Source: Candidatus Poribacteria bacterium (GTDB lineage Bacteria; Poribacteria; WGA-4E; WGA-3G). Taken from it: a DNA stretch of 51,080 nucleotides. The notes under the pieces were generated by a model, which saw only the letters and a list, made by a program, of their open reading frames with translations, was not told the DNA's origin and ran no database searches. Shown piece by piece: positions 1-51,080 of this stretch; the stretch's first letter is position 1, and each line of letters starts with the position of its first letter. The stretch lies in NCBI GenBank assembly GCA_009839745.1, contig VXPE01000006.1, forward strand, positions 1 through 51,080, written 5' to 3'. A program made the translations under genes and the position numbers.

Positions 1-86
1 CAAAAGGGTTCTCTTTATTCAAAAAATTGGGAAATTAATTATCAAACTCACGTTACTCTATCTATTTTGAGCTTTAGGATAGGTTC

Positions 87-108
87 GTAGTAGTGCGATT
101 TATCGCAC
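87..108 (+). repeat. GTAG-footed REP-like hairpin
   Basis: GTAGTAG is followed by a 7-bp perfect hairpin (GTGCGAT, TT loop, ATCGCAC). The same TTCGTAGTA prefix with a different but equally paired stem occurs at 4441-4462. A GTAG foot beside a short palindrome is the known hallmark of REP elements mobilised by RAYT (TnpA-REP) transposases. Apart from this hairpin I see nothing certain in bases 1-237. Confidence 0.5.
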
Positions 109-249
109 GTTAACAACGGGCATTGTCCCGCAAGTCCACACGCGACTTGCGCAGGGTTTCCCTACTACAAACAGGATCACTTGTAATATGAAACTTGGCA
201 AAGTAGTGGTTGACGCTCTTTGTGTGCCTACCACTTTAAGGAGACAAGC

Positions 250-1224
250 ATGCCAAAAGAATTAATCGCGGTTGCCCCGCGGCAACCCGTTTTGAGAGAA
301 TATGAGGAGGGTCCCGTCCCCGCGGATAGTGTTCGGGTTCAAGTCGAATTCGGGGCACCCAAGCGCGGTACCGAGCTGACAGCCTACTACGGATACAACA
401 ACCCAAGTTTTCCTCTGAGACTTGGGAATATGTGTGTCGGAAAAATTGTTGAAATTGGCGACGACGTTGAGGGTTTCGAGATTGGAGAGCGCGTCGCGAA
501 CCATGGGCATCTCAAGGAGACACACACATGGCCTGCAGACAGGGTCCTCAAGATGCCCGAGCGAATGACGTGGAAAGAGGCGGTCTGCTACGATCCAGCG
601 CATTTCGCTATGTCCGCGATTCGTGATGGAAAAGTGCGTGTTGGTGAACGGGTCGCTGTCTTTGGGCTGGGTGCGATTGGGTTGATGACGGTGCAAATGG
701 CGCGGATCGCGGGGGCTGATTTCGTCGCTGCCGTGGACCCGATTGAAAGACGGCGGAAAGTCGCTGAAAAGACGGGGGCGGAACTTGTCATTGACCCGAC
801 TGCCTCTAATGTTGCGGAGGTACTCAAAGAAGCGACCGGTGGACTTGGTGTTGATGTGGCTGTAGAAACCAGCGCAATCTACGAGGCACTCGATGATGCC
901 CTTCGCAGCGTCACTTTTGAGGGAACAATCGTCTATGCGGGACGCGCGAAAGCGTGTACGGGTGGGCTTGACCTCGGTGCTGTCGCACACGTCAATATTC
1001 CGAACATCATCTTCGCACGCGCCAACAGCGATCCGAATCGCGATCATCCGCGTTGGAATTTCAAGCGGATTATTGATACCTGTTGGAAGTGGCTTGCTGC
1101 AGGACGATTTGACTGTGAAGCTGTCGTTGATCCAGTGGTGCCGTTTGAAGATTCAGTTGAAGCCTACATAGAGATGGACAATCACCCCGAACGGAGCGTC
1201 AAATTGGGGGTCTCCTTCGGTTGA
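250..1224 (+). CDS. Zinc-type alcohol dehydrogenase (MDR superfamily)
   Basis: A 324-residue medium-chain dehydrogenase/reductase, a predicted NAD(P)-dependent oxidoreductase in the cytoplasm. Residues 1-120 form the GroES-like catalytic half. A Rossmann segment follows with the dinucleotide motif GLGAIG and a later GGLGVD turn. The usual catalytic-zinc motif CGxD/H near residue 35 is replaced by KRGTELTAY. The GTE signature marks a sub-branch resembling BchC-like and sorbitol dehydrogenase-like proteins, and the four-Cys structural-zinc lobe is absent. The start at 250 is chosen because AAGGAGA lies 5 bases upstream; an in-frame start at 220 has no such site. It stands alone and converges with the EamA gene. 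The substrate cannot be read from the sequence. Confidence 0.85.
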   Translation: MPKELIAVAPRQPVLREYEEGPVPADSVRVQVEFGAPKRGTELTAYYGYNNPSFPLRLGNMCVGKIVEIGDDVEGFEIGERVANHGHLKETHTWPADRVLKMPERMTWKEAVCYDPAHFAMSAIRDGKVRVGERVAVFGLGAIGLMTVQMARIAGADFVAAVDPIERRRKVAEKTGAELVIDPTASNVAEVLKEATGGLGVDVAVETSAIYEALDDALRSVTFEGTIVYAGRAKACTGGLDLGAVAHVNIPNIIFARANSDPNRDHPRWNFKRIIDTCWKWLAAGRFDCEAVVDPVVPFEDSVEAYIEMDNHPERSVKLGVSFG

Positions 1225-1365
1225 AGTTTTTTAATTCTGTAAGCTTGGGCTGCTGTGTCCGTTGTCCTTGCAGGTTTCTGGTTATGTCTCGGATGGATTT
1301 GAGGATTTTGGTGTTAAAAATTAACCAGCATTGTAGCCTGCAACACCGGCGCAGGCGGATTTGAG

Positions 1366-1397
1366 AAACGACGGTAAAGTTTTAACGCACGTCGTTT
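1366..1397. terminator. Inverted repeat between convergent genes
   Basis: AAACGACG pairs with CGTCGTTT around a 16-base loop, midway between the dehydrogenase and the convergent transporter gene. It may serve as a bidirectional terminator. A smaller GCCTGC/GCAGGC stem lies at 1336-1356. Confidence 0.45.
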
Positions 1398-1412
1398 AAC
1401 CGCAAGGAAAAA

Positions 1413-2303
1413 TTAAAAATTGGCAATCAAGAAGATGCCGAGTACCATCATCACGGCTGCGATCAAGCGGCGTTTTGTATAGGTTTCTTTCAAGGCGTAT
1501 CCACCGAGCAGAACAACGAAAATGACAGAGCACTGCCGAACCGCAGTCACGTAGCTGACCTTCTCTGTCATTAAGACGTAGAGGATGAGCGAATAAGAGA
1601 TCAGCGAAAGACTCACAACAGCAAGGCTCCGCTTCCATTCCGTGCGTCCAATCTCGAGAATCTGCTGGCGCGGAAACCGAACGAGGCAGGACAACCCGTA
1701 GAAAACTTGCGAGATACTGTTCTCCATTAAATAGTAGGTCACGGCTCGCCACAAAGGAGCCTCTGTTGAGTAGCGATGAAATTCAAGCATCCCCTGTTTG
1801 TCTATGAGTGAGTACCCAATGACGCTGGCGAGGGTGGCGTAAGCCCAGAGGGCATCATGTTGGCGTAGGAAGCGAAAGAACGCTTTGAATTGTATACGTG
1901 CTTCGCGTTGTTGGTAGAGCAGTATGGAAGCCATCACACAGAGAATGCCTATCAAACCTGGCACGGAAATGCGTTCCTTCAAAAAAAGAAAGGCGAAGAG
2001 CGGTAGGAAAGCTGGGGCAGCACGCGCAATCGGATAGATGAATGAGATCTCACCAACGGTATACGCGTGCGTCAAAAACAGCTTATATAACAGATGAACA
2101 AAGGCGGAGGCAACAATATAGCCCCATACCGGTTTCGGGACTACCGGTTGCTTAATGCCAAAGGCAATAAAGGCTATGACTATGGTGTAAAATCCACACC
2201 AGAAAAAGAGGATGCGTGTATCTCTGCTGGATTTACCGTAGAAATTCCATAAAGCATGGCAAAATGCTGACAGTAGAATTAAGGCAATTGAAGTGAAAGC
2301 CAT
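1413..2303 (-). CDS. EamA/DMT-family transporter
   Basis: A 296-residue integral membrane protein with about ten hydrophobic segments in two halves, the 5+5 arrangement of drug/metabolite (EamA) transporters. It begins with the typical hydrophobic MAFTSIALILLSAFCHALWN, the usual DMT first helix. The second half ends with KETYTKRRLIAAVMMVLGIF, which matches the EamA signature of a Lys-Glu after a transmembrane helix followed by a final helix. It is expected in the inner membrane, exporting or importing a small metabolite that the sequence does not identify. The upstream region on this strand carries no strong Shine-Dalgarno; the AGGAGG next to its start reads in the opposite direction. Confidence 0.85.
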   Translation of the reverse strand: MAFTSIALILLSAFCHALWNFYGKSSRDTRILFFWCGFYTIVIAFIAFGIKQPVVPKPVWGYIVASAFVHLLYKLFLTHAYTVGEISFIYPIARAAPAFLPLFAFLFLKERISVPGLIGILCVMASILLYQQREARIQFKAFFRFLRQHDALWAYATLASVIGYSLIDKQGMLEFHRYSTEAPLWRAVTYYLMENSISQVFYGLSCLVRFPRQQILEIGRTEWKRSLAVVSLSLISYSLILYVLMTEKVSYVTAVRQCSVIFVVLLGGYALKETYTKRRLIAAVMMVLGIFLIANF

Positions 2304-2314
2304 AGGAGGTAATT

Positions 2315-2419
2315 ATGTTCAAAAAACCGAAAAAATACAAGATTTTTATTTTGTTTCGGTTTATCTTCGGTATACTTGCCCTCACGGCAACCGCACGGGT
2401 TGGGGGAAGTTCTGGATGA
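2315..2419 (+). CDS. Short signal-peptide ORF, likely remnant
   Basis: AGGAGG at 2304-2309 lies 5 bases before an ATG that opens a 34-codon frame. It encodes a basic start (FKKPKKYK), a hydrophobic run and an ALTATA end, so it looks like an export signal. The frame then stops. The downstream cyclase homology is in a different frame. I read it as the 5' end of a lost secreted-protein gene joined to a truncated cyclase, although a real small exported peptide cannot be excluded. Confidence 0.4.
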   Translation: MFKKPKKYKIFILFRFIFGILALTATARVGGSSG

Positions 2420-2727
2420 CGGATAACGATCGCTACGGTGCCACAGAGCCCGGTATCAGATTGGAGGCGGGACAATACCTCGTCGATCAGAAGATTGTGA
2501 TGTTATGTGCCGATAACTGGGGAATCGAAGTTGTCCCGAATCCCGATGAAACCCTTGCCTTTCCAGTGCATCAGCTGTTTCTCGTTAAACACGGAATTTA
2601 CAACCTTGAGAACATAATCACAGAGGAGTTAGCGGCGGCGAAGGTTTACGAATTCGCCTTCTGTTTCGCACCGCTACGTCTCAAAGGGGCGACGGGTTCC
2701 CCCGGCAATCCGATCGCCATTTTTTAA
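2395..2727 (+). pseudogene. Cyclase family protein, C-terminal fragment
   Basis: From the TGWGKFWM segment onward the translation matches the C-terminal half of the cyclase (kynurenine formamidase-like, Pfam Cyclase) family: an EPG-(I/L)-xLEA helix, a central ADNWGIEVVP segment, FPVHQLFLVKHGIYNLEN, and the terminal KGATGSPGNPIAIF. The N-terminal half, which carries the HxGTHxDxPxH metal site, is missing, so the fragment cannot be catalytic. The bases in front encode an unrelated signal-like peptide in another frame. This is a 5'-truncated gene joined to foreign sequence. Confidence 0.75.
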
Positions 2728-2750
2728 TTATACCTTGCGGTTCGTTCAGG
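2721..2750 (+). repeat. Dispersed 30-base repeat, copy A
   Basis: TTTTTAATTATACCTTGCGG and its continuation through 2750 recur, inverted and with two mismatches, at 16953-16982. Shorter related copies lie at 1397-1420 (inverted) and 14589-14611. All four copies lie just outside gene ends. Confidence 0.6.
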
Positions 2751-3065
2751 CGGGTCTATGTGATGATGGGCTTTTCCGTAGACCCGCCTTCCACTTCGTT
2801 TCAGGCTACATGCGCGAACCATTTTCGCACAACACGCCCGCGCCCTGGTCAACCCTTCCTATCCCCGTATCTGCACAAATCCGTGCAAGTATCTTCTTGT
2901 TTGCCCCGTTTCGTGCAGTCAGCATACGTTTCAAACTCACTAAATCCGTAATATCTCCTGTTTTTTCACTGTTTCAAATTGGCATAGAAATTGCTATTTA
3001 CTTGACAATATTAAGGCAGAGGTGTTCATTGTGGGATCCAAATTTTCCAGCAGACTTTTTTAAAA
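2728..3065. other. Gene-poor stretch
   Basis: I see no convincing gene here. It contains a hairpin at 2749-2788 (GGCGGGTCTA pairing with TAGACCCGCC, 20-base loop) just after the cyclase fragment. It also has a TTGACA box at 3002-3007, with a weak TTCATT 17 bases further on, which may drive the lipoprotein gene. Confidence 0.4.
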
Positions 3066-3536
3066 ATGAACAGATTTGCGCTCCCTTTATACTTAGTGTT
3101 TATCGCAGGTATTTTAGTGGCAGGATGTACAGCACCAGCACATTTAAGGGATAGGCCACATGTCTCTACCTTAGAACTCTCGTCAGAGGAAAAAATGCAG
3201 CAAACTATAGGCAGATGGAGAGGCATACACATCTCAAAGGCTATTCAGAAATGGGGATCGCCGGGCGAAGTCAACGATGACGGAACAGGTTGGCAAACCT
3301 ATATCTGGCAAATTCCTGTCCACGGTTTCTTACCCAAGCAAGAAAGCCGTATATTGGGATCCCAACGCCAACAAGGGCATCCGATCCACTCCCGCGGTAT
3401 GCGGAAAGTAAGTGGAACATACATATCCACCGGTTATACCTACCAACTTACGTTTTATACACGTCCAAACGGTATAATCTCCAAAACCGACATAAAAAAG
3501 AATCATGACCTCGCAAGTGAATTTAAGTGGAAGTAG
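3066..3536 (+). CDS. Hypothetical lipoprotein
   Basis: A 156-residue protein with a short basic start, a hydrophobic core and a lipobox, LVAGC, with the lipidated Cys at residue 21. It is therefore expected to be anchored in a membrane after processing by signal peptidase II. The mature part contains an SSEEKMQQTIGRWRG segment and a WGSPGEVNDDGTGWQTYIW segment, resembling the SmpA/OmlA-like pattern of small lipoproteins in which a W-G-xP turn is followed by a beta-strand pair. That resemblance is weak and I do not assign a family. No Shine-Dalgarno is visible before the ATG. No function can be given. Confidence 0.65.
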   Translation: MNRFALPLYLVFIAGILVAGCTAPAHLRDRPHVSTLELSSEEKMQQTIGRWRGIHISKAIQKWGSPGEVNDDGTGWQTYIWQIPVHGFLPKQESRILGSQRQQGHPIHSRGMRKVSGTYISTGYTYQLTFYTRPNGIISKTDIKKNHDLASEFKWK

Positions 3537-3578
3537 AAACGCGTCTCTCAAGAAAAATAAGGCTTCAGAAAATAAACA

Positions 3579-4403
3579 ATGAAAATACCGACAATTTCTA
3601 TCGCATCACATCGTATCACACGACTCATCATTGGTGGTAACCCCTATAGCGGCATTTCGCACCATTCTCCAGCGGCATCGAAAGCCATGGAGGATTACTA
3701 TACGACGCACCAAATTATGGCAGACCTCCGGCAAGCAGAGGAGAACGGCATTAACACCGTCCTCGCTCGCGCCGATAGGCACATCATGCGGACACTCAAC
3801 GAATACTGGAACGCAGGCGGCACCATTCAGTGGATCGCTCAGACACCGAAAGATACAGAATACGCCAACCTCGACGACTACCTACAGATTATTGCACGCT
3901 ATAGACCGATTGCTATCTACCATCACGGCGGCACAACCGATAAATTATATTCAGAAGGACGACTCGGTTCCTTACGCGACGGACTCAAACGTATCCGCGA
4001 CCTCGGTTATGCAGCCGGACTCGGCACGCACGATCCACAGGTCCTCAAGTACTGCTACACTGAAGGGTATGATGTTGACTTTTATGTTTGTGCATTGTAT
4101 AATCATACGAAACACAGGGAGCTCTATCTGCCAGACGATCGCTATGCCGCGTTCGCCGCGATACAGGCAATACCGATACCGATAATCGCCATAAAGGTAT
4201 TAGCCGCCGGTCGCAACGAGCCGCGTGATGCCTTTCAACTCGCGCTTGAGAATATCAAGCCCACGGACGCGATGGCGGTCGGCATGTACACGCAATTTCA
4301 ACCCGATCAAATTCGCGAAAATGCATGGACTGTTGCAAAATTAGTGTCTGAACCAAAATTGTCAGGGTTCGAGGATTTACAGGATTCGAGGGAATATTCT
4401 TAG
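3579..4403 (+). CDS. Conserved hypothetical, aldo/keto reductase-like TIM barrel
   Basis: A 274-residue soluble protein. It opens with ITRLIIGGNPYSGISHHSP, which resembles the first strand of aldo/keto reductase barrels (strand, GG turn, N/S-rich loop). It continues with alternating hydrophobic strands such as AIYHHGGTTD, AAGLGTHDPQ, VDFYVCALYNH and IPIIAIKVLAAGR, typical of a TIM barrel. The catalytic Tyr of classical aldo/keto reductases is not clearly identifiable, so an enzymatic call would be inference. It lies 42 bases after the lipoprotein gene on the same strand. Confidence that it is a gene is high; confidence in the fold is moderate. Confidence 0.65.
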   Translation: MKIPTISIASHRITRLIIGGNPYSGISHHSPAASKAMEDYYTTHQIMADLRQAEENGINTVLARADRHIMRTLNEYWNAGGTIQWIAQTPKDTEYANLDDYLQIIARYRPIAIYHHGGTTDKLYSEGRLGSLRDGLKRIRDLGYAAGLGTHDPQVLKYCYTEGYDVDFYVCALYNHTKHRELYLPDDRYAAFAAIQAIPIPIIAIKVLAAGRNEPRDAFQLALENIKPTDAMAVGMYTQFQPDQIRENAWTVAKLVSEPKLSGFEDLQDSREYS

Positions 4404-4440
4404 TGCTTGGTCAATTTTGCGATTGGAGAGAATTGGGTTC

Positions 4441-4462
4441 GTAGTAGGGCAATTCATTGCCC
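4441..4462 (+). repeat. GTAG-footed REP-like hairpin
   Basis: GTAGTA is followed by GGGCAAT-TC-ATTGCCC, a 7-bp stem with a 2-base loop. It shares its prefix and shape with 87-108, but the stem sequence differs and the pairing is kept. Confidence 0.5.
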
Positions 4463-4519
4463 GTCGCGAAGCAGAATAAATTGTGCTGCTACCAGCACAT
4501 CCGAGAAAGACCCAACGTA

Positions 4520-5173
4520 ATGAGACGAATTGTAGAACCAGAAGTCATGGATACAGCGGAAGCCGCCGAAGCCTACGATGCGATGGAGCACGGTGAGGTT
4601 GACCAGGCTTTTGTAGATCGCGTTGTCGCGCTCGGTGCGAGCACTGGACATTTTCTGGATGTCGGCACCGGTCCCGCGCAGATTCCCATCCTCCTCGCCC
4701 AACATTGTCCCGATATCCACATCACCGCCATCGATCTGTCCGAAGAGATGCTAAAGATAGCGAAGCGTCACGTCGCAGATGCCGGTCTCACCGATCGGAT
4801 AACCCTTGAATGCGTCGATGCCAAAACCCTACCTTACCCCGACAACACCTTTGACGGACTCATCTCCAACAGCATTGTGCATCACATCCACGACGCGATG
4901 AGCGCACTCAAAGAGATGGGGCGAGTTGCCCGCCCGCAAGGAACAGTTCTCATCCGCGATCTCATCCGTCCTGAAACACCCGCAGATGCGCAAGCCTTTG
5001 TAGACTTGTATGCCGCTGACGATACCCCTTACCAACAGAAACTCTACTACGACTCCTTCCTCGCCGCGTTCACCATCGCCGAAGTCAATGAGATGTTAGC
5101 ACAGATGGGCCTGCCGAGTGCTGCTGTCGTCCAAAGCACGGATCGCCACTGGTCCATTGAGCGCAGCGTTTAG
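4520..5173 (+). CDS. Class I SAM-dependent methyltransferase
   Basis: A 217-residue protein when started at MRRIVEPEVMD; a longer reading from 4457 would run through the REP-like hairpin and is less likely. The Rossmann SAM-binding motif I reads FLDVGTGPAQIPILLA. It is followed by the acidic loop ITAIDLSEEML (motif II), then ITLECVDAKTLPYPDNTFDG (motif III region) and the ISNSIVHHI strand. This is the UbiE/Methyltransf_11-25 pattern. It is cytoplasmic and transfers a methyl group to an unknown small molecule. The N-terminal part, with MDTAEAAEAYDAMEHGEVD, is characteristic of a subgroup common in environmental bacteria. No operon partner is obvious. Confidence 0.85.
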   Translation: MRRIVEPEVMDTAEAAEAYDAMEHGEVDQAFVDRVVALGASTGHFLDVGTGPAQIPILLAQHCPDIHITAIDLSEEMLKIAKRHVADAGLTDRITLECVDAKTLPYPDNTFDGLISNSIVHHIHDAMSALKEMGRVARPQGTVLIRDLIRPETPADAQAFVDLYAADDTPYQQKLYYDSFLAAFTIAEVNEMLAQMGLPSAAVVQSTDRHWSIERSV

Positions 5174-5466
5174 TATATCATTACCTTGCTATTTTCACTA
5201 TCCTCCCTCGCGCGACCGAACTTACAGAGGCATTCAACTTTTAGTTGTCTGAATCGCTGATGACCCGGGCGACGCGGGTAACGCGGATTTGTAAATATCT
5301 GTTATCCAAAACTGATTCGGAATTAGAGTATTTTCCAAAGGGTCGAATGGCTCTGACTGAAATTCCTAAAAGGCTTGATTTAGAGTAGATTTTTTGATAT
5401 GCTTATATGTGTTGAAAGTCTTTTTAGATTAATTGACAAAGGTTAACTTAACAATCAAATTACGAA

Positions 5467-8052
5467 GTGGATGAGATGGATTCTATAGAAAAAAAATTAA
5501 ACGAGGCGCGATCTGAACTCCTTGACTTGGGTTTGCGTAATCCGCTGATTAACTACAAACTTCTCAAAGCACGAGGGATTGAAGTTATTGATGAATCTCC
5601 GCCGGATATTTATCAAATTCTTGTACAAGATAGGAAGGCGATGTCTTTCCTACCAAAGCGTGAATCTGACGAAGATGCCCTTTTTTTCTTTGAAGATGAT
5701 GAGGTGGAAAATGATCCGACGCGGTATACCGATAGCAAGCTTCAAACAAACCATTTATCAACAGAGCTTCAGAGGCGTTTGTTGAATACCTATTATACGG
5801 CGCGAACGGCTATTGAAGAGCAAGGGATGACTACACTCTATCTTGCGTTGGGTATACTTGAATGGTATGAATCTGAATCAAGTGAGATACTGCACCGTGC
5901 TCCACTAATTTTGGTCCCTGTGGAGATCCATCGGACCAGTGTACGCGCCAGTTTCCGTGTTCAATACACAGAGGAAGATATTGGAACGAATCTTTCCCTT
6001 CAGGAGAAACTCAAAACCGAGTTTAGTATCCAATTACCGGATCTTCCCGAAGCGGATGGCCTTGACCAGTCCAACATTCAGAATTATTTTCAAGCCGTAA
6101 GTGAGTCGATTAATGGTTTTGATCGGTGGTCGGTTGATGCCTCTGCGATTGCACTGGGCTTTTTCTCGTTTGCTAAGTTTCTGATGTACTGCGATTTAGA
6201 TGCTAAAAATTGGTCTGATAATGTCTTAACTGAACATCCTATACTGCGATCAGTCTTAGTAAATGGATTTCGAGAACCAAAACCATCCATTGACGATAGC
6301 GTCCCCAATGTTGACAAACACCTGATACCTGCTAATACATATCATGTAGTTGATGCGGACAGTTCGCAAGCATTGGCTATTCACGATGTGAGTCAAGGAC
6401 GAAATCTTATTATCCAAGGTCCGCCGGGGACTGGAAAATCCCAAACCATTACCAACCTGATTGCAGAAGCTGTCGCAAAGAAAAAACACGTACTGTTTGT
6501 GGCAGAAAAGATGGCAGCTTTGGAGGTAGTCAAGCGCAACCTTGACAAGGTAGGACTTGGAGATGCTTGTCTGGAACTACATAGCCATAAGATGAGCAAA
6601 AAAGCAGTGGTTGATGAGCTAAGGCGAGTTCTTGATCTTGTTGAACCAACAAATTCTGAACAGGATGTAAAGGCCCTACTCAGTAACCGCGACGAGTTAA
6701 ACAGGTACTGTGAGGCAATTAACACGCCAATTGGCGAAAGCGGGATTACTCCTTATCAGGGATATGGAGAAATTTTAGCCGTGGAACGTCGCCTTTTAGA
6801 TGTGAAAACTCCAGATTTGGATTCTCATAAATTTCAACATTCGGTATCTGAATTTAAAGAAGGGTTGGAACGGACAGAAAGCTTACAGGTGCATCTTAAG
6901 CAGATGGGAGTACCAACAAAGCATCCGTTTTGGGGCAGCCTTTGCAAGCACTTTCTTCCGGCTGACAGAGAATCGCTAGAAAGGTCGGCGGTAGAAGCGA
7001 AAGAAGCAGTTATAGCACTCAAAAATTCATCTGCTCAACTTGCAGAACACCTTAAACTCAAGCCACCGGATACGTGTGAGACTGTTGAAAGTCTCATTCG
7101 TGCGGCACACCGTGCCTTAGCCGCTCCGAACTTGGCAGGGACTTCTGTGAAATCAACAGAATGGAGAACACATAGTAGCGATTTAGAAATAGGATTAAAT
7201 GCAGGAGAACGGTTGAGTGAACTCCATAGCACACACGACCATATTCTTATCCCTGAAGCCTGGAAACAAAATGTTCTGGAGATTCGGCAGATATTGGCGG
7301 TTTATGGAAGTAAGAGGTGGCGCGTATTTTCGGGGAAATATCGACGTGCTCACAATGAACTTGCAGGCTTATGCTCACAACAACTGCCCAAAATTCAAGA
7401 TGCGCAACTCCGTATGGTTGATGCGATTCTTGAAGGGCAACGCGAACTGCCGTATTTTGAAAAGATAGAAGGACTCGGACAAGAACTATTTGGGACGCTT
7501 TGGAAGGGGAAGGCATCAAGCTGGCCTCAACTGCGAAGGATCGTCCAATATCTTTCAGCACTCTATAAGTCGGTAGAGGATAATGAGTTGCCGGAAGCGT
7601 TGATTGTGTATCTTGCATCAAACCCAGATTTGGGGACACTTAAGTCACTGGTGACAACGGTTGAGGAACATCAGAGCAACTATCCACATCTTCTTCAGAC
7701 TGTGATTAATAAGATTCAATTGGACGAAACAGTGTTTGCCAGAGGCGATAATGGGTTGAGATCACTTCCTCTCACAAAGCAAGCGCAAGTTCTGGAGCGT
7801 TGGGAACACGAATCAGAAAAACTTCAAGAGATCGTCACCTACAACCACTTGGTAGAAGTTTTAAAAGATAGCGACTTCGCTGAAATTGTAGAGGTCGCAA
7901 ACGATTGGGCGGAAGCCAGTGAGTTTTTATCAGATGTACTCAAGCGGACTTGGTACAGTGCCTGCGTTGAAACAGCAATTCGGGAACGCCCAATTCTTGC
8001 AAAATTTAGTAGCGATGTCCATCAAAATATCGTCGAAAATTCAAGAAATTAG
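5467..8052 (+). CDS. DUF4011-type superfamily 1 helicase, N-terminal part of frameshifted gene
   Basis: The first 861 codons of a large helicase. Residues 1-280 fit the DUF4011 region (LLDLGLRNPLINY near the start, TLYLALGILEWYES, HRAPLILVPVEI). Walker A follows as GPPGTGKSQTITNLIA, with LFVAEKMAALEVVKRNL after it. A helical insertion runs to the end. The frame stops at TAG 8050-8052 because an A-run at 8036-8039 appears one base short: adding one A would join VENS to FKKLDRSSLEYNKAKVAYKH in the next frame, the expected continuation. The start could be GTG 5467 or ATG 5476; neither has a strong Shine-Dalgarno. Related helicases occur in anti-phage loci, so defence is a reasonable inference. 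Confidence 0.8.
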   Translation: MDEMDSIEKKLNEARSELLDLGLRNPLINYKLLKARGIEVIDESPPDIYQILVQDRKAMSFLPKRESDEDALFFFEDDEVENDPTRYTDSKLQTNHLSTELQRRLLNTYYTARTAIEEQGMTTLYLALGILEWYESESSEILHRAPLILVPVEIHRTSVRASFRVQYTEEDIGTNLSLQEKLKTEFSIQLPDLPEADGLDQSNIQNYFQAVSESINGFDRWSVDASAIALGFFSFAKFLMYCDLDAKNWSDNVLTEHPILRSVLVNGFREPKPSIDDSVPNVDKHLIPANTYHVVDADSSQALAIHDVSQGRNLIIQGPPGTGKSQTITNLIAEAVAKKKHVLFVAEKMAALEVVKRNLDKVGLGDACLELHSHKMSKKAVVDELRRVLDLVEPTNSEQDVKALLSNRDELNRYCEAINTPIGESGITPYQGYGEILAVERRLLDVKTPDLDSHKFQHSVSEFKEGLERTESLQVHLKQMGVPTKHPFWGSLCKHFLPADRESLERSAVEAKEAVIALKNSSAQLAEHLKLKPPDTCETVESLIRAAHRALAAPNLAGTSVKSTEWRTHSSDLEIGLNAGERLSELHSTHDHILIPEAWKQNVLEIRQILAVYGSKRWRVFSGKYRRAHNELAGLCSQQLPKIQDAQLRMVDAILEGQRELPYFEKIEGLGQELFGTLWKGKASSWPQLRRIVQYLSALYKSVEDNELPEALIVYLASNPDLGTLKSLVTTVEEHQSNYPHLLQTVINKIQLDETVFARGDNGLRSLPLTKQAQVLERWEHESEKLQEIVTYNHLVEVLKDSDFAEIVEVANDWAEASEFLSDVLKRTWYSACVETAIRERPILAKFSSDVHQNIVENSRN

Positions 8053-8084
8053 ACCGTAGTTCACTTGAATATAATAAAGCCAAA

Positions 8085-10181
8085 GTGGCATATAAACATT
8101 GGGAACACTTGCCTCGCTCCGAAACCTCCAGTGGACAGTTGGGGCTGCTCAGGCGTGAATTTGAAAAAAAGCGGAGGCATCTGCCAATTCGCGGATTGAT
8201 AAGCAAGGCAGGCAATGCGGTACAAGCAATTAAGCCCGTATTCATGATGAGTCCGCTCTCAGTAGCGAAGTTCCTACCCCCTAACAGTATTGACTTTGAT
8301 TGGGTGATTTTTGACGAGGCCAGCCAAGTTAAACCTGTTGACGCTTTCGGAGCGATTATTCGGGGCGAACAAACAATTGTCGTTGGGGATAGTTGTCAAC
8401 TTCCGCCAACCGATTTCTTTGATAAACACATAGGAGATAATGCCGAAAACACGGAGGAAAACCTAATTGGTGATACGGAGAGCATTTTGGGACTGTTTAG
8501 AGCCCAGAATGCGCCGGAACGCATGTTACGATGGCACTATCGCAGTCGACATGAATCACTAATTACCGTCTCTAACATCGAATTCTACGAAAATAGACTC
8601 CAACTCTTTCCAAGCCCTGATGTCGCGAAGGAAGAAGTCGGTTTGGTTTATCACCTTCTAACTGATACTGCTTATGACCGTGGTGGCAGTAGGAGCAACC
8701 CTGAAGAAGCCCGAATAGTGGCAGATAAAATTATGGAACACGCACGTTCACGTCCCAATTTGACACTCGGCGTGGCGACGTTTAGTACATCCCAAATGCA
8801 AGCAGTTCAAGATCAACTTGAACTCCTACGACGAGAAAATCCATTATACGAAAAAACATTCTTTAATGATCATCCTGAAGAACCGTTTTTTGTCAAAAAT
8901 TTGGAAAACGTTCAAGGAGATGAGCGTGATGTCATTTTCATTAGCATTGGCTATGGGCACACTGCTGATGGCAAACTCACAATGAACTTCGGTCCCCTTA
9001 ATCAAGATGGCGGAGAGCGACGGTTGAACGTATTGATTACGCGAGCTCGCAGACGTTGTGAAGTGTTCACCAATTTGACTGCTGATGATATTGACCTTGG
9101 TCGTACCAACGCCCGCGGCATCGTAGCACTCAAACGTTACCTCAAATATGCACAGACAGGCAAAACTGATATCGCGGTACCAACTGGCCGGGAGGCGGAT
9201 TCGCCATTTGAAGTGGAGGTGGCAGATGCTCTATGTGGATGCGGCTATGAAATTGATCATCAAATCGGTTCTGCCGGTTATTTCATTGACCTTGGTATCA
9301 AAGATTCAGAACGCCCAGGACGTTATCTGTTGGGTATTGAGTGCGACGGAGCAACTTATCATAGTGCGCAATCAGCCCGAGACAGAGATCGACTAAGGCA
9401 GCAAGTACTTGAAGGACTCGGTTGGTGTATTCATCGTATCTGGAGCACCGATTGGTTTAGAGCCCCAAACAAGGAGCTCAGAAAGGTAGTTGAAGCGATC
9501 GAAGCAGCTAAGACACACATTACTTCTCCACATGTTCCTACTTCTGAAAACAGCATTCCTTATTCCAATGAAGGCGGGGAAGAACCAAAGTCAGAAGTTG
9601 AAACAACTGTCGATCCGACCCCGAAGTTAAACTCTCGGTCCGAAAAGTACAAAGTCGCTGAACCTATCATTTCAACTCATGGGCGTGATTTACATACTGT
9701 TCCATTATATACAATGGCAAAATGGGTTCAGCGAGTTGTTGAAATTGAAAGTCCGGTGCATATTGACGAAGTTACGAGGCGTATCACAAATGCTGTTGGG
9801 ATAAGTCGGATCGGCAATCGCATTCGAAACACGGTTGGAATCGCTGCGCATCAGGCTGCGCGTTCTAAAAGTATTCAGATCCAGGGAAAGTTTCTCTATT
9901 GGATAGAGCAAGATCAAGTCCTCGTGCGAGACCGGAGCGGACTCCCGAATGCCTCACGAAAATTGGAACTCATCGCACCTGAAGAGTTACAGATAGCCAT
10001 CAAACAAGTTGTATCGGACGCTTTGGGGATAGAGCGGGACGATTTAACCCGCGAGGCTTGCAAGTTGTTCGGCTTTAAAACCGCCAGCGGAAATATGCGA
10101 CAAAAAGTTGAGAAAGTTATAGGTGAGATGATTGAACATGGGGTCTTGAAGGCAAAGGGTAATTCGCTACTACTGGATTAA
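8085..10181 (+). CDS. Helicase motor, MTES_1575-type nuclease and DUF3320, C-terminal part of frameshifted gene
   Basis: The 3' part of the helicase, open in this frame from about 8031; the apparent GTG start is internal. It contains KKRRHLPIRGLI and FMMSPLSVAKFL, Walker B VIFDEASQ, motif III VVGDSCQLPPTDFF, motif IV LRWHYRSRHESL, motif V NVQGDERDVIFIS and motif VI RRLNVLITRARRR, the AAA_11/AAA_12 order. A PD-(D/E)xK-like nuclease domain (FEVEVADAL, IDLGI, GIECDGATYH) follows at about residues 370-465. The last 160 residues match DUF3320. All catalytic motifs look intact, so the frameshift is recent, a sequencing error, or bypassed. Confidence 0.85.
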   Translation: MAYKHWEHLPRSETSSGQLGLLRREFEKKRRHLPIRGLISKAGNAVQAIKPVFMMSPLSVAKFLPPNSIDFDWVIFDEASQVKPVDAFGAIIRGEQTIVVGDSCQLPPTDFFDKHIGDNAENTEENLIGDTESILGLFRAQNAPERMLRWHYRSRHESLITVSNIEFYENRLQLFPSPDVAKEEVGLVYHLLTDTAYDRGGSRSNPEEARIVADKIMEHARSRPNLTLGVATFSTSQMQAVQDQLELLRRENPLYEKTFFNDHPEEPFFVKNLENVQGDERDVIFISIGYGHTADGKLTMNFGPLNQDGGERRLNVLITRARRRCEVFTNLTADDIDLGRTNARGIVALKRYLKYAQTGKTDIAVPTGREADSPFEVEVADALCGCGYEIDHQIGSAGYFIDLGIKDSERPGRYLLGIECDGATYHSAQSARDRDRLRQQVLEGLGWCIHRIWSTDWFRAPNKELRKVVEAIEAAKTHITSPHVPTSENSIPYSNEGGEEPKSEVETTVDPTPKLNSRSEKYKVAEPIISTHGRDLHTVPLYTMAKWVQRVVEIESPVHIDEVTRRITNAVGISRIGNRIRNTVGIAAHQAARSKSIQIQGKFLYWIEQDQVLVRDRSGLPNASRKLELIAPEELQIAIKQVVSDALGIERDDLTREACKLFGFKTASGNMRQKVEKVIGEMIEHGVLKAKGNSLLLD

Positions 10182-10199
10182 GCTGTCTGGCAAAGTGGT

Positions 10200-10228
10200 T
10201 TGATATTTGCCCTGGAATGTGTTAATAT
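10200..10228 (+). promoter_or_regulatory. Sigma70-like promoter candidate
   Basis: TTGATA (10200-10205), a 17-base spacer and TAATAT (10223-10228) lie 38 bases before the next start codon. Confidence 0.35.
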
Positions 10229-10265
10229 GTGATTATTGAATTTGGAGCGAAGGATGTGAAGAAGA

Positions 10266-10673
10266 ATGAACGATGGGTTTAGCGAAGATCGGGACTTGTC
10301 GCGAATCCCAAGTGAAGTTACGACCCGTGTGCTGAAATTAGACGTACGGCAACATGATATTCATCGGAACCTGGGAAGTATTGGAGCGGAAATAGCAGCT
10401 TTCTATCTGGATGGACTCAAAATCCTGCATGATGGAAACTTGCAAACTGCGGCAAGTCTCTTAGGACATCTCGCTAAAGAAATTGATAGTGGCTTAAAAG
10501 ATCTTCTGCCAACAAAAAAGGATACTAAGAAAATATTTAAGCTACTTGATGGAAAAGGTTTTGCCCAACCAAAACAAATTGCATTAATCTTAGCGGCTCC
10601 AAACTTTAGTACTAGTAGTCGTTCAACTTTGAGTTTGAGAGTGGGGTTTCCTGAAGATGTCGGGTTTCGATGA
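10266..10673 (+). pseudogene. Hypothetical protein, 5' part interrupted by in-frame TGA
   Basis: A 135-codon segment following the helicase. It contains the helical run IGAEIAAFYLDGLKILHD followed by LLGHLAKEIDSGLKDLL. I have a general recollection of such segments in larger uncharacterised proteins near defence helicases, but I cannot name a family. The frame ends at TGA 10671-10673, yet the codons after it stay open in the same frame to 11027, so one gene of about 253 codons seems to be interrupted. No GG-loop hairpin or redox motif accompanies this TGA, which argues against selenocysteine. It starts 84 bases after the helicase with a GAAGAAGA element before the ATG. Confidence 0.5.
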
Positions 10674-10727
10674 CGCTCTACCCGACCTACTTATCATAAA
10701 CTCAATCTTGATGCACTACTAGGGTGG

Positions 10728-11027
10728 GTGAAAGCATCTATAAGGTATATTGACAAACTTCCAGGGTATGCTCTTACTTTATCAAACGTTATTAAAGCCT
10801 TGGGGAGGCATGTCTTGATAACACCCGAGGAAGTCGGGAGAATTTATTTGGAAATTCCTGAGGGTGAAATGTGGTTCTTGGGACAGACGCAAAAGAACGA
10901 GGTTGAAGAAACCATCCGGATCTTATACAAAAAGGGGCATAAGGATATTGCCAATAAAATTTGTGATCGATTCGGAAAGGCGGGTGCTGACTTCTTAAGA
11001 CCTGTTTATGAGGAACATCAACATTGA
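10728..11027 (+). pseudogene. Hypothetical protein, 3' part after the TGA
   Basis: This is in the same frame as the preceding segment and open back to the TGA at 10671, encoding HKLNLDALLGWVKASIRYID and then ALGRHVLITPEEVGRIYLE, GEMWFLGQTQKNEVEETIRI and a short helical end. An independent start at GTG 10728 is possible but has no clear Shine-Dalgarno. It is most simply the C-terminal half of the interrupted gene. Function unknown. Confidence 0.45.
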
Positions 11028-11141
11028 CAAATGTCCTGATTCAATCCATAAATTCCATCCCTAATCCGTTCAGTAGAACAACTTGAAAGAGCGATAGAAG
11101 ATATGCGTCTTGAGAACACTTAGTGCCATAAGCACGAAATG

Positions 11142-11248
11142 TTATAGTAGATTTTGAAAATAAGTTTACACTTCTGCCCCCGGTAGGCGAGGTTTCCTAA
11201 CCTCGCCGATGCAAAAAAGTGTAAAGGTAATTACGGGTTTTACTATAA
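11142..11248. mobile_element. MITE-like element with nested GTAG hairpin
   Basis: The ends TTATAGTA (11142-11149) and TACTATAA (11241-11248) are inverted, and a second inverted pair TTACACTT/AAGTGTAA lies inside. The centre holds GTAG followed by GCGAGGTT-tcct-AACCTCGC, an 8-bp stem. It encodes no protein. It sits in a 522-base intergenic stretch (11028-11549) in which I see no other structure except a TTACAC/TACAAT pair at about 11460-11490 that may be a weak promoter. Confidence 0.55.
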
Positions 11249-11549
11249 ATGCGAAGCATATTTTTTCGCCGAAATCGCAAGTTAAGCAGATTGTGCAGCT
11301 GATATGAATTTTAAGACGAAACACTTTCTCTTATCCGCGAAATCCACGTCATCCGTGATAATCCGAGATTTGCGGCGTACTCGCCCAAATGCGACGTGCA
11401 TTCAGACAATTAACGCGTTTCGTTCGCCCATCGAATTTTCCTATCAAATCTTAATTTTTTTTACACTTCCTTTGCAAAAATGTGTTACAATGGTAACAAA
11501 TCTCCAAGATACAAATCCAAAATTTTGCGCTTGCATAGGAGAAGTTGTA

Positions 11550-12305
11550 ATGCCAAAAGTTATCTTTGTATTGTCACTGCTATTCTCACTCCTCATTATT
11601 ACCAACCTCAGTATCGCCAACGTCGCAGAAGACGGACTCGTCGCTTACTGGCCCTTTGATGAAGGCAAAGGCAAAGAAGCCATAGACGTGACAGGCAACG
11701 GGCATGATGGGGAATTTCACGGTAAGCCGAAATGGGTTGAAGGAAAATTTGGCACCGGACTCGAATTTAACGGTGTAGACGATCATGTCATCGTCGCAGA
11801 CGATCCCGCCTTCGCAATCGAGGAAAATATCACCCTCATGACATGGTTCAGTCCAGACGATGACCTCACCGGGCACCGCTTAATGAGTAAAAATAACTCC
11901 ATCTTCGTCATCTTCGACTTCGGCGACAAAAATAGTATCGACTTTCTCGTCAAACCGAACAATACCTTCGCACAATCCACAACAACCGATTGGAAAGTGG
12001 GCGAGTGGTATCACTTCGCAGGGACGTTCGATGGAAAGACGATGAAGGTTTACATAAACGGCGAACTCGAAGGCGAAGCTGCTAACAATGTTCCAATTGC
12101 TCCGTCCGGTTTAGAACTCTGGATTGGGGGCGATGATCTCGGCAACGCCACCGACCACTTCCCGGGTAAAATTGATGAAGTCCGACTCTATGAGAAAACC
12201 TTGAGCGAAGCCGACATCCAAAAGGTCATGGAAACCCCACAGGATGTGGAAGCGCGTGGTAAACTCGCCACAACATGGGGCAAACTAAAGACAGGAATCA
12301 GATAA
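11550..12305 (+). CDS. Secreted LamG (concanavalin-like lectin) domain protein 1
   Basis: A 251-residue exported protein: a signal peptide over residues 1-25 (hydrophobic FVLSLLFSLLIITNLS, cut near SIA), then one LamG/jelly-roll domain. The domain starts with LVAYWPFDEGKGKEAIDVTG, continues with FNGVDDHVIVADDPAF and GEWYHFAGTFDGKTMKVYIN, and ends with GKIDEVRLYEKTLSEADI, the usual LamG strand order. After the domain comes a short linker and the tail GKLATTWGKLKTGIR, shared with two other LamG proteins and the TolB-like proteins of this window. The ATG at 11550 is preferred because TAGGAG lies upstream and the signal peptide begins there. It probably binds carbohydrate or protein outside the cytoplasm; the ligand is unknown. 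Confidence 0.85.
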   Translation: MPKVIFVLSLLFSLLIITNLSIANVAEDGLVAYWPFDEGKGKEAIDVTGNGHDGEFHGKPKWVEGKFGTGLEFNGVDDHVIVADDPAFAIEENITLMTWFSPDDDLTGHRLMSKNNSIFVIFDFGDKNSIDFLVKPNNTFAQSTTTDWKVGEWYHFAGTFDGKTMKVYINGELEGEAANNVPIAPSGLELWIGGDDLGNATDHFPGKIDEVRLYEKTLSEADIQKVMETPQDVEARGKLATTWGKLKTGIR

Positions 12306-12332
12306 CTCCAAAGTGAATTTACGGAGGCGCGC

Positions 12333-12908
12333 ATGTCAACCCGTCTGGCACCGACATATTTGACCCCCGAGGAATATCTCACTTGGGAACGCAAGCAGCC
12401 CTTTAAAAACGAATACCACAATGGACAGATAGTCGCTATGTCTGGCGCGAGTCTTGCCCATAATAGCATTACGGTAGACATAACAGTCCAACTTAGCAAC
12501 CAATTAATGGAAGGTGGGTGTCAACTCTTTGCCGGTGATATGCGCGTGCGGACTGCCCCAACAGTCTCCTATTACTATCCAGATGTTATCGTTGTTTGTG
12601 GTGAACCTCGTTTTGAGGATGCCACCTTTGATACGCTCCTCAATCCGATTCTTGTCGTAGAAGTGCTGTCTCCTTCAACCGCAGCGTTTGACCGCGGTGA
12701 AAAATTTGAACATTATAAGCAGATCGCATCTTTGAAAGAATATATCCTCGTCTCACAGAGCAACGTGCGTGTTGAACACTACCGGCGCCAAGGTTCCCAA
12801 TGGATCCACAATACCTTTGAACATCTTGAAGATATGCTACCACTCGCTTCAATTAAATGCACGCTGCCCTTGCGTGCCATCTACAGACGCGTCATGTTCA
12901 ACGCCTGA
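12333..12908 (+). CDS. Uma2 family endonuclease-like protein
   Basis: A 191-residue protein of the Uma2 (DUF820) family, whose fold is a PD-(D/E)xK nuclease. It starts with LTPEEYLTWERKQPFKNEYHNG. The typical SLAHNSIT helix follows, then YYYPDVIVV, carrying the Asp, and LVVEVLSPSTAAFDRGEKF, carrying Glu-x-Ser and the downstream Lys. Family members are abundant in cyanobacteria and Poribacteria-like genomes and their biological role is unsettled. A strong ACGGAGG lies 10 bases before the ATG and 27 bases after the LamG stop, so co-transcription with the LamG gene is possible. Confidence 0.85.
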   Translation: MSTRLAPTYLTPEEYLTWERKQPFKNEYHNGQIVAMSGASLAHNSITVDITVQLSNQLMEGGCQLFAGDMRVRTAPTVSYYYPDVIVVCGEPRFEDATFDTLLNPILVVEVLSPSTAAFDRGEKFEHYKQIASLKEYILVSQSNVRVEHYRRQGSQWIHNTFEHLEDMLPLASIKCTLPLRAIYRRVMFNA

Positions 12909-12971
12909 TAAAATAGTATAGCATGCTTAAGACAGAATTTCACATACATCGGCACTTAAGAAGGAATCTAC

Positions 12972-14591
12972 ATGACATCCCAGCAGAAACGCCCCGTCGT
13001 TCTCATCATTCGAGACGGCTGGGGCAATAATCCGTATCCCGAATTTCAGCACGTGAACGCCGTTCATCTCGCAAAAACACCCGTAGATGACTGGCTGCGA
13101 CAGAACTATCCGAACGTCCAAATCCATACCTCCGGCGAAGATGTCGGTTTACCCCCGGGTGTCATTGGCAACAGTGAAGTCGGACATCAGAACATCGGGG
13201 CAGGACGCATCGTGAATCAAGAACTCCTCCGTATCAGCACTATGATCCGTTCCGGCGAGTTTGCTCAGAATAAAGTGCTTTTGGACGCAATCGCTCATGC
13301 CAAAAAGCACGGAACACATCTCCATCTCATGGGGTTGGCAAGCGACGCTGGTGTTCACAGCTCACTTGAACATCTCTATGGTCTCCTCACACTCGCCAAG
13401 GCGAACGGACTCGAAGCTGACCAGGTTTTAATTCACAATTTCAGCGATGGACGCGACTGCCAACCAGACCTCGGTATCCAATTCTGTGAGCAGATTGAAG
13501 CGAAATTGAAGGAGATAGGCATTGGACAGATAGCTTCCGTTGTCGGGCGTTATTACGCAATGGATCGGGATGACCGGTGGGAACGGGTTGAGGTAGCATA
13601 TCGTCTCCTAACCGAGGGAACTGACAACCGTGTTGCTGCCGCTGCAGATGCCTATCGGGACTATTATGACAACCCTGATGACACCAATCGTAGAGGCGAT
13701 GAATTCGTCCGTCCGTCCGTAGTCCTTGGGAGCGATGGTAAACCACTTCCGCGTATCACTAATGGAGATGCTGTCATTTTCTATAACTTTCGTGGGGATC
13801 GACCCAGAGAACTCACGAAAGCCTTTTGTCTTGATGAATTCCCGTTTCAAGCAGAAGGGAAAGACGGTATCACGCGACAGATGGGATTTAAACGGAATTG
13901 CAAACCTGACGTTAAATTTGTCACAATGACCGAGTACGAACGCGGGATGCCTGTTGAAGCGGCTGTCAAAAAACCACCCAAGATGCCGAATACGCTGGGT
14001 GCTTATGTTAGCGAGATGGGACTCACGCAGTTCCGATGCGCGGAAACTGAGAAATTTCCACACGTTACCTTCTTTTTCAACGACTACCGAGATGAACCCT
14101 ACAAAGGCGAAGATCGGCAGATTATCGCCTCGCCACGTGACGTAACGACCTACGATCAGAAACCGGAGATGTCCGCACCGGGTGTGACAGAAGAGATGTT
14201 GCGTCGCATCGATTCTGATACATACGATTTGATGATCCTCAACTACGCCAACGGCGACATGGTGGGGCATACCGGTTCGCTCTCAGCCGCTATCAAAGCA
14301 GTTGAGGCAGTTGATGTCGGGGTCGGAAAAATCGTTGATGCCGTGCTTAAAAAGGATGGTGCGCTCATTGTCACCGCCGACCATGGGAACTGTGAGCAGA
14401 TGGTTGATCCAGAGACCGGTGGTATTCATACTGCACATACTACATACGATGTAGACCTCATCGTTGTTGATAATCAACGCAAAGGACAGCAACTCCGTGA
14501 GGGCGGACGGCTTGCCGACATTGCACCCACAACGCTCCATCTTCTCGGTTTAGATCAGCCCGCTGAGATGACAGGTGAATCACTTTTCTAA
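12972..14591 (+). CDS. gpmI: 2,3-bisphosphoglycerate-independent phosphoglycerate mutase
   Basis: A 539-residue cytoplasmic glycolytic enzyme interconverting 3- and 2-phosphoglycerate through a phosphoserine and two metal ions. IRDGWG holds the first metal Asp; GVIGNSEVGHQNIGAGR holds the phosphorylated Ser (residue 68). FSDGRD, GRYYAMDRDDRW and FYNFRGDRPRELT are substrate-site motifs. NYANGDMVGHTG and TADHGNCEQM close the second metal site. Length is slightly above the usual 510 or so. AAGAAGGAA lies before the ATG. It is followed by prs, 116 bases on, with a CCTTGCGG repeat in the gap. Confidence 0.97.
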   Translation: MTSQQKRPVVLIIRDGWGNNPYPEFQHVNAVHLAKTPVDDWLRQNYPNVQIHTSGEDVGLPPGVIGNSEVGHQNIGAGRIVNQELLRISTMIRSGEFAQNKVLLDAIAHAKKHGTHLHLMGLASDAGVHSSLEHLYGLLTLAKANGLEADQVLIHNFSDGRDCQPDLGIQFCEQIEAKLKEIGIGQIASVVGRYYAMDRDDRWERVEVAYRLLTEGTDNRVAAAADAYRDYYDNPDDTNRRGDEFVRPSVVLGSDGKPLPRITNGDAVIFYNFRGDRPRELTKAFCLDEFPFQAEGKDGITRQMGFKRNCKPDVKFVTMTEYERGMPVEAAVKKPPKMPNTLGAYVSEMGLTQFRCAETEKFPHVTFFFNDYRDEPYKGEDRQIIASPRDVTTYDQKPEMSAPGVTEEMLRRIDSDTYDLMILNYANGDMVGHTGSLSAAIKAVEAVDVGVGKIVDAVLKKDGALIVTADHGNCEQMVDPETGGIHTAHTTYDVDLIVVDNQRKGQQLREGGRLADIAPTTLHLLGLDQPAEMTGESLF

Positions 14592-14611
14592 TTTTCCTTG
14601 CGGTTCGGTCG
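14589..14611 (+). repeat. Dispersed CCTTGCGG repeat, short copy
   Basis: TAATTTTCCTTGCGGTTCGG and its next three bases follow the gpmI stop directly. The core matches 2721-2750 and the inverted copies at 1397-1420 and 16953-16982. Confidence 0.45.
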
Positions 14612-14707
14612 CGTAATGAAATTATCTCTTAGATGGCATAATGTATCTTTGCTTTACATTTGGAGCGCAGTCCAGAGGACGATAAATTAAAAAAAGGAGA
14701 TTTTGGC

Positions 14708-15703
14708 ATGTCCCCACTGATTGACCAGCAAGTGAACGAAGATTTCAGGCTATTCGCCGGCAGCGCGAACCCGGCGTTGGCGAAAGATATCGCTGCGATT
14801 TTGGGTGTTGAACTCGGAAAAATTACAATTGAACCGTTTCCCAACCTGGAGACTCGCGTTCAGATTGAGGAAAGTATCCGAGGCACGGATATTTATGTCG
14901 TGCAGCCAACGAGTCAACCTGCCAACGAAAATCTGATGGAACTGCTCATCACGATTGACGCCATGAAACGCGCATCAGCCCGGCAGATTACCGCCATTAT
15001 TCCATACTTTGGATACTCACGCCAAGATCACAAAACGACCGGGCGCGAACCGATCAGTGCGAAACTCGTCGCGAATCTCTTGACGACTGCTGGTGCCAGT
15101 CGCGTCATGGCGATTGATCTGCACGTGCCGCAGATACAAGGCTTCTTTGATATTCCTATGGATCACTTAACCGCTTTAACGACCTTGACGAATTACTTTC
15201 GCGAGAAGCAGGTTGAAAATGGTGTCATTGTTGCCCCTGATGCAGGGCGCGCTAAATTAGCAGAAAAATACGCAGATATTCTTGGACTTCCGTTAGCCAT
15301 CATGCACAAGCGGCGAACCGGCGTTGATGGACAGGGCGTTAAGTTCGTCGAGCTTGTTGGAGACGTTGAAGGCAAAACCCCAATTATTACCGACGATGAA
15401 ATACAAACAGGCGGGACGATTCGCCAACAAGCCATCGCCTTGGCAGAGGCGGGGGCAGAACCCGCTTATGTGTGTATCGCACACCCTATATTGGTCGGTC
15501 CGGCATTGGAACGGCTCAGTCATCCAGCGATTCGCGAAGTCGTCACCACCAATACGATCCCCGTTCCTGCTGAAAAGCAACTCGATGGGAAAGTTAAGGT
15601 GCTTTCTATCGCACCACTCCTCTCTCAAGCCATATTGAGAGTCCATCAACACCGATCGGTGAGCCAAGTTTTCCGGGATCAGCATCTCGATTTCCCTGTC
15701 TAA
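14708..15703 (+). CDS. prs: Ribose-phosphate pyrophosphokinase
   Basis: A 331-residue PRPP synthetase making 5-phosphoribosyl-1-pyrophosphate from ribose 5-phosphate and ATP for nucleotide, His and Trp synthesis. It shows FAGSANPALAKDIAAILG at the N-terminus, then RGTDIYVVQPTSQPANENLM, the flexible-loop region YFGYSRQDHKTTGREPISAK with the Arg/Gln of the ATP site, and DLHVPQIQGFFDIP. The PRPP loop reads TDDEIQTGGTI instead of the commoner DDMIDTGGT. The start at 14708 has AAAAAGGAG upstream; the longer reading from 14660 lacks homology. The last 20 or so residues (VSQVFRDQHL) look normal. It is followed closely by a micro-ORF and a GT4 gene. Confidence 0.95.
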   Translation: MSPLIDQQVNEDFRLFAGSANPALAKDIAAILGVELGKITIEPFPNLETRVQIEESIRGTDIYVVQPTSQPANENLMELLITIDAMKRASARQITAIIPYFGYSRQDHKTTGREPISAKLVANLLTTAGASRVMAIDLHVPQIQGFFDIPMDHLTALTTLTNYFREKQVENGVIVAPDAGRAKLAEKYADILGLPLAIMHKRRTGVDGQGVKFVELVGDVEGKTPIITDDEIQTGGTIRQQAIALAEAGAEPAYVCIAHPILVGPALERLSHPAIREVVTTNTIPVPAEKQLDGKVKVLSIAPLLSQAILRVHQHRSVSQVFRDQHLDFPV

Positions 15704-15720
15704 GGTTTATGGAGGCACGC

Positions 15721-15759
15721 ATGTCATCTGTTTTGACGGGTGAATCCTTGGAAAGATGA
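15721..15759 (+). CDS. 12-codon ORF overlapping the GT4 start
   Basis: ATGGAGGCACGC precedes an ATG that opens MSSVLTGESLER, stopping at a TGA that overlaps the ATG of the glycosyltransferase (ATGA). The Shine-Dalgarno here is better than that of the glycosyltransferase itself, so translational coupling is plausible. Alternatively it is the remnant start of a lost gene; the GGAGGC-CGCATGTC context resembles the Uma2 start at 12333. Confidence 0.35.
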   Translation: MSSVLTGESLER

Positions 15760-16862
15760 TTCCGATACTTTACCTCAGCCATTGCGGTTCAAGCATCGGG
15801 GGCGGTGAGAAGCAACTCGCGTATCTCGCTGAGAATATCGATCGAACGCGCTATCGTCCGCTCGTTGTTTGTCCTGATGACGGTGTTTTTGTGGAACACT
15901 TGAGGCGTGCCAATGTGCCCACAGTGATTCTTGATCTACCTCCGTGGCGTAAGGTGAAATCGTTAATAGCGAGATACGGAGCCGCAAAAAAATTGGTGCG
16001 TCTTGCCGAGACACACGGCGCACACTTAGTCCATACCTCGGATTCGTGGTTTAATCCGTATCTATGGTCGGTTAGAAAACAGTTGAAAATCCCTGTCGTT
16101 TCGCACGTCCGGAATCTCCTTACGTCTACACAGGTCCGAAAATACAGATTCGACCGGATGGACAGTATCATCGCTATCTCCGAGCAGAGTAGTGTCCCGC
16201 TGATTCAAGCAGGGATTGATGCCAAAAAGATTGATGTCGTCCATAATTGTGTCAATTTATCGGCTTTTCAACCGGCTTCTGAACCCATTCACTCGGCGAA
16301 ATATGTCGTTGGTATTGTCGGTAGGATTGAACCCTTCAAACGTCAGAAAACGTTTGTTGAGATCGCCGCTCGGGTTGTTGCACACTGCAAGGAGATTAGA
16401 TTTCACGTCGTCGGCGCCGCACTGGATACCGCAGAACACCGCACCTACGAGCATGAAGTCCGCCAGTTGGTAGCCAAATATGGGATACAGGCGTTCGTTC
16501 ACTTCACAGGGCACCGCACCGATATGCCCAAGGCGATGCAGGAACTCGATCTACTCGTCACCCTTTCAGCGGGAAGTGTCATCGCGGAGGCGATGGCGGT
16601 AGGCAAACCTGTCATTGGCACCCCAGTTGGCAGCACGACTGAAATGATTGTTCATGGTGAAACGGGATACATTGTGCCATTAGATCCCATAGAGGAAATT
16701 GCGGACAAGATTATCGAGCTGGCTAAAGATTCAGATCGAAGCGGACGTATGGGACAGCGGGCAAGAAAATACGCTGAAGAAGCGTTCAGTGTTGAAAGGC
16801 ATGTCCAAATGGTGGAGGACATTTATAAGAAATTGTTAATTACTGATTTTACGGGCAAATGA
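15756..16862 (+). CDS. Glycosyltransferase family 4
   Basis: A 368-residue GT-B glycosyltransferase. The N-terminal acceptor half begins with ILYLSHCGSSIGGGEKQLAYL, the GG loop of GT4 enzymes. The C-terminal donor half holds VGIVGRIEPFKRQKTFVEIA (the Arg and Lys that bind the nucleotide-sugar phosphates), VHFTGHRTDMPKAM, and GSVIAEAMAVGKPVIGTPVGSTTEMI. In the last motif the second Glu of the family EX7E signature is present (AEAMAVG), but the first position is not a clear Glu. It probably adds a sugar to a lipid or polysaccharide precursor at the inner membrane. It follows prs by 52 bases through the overlapping micro-ORF. Donor and acceptor are unknown. Confidence 0.88.
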   Translation: MIPILYLSHCGSSIGGGEKQLAYLAENIDRTRYRPLVVCPDDGVFVEHLRRANVPTVILDLPPWRKVKSLIARYGAAKKLVRLAETHGAHLVHTSDSWFNPYLWSVRKQLKIPVVSHVRNLLTSTQVRKYRFDRMDSIIAISEQSSVPLIQAGIDAKKIDVVHNCVNLSAFQPASEPIHSAKYVVGIVGRIEPFKRQKTFVEIAARVVAHCKEIRFHVVGAALDTAEHRTYEHEVRQLVAKYGIQAFVHFTGHRTDMPKAMQELDLLVTLSAGSVIAEAMAVGKPVIGTPVGSTTEMIVHGETGYIVPLDPIEEIADKIIELAKDSDRSGRMGQRARKYAEEAFSVERHVQMVEDIYKKLLITDFTGK

Positions 16863-16952
16863 TAGGTAGCAGCAGCCCGTAATGAAATGGAGGGGTTTTT
16901 GCTTGGGCGTTTCCCCTAGATCTACACAGAGGATCGTCGTTGGTTCAATTCA

Positions 16953-16982
16953 CCTGACTGAACCGCAAGGTATAATTAAAAA
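16953..16982 (-). repeat. Dispersed 30-base repeat, copy B (inverted)
   Basis: The reverse complement begins TTTTTAATTATACCTTGCGG and matches 2721-2750 at 28 of 30 positions. It lies between the glycosyltransferase and the PhyH gene. Confidence 0.6.
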
Positions 16983-17031
16983 ACGTTTTGATGTATAATA
17001 ACAGCATTACTTCCTTAGGAGGAACGGAAAA

Positions 17032-17895
17032 ATGCTCACACATGAACAGCGTGATTTTTACGACGAGAAGGGTTACCTGGGTGTTGAAGCAGTGTTAACA
17101 GCAGAAGAGGTCGCGGATCTCCAACGCGTCACCGATGAATTCGTCGAAAAATCGAGAGAGGTTACCGAACATACCGACATCTTCGACCTGGAACCCGGAC
17201 ATACACAGGCGAACCCGCGTGTGCGGCGTATCAAAAATCCGGGGGTACACCACGTCGTTTACGATTACGCCTTACGGCACCCCAAGATTTTGGATATCGT
17301 AGAGCAACTCATCGGACCGGGGGTGCGGTATAATGGACATAAATTGAACATGAAGTATCCGGAGTTTGGAAGTCCGGTTGAATGGCATCAGGATTGGGCG
17401 TTCTACCCACACACCAACGACGATCTGCTCGCAGTCGGGGTCGTGATTGACGATATGACTGTAGAGAACGGCGCATTGATGATACTTCCCGGCTCCCACA
17501 AGGGACCGACGTTAGACCATCACCAGGACGGTGCCTTTATTGGTGCGGTTACTGACCCCGATTTCACACCGGAAGGTGCTGAACCTGTTGAGTTGAAGGC
17601 GGGTGGCATCACGATCCATCACGTTCGGGCACTGCACGGCTCTGCCCCGAATACTTCAGACAAACCGCGTCGCTTGATGCTTGCCCAATACTGTGCTGTA
17701 GATGCGTGGCCCCTGAAGGGCATTCCGGATTGGGAGACTTTCAATGACACGATTATCCGTGGCGAGCCGACGAATCAGCCACGTATGGTCGCTGCACCTG
17801 TGCGTATGCCGGAACCCTACGCAGAATTGAAAGGCTCCATCTACGAGGTGCAGTCCCTGCTTGATGATCCGCTTTATGCTAACAAGGGACAGTAG
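17032..17895 (+). CDS. Phytanoyl-CoA dioxygenase family protein 1
   Basis: A 287-residue non-heme Fe(II)/2-oxoglutarate oxygenase of the PhyH family. It opens with LTHEQRDFYDEKGYLGVEAV, the usual start. The iron facial triad is visible as VEWHQDWAF (His-x-Asp) and the distal His in ITIHHVRALHGSAPNTSD, followed by PRRLMLAQYC with the Arg expected to hold 2-oxoglutarate. GALMILPGSHKGP is a family motif. TTAGGAGGAAC lies before the ATG. The gene is monocistronic, with a strong hairpin after it. It hydroxylates an unknown substrate; PhyH paralogues are numerous in Poribacteria-like genomes, and a second one lies at 20883. Confidence 0.92.
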   Translation: MLTHEQRDFYDEKGYLGVEAVLTAEEVADLQRVTDEFVEKSREVTEHTDIFDLEPGHTQANPRVRRIKNPGVHHVVYDYALRHPKILDIVEQLIGPGVRYNGHKLNMKYPEFGSPVEWHQDWAFYPHTNDDLLAVGVVIDDMTVENGALMILPGSHKGPTLDHHQDGAFIGAVTDPDFTPEGAEPVELKAGGITIHHVRALHGSAPNTSDKPRRLMLAQYCAVDAWPLKGIPDWETFNDTIIRGEPTNQPRMVAAPVRMPEPYAELKGSIYEVQSLLDDPLYANKGQ

Positions 17896-17929
17896 TTGAG
17901 ACATCGGATAATTTCTGGACAAAATAGAA

Positions 17930-17955
17930 AATGCGAGGTTTTTACACCTCGCATT
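17930..17955 (+). terminator. Hairpin after PhyH gene 1
   Basis: AATGCGAGGT pairs perfectly with ACCTCGCATT around a 6-base loop, 35 bases after the PhyH stop. No long T-run follows, so it may act as a factor-dependent terminator or stabilise the 3' end. Confidence 0.6.
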
Positions 17956-17965
17956 GGAATATAAT

Positions 17966-18055
17966 AGGACTTACGCACTTCCTCGGTAGGTGCGGTTTCC
18001 CAACCGCACAGATTGCATTATTATTGATCGAATTCTCTGGTTTCGCGTAAGTCCT
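17966..18055. mobile_element. MITE-like element with AGGACTTACGC ends
   Basis: AGGACTTACGC (17966-17976) and GCGTAAGTCCT (18045-18055) are perfect terminal inverted repeats. Inside, GTAG is followed by GTGCGGTT-tccc-AACCGCAC, an 8-bp hairpin. It is 90 bases long with no coding capacity. I recall similar ends from small elements of cyanobacteria and other environmental genomes, but I could not check this. Confidence 0.65.
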
Positions 18056-18103
18056 GTATAATTTACTTTTTGCTGACGAGGTAAAGGGTGTGTCAACTAA
18101 AGT

Positions 18104-18445
18104 TTAGTTAGCAACTTGCGCGCTGAAACCTACATCTGTAACCGCTTTCACGAGCGCGTCTTTCTCAACCTTGTCCTTCTCAATTTTCACCACAGCTTTA
18201 TTTTCTTCCATAGAAACACTGACGACCTCAGTCACACCGGTAAGTTTTGTGAGTGCATCCTGCACTTTGCTGGTACACGCGCCTCATGTCATACCGGTCA
18301 CAGCCAGCGTTACTTCTTCAATGGCTGGTGCTGCTGTTTGGGTTGGTGCCTCTTCTGCTTCTTTCTTTGCTGTGTCTGCACACGCAACCACAAATAACAG
18401 TGCTGCGAAACAGACAAATAGCATACTCACATTTAACTGACGCAT
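18104..18445 (-). CDS. Selenocysteine-containing HMA-domain lipoprotein 1
   Basis: A 113-residue protein when TGA 18284-18286 is read as selenocysteine (residue 54). Residues 1-22 are a lipoprotein signal (VVAC, lipid Cys22), followed by a short Ala/Glu/Thr linker. The HMA domain starts at VTLAVTGMT-Sec-GACTSKV, where copper and mercury carriers have GMTCxxC. It continues with LTGVTEVVSVSMEENKAVVK and LVKAVTDVGFSAQV, the complete beta-alpha-beta-beta-alpha-beta order. Homology runs unbroken across the TGA, and a GG-loop hairpin lies 18 bases after it. The role is probably metal or metalloid binding, or redox, outside the cytoplasm. AAGGGGAT before the ATG supports this start. A close paralogue lies directly upstream. 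Confidence 0.85.
18253..18265 (-). promoter_or_regulatory. Candidate bacterial SECIS hairpin 1
   Basis: On the coding strand GTGCA-GGA-TGCAC forms a perfect 5-bp stem starting 19 bases after the TGA. The apical GG and the UGCAGG..UGCA context closely resemble the E. coli fdhF SECIS apical loop that SelB binds. The paralogue has the same 13 bases at the same distance. Confidence 0.75.
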
Positions 18446-18464
18446 ACGTTTAATCCCCTTATGT

Positions 18465-18489
18465 GTAGGGACGATCTCTCGATCGCGCC
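18465..18489 (+). repeat. GTAG-footed REP-like hairpin, imperfect
   Basis: GTAG followed by a CGATC-tct-CGATCG-type palindrome. It lies just upstream (on the minus strand) of the first HMA gene start. Confidence 0.35.
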
Positions 18490-18575
18490 TCTTCAACTTC
18501 AATGCTGATGGTTGAAACTTTATCCAATTAAGGCTGCAAGAGAAATAGGGTTTGCAACCTGCTTATATAGAGAAA

Positions 18576-18593
18576 GGGTGGGGAACCCCACCC
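18576..18593 (-). terminator. Terminator after HMA gene 2
   Basis: GGGTGGGG-AA-CCCCACCC is a perfect 8-bp stem. On the minus strand it is followed by TTTCTCTATATA, and it lies 16 bases after the stop of HMA gene 2. Confidence 0.7.
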
Positions 18594-18608
18594 TCCTCCG
18601 ATTTAGCC

Positions 18609-18998
18609 TTATTGAGCGACTTCGGCACTGAAGCCGGCGCCTTGAACTGCAGAAGTGAGATCGGCAGCCTGCACTTTACCTTTCTCAACCTTCACAACAG
18701 CCGTGTTATCCGTTGAAGAAACGCTTACGACTTCAGAAACACCGGTGACTTTACTGAGTGCATCCTGCACCTTACTGGTACACGCGCCTCACGTCATCCC
18801 TGTAACGTTCAGTGTAACTTCTTCAACGGCGGCTTCCATCATGTCGCCATCCGTCTTCATGTCGTCGGATTCCATTTCAGTGCTTTCCATAGCAGCTGTA
18901 GTGGTTTCAGGCATCTCTGCTTCCTTGCTAATCAGACCACAGCCTACCATGAATACGAAAGCAATAAGACAAATAAGCGATAATCTTACGATATGCAT
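18609..18998 (-). CDS. Selenocysteine-containing HMA-domain lipoprotein 2
   Basis: A 129-residue protein with TGA 18789-18791 read as Sec70. The lipobox FMVGC gives lipid Cys20. A Met/Asp/Glu-rich linker (MESTEMESDDMKTDGDMME) could itself bind metal and is longer than in the paralogue. The HMA domain has VTLNVTGMT-Sec-GACTSKV, LSKVTGVSEVVSVS and LTSAVQGAGFSAEV. The nucleotide stretch around the Sec codon is nearly identical to HMA gene 1 while the rest has diverged, as expected if Sec insertion constrains it. AAGGAGG precedes the ATG and a good promoter lies at 19028-19056. The two genes are a tandem duplication, separated by a terminator and a REP-like hairpin. Confidence 0.85.
18758..18770 (-). 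promoter_or_regulatory. Candidate bacterial SECIS hairpin 2
   Basis: Coding-strand GTGCA-GGA-TGCAC, identical in sequence and distance from the TGA to the hairpin at 18253-18265. Confidence 0.75.
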
Positions 18999-19027
18999 GG
19001 TTAACCTCCTTGAATTACTTAAGTGTT

Positions 19028-19056
19028 ATTCTAACACATATTAATTTTTTAGACAA
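19028..19056 (-). promoter_or_regulatory. Sigma70-type promoter of HMA gene 2
   Basis: On the minus strand TTGTCT (19056-19051), a 17-base spacer and TAGAAT (19033-19028) lie 29 bases before the start codon. Confidence 0.6.
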
Positions 19057-19161
19057 GATTTTTTTCAAATTAATACAAATCTGTCCAAATTGCACACCAA
19101 ATGCCCCAATATTTATCGTCGACGATAACCCATTTTTTGGGTTTTTCCTTTCGCCATTGGG

Positions 19162-19905
19162 TTACCTCCGGTGGACGTCTAAAAACGTAAAGACCTTCTG
19201 AATCCGTTGTAATTGCTTCTGAAACGCAGCAGCCCGCTCAAAGTGGAGAGTCTCCGATGCGCTATCCCGTTTTGCAACCAGACGTGTTTGCACTTTTTCA
19301 TACTCCCCATCCAGCAAATCAACGATGTCTGTAATCATTTCTCCGTAGCGTTCGCGCGTAATGAGTGCCGCACAAGGGGCGTCGCACCGTTTCAGATCGT
19401 ACTGAAAACAGGCACGAAATCCCAGTATCGGTGTAATTTCACCTTCGCATGTCCGAACCGGAAAGATCCGCTGTAAAACGTCAATCGCTTCATCTGTCCA
19501 TCGCCGACTCGACAACGGACCGAAATATCGCGCACCATCCGGTTGGGTCTCGGACACTCTTTCAAGGCGCGGAAATGCCTCGCCGACATCTATCCGAATA
19601 TACCAAGAGGCACGTCCGAATTTCATAGCCGTATTATAGGAGGGTTGATATTCTTGGATGAGTCGCGATTCTAAGAAGAGTGCTTCCTGCTCCGAACGAC
19701 AAATCTGATATCGAACGTCTGTCGTCCATCGGATAAGCCGTTTAATTTTGTTTGGACGTTTTTTGACCTTATGGAGATAGGAACGGACACGCTTCCGTAG
19801 ACATTTCGCCTTGCCGATATAGAGGATTTTCCCGGAAGCCCCGCGAAAAAAATAAACGCCGGGGTCCAAAGGGGCATCGGCTACCATTTCTTGCGTTAGC
19901 ATCAT
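19162..19905 (-). CDS. Short UvrC-like (GIY-YIG plus UVR) nuclease
   Basis: A 247-residue protein matching only the N-terminal half of excinuclease UvrC. The GIY-YIG domain spans about residues 12-95 (DPGVYFF, ILYIGKAKCLRKRVRSYL, EALFLESRLIQEYQPSYN). A Cys-rich middle follows (RACFQYDLKRCDAPCAALI), then a UVR motif (SASETLHFERAAAFQKQLQRIQK) for UvrB contact. The RNase H-like 5'-incision domain and helix-hairpin-helix of full UvrC (about 600 residues) are absent. This is the architecture of Cho, which makes only the 3' incision in nucleotide excision repair, and the frame ends cleanly. It lies alone between HMA gene 2 and a LamG gene. Confidence 0.82.
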   Translation of the reverse strand: MMLTQEMVADAPLDPGVYFFRGASGKILYIGKAKCLRKRVRSYLHKVKKRPNKIKRLIRWTTDVRYQICRSEQEALFLESRLIQEYQPSYNTAMKFGRASWYIRIDVGEAFPRLERVSETQPDGARYFGPLSSRRWTDEAIDVLQRIFPVRTCEGEITPILGFRACFQYDLKRCDAPCAALITRERYGEMITDIVDLLDGEYEKVQTRLVAKRDSASETLHFERAAAFQKQLQRIQKVFTFLDVHRR

Positions 19906-19984
19906 TCAATTCACAGTGTAATACTTGCTGTTACACTCTACCATATTTTCCAAAATTATTCAAGCGGCAGGTGTATGTAGATCC

Positions 19985-20013
19985 TTGACACATTTTTCCC
20001 TTTCTGTTAAACT
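19985..20013 (+). promoter_or_regulatory. Sigma70-type promoter of LamG gene 2
   Basis: TTGACA (19985-19990), a 17-base spacer and TAAACT (20008-20013), 20 bases before the ATG. An AGTGTAA/TTACACT hairpin lies just upstream at 19915-19937. Confidence 0.6.
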
Positions 20014-20033
20014 CGTGTATCAGGGGAAAAAAA

Positions 20034-20777
20034 ATGAAACAAATATATTGGCTTGTTATCATTGGGATCTTGTGTGTAGGAGTAAATCCGCTTTCAGCAG
20101 AGTTGTTGGACGATGCAGTCGGTATCTGGCTTTTTGACGAAGGCAAAGGTGGTGTCGCAGCGGATACATCAGGCAACGGGAACGACGGCGCAATTACCGG
20201 TGCGAAGTGGGCAGAGGGTAAATTTGGTGACGCGTTAGAATTTGAACCACCGCAGGTTGTAACCGTTGAAGCCTCTGATAGTCTCAATTTCAAGAACCAG
20301 ATGACGATCGCAACGTGGGTCTATATGAATAAAGGGGTCTCGGATACCGCTATCCGGAGGAACGGTTCCTATCTATTGGAAGTTCAGTCCGGAGGTGAAA
20401 GGGTACCAGGTGGTTATGTCTTCGGCATTTGGTCGGGCGGTGGGTTTACTGGGGGTGTTTGGGGAAAAACCGTCGTTGAACCCGAAAAATGGTATCACAT
20501 TGTTGGGCTCTACGACGGCAGTGAAATGAAGCTTTATGTAAATGGCACGCTTGAATCTGCCGTTAAACAGGGCGGTGATGTAGACCAGGCAGGTGAACTG
20601 TTGTTCGGCACCTTTGGCGGTGAAAAGTTTATCGGCAGATTGGACGAGGTCGTCTTCTTTAACCGCGGTATCACGGAAGCTGAGATTACCGAGTTGATGA
20701 AGGGTGTGGAAGCCGTCCTGCCTGTCTCTCCAAACGGTCTGTTGACAACCACTTGGGGACGGCTCAAGGATCGCTGA
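20034..20777 (+). CDS. Secreted LamG domain protein 2
   Basis: A 247-residue exported protein. The signal peptide covers about residues 1-22 (KQIYWLVIIGILCVGVNP, cut near LSA). The LamG domain begins AVGIWLFDEGKGGVAADTSG, and has WYHIVGLYDGSEMKLYVNGT and GRLDEVVFFNRGITEAEI. The tail is VLPVSPNGLLTTTWGRLKDR. This tail matches the TolB-like proteins (ALPVSPQ..LLTT.WG) more closely than the other LamG proteins do, so it bridges the two groups. CAGGGG lies before the ATG. It heads a run of genes on the plus strand leading into the PhyH-selenoprotein operon. Confidence 0.85.
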   Translation: MKQIYWLVIIGILCVGVNPLSAELLDDAVGIWLFDEGKGGVAADTSGNGNDGAITGAKWAEGKFGDALEFEPPQVVTVEASDSLNFKNQMTIATWVYMNKGVSDTAIRRNGSYLLEVQSGGERVPGGYVFGIWSGGGFTGGVWGKTVVEPEKWYHIVGLYDGSEMKLYVNGTLESAVKQGGDVDQAGELLFGTFGGEKFIGRLDEVVFFNRGITEAEITELMKGVEAVLPVSPNGLLTTTWGRLKDR

Positions 20778-20882
20778 AATCGTTGACAGACGTGCCTGCA
20801 AGTGTTATCGTATATGAAATGGCAAATTATAGGCGGGCATCTCGAACACATCCGTCCCTTACAACTGGAGAAAAATATTGCA

Positions 20883-21740
20883 ATGACACGATGGCAACCA
20901 AACGCTGACCAAAAAACGCAATATGAGAACGAAGGCTACTTTATCCTTCGTAATGTTATCTCGGAAGACTTGGCAGCACAACTCCGCGGTGTCATTCGTA
21001 ACGTTCTTATGCTACCCAACGCCGGCGAGTTCGCCGATTACGATCCGATGGATCCGATGGAGGACTCACCGCAAGGACGTATCGCACGCTTTCGGAAACT
21101 CGCTAACTTCTGTATCGAATCTCCGCTGATATGGCACAACATCCACGCCGGTTCGGCAGTGCTCAACATCGCACGCTATTTTCTCGGTGACGATATCATC
21201 ATGAAGTATAATAGTTGCTTCCTCAAACCCGCGCGGACCGGTGCCGCAACGCCGTGGCACCAAGACAACGGACTCTGGCGCGACGGTGAAACGAAGCCTT
21301 TCAACTTCTGGATACCCCTTGAGCCCGCAACTCGGGAAAATGGATGCATGCAGTTTATCCCCGGTAGCCACAAAACCGAGATCGTCGAACACGTCTTGTA
21401 TCCCGATAGCATACACGGTGAACTCCCACGCGAAACCGTTCAGGAGATGATCGAAAAGCGCGGTATACATCATATTGAATTGGATACCGGAGATGCCGTC
21501 ATTTGGCACAGTAGTATGTGGCACTATAGTCCGCCGAACAAGAGCGAAAAGAGCCGTATTGCTGTCGCAGGGGTCTATACAAATCCAGAAATCGCCAAGG
21601 CGCGCAAACGCTCTTGGCATAATTACCGATGGGTGATGAAGAACGGTGGAGTCTGCACCCAATTCCCGCCGGAAATTGTCCCGGCGGAAAATGAACCCTT
21701 TGAACAACCGAAACCGTTCCCACCTGCTAAGGACGACTAA
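20883..21740 (+). CDS. Phytanoyl-CoA dioxygenase family protein 2
   Basis: A 285-residue Fe(II)/2-oxoglutarate oxygenase. The iron ligands appear in TPWHQDNGLWRD (His-x-Asp) and VIWHSSMWHYSPPNKS (distal His); SRIAVAGVYT carries the likely 2-oxoglutarate Arg. GCMQFIPGSHK is the family loop. The start at 20883 is chosen because CTGGAG lies upstream and MTRWQPNADQKTQYENEGYF is the typical N-terminus; a longer frame from 20802 has no homology. The stop lies 4 bases before the selenoprotein gene, so the two are probably co-transcribed. The substrate is unknown, and the protein is only distantly like the PhyH protein at 17032. Confidence 0.9.
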   Translation: MTRWQPNADQKTQYENEGYFILRNVISEDLAAQLRGVIRNVLMLPNAGEFADYDPMDPMEDSPQGRIARFRKLANFCIESPLIWHNIHAGSAVLNIARYFLGDDIIMKYNSCFLKPARTGAATPWHQDNGLWRDGETKPFNFWIPLEPATRENGCMQFIPGSHKTEIVEHVLYPDSIHGELPRETVQEMIEKRGIHHIELDTGDAVIWHSSMWHYSPPNKSEKSRIAVAGVYTNPEIAKARKRSWHNYRWVMKNGGVCTQFPPEIVPAENEPFEQPKPFPPAKDD

Positions 21741-21744
21741 CATA

Positions 21745-22365
21745 ATGGCATCAAAGAAACCGAATATTGTCGGCTACCTATCCGATTTAGTGCCTTTCTC
21801 AGTGCTGTGTGCTGTCATTATTTTTTTATCCTTTGCTTGTGGCGATGCAGAACGAACGACCCACATTACAACAGCACCGGAAGATGCCGCTGAAAAACTC
21901 CCTATGGGTGAAGGATTAGATCTCGGAGCACTTGCCCCCGAATTCTCACTGCCAGATGGTGATGGCGAATTCCATAGTCTTTCGGAATATCGCGGACAGA
22001 AACTGGTTATTCTTTTCTACCGCACGGGGACATGAGGCGATTGTCGAACGCAACTCGGTGAGTTGCAGAAGGGTTATGAAGACATTCAAGCCGAAGGGGC
22101 CGAGCTCATCGCTATCAGTGCCGATCCGATAACGACTGTTAATTCAACGCAGCAGACGCTTCAAATCACCTATCTATTGCTTTCGGATGAAAAAACGAAG
22201 ACAATAGAGGCTTATAATGTCGTTGACCCGACTGAAATCGAGGTAGCACGTCCAGCGGTCTATATTGTTAATCAAGATGGGAACATCGCGTGGAAATATC
22301 TTGATGCGAAGAGTGGTAAACGCATCGGGACTGAACCCATACTTGCACAACTAAAGAAATTTTAG
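21745..22365 (+). CDS. Selenocysteine-containing peroxiredoxin-like (AhpC/TSA) lipoprotein
   Basis: A 206-residue protein when TGA 22033-22035 is read as Sec97. It has an N-terminal membrane or lipoprotein signal (VLCAVIIFLSFAC, possible lipid Cys32). The thioredoxin-fold domain starts at LGALAPEFSLPDGDGEFHSL and reads KLVILFYRTGT-Sec-GDCRTQL. The active site is thus Sec-x-x-Cys where relatives have CxxC. Normal AhpC/TSA strands follow: AELIAISADPITTVNS, YLLLSDEKTKTIEAYNVVD, RPAVYIVNQDGNIAWKY. A 7-bp GG-loop hairpin lies 14 bases after the TGA. It is a predicted extracytoplasmic thiol/selenol peroxidase or reductase. It is tightly packed between the PhyH and isomerase genes; without Sec it would be cut to 96 residues. 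Confidence 0.87.
22050..22066 (+). promoter_or_regulatory. Candidate bacterial SECIS hairpin 3
   Basis: GCAACTC-GGT-GAGTTGC is a perfect 7-bp stem with a GG-containing loop, starting 15 bases after the TGA of the peroxiredoxin-like gene. Its stem sequence is unrelated to the HMA hairpins, but spacing and loop agree. Confidence 0.75.
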
Positions 22366-22380
22366 GAGGCGTTTTTTGAA

Positions 22381-23193
22381 ATGATTGATGTTTGCTATTT
22401 TGCTGATGAAGTCTCTAAAACCGATTTTGAGGAAGCCATTAAACTCGGTGTCGAAGCCGGTGCAAATACCGTCGAAATCCGAGGCGGTGTTTGGGGAAAA
22501 CACGTGACCGAGATTGACGAGGACGATGTCAAACGTGTTCAGGATGTACTCAGCAATTATAATGTCCGTGTTGCGAGTGTCGGGTCGCCCTTCGGTAAAT
22601 GCTCGATTGACGATCCACAGGAGTACGAACAGCATCGACAACACTTTGATCGGATGGTGACGTTGGCACACGCATTTGATACCCAAGTCATTCGAGGATT
22701 TACATTTTGGAATCCCAATCGTGGGACCAAAGGCGCGCCGCGCCCGGATATTAACGACTATATGGAACGTATCGTCGAGAAACTTTCGCGCGTTGTTCCG
22801 GTTGCAGAGAGCGCGGACGTTACGCTCTGTTTTGAGAACGAAAGTGCGTGTCTCGCCGGAACTTGCGAAGAGACGCGTGCCGTCATCAATGCCCTCGGAA
22901 ATAGTCCCGCCCTCACCTCGTGCTGGGATGTCAACAACGGACTGCACTGCGGAGAGAATCCCTTGCCGGATGGGTACGCCCATATTAAAGGATTGGTGCG
23001 GCATCTCCATGTGAAACCGAACAGTGAGAAAAACCTTGATCCGATTGGCGACACAGGATTGCGCTATGAACAGGTGTTGGAGACGCTCATCGCTGACGGA
23101 TTCACTGGTGCAGCAAGCATTGAACATTGGGGACAACCGGAAGATATGTTGAAGGGCGTGCGGCAACTGCGTGCCTTGGTTGATACTATGTAA
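22381..23193 (+). CDS. Sugar phosphate isomerase/epimerase family protein
   Basis: A 270-residue TIM-barrel protein of the AP endonuclease 2/xylose isomerase-like family (Pfam AP_endonuc_2). Metal-site residues appear as NTVEIRGG, VTLCFENESACLAG (Glu), LTSCWDVNNGLHCGE (Asp-x-Asn), VRHLHVKP (His) and FTGAASIEHWG (Glu near the end). The set is complete, so it should bind a divalent metal and isomerise or dehydrate a sugar derivative in the cytoplasm. TTAGGAGGCG precedes the ATG, 15 bases after the peroxiredoxin-like stop, in the same operon as the PhyH gene and the SGNH hydrolase. The substrate is unknown. Confidence 0.88.
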   Translation: MIDVCYFADEVSKTDFEEAIKLGVEAGANTVEIRGGVWGKHVTEIDEDDVKRVQDVLSNYNVRVASVGSPFGKCSIDDPQEYEQHRQHFDRMVTLAHAFDTQVIRGFTFWNPNRGTKGAPRPDINDYMERIVEKLSRVVPVAESADVTLCFENESACLAGTCEETRAVINALGNSPALTSCWDVNNGLHCGENPLPDGYAHIKGLVRHLHVKPNSEKNLDPIGDTGLRYEQVLETLIADGFTGAASIEHWGQPEDMLKGVRQLRALVDTM

Positions 23194-23217
23194 CTGTTTA
23201 TCGCAAAGGGGAACACG

Positions 23218-24204
23218 ATGCAATTGAAGCCGGATACGCCGCAGTTAACTTGGCAGGGAGCTGTCTCTCTACAAAAAACCGAAAATTGGGTGATGCCGTG
23301 GCGCACGCCGCACCCGATGCATGTCCTATTTCCAGAGCCGTTATTGGAACGCTCGGCAATGCCTGCAGGCGTTCGTGTCAGTTTTCGGAGCAATACGACG
23401 CGGGTTTCAGGCAATATCGTGCCACAGAATGAAAGCGGGATACTCGATCTCTGCTGTGATGGTGAAGTCGTCGCCTCGCTTGACTTGACCGAAAAAGATA
23501 ACTTCGCTTTTGAGGGGTTGTCCGGTGAGGAAAAATTGATTGAATTGTGGCTGCCGCAATTCGGACAGTTTCAACTCCGCAACTTGGGGATAGATGATGG
23601 GGCAACGCTGCGTCCCTTTGCCGATGCTCGACCCCGATGGGTGACGTATGGGAGTTCTATCACGCAATGCCGGACAGCGGCATCGGCGACTCAGACATGG
23701 CCCGCGATTGTCGCACGTCAGCATGGACTAAATTTAACCTGTCTCGGTTACGGTGGACAGTGTCATCTTGATGCCATGGTGGCACGGATGATCCGAGATA
23801 TGCCTGCCGATTATATCTCAATGTGTCTCGGTATTAACATCCAAGGCGCATCCAGTTTGGGACCGCGGACGTTTCGTCCCGCAATTATCGGGGCAGTCCA
23901 GATTGTCCGTGAAAAACATCCAGATATCCCACTCGTGCTGATGTCCCCTATCTATTCCCCGCCGAGGGAGGAGACGCCAAACACCGTAGGGTTTCATCTC
24001 AAGGGGATGCGTGAAGAAGTGCAAGCCGCTGCTGAGGCTCTGCAATCACAGGGCGATCGGAATATCTATTACGTTGATGGATTGCGTGTGTTTGGAGCAG
24101 ATTACGAACATCTGCTCCCTGATGCCCTACATCCAGATGCCGAGGGCTACCGAGTTATGGGCAAGAATTTCAGAACTGAAGTTGCCGAGAAATTTTTCGT
24201 ATAA
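23218..24204 (+). CDS. SGNH/GDSL hydrolase family protein
   Basis: A 328-residue esterase-like protein. The N-terminal 130 residues form a beta-rich domain (GVRVSFRSNTTRVSG, LPQFGQFQLRNLGID), as in SGNH hydrolases with an added jelly roll. The catalytic part starts WVTYGSSITQC, with the nucleophile near Ser147. LGYGGQCHLD gives the block II Gly, CLGIN the block III Asn, and DALHPDAEGY the Asp and His of block V. No signal peptide is seen, so it is probably cytoplasmic. It may deacylate a carbohydrate, which would fit the neighbouring sugar isomerase. It is the last gene of the PhyH operon, 24 bases after the isomerase and followed by a hairpin. Confidence 0.85.
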   Translation: MQLKPDTPQLTWQGAVSLQKTENWVMPWRTPHPMHVLFPEPLLERSAMPAGVRVSFRSNTTRVSGNIVPQNESGILDLCCDGEVVASLDLTEKDNFAFEGLSGEEKLIELWLPQFGQFQLRNLGIDDGATLRPFADARPRWVTYGSSITQCRTAASATQTWPAIVARQHGLNLTCLGYGGQCHLDAMVARMIRDMPADYISMCLGINIQGASSLGPRTFRPAIIGAVQIVREKHPDIPLVLMSPIYSPPREETPNTVGFHLKGMREEVQAAAEALQSQGDRNIYYVDGLRVFGADYEHLLPDALHPDAEGYRVMGKNFRTEVAEKFFV

Positions 24205-24213
24205 ATAAAGAAG

Positions 24214-24233
24214 GGCGGGAAATTGTTCCCGCC
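24214..24233 (+). terminator. Hairpin after the SGNH gene
   Basis: GGCGGGAA-attg-TTCCCGCC is a perfect 8-bp stem 10 bases after the stop. No T-run follows. It lies between convergent genes and could act on both. Confidence 0.6.
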
Positions 24234-24315
24234 ACATTCTCAAGGTGTTCATCGACAACGCAATTCACAGACTTTTGCGCTATTCCTATCTTTATTGTTA
24301 AAAAGGGATTGCCAT

Positions 24316-25074
24316 CTATCGGGCTTTCAGATTCGCCCAAGTCGTCGCTAACTTACCTTTTGCAGAGACAGCCAACGCAGTCTCCCAGCCTTCCTCCGCA
24401 AGGAGTTGAATGTCCTCCTCTTCTAACGCCACGCCTTTTTTGGTAATAAAAACCTCATCCAATCCACCAATGAGATTTTCGCTGCCCCAGCCGCCGAACT
24501 TCAGAATAGCCGGATTATCCATGTTCGCCCCAACGTTCCGTTCTGTCTCCTTTTTGCCGTTCACATACAAAGAGATAACCCCTTTTTTGCGAACAGCCAC
24601 GGTGTGATGCCAACCGTTTCCGACAATGTCGGTTTTACCATCGTCGATGTGGTTTCCGCCACCTTCAAAGATGAAGAAACCGGTATCTCTATCGATACTT
24701 GAACTCATCGCCCAGAATCCGGCACCACCGTTCCGCTTGATGACGACGTATGCATCTTTATTTTCCGAGTTCATCCAACATCCGACAGTAAAATCGTCAT
24801 CTTCAAAGTTGAAGAGGTCGTTATGCTCAATAACGACATATTTCGGGCTACCATCAAATTCCAATGCTTTACCGAACTTCCCATTTATCCATTTAGGTCC
24901 GTCAAATTCCCCATCGTTTCCGTTCTCGGTGAAATCTTTAGTAACGGCTCCTTTACCTTCATCAAAGAGCCAGATACCCGCAAAGTCGTTGATGTTAATT
25001 TCGGCATAACCAAATGAGATAGCGATGAGACTGACACAGATGCTCCACAATATTGTGAATCCACAAAATTTCAT
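24316..25074 (-). CDS. Secreted LamG domain protein 3
   Basis: A 252-residue exported protein: a signal peptide (FTILWSICVSLIAISFGYA), then a LamG domain with FAGIWLFDEGKGAVTKDFTE, WHHTVAVRKKGVISLYVNGK and GGLDEVFITKKGVALEEEDI. It ends with TALAVSAKGKLATTWANLKA and one Arg. The tail follows the same pattern as LamG proteins 1 and 2. The ATG lies one base after the stop of the upstream oxidoreductase gene, so the pair is one transcriptional unit. The domain carries no catalytic residues I can identify, and it probably binds a ligand at the cell surface. Confidence 0.86.
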   Translation of the reverse strand: MKFCGFTILWSICVSLIAISFGYAEININDFAGIWLFDEGKGAVTKDFTENGNDGEFDGPKWINGKFGKALEFDGSPKYVVIEHNDLFNFEDDDFTVGCWMNSENKDAYVVIKRNGGAGFWAMSSSIDRDTGFFIFEGGGNHIDDGKTDIVGNGWHHTVAVRKKGVISLYVNGKKETERNVGANMDNPAILKFGGWGSENLIGGLDEVFITKKGVALEEEDIQLLAEEGWETALAVSAKGKLATTWANLKAR

Positions 25075-25075
25075 G

Positions 25076-26134
25076 TTATCCTCCTATCTCCACAGCATTT
25101 CCTGTTGCTGCGGAAGCGTAAATTGCGTCAGTAATTTGCTGAACAACAAGGGCTTTTTCCAAACTCGTTGAGGGCTGCCGGTTCTCTCGGATAGCAGCAG
25201 CGAAATCAGACAAGGGTGTACTGTGTTCTGTTTCAGGTGTTTCATCTGTTTCTACGAGGGATGTAGACACCACACCCCCTTCTGTTGTCGTTCGATTGTG
25301 GATGACACTATCCGGTTTTTCATCCTGCATATTCAGTTTAAGGGAGCCTTCTGTGCCGATAATTTCCCAATCTGCGTGCGAATGCATCGTCATAAATTCA
25401 CCACGCTCCACGCTCAGCACGATGTCGTCTTCACAACGGATAATTGCGGTATAGTGCGTTTCAGCATCGGAACCGGGAGCGATATGCGATGTGAACACCT
25501 GCGGCACCGTCCATGTTTGCGCAAATACAGTTTGGGGTTTGAGCTGCCACCCTGTAAGACCGAGTAGGTAATCGAGATCGTAGCATCCCCAGTTAACAAG
25601 GATACCGCCACCGTTGAGTGCCTTAATCAACCGCCAGGCAGGACGGGGTGTGTCAGGCTTTTTTCCTGCTCCGATAATAGCGCGACAGTAGACGGTCCGA
25701 AGTTCTCCCAGGCCGCCGCTTGTGATAAGTTGCGTCGCAAGCCGAGCGGATGCAGTGAAACGCTTTCGTGAGGAACAGCACCCTGAGATTAAGTCACCCC
25801 GTGCAGCGATGAGTTGTTCAACCTCAGCGGCGTTCATCGCGATCGGTTTCTCAATCAGGACGTGCTTCCCTCTTTCATAAGCGCGCAGGGCTACGGCGGT
25901 CCGATATTGCGTCGGAAATGCAAGAACAACCGCTTCAATTTCATCGTCGTCGAGCAAGTCAACGTCATTGCTATACATTTTGGGTGGGTTAAAACGTTCA
26001 ACTGCATGTGTTCTGTTGGTTTCGATGAGGTCCGCTGCAGCAACTAACTCGATATGGGGTGCCTCTGATGCGATACTGAGGTGTCTGCTTCCGATCACAC
26101 CGCACCCAATTACACCTACTTTTACGGGTTTCAT
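25076..26134 (-). CDS. Gfo/Idh/MocA family oxidoreductase
   Basis: A 352-residue NAD(P)-dependent oxidoreductase. The Rossmann fold begins VKVGVIGCGVIGSRHLSIA (GxGxxG). The conserved EKPIAMNAAEVEQLI contains the family EKP motif with its Lys. The C-terminal alpha/beta domain includes GGGILVNWGCYDLDYLLGL, where relatives have GGG(A/V)xxDxGxHxxD; the catalytic Asp/His pair appears here as Asn/Cys and Asp, so the chemistry may deviate. It acts on a sugar or cyclitol in this family. It is transcribed with LamG protein 3 directly downstream. Members of this family are numerous in Poribacteria-like genomes and rarely assigned a substrate. Confidence 0.88.
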   Translation of the reverse strand: MKPVKVGVIGCGVIGSRHLSIASEAPHIELVAAADLIETNRTHAVERFNPPKMYSNDVDLLDDDEIEAVVLAFPTQYRTAVALRAYERGKHVLIEKPIAMNAAEVEQLIAARGDLISGCCSSRKRFTASARLATQLITSGGLGELRTVYCRAIIGAGKKPDTPRPAWRLIKALNGGGILVNWGCYDLDYLLGLTGWQLKPQTVFAQTWTVPQVFTSHIAPGSDAETHYTAIIRCEDDIVLSVERGEFMTMHSHADWEIIGTEGSLKLNMQDEKPDSVIHNRTTTEGGVVSTSLVETDETPETEHSTPLSDFAAAIRENRQPSTSLEKALVVQQITDAIYASAATGNAVEIGG

Positions 26135-26305
26135 AATTTTGGTGGCAAATTTTCGGCTTGCAAACTACGCCGAAAGGTTCCTTTCTGAAGGTAAAGTCTA
26201 AACGACAGGAGCGACTCCTGATCGCTGTTCACGGTTGGAATTAAGCTCGAACTTATTCGTTTATTATGGCATAGAAGCGAATTGATGTCAAGGCCTTCAT
26301 TCTAC

Positions 26306-26427
26306 CAGAGCCATTCAATTCTCCTGTAGAAGCGAACTCCGATTCCTGAACGCTCTTCTGTAGGAGCGAGCTGTGCTCGCGATGTTCTCCAAAAATCAAC
26401 CCAAATTCCGAAAACTGAATGACTCTG
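26306..26427. mobile_element. MITE-like element with nested GTAG hairpin
   Basis: CAGAGCCATTCAATTCTC (26306-26323) is an imperfect inverted match (15 of 18) to GAAAACTGAATGACTCTG (26410-26427). Inside, GTAG at 26360 precedes GCGAGC-tgt-GCTCGC. No coding capacity. Confidence 0.5.
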
Positions 26428-26446
26428 AATCCCCGATACTTTTCAA

Positions 26447-26476
26447 TTGACATGAATTACTGTGTCGTGATATTAT
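26447..26476 (+). promoter_or_regulatory. Sigma70-type promoter candidate
   Basis: TTGACA (26447-26452), an 18-base spacer and TATTAT (26471-26476) point toward the YCF48-like gene, leaving a leader of about 280 bases that contains the second MITE-like element. Confidence 0.5.
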
Positions 26477-26530
26477 AATAGACATAGAATAAAGCGTGTA
26501 GGCTTTAGTTCACGGCTCTTGAATAGTATA

Positions 26531-26655
26531 ATACCATTTCTGATTGAAAATGCTTCAATAAACGAACTCTTTGTAGCATAGGCTGTTAGCCTGTGCAGTC
26601 TGGTGGGGTCTTTGAAGCGATCTGTCAATGCAATATAATCTTTTAGAAATGGTAT
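26531..26655. mobile_element. MITE-like element with ATACCATTTCT ends
   Basis: ATACCATTTCT (26531-26541) and AGAAATGGTAT (26645-26655) are perfect terminal inverted repeats. Inside, GTAG at 26573 is followed by CATAGGCT-gtt-AGCCTGTG, an 8-bp stem with one G-U pair. The same GTAGCATA hairpin type recurs at 35690. Confidence 0.6.
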
Positions 26656-26765
26656 AAGGTATTACCTAAAACGAAGGGCGTTGTTTACAAGCCCATCTTG
26701 AGAAGTAAGGAGGTTGGCGTTCACTCCACACCGAAAGGGCGTGGGTTCCGACGCTATGAAATCTG

Positions 26766-28652
26766 ATGAAATCGAGAAAGCAAATATTTTCTATGTTGGT
26801 AGTCCTGCTCTTGCTTTGCACCCTGCAGTTCGCATTTGCGCAACGATCATGGGTGAAAGTAAGCGAATCCGAGTGGCAGGCGGGATTTTCGGATGTCTTT
26901 TTTGTAGACGCACAGCATGGCTGGATCGTTGGTAGCAATTCAACAATTCTCCATACTACCGATGGGGGTATGACGTGGAACAGACAACCCAGTCAACCCC
27001 TGCCATTTGACATCATGCTGAAGAAAGTCCGATTTATCGACCCACAAACCGGTTGGGTTGTTGGAGACAATGGCACAGTCTTGAAAACCACGGATGGTGG
27101 CACAACGTGGATGAAAAAGAATACAGGCACCCGCACCGCGCTCTTGGCGGTCTCCTTCGCTGATGCCAAACATGGATGGGCAAGTGGAGATGGGGGACTC
27201 ATCATTAGTACGAAAAATGGGGGCACAACGTGGGCGAAGCAGGAAATCGGCACGAATAATACCATCGAGGGTATCGACTTTGTAAGCACGACAGTCGGTT
27301 GGGCAGCCGGCGGCGGTGGTACTCTTCTCCACACCAAAGATGGGGGGCAGACTTGGGAATTCCAGACCAGTGCCACAGTCAACACGCTCGATGCTATTTC
27401 CATGTTGAGTGACAAAGCAGGTTGGGCAGTCGGTGCCGGAGGTGCTGTCGTCGCAACAGTTGACGGTGCCGAGTGGGTCGTGCAAGAGAGTAAAGTCCCG
27501 CATTCTAACGGGATGCCTGAACCCGTTTGGGATGTCCATTTCGCTGATAAAAACGTCGGTATTGCTGCCGCCGAATTCGGCGTAATTCTTCGGACAACGG
27601 ATGGTGGTATCACCTGGGAACCGCTTGAGCCGCGACCCGTTGCTGCTCGCCTTGAAGGTATCCACATGCTGAGTCCAACCGAAGCATGGATAGTGGGCAA
27701 AGATGCGACGATCCTGCATACAACCGATGGTGGAGACACTTGGGATGTCGTTTCCAGCACGAGCGAACTGCGTGCAGCCTATTTCCACGACGATAAACTC
27801 GGTTGGGCGGTCGGCTTGTCGGGGAGCGTTTTGCACACCAACGATGGTGGCGAAACATGGAAACCTCAAAGTAGTGGGGATGTCTTTGAACTCTTCGGAG
27901 TCGGATTTGTGGATGAGAACAAGGGGTATATCGTCGGTAGCAACGCCGCTTTAGTTGAAACACTTGATGGCGGGAAAACGTGGCATGGCGTTAGTGATCC
28001 AGGCGATGAAGGCCACGGCACTGCTCAGCGTATCCAGTTTGAAGGCATAATGAGTTGGCGGAGTGCTATGGGATCTTACGGGCTGAGTTTTGGTGCCTCA
28101 ACACACGCGTGGGCAGTCGGGGAAACCGGAAGGGTTATGCACACTCCCGATGCCGGGCAAACATGGATCGGTCAAGATATGGACCCCATGATGACAGGCG
28201 CAGGCTTTAACAACCTCTATGGCGTCCACTTCATAAATGAAAGTATCGGTTGGATCGTCGGGGATGCCGGAACCATCGCAAAGACGATGGATGGTGGACT
28301 CACTTGGGCATCTATCTTGCAAGGACCGAAATTGAACGATGTCTATGCCGTCAACGAACAAACCGCTTGGATCGCCGGCGAACAAGGGGCAATCATGGCA
28401 ACCACGGACGGTGGCGCAACATGGGTCGATCAGACAGTCCCAACGGATGCTAACTTGAATGCGATTCTATTCCGGGATGCCAATGAGGGATGGGCAGCCG
28501 GGGACGGTGGAACAATTCTTCACACAACTGACGGCGGTGTCACTTGGTTGATGCAGGAATCACCGACGGCAAGCCATCTGTGGGATCTCGTCCAAACACC
28601 AAGTGGTCAGGTCTGGGCAGTTGGCGATTCGACAACGATTGTCCGTTATTAA
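26766..28652 (+). CDS. Secreted YCF48/BNR-repeat beta-propeller protein
   Basis: A 628-residue exported protein. A signal peptide ends near FAFA-Q, then more than a dozen repeats of about 40-45 residues follow on the pattern GWxVGxxGxxLxTxDGGxTW, the YCF48-like/BNR signature. The copy count suggests two propellers of about seven blades. In plants and cyanobacteria YCF48/HCF136 assists photosystem II assembly, but in heterotrophs such proteins are generic secreted or periplasmic propellers, so no photosynthetic role is implied. The Shine-Dalgarno is weak; the start is chosen because it begins the signal peptide. The C-terminus (VWAVGDSTTIVRY) lacks the TTWG-type tail seen on LamG and TolB proteins. 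A clear terminator follows. Confidence 0.88.
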   Translation: MKSRKQIFSMLVVLLLLCTLQFAFAQRSWVKVSESEWQAGFSDVFFVDAQHGWIVGSNSTILHTTDGGMTWNRQPSQPLPFDIMLKKVRFIDPQTGWVVGDNGTVLKTTDGGTTWMKKNTGTRTALLAVSFADAKHGWASGDGGLIISTKNGGTTWAKQEIGTNNTIEGIDFVSTTVGWAAGGGGTLLHTKDGGQTWEFQTSATVNTLDAISMLSDKAGWAVGAGGAVVATVDGAEWVVQESKVPHSNGMPEPVWDVHFADKNVGIAAAEFGVILRTTDGGITWEPLEPRPVAARLEGIHMLSPTEAWIVGKDATILHTTDGGDTWDVVSSTSELRAAYFHDDKLGWAVGLSGSVLHTNDGGETWKPQSSGDVFELFGVGFVDENKGYIVGSNAALVETLDGGKTWHGVSDPGDEGHGTAQRIQFEGIMSWRSAMGSYGLSFGASTHAWAVGETGRVMHTPDAGQTWIGQDMDPMMTGAGFNNLYGVHFINESIGWIVGDAGTIAKTMDGGLTWASILQGPKLNDVYAVNEQTAWIAGEQGAIMATTDGGATWVDQTVPTDANLNAILFRDANEGWAAGDGGTILHTTDGGVTWLMQESPTASHLWDLVQTPSGQVWAVGDSTTIVRY

Positions 28653-28670
28653 AGGCTGTTTGTGTAACAT

Positions 28671-28703
28671 GTGGGTGGGTTCCCGTTGCCCACCCACTTT
28701 TAT
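28671..28703 (+). terminator. Rho-independent terminator
   Basis: GTGGGTGGG (28671-28679) pairs with CCCACCCAC (28689-28697), followed by TTTTATT. It lies 19 bases after the YCF48-like stop. Confidence 0.8.
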
Positions 28704-28708
28704 TAATC

Positions 28709-28731
28709 GTAGGGGCTGGGTTACCCAGCCC
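28709..28731 (+). repeat. GTAG-footed REP-like hairpin
   Basis: GTAG followed by GGGCTGGG-tta-CCCAGCCC, a perfect 8-bp stem. A near-identical copy in the other orientation lies at 30294-30319, so the pair flanks the TolC gene. Confidence 0.6.
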
Positions 28732-28777
28732 TACAGAGATGTGTTTTCGTAAATGTTCGTTGGAGGATGCAACCGCG

Positions 28778-30178
28778 ATGAATACATTACGGTTCTGCCA
28801 CTTCGTGTGTGTTGGAACCTTTCTCTTCCTTCTAATAAATCTCTCCGTTGTAGCGCAAGAACCACAGGTTTTGACATTAGAAAAAAGTATTGAGCTTGCC
28901 AAACAGAGCAATCTGACCCTTCAGACTGCTGAGCAAAATCTTAAGGCTGCCGAAGCAGAAGTTCGCGCCGCACGCGCAGGACTCTTGCCAAGAATCACAG
29001 TTAGTGGGAATTACACCTATTTTAAAGATATACAAAAATCCGTAATTCAAGCCGAGGGTGGGTTTGGATTCCCGATGCCGGGTAGGGAAATGGACGGTCC
29101 AGAACCTCCCAGTGCCGACAGCGAATCCGACTTGATTGAGTTGGAGTTCGGTGCCCATCACAACGCTCAAGGCACTGTCAGTTTGACGCAACCCATCTTC
29201 GCATGGGGACGCTATTATTACGGGTATCAAGCCGCAAAGCTCAACTATCAGGCAGTCCAACGCGACGTTGATGCCGCTTCTAATCAACTCCGCTTAGATG
29301 TCTCTGAGGCATTCTATGGCGCATTGGTCGCCCAGGAGTTTGTAAGGGTCGCCCAACAAAGTGTTTCTCTGGTTGAAGAGCAACTTACAATCGCAGAGGC
29401 CTCGCTGAATGTGGGTGCTGCGACCAATTTCGATGTCCTGCGTGCCAAGGTCCAACTCGCAAATGCCAAATCACAACTCATCCGCGCCCAGAACGGTGTT
29501 CAAACGGCTAAAAATGCCTATAAAACCGTCCTTAATATACCTCTCTCTGGGAATGTATCGGTGAAAGGCAGCCTTGAAATCCCAGAAAGCCATAAAATAC
29601 CAGCGTTAAACCTTGAGACACTCATCCGAGATGCGCTTGAAAATCGTCCCGAAGTGCATCGGACACAATTTGCTGAGGATGCTGTCCGTAAACAGATTGC
29701 CGTTGCGAAAACCCGAAGTCGTCCGGATCTCGGATTCTTCACGAACTATCAAATTTCACAGAATGAAAGACTTACCGAAATGAATAGGATTTGGAGTCTC
29801 GGCTTTCAAATCAATATTCCAATTTTTGACGGCTTTGCGGCGCGCGCAGCGGTGCAACAAACCGAGAGTGCTCTAAAACAGGTTGAGTTAGGTGGAACGC
29901 AAATGAAAGTTGGTGTTGAGTTTGAAGTGCGGACTGCGTATCTGAATCTTCGTGGGGCGTCAACGATTATTGATGTTCAGCGTGAGTCTGTTGCGCAAGC
30001 GCAGGAGAGTGTTCGCATTGCGAATCTGCAATTTCAGAACGGTATTATTACCACAGTCGCCCTGACGGATACGCAGCTTGCTTTGACCCAGGCAGAAGTT
30101 AACCGCCTGCAGGCGCATCACGATTACATTGTCGGTTTAGCGAGACTCGAAAAAGCGATAGGACAAAAACTACAATAA
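28778..30178 (+). CDS. TolC family outer membrane efflux protein
   Basis: A 466-residue protein: a signal peptide ending near VVAQE, then two OEP (TolC) repeats. The first holds LTLEKSIELAKQSNLTLQTA, AARAGLLPRITVSGNY and a barrel loop rich in Pro and acidic residues. The second starts at TLIRDALENRPEVHRTQFAE and ends LTQAEVNRLQAHHDYIVGLA. Long heptad helices match the periplasmic tunnel of TolC trimers. TTGGAGG before ATG 28778 fixes the start. It is followed after 172 bases by an HlyD-type adaptor, so the two should form the outer and periplasmic parts of an efflux or type I export machine; no inner-membrane pump is present in the window. Confidence 0.92.
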   Translation: MNTLRFCHFVCVGTFLFLLINLSVVAQEPQVLTLEKSIELAKQSNLTLQTAEQNLKAAEAEVRAARAGLLPRITVSGNYTYFKDIQKSVIQAEGGFGFPMPGREMDGPEPPSADSESDLIELEFGAHHNAQGTVSLTQPIFAWGRYYYGYQAAKLNYQAVQRDVDAASNQLRLDVSEAFYGALVAQEFVRVAQQSVSLVEEQLTIAEASLNVGAATNFDVLRAKVQLANAKSQLIRAQNGVQTAKNAYKTVLNIPLSGNVSVKGSLEIPESHKIPALNLETLIRDALENRPEVHRTQFAEDAVRKQIAVAKTRSRPDLGFFTNYQISQNERLTEMNRIWSLGFQINIPIFDGFAARAAVQQTESALKQVELGGTQMKVGVEFEVRTAYLNLRGASTIIDVQRESVAQAQESVRIANLQFQNGIITTVALTDTQLALTQAEVNRLQAHHDYIVGLARLEKAIGQKLQ

Positions 30179-30293
30179 ACACAAAACTCTTAACGGTGTC
30201 GGAATGTAAATCAAGGGCATCTTGCTGATTTTTCACCTAACGCTACAGATCCCCAGTTACGTCCGGATCCACCGAAAACCATCGTAAAGCGCT

Positions 30294-30319
30294 TAGGGGC
30301 TGGCTAACCCAGCCCCTAC
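30294..30319 (-). repeat. GTAG-footed REP-like hairpin, inverted copy
   Basis: On the minus strand GTAG precedes GGGCTGG-gttag-CCAGCCC. It shares stem and flanks (TACAGAG) with 28709-28731. Confidence 0.55.
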
Positions 30320-30350
30320 AGAGCGATGCCCAGGGGACCAGAGTCTAAAA

Positions 30351-31958
30351 ATGAAGAAAGTACTGATTGGTATACTCATAGTATTCGCGATAGCCGTGGT
30401 AATTAGCCTACCACGGTTTCTAAAACCAGAAAAACCTGAAATTCAACAGGCACAAGCTATAGTCCTGAAGCCGGTGGAAGTTACAAAAGCAGCACGTGGA
30501 GAGATTCGTTCGGAACTCGAATTGTCCGGCACTATTCAAGCCGAATCACAAATCAGCGTTTTTCCGAAAGTCGCAGGGCGGCTTGTTGCCCTAAACGTAG
30601 ATGAGGGCGACAGTGTAAAAAAAGGCACATCTCTTGCGGTGGTAGAGCATGAGGAACTGCAACTCGCCGTGCAGCAAGCCGAAGCCACGCTGAAAGCCGC
30701 AGAAACGGCTCATGAACAAACAAAGCAGCTCGCCGAAGTGCGTGTAAACTCGCAGATTGCGCAGGCGAAAGCGCAGTTTCGCGCCGCAGAGATTGCGCTA
30801 CAACAGGTGGTCGACCTCTCTGAAATCCGAACCGTCACGCAAATAGAGCAGGCAGAAGCCGCATTGGAATCTCTTGTTGCGAACCTTCAGAAAATCAAAA
30901 GCGGTGCGCGTGATGAAGACCGGCGACAAGCCGAGGCAGGATTGAGTCGAGCCGAGGCGAACCTTGAGAACGCTAAAAGCACTCACGAACGCATGACGCA
31001 ACTCTTTGAAAATGGCGCAATTAGTCAGCAATCCGTTGAAAGTGCGAAGACACAGTTAGACGTTGCCGTCGCTCAACATAAAATCGCTTCTGAACAACTG
31101 CAACTGATCGATAACGGTGCGCGGACTGAGGATATTCAAGCCATGGCGGCACAAGTTGAGCAGGCAGAAGCCTCCTTACGACTCGCAGAGACCCAGGCAG
31201 CCACGAAGACATGGGAGAAAGACATTGAACTTGCGCGTTCCCAAGTCGAAACCGCCCGGGCTGGACTCATCTCTGCGGAGGCTTTAAAGACTGCGAAAAG
31301 TTGGGAAGCCGAGATAACATCAGCGAAAACCGCACGCACGCAAGCCGAGGTTGCGCTGAAGCTTGCTCAAAAACGTCTGAATGACGCTACGATTCGCGCC
31401 CCGATTTCCGGTGTGATCTCCAGACGCTCCTTGGATTTAGGCGGTATGGCACTTCCTGCGACACCCCTTTTTGACATCGTTAATATTGATACCGTCAAAG
31501 CAACTATTGAGGTGATTGAAGTCCAGTTAAGCCAATTGGCACTCAATCAACAAGCCTCCATAGAGATTGATGGTATAGATGCCCAGATGTCCGGTAGTAT
31601 TACTTTTATTAGTCCAACGCTAACACCGGCGCGTCGGACGGCTACGGTTGAAGTCGATATTGACAATCTGGACGGCACTCTTAAACCGGGAATGTTTGCC
31701 AAGGTGACCGTCCCGATCAAAGTGCATCCTGATACGATTCTCATCTCGCGTGCTGCGCTGATTGAGGATGTGAATGCCACCACGCAGAGCGTCTTCGTCA
31801 TTGAGAATGGGGTCAGTCAGCGGCGTGTTGTAGAGATAGGTCTTTTGCGTGCCGGTGAAGCTGAAGTCCTGAGTGGGCTTATCGAAGGCGAAGCGGTTGT
31901 CACTGCTGGACAACATTCTCTAAAACAGGGGGAAAGTGTTAGAGTCGTTAATCCGTAG
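30351..31958 (+). CDS. Efflux RND/HlyD-type periplasmic adaptor subunit
   Basis: A 535-residue membrane-fusion protein with one N-terminal transmembrane anchor (IGILIVFAIAVVISLP). The lipoyl half-motif GRLVALNVDEGDSVKKGTSLAVVE is followed by an unusually long alpha hairpin (about residues 105-345), rich in QAEA and QAE-heptads with two repeated blocks, then the second lipoyl half RAPISGVISRRSLDLGGMA, a beta-barrel domain (LALNQQASIEI) and the membrane-proximal end LIEGEAVVTAGQHSLKQGESV. The hairpin is longer than in AcrA-type adaptors, closer to those of ABC export systems. It pairs with the TolC gene upstream. Which pump it serves is open. Confidence 0.92.
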   Translation: MKKVLIGILIVFAIAVVISLPRFLKPEKPEIQQAQAIVLKPVEVTKAARGEIRSELELSGTIQAESQISVFPKVAGRLVALNVDEGDSVKKGTSLAVVEHEELQLAVQQAEATLKAAETAHEQTKQLAEVRVNSQIAQAKAQFRAAEIALQQVVDLSEIRTVTQIEQAEAALESLVANLQKIKSGARDEDRRQAEAGLSRAEANLENAKSTHERMTQLFENGAISQQSVESAKTQLDVAVAQHKIASEQLQLIDNGARTEDIQAMAAQVEQAEASLRLAETQAATKTWEKDIELARSQVETARAGLISAEALKTAKSWEAEITSAKTARTQAEVALKLAQKRLNDATIRAPISGVISRRSLDLGGMALPATPLFDIVNIDTVKATIEVIEVQLSQLALNQQASIEIDGIDAQMSGSITFISPTLTPARRTATVEVDIDNLDGTLKPGMFAKVTVPIKVHPDTILISRAALIEDVNATTQSVFVIENGVSQRRVVEIGLLRAGEAEVLSGLIEGEAVVTAGQHSLKQGESVRVVNP

Positions 31959-32198
31959 AGGCTGCAAAAAAGGACTTGATAAATTAACGAGATAGGTGTA
32001 GCATGGTTGGATAAATAGAGTTATTTAGGGTGAAACTTACAATTATCTTTGCATCTACCCTTAACGAGGAAACGTTTATAGTGGGGAAAACCCCTCATTG
32101 CCCGTCGTAGGAAAAAAGTGTCAAAGTATTTTCTGATTCACCATAGTTTGCCGTTCTGAGTTCGAGAAAGGGGTTGCCAACGACATTCCGACAATGAA

Positions 32199-33719
32199 GT
32201 GTGGTTGGCGAGAAAAATGAAAGTTGAACAACTCCACGGTCCCAGAGGGACTTCCTTTCAGGTCCTTGAGTTGGAGTATCTTTTACAGGAAGATTCCCCT
32301 GAACTCTTCTTTTCGCTTGGTTTGCAAAGGGGTGGACATGTGGTTCTCACCTGTGCCCCCGCAAGGCTTGACATTATGGGAGGTATCGCTGATTACTGCG
32401 GCGCGAATGTTTTTGAGATGACGCTCAACCGCACAGCAATCGCCGCCTGCCAAGCCAGAGAAGATAGAAACCTCTGTGCTATCACACTCCGAGCAGGAGA
32501 TCAATTCAAACCTAACTTTCATCTCTCGCTGGATAGTTTCTATACGAATGGGACTCTCAAAACGTATTCACAGATTCAGGAACATTTCAGTGAGGAACCC
32601 GGAGCAGAATGGACGGGATATATACTCGGGGCATTTTATGTCTTACTCAAAGAGGGTAGGATTGGGCAATTCCCGCACGGTGCCACGATAGTTATCAAAA
32701 GCGATATTCCGATCGGTGGAGGTGTCGCCTCCTCCGCAGCTATTGAAGTCGCTACATTGATGGCGATCAACCAGCTGTATGGCTTAGAATTAGATGCCAT
32801 GGAAATAGCGCGCCTCGCACAAATCGTTGAAAATAGAATTGTTGGCGCGCCTTGTGGGATTATGGATCAGGTGACGGCTGCCGCTGGCACGTCAACAAAG
32901 ATTCTCTCAATTCTTTGTCAACCGGACAAAATTCTCGAATTCGTTTCATGTCCATTAAACGTGAGTTTTGTCGGTATCTATACAAGAGTGCGCAGAAGCA
33001 CGACCAGCACTGCTTATGTTGACACACGCACCGGGACTTTTATGGGGTTGACTATCCTCAAAGCAGCGTTTTCATCAGAGGCCGCGGAAGGTAGCATCGC
33101 TCGAAAGCTATCCGAGGCGTTAGCAGATAACTACCTATGCAACCTTTCTGTCCAGGATTTTCGTGAGCAGTGTGAGCACCTGTTGCCTGAACAGATGCAG
33201 GGCGCGGAGTTTCTTGACAAATACGGTGAAACCGTTGATACCGCTACACAGGTGAATCCAGAGACATCGTATGCGGTTAGGAGTCGAGTCCAACACGCAA
33301 TTTACGAGAACGCACGTGTGAGGCAATTTATTGCTGCTATAAAAAACGCGGATACAGATTCCGATCGTATCCAAGACTACCTCAGCGAAGCAGGGAATCT
33401 CATGTACGAATCCAATGCCAGTTACCGTGATCTGGCAGGATTGGGTTCCCGTGAAGTTGATGGACTTGTGAACATCGCTCGGAAGATTGGAGAACAGGGC
33501 GGTATCTACGGTGCCAAGATTACCGGTGGCGGTGGCGGCGGGACTGTTGCCTTGCTATGCCACGGTAACGTGGAAAATTCGCTCACCCAAATTCTCGCTG
33601 CTTACAAATTAGCGTGGGGAATTGATGGCGAGCTTATCCGAGGAAACGCCGCTGGCGCGTTTGAATTTGGCCATATTCTCTGGGAGTTGAAGGAACTCGA
33701 ACCGCCTACACATTTTTAA
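32199..33719 (+). CDS. GHMP kinase, L-arabinokinase-like
   Basis: A sugar kinase of the GHMP family. The N-terminal motif APARLDIMGGIADYCGA matches L-arabinokinase (DVMGGIADYSG) rather than galactokinase (NLIGEHTDYNGG). The ATP loop IPIGGGVASSAAIEVATLMA, the VENRIVGAPCGIMDQVTAAA segment and GAKITGGGGGGTVALL complete the set. It should phosphorylate L-arabinose or a related sugar at C1 in the cytoplasm. The start may be GTG 32199 or ATG 32217; neither has a strong Shine-Dalgarno, and ATG 32217 gives 500 residues. The 240 bases upstream contain no gene, only weak palindromes. The stop is 2 bases before the next ATG, so it is co-transcribed with the large membrane protein. Confidence 0.88.
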   Translation: MWLARKMKVEQLHGPRGTSFQVLELEYLLQEDSPELFFSLGLQRGGHVVLTCAPARLDIMGGIADYCGANVFEMTLNRTAIAACQAREDRNLCAITLRAGDQFKPNFHLSLDSFYTNGTLKTYSQIQEHFSEEPGAEWTGYILGAFYVLLKEGRIGQFPHGATIVIKSDIPIGGGVASSAAIEVATLMAINQLYGLELDAMEIARLAQIVENRIVGAPCGIMDQVTAAAGTSTKILSILCQPDKILEFVSCPLNVSFVGIYTRVRRSTTSTAYVDTRTGTFMGLTILKAAFSSEAAEGSIARKLSEALADNYLCNLSVQDFREQCEHLLPEQMQGAEFLDKYGETVDTATQVNPETSYAVRSRVQHAIYENARVRQFIAAIKNADTDSDRIQDYLSEAGNLMYESNASYRDLAGLGSREVDGLVNIARKIGEQGGIYGAKITGGGGGGTVALLCHGNVENSLTQILAAYKLAWGIDGELIRGNAAGAFEFGHILWELKELEPPTHF

Positions 33720-33721
33720 CT

Positions 33722-35683
33722 ATGGAAAACTTAGATAAACAGGACCAACGCCGTGCGTCCGGTGTTACATGGCGCGCTATCCTCATCGCTATCTTCTTAA
33801 TTCCCCCGAACGTCTTTTGGGTCATTGAAGTTGAGTGTGTCTGGCATTCTGGGCATCCAACGACCATTTCGCTCTTCTGGAATGTTGTCCTCAACATCTT
33901 TTTCCTAATCTTGATAAATCTTTTCCTGAAGCGTGTCGCCCCGCGATCCGCGCTAACGCAGGGCGAGATGATTACCATTTACGCCATGCTCTCTATCGCC
34001 TCCGGTTTGGCAGGGCATGATACCCTAGCACTGACAATTCCCGCACTCCCCCACGCATTCTGGTTCGCAACCATTGAGAATGATTGGGCGGATATGTTTC
34101 ATACTTACATTCCACAACATCTCGTTGTCGCCGACAGAGAGCTTATCCGGGGATTTTACGAAGGCAACACGCCCTTCTATAATGCTAAAATCGGTGGGGC
34201 ATGGATAATGCCGACTCTGTGGTGGACCTCGCTTATTGTCGCACTCGGCACCATCATGATTTGTGTAAATGTGCTGATTCGCAAACAGTGGACAGAACAT
34301 GAAAAATTGGCGTATCCAATTATCCAACTCCCGATGGCAATTACAGAAAGAGGTGGAGCCGCGCAGCTTTTCCGAAGTCGTATCCTATGGTATGGGTTTA
34401 TCATCGCCGCAGTAATAAATGTCTGGCACGGTTTGGCTCACTTTTTTCCCGTCTTACCCGACTTCAGTGTGCGTCATAACGCCCGGAATTGGGGCAGAGT
34501 CTTCACTGAAAAACCGTGGAACGCTGTCGGTAATATCCCCGTGCCGCTCTACCCGTTTGTAATCGGATTAGGGTTCCTTTTGCCACTGGATCTTTCGTTT
34601 TCTATGTGGTTCTTCTACCTGTTTGAGAAAGCACAGCGGGTTTTCGGCAGCGCACTCGCAATCCCAGCCCCTTTCCCGTATGGGAGTGAACAATCCATTG
34701 GCGGTTGGATGGCGATCTTTGTTATCGCGATGCTCGTAACGCGGAGGCACATTGTGAACGTCGTGCGAACCATCTTCGGTATGCCCGGCGGGATTGACGA
34801 CTCACAAGAGCCGATCCGTTATCGGACGGCACTCCTGCTCATTATCATCTCAAGCCTCTTTATCATCTGGTTCTGTCTGAAAGCGGGAATGACCCTCCCA
34901 ATTATTCTCCCGTTCTTTGCCTTCTTTTCTGCCATTTCGATTGCTATTACGCGCGTCCGTGCGGAGCTCGGTCCTCCCGCACATGAGATGGCGGGGATGT
35001 GTAATGCACAACAGTTTTTAGTCAATATTCTCGGAACACGCCGCATCGGACCCAATAACCTGACGGTTTTTCCCTACTTTTGGTTTTTTAGTGGACGTGG
35101 ATACCGCGAACACATTATGCCCCATCAGCTTGAAGCGTTTAAAATGGCGGAACGGGCGAATATGAACACGAAACGCTTGGTCCTTGCCATGGTTATTGCT
35201 GTTGTTCTTGGATCCCTCGCATCATTTTGGGCGACACTCAGTGAACTCTATCGTCTCGGGGGTGCCGTCACAGGCGCGGGCGGTGGCATTGGACCGTCAG
35301 TGGGGCATATCGGTCAATTCGGCTGGCTTGCCGGGCTATTCGCTTTCCCGCGCGAACCCGACATCCCCGCAATGTCCTTCATGGCAGGTGGAATGGGACT
35401 CACCTTCTTCCTCATGGTGATGCGGATGCGGTTCATCTGGTGGCCCCTTCATCCCGCAGGTTATCCTATCTCTATGACCGGGGGAGTCGGCTATTTTTGG
35501 AGTTGTCTCGTTATCAGCAGTTTTCTCAAATGGATGGCACTCCGGTTTGGTGGACCCGGCACTTATCGAACGATGGTCTTCTTCTTTTTCGGAGTCATTC
35601 TCGGTGAGTACTGTGTTGGCGCATTCTGGAGCGTCTTGAGTGTTATTATTCGTGAACCTATCTACGACTTCGCACCGGGTTAA
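33722..35683 (+). CDS. Large polytopic membrane protein, DUF6785/DUF6784-like
   Basis: A 653-residue inner-membrane protein with about twelve to fourteen hydrophobic segments. It has the layout I associate with the DUF6785/DUF6784 family of environmental bacteria: an N-terminal WRAILIAIFLIPPNVFWVIE helix, a conserved QGEMITIYAMLSIASGLAGHD segment, RKQWTEHEKLAYPIIQLP, a KAGMTLPIILPFFAFF helix, RVRAELGPPAHE, and WPLHPAGYPISM near the C-terminus. The pattern resembles oligopeptide (OPT-like) transporters, so transport is likely, but no substrate is known. It starts 2 bases after the kinase stop, which suggests import of the sugar phosphorylated by that kinase; this is inference. Confidence 0.8.
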   Translation: MENLDKQDQRRASGVTWRAILIAIFLIPPNVFWVIEVECVWHSGHPTTISLFWNVVLNIFFLILINLFLKRVAPRSALTQGEMITIYAMLSIASGLAGHDTLALTIPALPHAFWFATIENDWADMFHTYIPQHLVVADRELIRGFYEGNTPFYNAKIGGAWIMPTLWWTSLIVALGTIMICVNVLIRKQWTEHEKLAYPIIQLPMAITERGGAAQLFRSRILWYGFIIAAVINVWHGLAHFFPVLPDFSVRHNARNWGRVFTEKPWNAVGNIPVPLYPFVIGLGFLLPLDLSFSMWFFYLFEKAQRVFGSALAIPAPFPYGSEQSIGGWMAIFVIAMLVTRRHIVNVVRTIFGMPGGIDDSQEPIRYRTALLLIIISSLFIIWFCLKAGMTLPIILPFFAFFSAISIAITRVRAELGPPAHEMAGMCNAQQFLVNILGTRRIGPNNLTVFPYFWFFSGRGYREHIMPHQLEAFKMAERANMNTKRLVLAMVIAVVLGSLASFWATLSELYRLGGAVTGAGGGIGPSVGHIGQFGWLAGLFAFPREPDIPAMSFMAGGMGLTFFLMVMRMRFIWWPLHPAGYPISMTGGVGYFWSCLVISSFLKWMALRFGGPGTYRTMVFFFFGVILGEYCVGAFWSVLSVIIREPIYDFAPG

Positions 35684-35689
35684 CGTATT

Positions 35690-35712
35690 GTAGCATAAAC
35701 TTTTAGTTTGTG
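35690..35712 (+). repeat. GTAG-footed REP-like hairpin
   Basis: GTAG followed by CATAAACT-ttt-AGTTTGTG, an 8-bp stem with one G-U pair, 7 bases after the membrane-protein stop. It shares GTAGCATA with the hairpin at 26573, with a different stem core. Confidence 0.55.
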
Positions 35713-35759
35713 CCTCTGAACGTATCCCTGTGTATGGAAACCTCTCATTAATTTAAGTT

Positions 35760-36818
35760 ATGACAACAAGCCGATCTATTTATCTTCTTATACTCATACT
35801 GAGCCTCGGCCCCCCCGCAGTTGCGAGAGCAGCAGACGAAGGCGCGCATGCCGCCGAATTTCTCAGCCACGGCGTAGGTGCGCGTGCCTTGGGAATGGGT
35901 GGCGCATTCGTTGCCGTCGCCGATGACGCAACCGCGACTTACTGGAATCCCGCCGGGTTGACCAAAGTGAAGAAACACAGTTTCTCGGCGATGTATTCCG
36001 ATACCTTTAGCACTGGAGATGGGGGGTGGCTCACCAGAGGCTTAGTCACCTACAACTTCGTCAACTACGTCTACCAAATCGAGGATATCGGCAGCATCGG
36101 ATTGAGTTGGATCCGGCTCGGCGTTGACGATATACCGCGCACGACTTTCATTGATGTTAACAATAACGGGTTCCTCGGCGATTTTCAGGATAAAAATGGC
36201 AACGGCATCAAAGAGGACGGCGAACCTTATATCGACAAACCCGAAGTTGCCGAGTATTTCAGCAATACCGATAACGCCCTGCTTATCTCTTATGCCCGTC
36301 AAGTCCACCCCATGGCGGCTGTCGGTGGCAACCTCAAACTCCTCAACCAATCCATTTTTCAGAACAGTGGAACCGGTTTCGGTATTGACATCGGTCTGAT
36401 TGCGGAACCTTACAAGGGGTTACGGGTCGGGGCAATGTTGTTAGATGCAACGGGTACCCAAGTCCGTTGGGATACTGCCGACACACCGACATTCACTCGC
36501 ACGCGCCGACTCCGATTCGGCACGGCTTACCACTTTGCCGTTCCACGTCTCGGTAAAGGGGCAATTGGCGCGGATTTTGAAACCGACCAAGCCGATCTGG
36601 AGGTAGGGGGTGCTGGCGGCGGGATGCTTCTACGCGTCGGTGCGGAATACTGGCTCTTCAATACCCTCGCACTCCGGGGCGGCTGGAATGGACATGGACT
36701 CTCTGCAGGGGCTGGCCTCCGATTGGGGATAAATGCCATGTCGTTTTTCGTCAACTACGCCTTCAATACCCACACCCTCGGCGGCTCACAGCGCATCTCC
36801 GTCTCCGGGGAATTCTAA
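35760..36818 (+). CDS. PorV/PorQ (UPF0164)-type outer membrane beta-barrel protein
   Basis: A 352-residue exported protein. After a signal peptide ending near VARA-A comes AAEFLSHGVGARALGMGGAF, then VAVADDATATYWNPAGLTKV, the diagnostic start of PorV/PorQ family barrels related to FadL. Alternating beta-strands follow to the C-terminal FVNYAFNTHTLGGSQRISVS. Residues 131-155 form an insertion with two D-x-N-x-N-G calcium-type loops (DVNNNG and DKNGNG followed by an acidic tail), expected in an extracellular loop. PorV shuttles type IX secretion substrates in Bacteroidetes; elsewhere homologues occur without the full system. It is convergent with the TolB-like gene, only 8 bases apart. Confidence 0.87.
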   Translation: MTTSRSIYLLILILSLGPPAVARAADEGAHAAEFLSHGVGARALGMGGAFVAVADDATATYWNPAGLTKVKKHSFSAMYSDTFSTGDGGWLTRGLVTYNFVNYVYQIEDIGSIGLSWIRLGVDDIPRTTFIDVNNNGFLGDFQDKNGNGIKEDGEPYIDKPEVAEYFSNTDNALLISYARQVHPMAAVGGNLKLLNQSIFQNSGTGFGIDIGLIAEPYKGLRVGAMLLDATGTQVRWDTADTPTFTRTRRLRFGTAYHFAVPRLGKGAIGADFETDQADLEVGGAGGGMLLRVGAEYWLFNTLALRGGWNGHGLSAGAGLRLGINAMSFFVNYAFNTHTLGGSQRISVSGEF

Positions 36819-36826
36819 CTAAACTC

Positions 36827-37825
36827 TCATTCCTTTTTCGTCTTTGCCCATATTGTCGTAAGTAACTGCGGTTGCGGCGAAACCGGCAACGCATACGCCG
36901 GATCGAACCAATCTCCCAGACTATTCCAGACCGTCTGATCCGTCAGCTGCGTAGCAAGTCCCTCCATTACTGAAATTTTGAAAATATGCACCTGTTTGAA
37001 CTCTCTATCTGGACGCTCGTACAGGAGTTCATCACCTGCTGGAGACCATATTGGGTGGGTCACGGGCGATCCTGCTTCGCCAATTAGTTGATGAAGTCCC
37101 GTTCCATCTCGATTTACAATGTAGGCAGTTTCCCTACCAACATTCTCGGGGTTGGGTTCAACGCGCGTCCACGCAAATGCGAGTTTATTACCATCAGGAG
37201 ACCATGCCGGATGACGCAGCCAGGCTGGCGCATCGGGCGGAAAAAAGAATTTTGAGCGACTCGTCCGAACATTGAGAATTGTAATGTATCGAGGATGCTT
37301 CAACCTGCGGTTAATAAAGGCGATTTCCTTTCCATCAGGAGACCAAACGGGCATGATACCAATTACAACACGATCCTCCTTTTTTCCATCTATTGGTGCA
37401 ATATAAAGGGAGGGCACATCGAGTTTTGAGCGGACGTAGGCAATCTGTTTTCCGTCAGGCGACCATGTCGGTGCTATTCTCTCTTGGGATTTTGCAAAAA
37501 CACGTCTTACATCTGAACCATCGACATTCATCAGATATAGATCGAAACTGAAAGACCCTCTATCTCGGTCTGAACAAAAAAGAATATGTTCGCCGGTAGG
37601 TGAGAAGACGGGCTGCACATCATCTGCGGGATGATTGGTGAGATTGACGACCCCTTGCCCATCAGTATTCATGAGGTAGATGTCTCGATTCTCAAGCAAC
37701 TCCCGGTTTCCCGAGAAGACGATTTTAGCAGTGGCAGGTATCGCTTTTCCCAATACTGGGGCCCCGATTAAGCAGAATATGAGTGCACTCAGCAGATAAC
37801 AGAAAAAGGTGGTTTGAACTCTCAT
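36827..37825 (-). CDS. Secreted TolB-like beta-propeller protein 1
   Basis: A 332-residue exported protein: a signal peptide ending near VLGKA, then six or seven TolB/WD40-like PD40 repeats (DIYLMNTDGQ, PTWSPDGKQIAYVRS, PVWSPDGKEIAFINR, PAWSPDGNKLAFAWT, PIWSPAGDELLYE). The tail is DWFDPAYALPVSPQPQLLTT with IWAKTKKE after it. The start at 37825 is taken because GGAGCGATG lies upstream and the signal peptide starts there. It is the most downstream propeller of the peptide-TolB array, after peptide 1 and its hairpin. TolB propellers bind partner peptides or lipoproteins in the periplasm; binding of the neighbouring Cys-rich peptides is an attractive inference. Confidence 0.87.
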   Translation of the reverse strand: MRVQTTFFCYLLSALIFCLIGAPVLGKAIPATAKIVFSGNRELLENRDIYLMNTDGQGVVNLTNHPADDVQPVFSPTGEHILFCSDRDRGSFSFDLYLMNVDGSDVRRVFAKSQERIAPTWSPDGKQIAYVRSKLDVPSLYIAPIDGKKEDRVVIGIMPVWSPDGKEIAFINRRLKHPRYITILNVRTSRSKFFFPPDAPAWLRHPAWSPDGNKLAFAWTRVEPNPENVGRETAYIVNRDGTGLHQLIGEAGSPVTHPIWSPAGDELLYERPDREFKQVHIFKISVMEGLATQLTDQTVWNSLGDWFDPAYALPVSPQPQLLTTIWAKTKKE

Positions 37826-37853
37826 CTGACATCGCTCCAAACGTTGTATATCA

Positions 37854-37897
37854 AGGATCTATGAGTGTAAGTACTTTAGCACCCACTCATAGATCCT
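37854..37897 (-). terminator. 14-bp inverted repeat after peptide gene 1
   Basis: AGGATCTATGAGTG pairs perfectly with CACTCATAGATCCT around a 16-base loop, 12 bases beyond the peptide 1 stop. It could terminate or attenuate transcription, or protect the peptide mRNA, before the downstream TolB gene. Confidence 0.65.
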
Positions 37898-37909
37898 CCT
37901 AAGAGTACC

Positions 37910-38131
37910 TTAGTGTTTTACGCAGCTACCAACCATATGGCAGTGGTAACCTGGAGGACATGGTTGCCCTTTATCACAAGGGAACGCCTCAACATCTGGT
38001 GTTACCATGATCGCTTGCGCGAGCAGGGCACCACCTGTTGCCACACCGAGCGTCAATGGTGACTTAACGCCGACACGGCCCTCTTCGGATTTGAGGAAGT
38101 CACTAATTTTACTGCGAATGTTGTTTTTCAT
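37910..38131 (-). CDS. Cys-rich peptide precursor 1 (RiPP-like)
   Basis: 73 residues. The leader MKNNIRSKISDFLKSEEGRV and the next SPLTLGV..GGALLAQA segment are shared with four paralogues. A hydrophobic stretch (about 25-44) ends in DVEA, a signal-peptidase-like AxA site at residue 49. The core is FPCDKGQPCPPGYHCHMVGS plus CVKH, with Cys at 52, 58, 64 and 70, evenly spaced by five residues. Conserved leader with variable Cys-rich core is the hallmark of RiPP-like or defensin-like precursors. TCTCCTTTC on the plus strand gives a good Shine-Dalgarno, and the 5' leader is conserved with peptide 5. Product unknown. Confidence 0.8.
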   Translation of the reverse strand: MKNNIRSKISDFLKSEEGRVGVKSPLTLGVATGGALLAQAIMVTPDVEAFPCDKGQPCPPGYHCHMVGSCVKH

Positions 38132-38265
38132 CTATGGGTTTTCTCCTTTCTGCTGGTGCTTCTCTTCCGGCAAGATTGATTTCCCAACACTTATTGGGAG
38201 ACCCATTTCCAGGGCGAATACTATCACTACGGGAGTGAAGCCTTCTCCCTGGATATGCTTTCTAA
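38132..38265 (-). ncRNA. Conserved structured 5' leader of peptide 1
   Basis: About 130 bases closely matching the leader of peptide 5 (50647-50780). On the coding strand an outer stem (CATATCCAGG with CCTGGAAATG, one mismatch) encloses GGAG/CTCC and a weak third helix. CCCAA-taagtg-TTGGG and a GCCGG..GAAGCA..CCAGC hairpin follow just before AGAAAGGAG. Compared with peptide 5, at least two helices keep pairing through paired changes. It could be a leader RNA controlling peptide translation; no known riboswitch class was recognised. Confidence 0.5.
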
Positions 38266-38389
38266 TGGCTTTTCAAAAGGTTCATCATCCTTGTTGGTTA
38301 TTTGAAAGGTGCCTATTCAATTTGTGAACTGTAATTACTGGCATGGCGTTCCACTCGCCCGCAAGAGTTGATTCGCTTGGAATTTGTGA

Positions 38390-38590
38390 TTATCGACGAA
38401 ATAGGCAATATTCTCCTTCGTCGCAAACCAAAGTGCAACCAATGCTTGCACTAACGGGAGGAGTAAACATTATTTGAGTCAGAAAGAAACTCCCAATTCC
38501 TACAGTTAACACCAGCGGGGCCTTGATACCAGTTTTGCCTTCCTCAGATTGCAAAAATGTATGAATTCTACGACGTAGATTTTTCTTCAT
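38390..38590 (-). CDS. Cys-rich peptide precursor 2 (RiPP-like)
   Basis: 66 residues from the ATG at 38590, which has AAAGGAGGTG upstream; a longer frame from 38734 has no leader homology in its extension. The leader is MKKNLRRRIHTFLQSEEGKT, then GIKAPLVLTVGIGSFFLTQI and a PPVSA processing-like site. The core SIGCTLVCDEGEYCLFRR is the shortest of the five, with Cys at 52, 56 and 62, an odd number, so one Cys may be free, modified or used in an intermolecular bond. It lies between TolB-like gene 2 and peptide 1. Its 5' leader matches that of peptide 4 rather than those of peptides 1, 3 and 5. Confidence 0.75.
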   Translation of the reverse strand: MKKNLRRRIHTFLQSEEGKTGIKAPLVLTVGIGSFFLTQIMFTPPVSASIGCTLVCDEGEYCLFRR

Positions 38591-38665
38591 TGGGTTCACC
38601 TCCTTTCTCTCATCGGTAATTCTTATCAGCACTTTCATTTCCAGAATGAACAACATCCATAAGGG
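38591..38665 (-). ncRNA. Conserved 5' leader, second type
   Basis: The coding strand has TTCATT-ctgga-AATGAA and then a CTGATAAG...ACCGATGAGAGAAAGGAGGT run, matching the 75 bases before peptide 4 (45644-45720). It differs from the leader type of peptides 1, 3 and 5. Confidence 0.4.
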
Positions 38666-38770
38666 AACAGATCTTCTAAAAATGCTTAAAAACAAATACA
38701 ATCTCAGCATCTCTAACATTTTGACTAATATCACTGCTAATGTGTTTTCAAGGTGATTAAATCTAAAACA

Positions 38771-39742
38771 TTATTTTCTTTTCACTTCCGACCACGTTGT
38801 AGTTAGCAATCGGGATTGGGGTGAAACAGGCAAGGCAAACGCTGGATCAAACCAACTTCCGAGGTGATGTCCTGTTCCAATGTGGGTCAGTTGTATCGTT
38901 TCATTACTCTCTAAATCTATTTTGAATATTTGCGTATCATCACCATCATCAGCGTGAATGTAGAGAAGCGCATTTCCCACTGGAGACCAGGCGGGTTCAC
39001 CGGCTGACGAGCCTTGTGGAGCAACAATTTGTTGAACTTCTGTTCCATCACGGTTCATAATATAGATTGTTTCCACCTCAAACCCTTCGGGCCGCCAGGC
39101 AAACGCGATCTTTTCACCATTTGGAGACCACACAGGACTTCGAACCCACATCGGAACTTTAGGGAAGGGGAGGAATGTTTGTTTTCTCGATCGGACCTTG
39201 AGCAAACTAATACGTCTGGGTTCGTCAAATGCTCCACTGAGAAAGGTTATCTCTGCGCCATCAGGCGACCAGTCGGACAAACTGCCAATAGCCACTTCTT
39301 TCTCTTCTCTTCCATCCATTGTTGCGATATACACAAACCATTCACCCCGTTCAATCTTGGTATAAGCAATGTGTCTTCCATCAAATGACCAAACTGGATG
39401 TCTTCTATCCGCTGATTTTTCAAACACGCTTCGGACGTTTTTACCATCTGGATCCATCAAATACAAATCCCAACTCCCCAGAAAGCGGTCTCGATCTGAT
39501 GCAAAAAGAATCTGTTCACCTGTCGGTGACCATATCGGTGCGACATCATCCGCCTTATTGCGACTTATATTCACCTGTTGTGTTCCATCCGGATTCATCA
39601 AGTAGATTTCTCGGTTGCCATCCCTACCCGAAGCAAACACAATTTTCGCGGTGATCGGTGCTTTTGCCAGTGCTGGGTAAAAGTCGGGGCATAATAATAC
39701 AACACTTAATATACAATAGATATAGAGAGGCTTATGTCTCAT
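38771..39742 (-). CDS. Secreted TolB-like beta-propeller protein 2
   Basis: A 323-residue exported protein with a signal peptide ending near ALAKA. PD40 repeats include REIYLMNPDGTQQVNISRNK, PIWSPTGEQILFASDRD, PVWSFDGRHIAYTKI, SDWSPDGAEITFLSG and PVWSPNGEKIAFAWR. The tail is SWFDPAFALPVSPQSRLLTT then TWSEVKRK. It lies between peptide 3 (upstream) and peptide 2 (downstream). The sequence after its stop, with CACCTTGAAA, is repeated after the other array TolB genes, showing that the TolB-peptide unit was duplicated as a block. It is expected in the periplasm or at the surface. The exact role is unknown. Confidence 0.87.
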   Translation of the reverse strand: MRHKPLYIYCILSVVLLCPDFYPALAKAPITAKIVFASGRDGNREIYLMNPDGTQQVNISRNKADDVAPIWSPTGEQILFASDRDRFLGSWDLYLMDPDGKNVRSVFEKSADRRHPVWSFDGRHIAYTKIERGEWFVYIATMDGREEKEVAIGSLSDWSPDGAEITFLSGAFDEPRRISLLKVRSRKQTFLPFPKVPMWVRSPVWSPNGEKIAFAWRPEGFEVETIYIMNRDGTEVQQIVAPQGSSAGEPAWSPVGNALLYIHADDGDDTQIFKIDLESNETIQLTHIGTGHHLGSWFDPAFALPVSPQSRLLTTTWSEVKRK

Positions 39743-39861
39743 AAGATGTCCCTCCGAAAGTGGAGGTAAAAGTAGTCCGGTTCTGAACCCAGTTTTCTAT
39801 TCCTATAGCTTATATCTTCTTCTCCTCAACTACAGAAGTAAATAATTGGGCATTGAAATGC

Positions 39862-39897
39862 TGAGGGCATCTCGGAAAAAGAACCGGCATGCCCTCA
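39862..39897 (-). terminator. Hairpin after peptide gene 3
   Basis: TGAGGGCAT pairs with ATGCCCTCA around an 18-base loop, 15 bases beyond the peptide 3 stop. The position matches the hairpins after peptides 1, 4 and 5. Confidence 0.55.
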
Positions 39898-39912
39898 ACA
39901 AATGCTAACGCC

Positions 39913-40137
39913 TTACGGACTTACACAACTACCGCTTGGATGACACTTCCAAGGCCGATTTGGACAATCTCCGTGTTCGCGGCAAGGTATTGCATCAGCT
40001 TCTGGTGTTCCTACGATAGCCTGTGCGAGTAGCACGCTACCAACCGCTGCACCAAGCGTCAGAGAGGATTTTATCCCAACCTTGCCTTCCTCGGATTGGA
40101 CAAACTCGCGGATTTTACCGCGGAGATTCTTTTTCAT
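39913..40137 (-). CDS. Cys-rich peptide precursor 3 (RiPP-like)
   Basis: 74 residues from ATG 40137 (AGAAAGGAG upstream). The leader is MKKNLRGKIREFVQSEEGKV then GIKSSLTLGAAVGSVLLAQA and a PEADA processing-like site. The core IPCREHGDCPNRPWKCHPSG plus SCVSP has Cys at 52, 58, 65 and 71. It shares xPC and GSCV with peptide 1, so these two form a sub-pair. A longer frame from 40170 lacks leader homology. The gene sits between TolB-like genes 3 and 2. The product is expected to be exported, disulfide-bonded or otherwise modified. No activity can be assigned. Confidence 0.8.
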   Translation of the reverse strand: MKKNLRGKIREFVQSEEGKVGIKSSLTLGAAVGSVLLAQAIVGTPEADAIPCREHGDCPNRPWKCHPSGSCVSP

Positions 40138-40205
40138 ATCGGTTTTTCTCCTTTCTGCCGGTGCTTCCACGCCGGCGAGATTGACTTCCCAACTCCGGTC
40201 AGGAA
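40138..40205 (-). ncRNA. Conserved 5' leader of peptide 3, shorter version
   Basis: It contains GTTGGGAAGTCAATCT followed by the perfect hairpin GCCGG-cgtggaagca-CCGGC and AGAAAGGAG, the same order as in the leaders of peptides 1 and 5. The upstream junction region is missing here. Confidence 0.45.
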
Positions 40206-40264
40206 CCCAAAATTAGGACTTATGCCCATTCCTAAAGTATTTTCAAGGTGATTCAATCTAAAAC

Positions 40265-41290
40265 CTATTCCCGTTTCAGTTCTCCCCATATTGTGGTTAG
40301 CAACTGTGGTTGCGGTGAAACTGGCAACGCAAACGCCGGGTCAAACCAGTCTCCACCAAAATTCCTTGGACCAATATGCGTCAACTGCGTCCGAATACCG
40401 TTATTCACATCAACTTTGAAGATCTGCCTAAAACCCTTAATTTCCTGCGTATAAAGGACTTGTTCTCCATTTGGTGATAACGCAGGATCCGATGCCTCCT
40501 GACCGGCTTCATCAACGAGTTGTTTGAGCCCAGTGCCGTCGCGATTGACGATGAAGATCGCCTGCTTGTCCTTCCATGCATTGTGCAGATCCCTATCCAA
40601 AATGGCGGGCAACGGTTGCTTGTTCCCAGCAAGAGAGAGTTTATCACCAGTAGCCGACCAAGACGGCCCGGTTTGCCAAGGTAGTGCTTTCTTGGGTAGA
40701 AGGCGTTCGTGCTTTCGTATCCGGATGTTGAATAATATGATCCAGGTTCCCGCTGGGTCCGATGCCTTGCATGCAATTTCTGTTCCATCCGGCGACCATG
40801 CTGGATAGGAAAACTTCCCGATGAATTCGGGTTCTTGTTCGCCTAAGGGCACAATGTATATACCACTTGTGCCACCTCCACTCTGATCCCATTGCCTGTA
40901 AGCAATCTGTTTCCCATCGGGTGACCACGTCGGCGATGTCCTCCAACCTACTATTTTTCTTTTAAAGACGCGTTGGACGTTGGATCCATCCGGATCCATC
41001 AGATACAGATCTCGAGTACCCCTGGGACGTAAATCCCCGCGATTCGAGACGAAGAGAATCTGTTTACCTGTTGGAGACCAGACCGCGTGCAGATCGTTTG
41101 CAGGATGGTCTGTAAGTCTGACTTGTTCAGAGCCATCCGGGTTCATGATATAGATTTCACCGTTGCCATCCCGTGCGGAGGTAAACAAGATTTTAGGGGT
41201 TGCCGGTACTTTCGCGAGAACCGAGAAAACGTTTACATTCAGAATCAGTAAATTGAATGCGAAAAGGGTTAACAATTTTATCATTCTCAT
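40265..41290 (-). CDS. Secreted TolB-like beta-propeller protein 3
   Basis: A 341-residue exported protein from ATG 41290 (AGAAGGGA upstream). The signal peptide runs through LLTLFAFNLLILNVNVFSVL. Repeats include GEIYIMNPDGSEQVRLTDH, AVWSPTGKQILFVSNRG, PTWSPDGKQIAYRQW, PAWSPDGTEIACKAS and PALSPNGEQVLYTQE. The tail is DWFDPAFALPVSPQPQLLTT then IWGELKRE. A Gly/Ser-rich loop (WDQSGGGTSGIY) and a longer insertion before the last blades distinguish it from its paralogues. It follows the sigma-propeller gene on the same strand (54-base gap), so the sigma factor and the array may share a transcript. Confidence 0.87.
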   Translation of the reverse strand: MRMIKLLTLFAFNLLILNVNVFSVLAKVPATPKILFTSARDGNGEIYIMNPDGSEQVRLTDHPANDLHAVWSPTGKQILFVSNRGDLRPRGTRDLYLMDPDGSNVQRVFKRKIVGWRTSPTWSPDGKQIAYRQWDQSGGGTSGIYIVPLGEQEPEFIGKFSYPAWSPDGTEIACKASDPAGTWIILFNIRIRKHERLLPKKALPWQTGPSWSATGDKLSLAGNKQPLPAILDRDLHNAWKDKQAIFIVNRDGTGLKQLVDEAGQEASDPALSPNGEQVLYTQEIKGFRQIFKVDVNNGIRTQLTHIGPRNFGGDWFDPAFALPVSPQPQLLTTIWGELKRE

Positions 41291-41344
41291 ATGATTTCCC
41301 TTCTGTAGTATCACAGTAAAAAGCATAGGAAACAACAGAACGCT

Positions 41345-44257
41345 CTATCTTTGAGATAACTCGTTGCGATATTCTTCCCCAAGCGGTCTGTGAAAGATCC
41401 CGTGTTGTTGCGTCGCAATATAAAGCCTATCATTGCTGATAACGAGAGAGAGCACTTTATCAGGCACACTCGGAGAGATTTGCTTCCAGTGTCCACGGGT
41501 ATCCAAGCGATAAAGCCCCGTATCACCTGCACCATAAACCGTGGTGCCGTCCACAGCGAACCTATCGATGGTGATACGCATTCCCGTTCCATCGGTGAGC
41601 ACGCGCCAGGATTCTCCGTTCTCTGAACTTAAAACACCGGTGTCAGTGGCGACGTAAACCGTTGAACCCACAAAGAATATCTCGTTGAAATGCGAAAAGC
41701 GGAGTGGAAGATTCGACGTAATGTCTCTCCAACTGTTTCCTGCATCCTGTGATTGAAACAGATGACCCGCTCGCTTCCCTACGTAGACGGTTTTCCCCGA
41801 AACCGCTAACTTGAATCCTGTATCAAGTTTATCACCAAGATTCTCACTTGTGTCTAATAATCCAGTATTTATCCATTCTGAATCACCGAGTCTCCATCTG
41901 AACAGTTCTCGTTTGTATTCAACGTAGAATGTTCCGTTACCGACTGCAAACCCACCGGCTCTCGCCAAGGTTTCCGGGGCAGATAACATAGACTCGACGG
42001 ATTGGGTTTTGTTATCAAAAACAGGTATTTCAGGCACTGGACTGAGTAGACTGTTAATAGTAGATAAAGTGAGAATACGTAAATTATCTGTCTCAGGGAC
42101 AATTACATAAAAACTCCTGTCTGCGACCGTTAACTTTGAATCAAAAGGAAAGTTGATGCAAGCGTCTTCCTTTCCTATGAGTTCAAATGTGTGTTCATGG
42201 ATGTCAACAGGGACGTTTTCCCACGATTCACCGCTGTTGGTTGATTGAACAACATCCTTGCCAGTATGCACATATAATTTGTTGTCAAACGCTACTAAAT
42301 CTCGTATTCCAGTCCCTACTATCCCATTCATAAATGGGTGCCACGATTCACCACTATCAGTTGTCCGATGAATACCAAATGCATCAACTTTGTAATATAT
42401 ATTCTCGTTTACCGCTACAGCTTGAAAGTTGTTCAATATAAACGGACTTGCGTCAAACCCAAGGTTTATCCAAGTTTGCCCACCATCTCTTGATCGAAAT
42501 AGTTCAAAGTCTTGTATCAAAAGGGATTGCCCTACAGCCAAAATCTTCATGCCTGTTGATGGCTTCAAAAAAGATGATTTACTTATAGGTGTTATCTCTG
42601 TCCATGACTTTCCTAAGTCGTTTGATCGGAAAGCCATACTTCTTAAATTTAAGTCGTTGACATCTACTGTTCGCTCAACATCTTTTAACAGGGCGGAAAG
42701 ATCAGGACCCGTTCCGACATAGAGGTTGTTTTCCATGGCTGCCAAAGAATGAACAGCACCTGATACATCCATCGGCAATTGCCTCCACCCACCTGAATCG
42801 AGATGATAGAGGCCCTCATTGGTGCCAACAAATACCGTGTCCTTGATCGCAGCCACCGCGGAAATGTGTTTGTTTGCCAGTCCATTGTTAAAAGGGTGCC
42901 ACTGTGCCCCGGCATTTGTAGATCGGAAAACACCCTTATCTTGAAGTGCGAGATACATCACAATGTCTACGTGTGGGTTACTGCTCTGTGTCGCATCGGT
43001 TATTATCAGACCAATAGCATCTCCTTTTGGACGGTGTCCAAGCCCTTTCCACGTTTCACCGCTGTCAACCGAAGCAAACAATTCATCACTGGAAACAATA
43101 TAGAGCGTACTATCATACTCTGCCATAGGCATCCGGAACGCTCCAGTCGGCACACTTGTATTAATAAGTGTCCACATAGTTGCGTCCGGTGATAATCTGT
43201 AGATACCTGTTGATGTGGCAGCATAGAGTATCTTTTCGGATGCAGCAAAGATACCAGAAACATGACCCCCTTGTGGTCCCCCTGCCTGCGTCCATTGGGA
43301 GGTAGAGGATCTGAACGAGTTGTTCTGTGTATTCGGTGCTGAGACATTCTCATCAGTCCGCAAACCAGCTCCCATATTCTCGTTTGTGTTAACATTCCTA
43401 CCAGCCTGCGTTCGCACCGCCGGTTTTGAATCCATAGCAAGGGTAATCGGCGTATCAATAATTTCAATCGTAGGTTCGGATAGTGCTTCAAAACTATACG
43501 GCTTTTGAAAACGGAGAAGATATTGATTGCTGATACCCAGCATCAACAGGAATACCAATACTGTCGCTGTTCCAAAAGCCATCCACGGGAGCAAAGGTTT
43601 CCCAGTCGGAGCCGGTGTCGGTGTCATCTCAGCGACTTGCCGCATGATGTTTTGGGTTAAACCCGTGGGTATATAAACACCACCGAGAATTTCCTGAACC
43701 AGGAGATCTTCTTCCTGTTCTAAACGCTTTCTCGCACGCTGAAGTCGACTCGTAACTGTGTGCACGGACACACCCAAAAATTTGCCTATTTCTTTGGACT
43801 TCATTCCACCGAGATAGTAGAGCGTTATCACCGTGCGTTCACTCTCTGGCAGCTTCTCCAGGAGTGTTTTTACAAGATCATGGCGACGCTCCGTCGCGTC
43901 TGCCTCTCGCTGCGCTAATACGTGGTGGTTGTAAGAGGCGTGTTCGATTTCTTCCATTGGGATGGATGCCAATGATTGTATTTTAGATTTGCTCCGTTGA
44001 ATCCAATTAAGGCAGAGGTGGTTTGCGATAACATACAGCCATCCGGCAAACTGACTTGGCTCCTTTAGGGTCGAAAGGTTTTTATACGCGCTTAGAAAGG
44101 TGTCTTGTGTAAGTTCTTCAGCGTAGTGAAAATCGCCAATCTTTCGCCACACGAGGGCGTGAATCCCCTTCTGATACTTTTCAACTAAAGTGTTGAACGC
44201 CGTATCATCACCTTCTAAAATTCTGCTGATTAATTGAACATCATTTTCTTCTTTCAT
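41345..44257 (-). CDS. Membrane-anchored ECF sigma factor with extracytoplasmic BNR propeller
   Basis: 970 residues. Residues 1-90 are sigma region 2 (AFNTLVEKYQKGIHALVW, AEELTQDTFLSAYKNL, FAGWLYVIANHLCLNWI) and 130-182 region 4 (LEKLPESERTVITLYYLGG, SKEIGKFLGVSVHTVTSRLQ). A linker leads to one transmembrane helix (about 224-243, FGTATVLVFLLMLGI). The remaining 700 or so residues carry BNR/sialidase-type repeats (SVDSGETWKGLG, RSRDGGQTWINLG, RTTDSGESWHPF, SQDAGNSWRDI), one or two propellers outside the membrane. Sensor and sigma factor are thus one chain; release by proteolysis, or action at the membrane, would be needed. ECF sigma factors with propeller extensions are known from Planctomycetes. 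It may regulate the surrounding peptide array. Confidence 0.9.
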   Translation of the reverse strand: MKEENDVQLISRILEGDDTAFNTLVEKYQKGIHALVWRKIGDFHYAEELTQDTFLSAYKNLSTLKEPSQFAGWLYVIANHLCLNWIQRSKSKIQSLASIPMEEIEHASYNHHVLAQREADATERRHDLVKTLLEKLPESERTVITLYYLGGMKSKEIGKFLGVSVHTVTSRLQRARKRLEQEEDLLVQEILGGVYIPTGLTQNIMRQVAEMTPTPAPTGKPLLPWMAFGTATVLVFLLMLGISNQYLLRFQKPYSFEALSEPTIEIIDTPITLAMDSKPAVRTQAGRNVNTNENMGAGLRTDENVSAPNTQNNSFRSSTSQWTQAGGPQGGHVSGIFAASEKILYAATSTGIYRLSPDATMWTLINTSVPTGAFRMPMAEYDSTLYIVSSDELFASVDSGETWKGLGHRPKGDAIGLIITDATQSSNPHVDIVMYLALQDKGVFRSTNAGAQWHPFNNGLANKHISAVAAIKDTVFVGTNEGLYHLDSGGWRQLPMDVSGAVHSLAAMENNLYVGTGPDLSALLKDVERTVDVNDLNLRSMAFRSNDLGKSWTEITPISKSSFLKPSTGMKILAVGQSLLIQDFELFRSRDGGQTWINLGFDASPFILNNFQAVAVNENIYYKVDAFGIHRTTDSGESWHPFMNGIVGTGIRDLVAFDNKLYVHTGKDVVQSTNSGESWENVPVDIHEHTFELIGKEDACINFPFDSKLTVADRSFYVIVPETDNLRILTLSTINSLLSPVPEIPVFDNKTQSVESMLSAPETLARAGGFAVGNGTFYVEYKRELFRWRLGDSEWINTGLLDTSENLGDKLDTGFKLAVSGKTVYVGKRAGHLFQSQDAGNSWRDITSNLPLRFSHFNEIFFVGSTVYVATDTGVLSSENGESWRVLTDGTGMRITIDRFAVDGTTVYGAGDTGLYRLDTRGHWKQISPSVPDKVLSLVISNDRLYIATQQHGIFHRPLGEEYRNELSQR

Positions 44258-44449
44258 AAAATTATCCTAACAAAACGTGCGTTTGATAAAATATCTTGAA
44301 TCTTGTAGGGAATCAACGATTCAGGGAAGGGTAAAATTTACCTTATAAATAGAGCTGTCTAGGGATTCACGACTCTACCTGGGGAATACTCAAACAAAAA
44401 TACCAACGAAAACTATAGTCATTATATACATTTTATCAGTTTTGTCATA

Positions 44450-45229
44450 TTAAAGACACAATTTTAATCTAATACCATCAGACTCCCATCGGCACCTCGT
44501 TTCCCGTTTTCCGCCGATACTTTCAAGTTCCTCACTAATTTTCATCGTTAATTCCCGATTTTCCGGTCTCAATGGATCGGGACGTTTTGCCGGAATTTGG
44601 GAGAACGTTCCATCGGGTTCAGTGAATAACCGCTCACAGATCTGAATCGGTGTCCCCGCTAATAGGCGTTCGACGATCTGACCGGCAAGTCCACTATTCG
44701 CATTGATGACAATCCGTTTTCTGGACAACCGCTGCAAATCTACAAAAGAACGAAGGTGCGTGAGGTATGCCTCCAGAAACTGTGCGGACTGGAGGGACCC
44801 ACGATAGGGCATCTTTCGCTTCTCAAATAGAATTTCACTCTCAATGGCATCGCGGAGATCGTAGAGACCAGTGTCTGATGAAATTGGGGTCGCATGCTGA
44901 CCGACCAGTTTCATACCGTTATATACAGCAGGATTGTGAGATGCCGAAATGATAATCCCTCCGTTTGTCTGGTAGTGTGCCACTGCGAAATAAAGCATAT
45001 CGGTCGAAATTCGACCCAGATTGAGGATATCAACGCCTGAATCTATGAGTCCTTCTACCACCTTCTGCCACAGTTGCGGGGAACTCTCGCGAACATCGTA
45101 ACCTACAGCGACGGTTTCCGGTCGAAAATGAACCGCAAAGGCGCGTGCAATTCGATAAAAGTCGTTCGGCGCAAAGTCCACGCCGAAAATGCCCCGGATA
45201 TCATACGCCCGGAAAATATCACGGTTCAT
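44450..45229 (-). pseudogene. Phosphomannomutase/phosphoglucomutase, truncated
   Basis: 259 residues matching the N-terminal half of ManB/AlgC-type mutases: FRAYDIRGIFGVDFAPNDFY, VAVGYDVRESSPQLWQ, the catalytic phosphoserine loop IISASHNPAVYNGMKL, and domain 2 with VINANSGLAGQIVERLL. Full-length enzymes have about 450 residues. Domain 2 breaks off after RPENRELTMKISEELES, and the metal loop DxDxDR is missing, so no activity is expected. The last 25 codons are unrelated. Its ATG overlaps the TGA of a nucleotidyltransferase remnant (ATGA), as in an old sugar-nucleotide operon. Both genes are now cut next to the peptide array. Confidence 0.8.
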
Positions 45230-45312
45230 TGGAAAACTCCGTTCTGAAAATGCTGTCGTGCATAGGCGAGCCGCTCCGGAGCCCCAAGGTCAATCCAATT
45301 TACATGTTCCAT
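45226..45312 (-). pseudogene. Nucleotidyltransferase C-terminal remnant
   Basis: 28 codons. The stretch WIDLGAPERLAYARQHFQNG matches the C-terminus of sugar-nucleotide transferases of the mannose-1-phosphate guanylyltransferase type (W-x-D-[IL]-G-x-P-E-R). A stop lies in frame just before its first Met, so the rest of the gene is gone. The overlap with the mutase start fits a former GDP-mannose-type operon. Confidence 0.6.
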
Positions 45313-45329
45313 ATGCTATGAGTAAGTAA

Positions 45330-45360
45330 TCTGTCCCATTCTTTTCCAGAATAGGACAGA
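45330..45360 (-). terminator. Hairpin after peptide gene 4
   Basis: TCTGTCC-c-ATTCT pairs with AGAAT-a-GGACAGA (12 bp, one mismatch) around a 5-base loop, 25 bases beyond the peptide 4 stop. Confidence 0.6.
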
Positions 45361-45385
45361 CAAAATCAACAAATACCTTTTCTAA

Positions 45386-45643
45386 TTAGCCACAAGTAGA
45401 ATGCCATACCAAGGTGCCTCCACCGGCATCTTTCAAAAAGAAATGGCAAAGTTCACCCTCGGCCTGGTTGCAATCCGCATGACTCCAGCATTCAAAACCA
45501 GCATCGGCGTGCGGAGTGAGAATCATTTGTGCTAATAACAAGCTGCTACTTACTATGCTCAAGGTCAGTGGCGACTTGATACCCACTTTACCATTCTCAG
45601 ATTGTAGAAAAGTGTGAATTTTATCACGTAGGTTTTTCTTCAT
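45386..45643 (-). CDS. Cys-rich peptide precursor 4 (RiPP-like)
   Basis: 85 residues. The leader is MKKNLRDKIHTFLQSENGKV then GIKSPLTLSIVSSSLLLAQM and a PHADA processing-like site. It has SENG where the others have SEEG. The core begins GFECWSHADCNQAEGELCHF and continues to HSTCG, with Cys at 52, 58, 66 and 84 and a Gly-rich segment (DAGGGT). It lies 92 bases after the PqqD-GT pair, in the same direction, the closest peptide downstream of these putative modifying proteins. AAAGGAGGTG gives a strong start. Ser, Thr and Cys in the core would be possible glycosylation sites; this is inference. Confidence 0.8.
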   Translation of the reverse strand: MKKNLRDKIHTFLQSENGKVGIKSPLTLSIVSSSLLLAQMILTPHADAGFECWSHADCNQAEGELCHFFLKDAGGGTLVWHSTCG

Positions 45644-45720
45644 TCGAGTTCACCTCCTTTCTCTTATCGATAATACTTATCAGGATTTTCATTTCCAGAA
45701 TAAACAACTTCCATAACGGT
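45644..45720 (-). ncRNA. Conserved 5' leader, second type
   Basis: It matches the leader of peptide 2: a TTTATT-ctgga-AATGAA hairpin (one pair changed to U-G), CCTGATAAG, ATCGATAAGAGAAAGGAGGT. It lies between the pseudo-glycosyltransferase stop and the peptide 4 start. Confidence 0.4.
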
Positions 45721-45735
45721 GAATGACCATCCAAA

Positions 45736-47400
45736 CTATAGCACCCAACCGGAAAGTTTTTCTAAAATGTGATATGCCCTCTCTTTGTCCCCATCGCATA
45801 TTTCGGTTAGAAGCGTCTCAGCCTGCAGGCGTGAATGAGAGTTGAGTAGCTCTTTAGCAAGTCCGACCTCAATACTTTCTGCGGAATGGTGTGGATGCTG
45901 AAGTGCTTGAGATCGCACACTTCCATGGTTGCTATCATAATGATAGCAGAACAGATTGGGGAGAGAACTGTAAGTGGACATCGCCTGCGTCTCGAGTTGC
46001 TGCTGCGTTAATGAGTGAACAAGATTAGCAAATTGCGTTGAAATGGCATCAGCAGAAAAACTTTCCGCCAATTTCCGTCCATCCTTAGAAAGCCGATCCA
46101 TTTCTGAAGGGTCTGCCAATAATTGATTTAAGTTCTCAAGAACGTGTTTCAAGTATTCGCTGTCCGTGATTCCTCTTTTTGAATCTATAAAGGCACAGGC
46201 GTTCCCAAACTCGGGTATAGCAGCACTCGTCCCTATGAGTGTGGGGACTCCGCAAGCCAAACTCTGAGACAGTAGTGAACTCGAACTTTGTAAACTCGCA
46301 TGAAAAAAGCAGATATCCATGGCGTTGAATAGCATCGGGAGCAAATGTGGATCTGTCCCGAATTGTTCGGTTTCTGTATAAAAAACAAGATTACTGGGTA
46401 GATTATTTACATACACATCTGGTAATTTAGGTGCGAACACAACAAAGAAAAGCTCTGGACACAACTGAGCGATGAATTTCCCAACACGATAATTGACTTC
46501 AAACGCTTCTCCAGCGATGATGCCAACAACAGGTTTTTGGAAAACCTCTTGCGTGTCAAAAATGGCACTTATACATCGTTTTCCTATCGTCTTTTCCTGA
46601 TATGCCTGAAACCTTTCCAAATCAACCGGATCAGGGATAACACGAAAATCAATATCAGATGACAATATTTCTTGAAACCGATGTATCACCCAAGGGGCAT
46701 CAACTACGATGGCATCAAAGGGACGCTTCGCTCCGTATACAGCCAAAACGAAATTTATAAAGGCATCTTCATCTCTAACCCCACTATTGGCACGCACAAT
46801 AGTCGGAACGTTATTCCAAGAAAAGAAAGGTATAACTTCGTTCGCCTCTATAGATAAAACCCCAAAATCGACAGGAACGAACGCTATTGTTACATCATAG
46901 GTGGCGTTTATATAATAGGTTCGCGCGCGTTTAAGATCCGTTTCTATTGCCATAAAGTGAAAAACTTCATCATCGCGATAGGATTCATCCCATTGATCCT
47001 TCGGAATTCCGACGGTAACCTCCATATTCTGTGAAAGGGATTCTAAAAGCAGATAGGTACTTCCATCCTTGGACTGTGAAGCCGGTCCCTGATTTAGGAA
47101 CGTCACGAGGCGTGATTTTTGGTCCTCATCCGGGACGCGACGCGCTATGTTTGACACAAGTAGATTTGATTCCGAAAAATATTTTAGGCACTCAAATGCT
47201 TCAAATATTTCTGCCTCAGTGTGTTGTGCTTTTAGGTGGCTGATGATTTCTTTCCGGCTCCTTGAATCGCACAATTCCAACACGTTCCAGACAACGAGAT
47301 CAACACATACCAGTTCATTTCGATCTAAGTCAACGACGTAGTTCCGATCGTCAACCTGAAACTTCTCTATTTCATGAAGTGTTACAGGAAAATCTATCAT
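45736..47400 (-). CDS. PqqD-like domain fused to degenerate GT-B glycosyltransferase
   Basis: 554 residues from ATG 47400 (GAAAGG upstream). Residues 5-84 form a PqqD-like winged-helix domain, the RiPP recognition element fold: FQVDDRNYVVDLDRNELVCV, then VVWNVLELCDSRSRKEIISH and FECLKYFSESNLL. A GT-B body of about 400 residues follows, clearly related to the neighbouring enzyme. The donor-site EX7E motif reads Q371-SSSSLLS-Q379 followed by LACGVP, and the GRFQPEKG phosphate-binding loop is lost (GIIAGEAF). It is therefore probably a non-catalytic partner or binding subunit. The last 75 residues match the helical C-terminal domain of its neighbour. Located 23 bases from the upstream GT gene. 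Confidence 0.82.
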   Translation of the reverse strand: MIDFPVTLHEIEKFQVDDRNYVVDLDRNELVCVDLVVWNVLELCDSRSRKEIISHLKAQHTEAEIFEAFECLKYFSESNLLVSNIARRVPDEDQKSRLVTFLNQGPASQSKDGSTYLLLESLSQNMEVTVGIPKDQWDESYRDDEVFHFMAIETDLKRARTYYINATYDVTIAFVPVDFGVLSIEANEVIPFFSWNNVPTIVRANSGVRDEDAFINFVLAVYGAKRPFDAIVVDAPWVIHRFQEILSSDIDFRVIPDPVDLERFQAYQEKTIGKRCISAIFDTQEVFQKPVVGIIAGEAFEVNYRVGKFIAQLCPELFFVVFAPKLPDVYVNNLPSNLVFYTETEQFGTDPHLLPMLFNAMDICFFHASLQSSSSLLSQSLACGVPTLIGTSAAIPEFGNACAFIDSKRGITDSEYLKHVLENLNQLLADPSEMDRLSKDGRKLAESFSADAISTQFANLVHSLTQQQLETQAMSTYSSLPNLFCYHYDSNHGSVRSQALQHPHHSAESIEVGLAKELLNSHSRLQAETLLTEICDGDKERAYHILEKLSGWVL

Positions 47401-47423
47401 AAGTATCAACCTTTCATCAACGT

Positions 47424-49142
47424 CTATAAAGATGTTGCTTGCGTAAATCCATTGACACGATTGAGAATATCAGCGACCGAGTGTCTGTCTTTCACGATGT
47501 GCATAAGGACCACCTCCACTTCATGAACCGTATGACGCTCCAGTAACGTTAAAGCCAATGCCGCCTTCCAATCTTGATGATAACTGCTGTGCATCAGTGG
47601 TTCCTGGTTATGTTGCTCAGTGACGTTTGTCAAAATGGATTGGCACTGCAACTGGTCGTCTAAGAAACCGTAGGAAGGCACAAACGAAGTTTTGAAACGC
47701 GTTCGTGAAGAAAACTGCTTTTTTCTTTTTAGGCTTTCGTAGAGCAGGACGAGTTTCTTTGCAGTTGTGTCCCATTTAAATTCCAATGACCGCTCGCGAG
47801 CCTGTTTACTGAGTTCCATTCGATGGACATCGTCATTCAAAAGTTCCTGAATCGCTTTTGAAAGCACTTCGGGTTCAACATACCCGGCGAAACTGCCAAT
47901 GTCCTGATTGAAAGTCTGACATGCCACAACACGACCCGCGTCTCCGACAACTTCTGGCAAACCCGCGAAGTTTGTTACGACGGGTGGCACGCCACACGCC
48001 ATCGTTTCGAGAACAGCATTGCCAAATGCCTCCTCTCCAACGATAGAAGGGAAGCAATGGACATCGAAAGTATTTAAATACAATGGGAGCATCTCTCTCG
48101 GCGGCTGCTCACCGATATAGATTAAATTCGGCGGTAACTTCTGGAGCTGATACGCATGTAAAGTCGGGGCAACCACAAAAAACAGGACCTCAGGAAGCAT
48201 TTTGGCTATTTTGATAAAGATGCCCGCGCCTTTCTCAGGTTGGAAACGTCCAAAAAAACCGACGATCTTCTGATTTCTTATCTCTGGTCGATTGAGCATC
48301 TCTGCCACTTGAGAGCGAGCCTGTGCTTTATCCATCGGACGGAAAAGGTCCGAATCAACACCGTTGGGAATGACATGAAAACAGTCGGTGTCAAGAACAT
48401 GTTGTGCATAGAAATCTTTGATAGAGCGAGTTGGCGTTATGAAAGCGTCATGTTCGTTCATCGCAGCATAAGTCCATAGGATAGAATTAATCATTGACCC
48501 GTTGTGTCCACGGGGTGAGCCAAGCCGGCTTATCACGGGAACTCCTGATGAAAACAGATGCAGTGGCATCTGTTCCACCATGTCCAACGGGATCATCGGT
48601 ATGAAAATCCCATCAATCTGGTTTTGCTGAAGTTGAAATAAAAAGTTGTGTCTTGAGGTGCCTCCCGAAAGGGTGTAAACCCCGTCTGAAATGACCTCCG
48701 ATTTTGCGGCATGAAAAAAAAGATCCGCATATCTCGACAACGCGCTCAGAATTTCTTTAGAGGCGAGACGGTATCCACTCCTAACGTATGTTTTATCTGA
48801 GGTCCATGTTTCAATAGGGCCTGCCACGAAGATTCTGAGACGATTTTTCTTTTCGAGCGTTTCTTGACCTGTGTTTCCAAAAAGAAGCCCCATTTCCTCA
48901 AAGTTATGTAGTTGCTCAAAGGCTTGATAAATCCGTTCCGGTTCATACTTTTCAGATAGAGCTTCAAGAATCTCACCGGGTGTTGATTCCGGACACAGCT
49001 GCAATATCTCCCAAATAAGATCGTCAGCTTCTAATACTTGTCCTACGTCTAAATCAACGATGAAAAGCCGATCTTGACGCGTAAACGGATGCAAACGATG
49101 CGTCGGTTTTGGAGATTGAAATGAGTGTTGTGTTGAAGTCAT
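47424..49142 (-). CDS. PqqD-like domain fused to GT4 glycosyltransferase, active-type
   Basis: 572 residues. Residues 18-90 are PqqD-like: DRLFIVDLDVGQVLEADDLI, IWEILQLCPESTPGEILEAL, then YQAFEQLHNFEEMGLL. This is the fold that binds RiPP leader peptides. The GT-B body has GFFGRFQPEKG (Arg299, Lys304) and E371-AFGNAVL-E379 with ACGVPPV, so the GT4 donor site is intact. A C-terminal helical domain of about 60 residues (WKAALALTLLERHTVHEVEV) follows. It lies between TolB-like gene 4 and the degenerate paralogue, with peptides 5 and 4 at the two sides. I infer that the RRE binds the conserved leaders and the GT domain glycosylates the cores. Confidence 0.85.
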   Translation of the reverse strand: MTSTQHSFQSPKPTHRLHPFTRQDRLFIVDLDVGQVLEADDLIWEILQLCPESTPGEILEALSEKYEPERIYQAFEQLHNFEEMGLLFGNTGQETLEKKNRLRIFVAGPIETWTSDKTYVRSGYRLASKEILSALSRYADLFFHAAKSEVISDGVYTLSGGTSRHNFLFQLQQNQIDGIFIPMIPLDMVEQMPLHLFSSGVPVISRLGSPRGHNGSMINSILWTYAAMNEHDAFITPTRSIKDFYAQHVLDTDCFHVIPNGVDSDLFRPMDKAQARSQVAEMLNRPEIRNQKIVGFFGRFQPEKGAGIFIKIAKMLPEVLFFVVAPTLHAYQLQKLPPNLIYIGEQPPREMLPLYLNTFDVHCFPSIVGEEAFGNAVLETMACGVPPVVTNFAGLPEVVGDAGRVVACQTFNQDIGSFAGYVEPEVLSKAIQELLNDDVHRMELSKQARERSLEFKWDTTAKKLVLLYESLKRKKQFSSRTRFKTSFVPSYGFLDDQLQCQSILTNVTEQHNQEPLMHSSYHQDWKAALALTLLERHTVHEVEVVLMHIVKDRHSVADILNRVNGFTQATSL

Positions 49143-49164
49143 AATGTGTCATCCACATAAATTT

Positions 49165-50289
49165 TTAATCTGCTGCCTGTTTAAGTTTACCCCAAAGCAT
49201 TGTCTGTTTTTCTCCACTCGGTGATACTAAGTGAAATCCCTCCGGCACCCATACAGGAGATAGATAGAATCTCGCACCCTTTACAAGCGGCGTTCCAACG
49301 CCATTAGTATCTCTGACGTTTATGATATGAATGTCAGCAGAAGGTTCCCACCGCTTTCCGACATCTGAGATACTATACGCAATCCAGTCGCCATTCGGAG
49401 ACCAAGCAGGACGAGAAATTTGTGGGACCGGTGCCCGTTTCTCCCCTACCGGTGGCACTTGCGTCAATTTTCGGAGGTCTTCTGCATCTATATCAAGGAT
49501 TGAAAGGGTGAGAGGAACCCGTGGTGTAGTCTTTTCCAAGAGAGGTCGCGGGACACCGTCTACTGGCCCAAGGGCAAAGAACTGAAGTTCCCATGTTCCA
49601 AAGGCAATCTGTTTGCCGTCAGGAGACCACGTGAATCCTGCAGTCCACGCTATAGGGACAAGACCCCTCAACCTTGGAGGTATCAGAAGCTTCAATCCTC
49701 TCCCCTCGGAAGTCATTATGTAGAGATCGAACCTCTGATCGAGTTGAGAAAAGAAAACGATCCATCTACCATCGGGGGACCAGGCAGGACTCCCGTTTTT
49801 ACCGATTTTCGTCAATCGTCTTATCTTTTCACCGGTGGCATCCATTTTGTAAATATCCGAACTCCCTCCACGATCAGAGACAAAAGCAATCCACCTGCCA
49901 TCAGGAGACCACGTAGGACGTGAGTCGATGCCGGGGTCGTGTGTCAACCGCTGATGTTCCCTCGTCTTGGTATCCATAATATAAATCTCAGGATTTCCAT
50001 CTCGGTTGGAGACATACCCTAAAAACCTGCCATCCGGCGACCATGTGGGGTCAAAGTCATCGGCTGGGTGGTCTGTCAAGTTGCCAAGGTACTTACCATT
50101 GGTGTCCATGATATGGATGTCAAAGTTATCTGTTTGGTTAGAAACATAGGCTATCAACTCGGCCCCAGCAGCGTCTTCCCAACCGTCTATGAGTAGCAGT
50201 CCGACGCTTATGAATAGGGTGGTTCCTAAGACTGACAGCAGCCTACTTTTTATAGAAAAGGGGAATCCCTTCACCTTTGTCCATCTCAT
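49165..50289 (-). CDS. Secreted TolB-like beta-propeller protein 4, divergent
   Basis: A 374-residue exported protein from ATG 50289 (AAGGAGGGC upstream). Long signal sequence with hydrophobic VLGTTLFISVGLLLI. The repeats are the most regular of the set: PTWSPDGRFLGYVSNRDGNP, PTWSPDGRWIAFVSDRGGSS, PAWSPDGRWIVFFSQ, FTWSPDGKQIAFGT, PAWSPNGDWIAYSI. The tail is shorter and altered, FHLVSPSGEKQTMLWGKLKQ plus AAD, but keeps VSP and LWGKLK. It lies between peptide 5 and the PqqD-GT gene (22-base gap), so it is probably co-transcribed with the modification genes. Its closest resemblance is to periplasmic TolB-type proteins generally. Confidence 0.87.
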   Translation of the reverse strand: MRWTKVKGFPFSIKSRLLSVLGTTLFISVGLLLIDGWEDAAGAELIAYVSNQTDNFDIHIMDTNGKYLGNLTDHPADDFDPTWSPDGRFLGYVSNRDGNPEIYIMDTKTREHQRLTHDPGIDSRPTWSPDGRWIAFVSDRGGSSDIYKMDATGEKIRRLTKIGKNGSPAWSPDGRWIVFFSQLDQRFDLYIMTSEGRGLKLLIPPRLRGLVPIAWTAGFTWSPDGKQIAFGTWELQFFALGPVDGVPRPLLEKTTPRVPLTLSILDIDAEDLRKLTQVPPVGEKRAPVPQISRPAWSPNGDWIAYSISDVGKRWEPSADIHIINVRDTNGVGTPLVKGARFYLSPVWVPEGFHLVSPSGEKQTMLWGKLKQAAD

Positions 50290-50319
50290 GATGCCCTCCT
50301 TAGTAAAATTATTGAAAAG

Positions 50320-50353
50320 GTCGGTTCCACTGATAAAAAACAGCGGAACCGAC
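50320..50353 (-). terminator. Hairpin after peptide gene 5
   Basis: GTCGGTTCC pairs with GGAACCGAC around a 16-base loop, about 20 bases beyond the peptide 5 stop and before TolB-like gene 4. Confidence 0.6.
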
Positions 50354-50373
50354 GAAATGCGAAATTCGTGCCT

Positions 50374-50646
50374 TTAGTGACCAACGCACTGAGAGTGCTT
50401 TATGGTTACCACACACTGGCAGCCGGCAGACCATTCCTTTGTCTCTCCATGTAAACAGATTTCTCCGGGGCTGCAATCGCCATTGTCGTCACATTCCATA
50501 TGTGCCTGACCATCGGCGGGGAACATTGCTTGTGCTAACAACAAACTCCCACCTGCGATACCTACTGCGAGGGGTGCTTTGACCCCTACACGACCTTCTT
50601 CGGATGCGAGGAAGTCACGGAATTTATCGCGAAGGTTACTTTTCAT
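50374..50646 (-). CDS. Cys-rich peptide precursor 5 (RiPP-like)
   Basis: 90 residues, the longest of the five. The leader is MKSNLRDKFRDFLASEEGRV then GVKAPLAVGIAGGSLLLAQA, with an ADGQA processing-like site. The core begins HMECDDNGDCSPGEICLHGE and carries Cys at 52, 58, 64, 76, 78 and 87, six in all, enough for three disulfides. The C-x5-C-x5-C start equals that of peptide 1, and CxxxGDC recurs in peptide 3. AGAAAGGAG lies before the ATG and the 5' leader is nearly the same as that of peptide 1. It heads the run TolB 4, PqqD-GT, PqqD-pseudoGT, peptide 4. Confidence 0.8.
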   Translation of the reverse strand: MKSNLRDKFRDFLASEEGRVGVKAPLAVGIAGGSLLLAQAMFPADGQAHMECDDNGDCSPGEICLHGETKEWSAGCQCVVTIKHSQCVGH

Positions 50647-50780
50647 GTCGGTTTATCTCCTTTCTACCGGTGCTTCTGTTCCGGCAAGATTGATTTCCCA
50701 ACACTTATTGGGAGACCCATTTCCAAGACGAATGAATTCGCTACGGAAGTAAAGCCCTTCCCTTGGAAATGCTTGAAAAC
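50647..50780 (-). ncRNA. Conserved structured 5' leader of peptide 5
   Basis: On the coding strand CATTTCCAAG pairs perfectly with CTTGGAAATG. Inside are GGAAG/CTTCC and CGAAT-tc-ATTCG, giving a three-way junction. CCCAA-taagtg-TTGGG and GCCGG..GAAGCA..CCGGT follow, then AGAAAGGAG. The peptide 1 copy (38132-38265) keeps the outer stem as CCAGG/CCTGG and the inner one as GGAG/CTCC. Confidence 0.5.
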
Positions 50781-50858
50781 AAACATAACTTCAGCAGGTC
50801 TGAAATCTTTGAATAACATCTCTGTCAAAGTGCTTTCAAGGTGATTAAATATAGAACA

Positions 50859-51080
50859 CTATTCCTTTTTCACTTCCCCCCATGTTGTGGTTAGCAACGG
50901 CGGTTGTGGCGAAACAGGCAACGCATACGCCGGGTCAAACCAATCCCCCAGATAGTTCTGTCCAATATGTGTCAGTTGTTCTACCTGCTTATCGTCTACT
51001 CCAATTCTAAAAACTTGGCGGTCTTCGTGAATATAAAGCAGGGCATCCCCCTGTGGCGACCAAACCGGGTCGGCTGCCTG
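50859..51080 (-). CDS. Secreted TolB-like beta-propeller protein 5, partial (C-terminal end)
   Basis: 73 codons running off the right edge; the N-terminus lies outside the window. It reads DPVWSPQGDALLYIHEDRQV, then LTHIGQNYLGDWFDPAYALP, VSPQPPLLTTTWGEVKKE and a stop. This is the last blade and the shared tail of the family, closest to TolB-like proteins 2 and 3. The CACCTTGAAA block follows its stop, as after genes 2 and 3. The array therefore continues to the right. Confidence 0.85.
   Translation of the reverse strand, partial: QAADPVWSPQGDALLYIHEDRQVFRIGVDDKQVEQLTHIGQNYLGDWFDPAYALPVSPQPPLLTTTWGEVKKE

Follow-up and report, generated by a model that had tools for sequence, protein, structure and literature searches.

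The window analysed here (51,080 nucleotides, positions 1 to 51,080 of contig VXPE01000006.1) comes from Candidatus Poribacteria, a sponge-associated bacterium. Two neighbouring ORFs of its minus strand (18998-18609 and 18445-18104) contain exactly one in-frame TGA each, and with the TGA read through, both products present a complete PF00403 HMA domain (43.0 and 40.2 bits; Pfam cut-off 24.8). The TGA occupies the first metal ligand of GMT-U-GAC, giving the loop Met-Thr-Sec-x-x-Cys, which is of the MxCxxC type with Sec for the first Cys. The motif GTGCA-GGA-TGCAC follows 18 nt past the TGA, exact in both genes. An earlier note, made from the sequence alone, had claimed the completion of the domain by readthrough, the placing of the TGA and this motif, and all three were confirmed in both genes.

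The upstream gene starts at ATG 18998, preceded by AGGAGG. The downstream gene probably starts at ATG 18445, with AGGGG ahead, rather than at TTG 18502; counted from the first TTG, its product would have 132 aa. Both N-termini are hydrophobic and terminate, by eye, in a lipobox-like Cys, which is invariant in 22 aligned rows. The products are probably small, secreted, lipid- or membrane-anchored HMA domains.

Table 1. Features of the gene pair in the window and of related loci.
Feature	Position	Strand	Remarks
Upstream gene, predicted exported HMA selenoprotein	18609..18998	-	129 aa with TGA as Sec; stop codon included
Shine-Dalgarno AGGAGG, upstream gene	19005..19010	-	
Putative signal peptide, lipobox-like FMVGC, upstream gene	18939..18998	-	By eye; Cys invariant in 22 relatives
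In-frame TGA, upstream gene	18789..18791	-	Codon 70; predicted Sec, first ligand of GMT-U-GAC
HMA domain PF00403, upstream gene	18630..18815	-	Pfam; AlphaFold pLDDT >90
SECIS-like hairpin GGUGCAGGAUGCACU, upstream gene	18757..18771	-	6 pairs (outermost G-U), loop GGA, 5-bp core 18758-18770
Downstream gene, predicted exported HMA selenoprotein	18104..18445	-	113 aa from ATG 18445 with TGA as Sec; stop codon included
Shine-Dalgarno-like AGGGG, downstream gene	18455..18459	-	
Putative signal peptide, lipobox-like FVVAC, downstream gene	18380..18445	-	By eye; Cys aligns with the invariant one
In-frame TGA, downstream gene	18284..18286	-	Predicted Sec, first ligand of GMT-U-GAC
HMA domain PF00403, downstream gene	18125..18310	-	Pfam
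SECIS-like hairpin AGUGCAGGAUGCACU, downstream gene	18252..18266	-	6 pairs, loop GGA, 5-bp core 18253-18265
Array L050	6319-7518	-	3 Sec + 2 Cys domains
Array L051	6065-7102	+	3 Sec + 1 Cys domains
Array L052	6649-8076	+	4 Sec + 1 Cys domains; adjoins a pair, divergent
Array L053	6347-7342	+	3 Sec + 1 Cys domains
Array L054	6011-7165	+	3 Sec + 1 Cys domains
Fusion gene of the same genome, contig C41	L181:4831-6426	-	Planctomycete-type cytochrome c + WD40 + Sec-HMA

Decoding of the in-frame TGA

The selenocysteine reading of the earlier note depended on a machinery for decoding, and the genome encodes all of selA, selB, selC and selD. The selC gene specifies a tRNA-Sec with anticodon TCA and lies immediately behind selB, and selD itself holds a TGA. 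In the 85 Poribacteria genomes, to which the distribution data refer, selB exceeded its cut-off in 76 and selA in 72.

A search of these genomes for the signature TGA-N6-TGY-N9-GTGCRG-N3-GCAC, with the reversed pattern as control, revealed matches in 73/85, including all genomes of the window's order. None of the 12 genomes outside the order presented it, several of these having selA and selB. In family f5 (two genomes), selA was unmatched, selB was below the cut-off and the signature was absent. The reversed pattern was found in 0 of 85 genomes, which rules out a chance TGA.

Homologues occur in 80 of the 85 genomes, nearly all with exactly one TGA per domain; the loci matching over the full length belong to Candidatus Poribacteria and are 64–93% identical. 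At the site itself, the collected domains have TGA (148) or TGT/TGC (10) and nothing else within the family, seven further motif matches being plainly non-HMA and set aside from the count. Only Cys alternates with TGA, and random residues at the site, which the earlier note had named as contrary evidence, are ruled out. An in-frame UGA in a conserved domain, with Cys alternating in homologues, is the pattern by which selenoproteins are recognised.

TGA is the normal stop elsewhere and standard annotation would truncate both genes, as would be the case if the TGA were a true stop followed by an untranslated HMA part; alternatively, TGA could be a sense codon throughout the genome. Both readings are extremely improbable. 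Past the TGA and outside the hairpin, the sequence is under purifying selection (P0002 versus its closest homologues, dN 0.04–0.16 and dS 0.23–1.1), the same TGA recurs in 148 domains and the genome carries selABCD. In addition, TGA terminates other genes of the window; the genetic code is therefore standard, and a genome-wide code change is ruled out. A pseudogene is likewise ruled out by the purifying selection 3′ of the TGA. Viral origin was also considered and rejected: the pattern gave ten matches in IMG/VR, none of them in an HMA frame and all chance-like.

The hairpin downstream of the TGA

The published bSECIS model has a stem of 4–16 bp, a loop of 3–9 nt, G in loop positions 1–2, a spacing of 16–37 nt from the UGA and a minimum free energy of <= -7.5 kcal/mol (PMC13188914). 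The present hairpin agrees with this geometry: its stem has 5–6 bp, its loop 3 nt with an invariant G, and the distance from the UGA to the apical loop is 23 nt, the 18-nt start being kept in 148 TGA domains. Its energy is -5.5 kcal/mol alone; if the flanks are included and the hairpin is imposed on the fold, the values are -10.4 and -8.6 kcal/mol. Left unconstrained, the two window copies are predicted to fold differently, and this was counted, together with the energy of the hairpin alone, against the interpretation preferred below. With the stretch up to +12 assumed to be occupied by the ribosome, both window copies fold best into the hairpin, and 140/148 copies have its core in their best fold. 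RNAalifold on all 148 copies returned precisely the small hairpin and no conserved lower stem beyond it; an Rfam scan of the pair region gave no SECIS match.

Codon use shows constraint on the stem. The stem-forming Val codon 7 is GTG in 147/148 TGA domains, against 344/1564 Val codons nearby; the stem-forming Ala codon 10 is GCA in 146/146 domains having Ala, against 188/778 elsewhere; and loop base 1 is G in 148/148, with G or U next in 147/148, although the 148 domains share ancestry and are not independent samples, so that the stem-codon argument is one of pattern, not of Fisher statistics. One double compensatory change was found, at locus L066 (position 6339, minus strand), where the stem is fully compensated as GTA..GTA with Ala changed to Val. 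Its sister L146 (position 5408, minus strand) is half-way, with a G-U pair (GTG..GTA), and represents an evolutionary intermediate of the stem. In eight domains, an A-U pair became G-C, together with Gln to Arg.

In Cys-form domains the hairpin is weakened or lost, even within single genes. The Cys domains of the multi-domain arrays described below each lack at least one stem pair, the peptide VQDAL still being kept in 4/5 arrays, while every Sec domain of the arrays has the hairpin. This comparison of Sec and Cys domains within one gene is the best control for constraint on the hairpin.

The SECIS hairpin that the earlier note had placed just after the UGA thus fits the bacterial model in spacing, loop and stem, and carries codon-level and compensatory constraint. 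With selABCD and a site restricted to Sec and Cys, it supports the central claim of that note, and the TGA is near certainly read as selenocysteine in both genes. As far as sequence can tell, the UGA, a SECIS-like element under selection, the Sec machinery, the HMA domain and an export signal are all supported.

Arrays, fusions and dispersed copies in Poribacteria

The finding is wider than two genes, since a third Sec-HMA gene of the same genome lies on another contig. Most genomes of the window's family present the tandem pair. A second architecture, in relatives, consists of HMA arrays in one ORF: they contain 3–4 in-frame TGA codons, each with a hairpin of its own downstream, and end in Cys domains (Table 1). 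Two arrays, L050 and L054, are on contigs of 5.5 and 5.0 Mb, which makes a collapsed or chimeric assembly unlikely. According to a 2026 inventory, a minor fraction of the selenoproteins of prokaryotes contains 2–3 Sec, the highest number listed being three (PMC13188914); the four predicted Sec in one frame exceed this maximum. The arrays are the most surprising part of the family.

In a third architecture, of about 540 aa, a PSCyt1 cytochrome c and WD40 repeats precede a C-terminal Sec-HMA domain. Besides the copy of the window's own genome, it was found at L057, L058, L059, L164, L165 and L195-L199, and more distant genera have it in Cys form (L166-L168). The fourth architecture comprises dispersed Sec-HMA lipoproteins with GMDUGGCAEKVRSA (L182-L192 and L200; genomes G051, G054, G057, G058 and G063). 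G051 has seven signature matches of this type beyond its pair and its cytochrome-WD40 copy. Several dispersed copies of G051 are preceded by a similar in-frame repeated sequence, as if borne by a repeated element.

The arrays resemble animal selenoprotein P in being secreted with several Sec per chain, but fold and decoding are unrelated, the arrays having a hairpin per UGA and one Sec per HMA domain. A function in selenium storage or transport, with the arrays as selenium stores, would suit exported chains with 3–4 Sec and the several dispersed single-domain copies per genome. We consider such a function quite improbable, since every domain keeps the metal loop, the last array domains retain Cys with a conserved motif of their own, and most genomes have single-Sec proteins only. 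On balance, we propose that this order of Poribacteria has a family of extracytoplasmic Sec metal sponges, composed of tandem and dispersed lipoproteins, the cytochrome-WD40 fusion and arrays with three or four Sec, each UGA having its own hairpin.

Selenoproteins with HMA domains are already known, namely a Sec-form MerP in GOS, NF041115, NF045683 and a UxxC form of an E1-E2 ATPase. Beyond these known forms go the tandem pair of exported UxxC proteins, the arrays with 3–4 Sec in a single ORF, and the fusion of cytochrome, WD40 and Sec-HMA. In the openly accessible literature, no paper joining Poribacteria and selenoproteins was found; most subscription papers lie outside this search, and an earlier description is possible. 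Poribacteria are a phylum known from marine sponges. In a study of sponges, most of the symbiont bins, from various phyla, were reported to have SelA and SelB (PMC5649159). Where a gene caller treats TGA as a stop, such genes are cut short, so that many genomes of sponge symbionts probably contain unrecognised members of the family. If the arrays are produced, up to four UGAs would be recoded in one bacterial message, against the two or three inventoried, and they would be a natural system for the study of repeated Sec insertion.

Relation to known HMA proteins and possible function

The AlphaFold model has pLDDT >90 across the HMA domain, with the order of strands and helices expected for this fold. 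The best Foldseek match was MerP (1osd; TM 0.92 over the target, rmsd 1.3, 44% identity), and in sequence-profile comparison the nearest solved sequences were HMA domains of copper ATPases and MerP, with CopZ domains also among the nearest.

The window proteins fell below every curated HMA-subfamily (NCBIfam) cut-off compared. MerP (TIGR02052) shares with them the exported single HMA domain and the closest solved fold, but they score 46.6 and 46.7 bits, where the cut-off is 92.55, and have a lipobox-like Cys. A search of the genome for MerT gave no match, but neither did the positive control. The Sec-form MerP reported in GOS (2 sequences in 1 group; PMC2398784) is likened to the pair by description, not by sequence. 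NF041115 (UxxU_metal_bind), the best NCBIfam match of the downstream gene at 63.0 bits, also has Sec at the metal ligands of an HMA-like domain, but its motif is UxxU and that of the pair UxxC, and the scores (63.0 and 49.7 bits) are under the cut-off of 95, which the arrays surpass solely through the summing of five domains. The UxxU metal-binding family appears as a putative mercuric reductase in Table 1 of PMC13188914, where a cation-transporting E1-E2 ATPase with UxxC is listed too; the latter shares UxxC with the pair and is a heavy-metal protein, but a membrane transporter. NF045683, a MerT/CopZ fusion-like heavy metal transport selenoprotein, has a Sec-HMA/CopZ domain and handles metal, but requires the MerT membrane part; the pair corresponds to the HMA part only (46.0 and 36.6 bits; cut-off 375). 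The CopZ metallochaperone (NF047957; cut-off 85) is cytosolic, while the pair is predicted to be exported and reaches 56.5 and 55.1 bits.

The earlier note had suggested a trap for Hg, Cu or Ag, or a redox carrier, and both are proposals here too. We favour, with moderate confidence, the interpretation of the pair as exported selenoproteins that form a MerP-like soft-metal trap with one selenolate and one thiolate. In each mRNA, the UGA and hairpin would allow SelB with tRNA-Sec to decode the UGA as selenocysteine. The product would be an HMA domain of small size, secreted and probably anchored in the membrane, with the loop Met-Thr-Sec-x-x-Cys. Outside the cytoplasm, its selenolate-thiolate pair would hold a soft thiophilic ion, such as Hg(II), Cu(I), Ag(I), Cd(II) or an organometal. 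The ion would be buffered or trapped, as MerP does with two thiols, and the arrays of relatives would increase the capacity.

The cellular distribution of the motifs argues for this interpretation: in the same genome, a P-type ATPase with an N-terminal HMA domain and a small cytosolic CopZ-like protein have CxxC, whereas each of the three exported HMA proteins has UxxC. We infer an extracytoplasmic soft-metal site with selenolate in place of one thiolate. The preference of mercury and cadmium for selenium is established chemistry (e.g. PMC12820964, PMC8763373). The chemistry is testable by comparing the extracytoplasmic selenolate-thiolate with the internal dithiol of the same cell for Hg, Cu and Ag. 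Against a metal trap counts the absence of metal-resistance genes around the locus: no metal-resistance, mer, cuproenzyme or thioredoxin-like genes were seen among the conserved neighbours of the pair. The syntenic neighbours include a phytanoyl-CoA dioxygenase and a GIY-YIG/UVR protein, which provide no metal context. Selenocysteine in the actual protein, a metal as ligand, and trapping over delivery would be the steps that go beyond the genes themselves.

The main rival is a redox role, in which Sec-x-x-Cys would form a selenenylsulfide and the protein would serve outside the cytoplasm as a reductant or a peroxidase-like carrier, with the HMA domain as a scaffold only. In selenoproteins, the redox motif is usually UxxC, the fusion with PSCyt1 and WD40 brings in a cytochrome-c-like domain, and the near-exclusive Sec at the site is also compatible with this role. 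We regard it as unlikely, given a metal-binding HMA domain with an intact Met-x-U-x-x-C loop, solved homologues that are metal carriers, and a neighbourhood in which no thioredoxin-like partner was seen. The pair could also be metal delivery chaperones, whose copper would go to an exported cuproenzyme or the cytochrome-WD40 protein. That copper ATPase and CopZ domains rank among the closest solved sequences, and that a cytochrome fusion is known, would fit such chaperones, which are nevertheless very unlikely: no cuproenzyme was found in the conserved neighbourhood, and binding by selenolate should be too tight for ready hand-over.

Some other proteins near these loci deserve mention. The GIY-YIG protein with a UVR motif (19162-19905, minus strand) is free-standing, resembles the N-terminal half of UvrC, and lies immediately upstream of the pair, with synteny across 35 loci. 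A protein of 109–116 aa with two CxC/CxxC zinc-ribbon-like motifs, unmatched in Pfam, adjoins the pair in ten loci (L061:5709-6038, plus strand, and relatives). In one genus, a highly conserved exported protein of about 400 aa, also unmatched in Pfam, is encoded downstream of the pair (L140:6104-7309 and L056:6945-8216, both plus strand); in two species (L136, L139) it is fused to Sec-HMA, and its structure model has pLDDT 34. Elsewhere in the window, three paralogous LamG-like secreted proteins (11304-12305 and 20034-20777, plus strand; 24316-25074, minus strand) present a common C-terminal tail, G-x-L-x-TTW-x-x-LK, which is perhaps a sorting signal.
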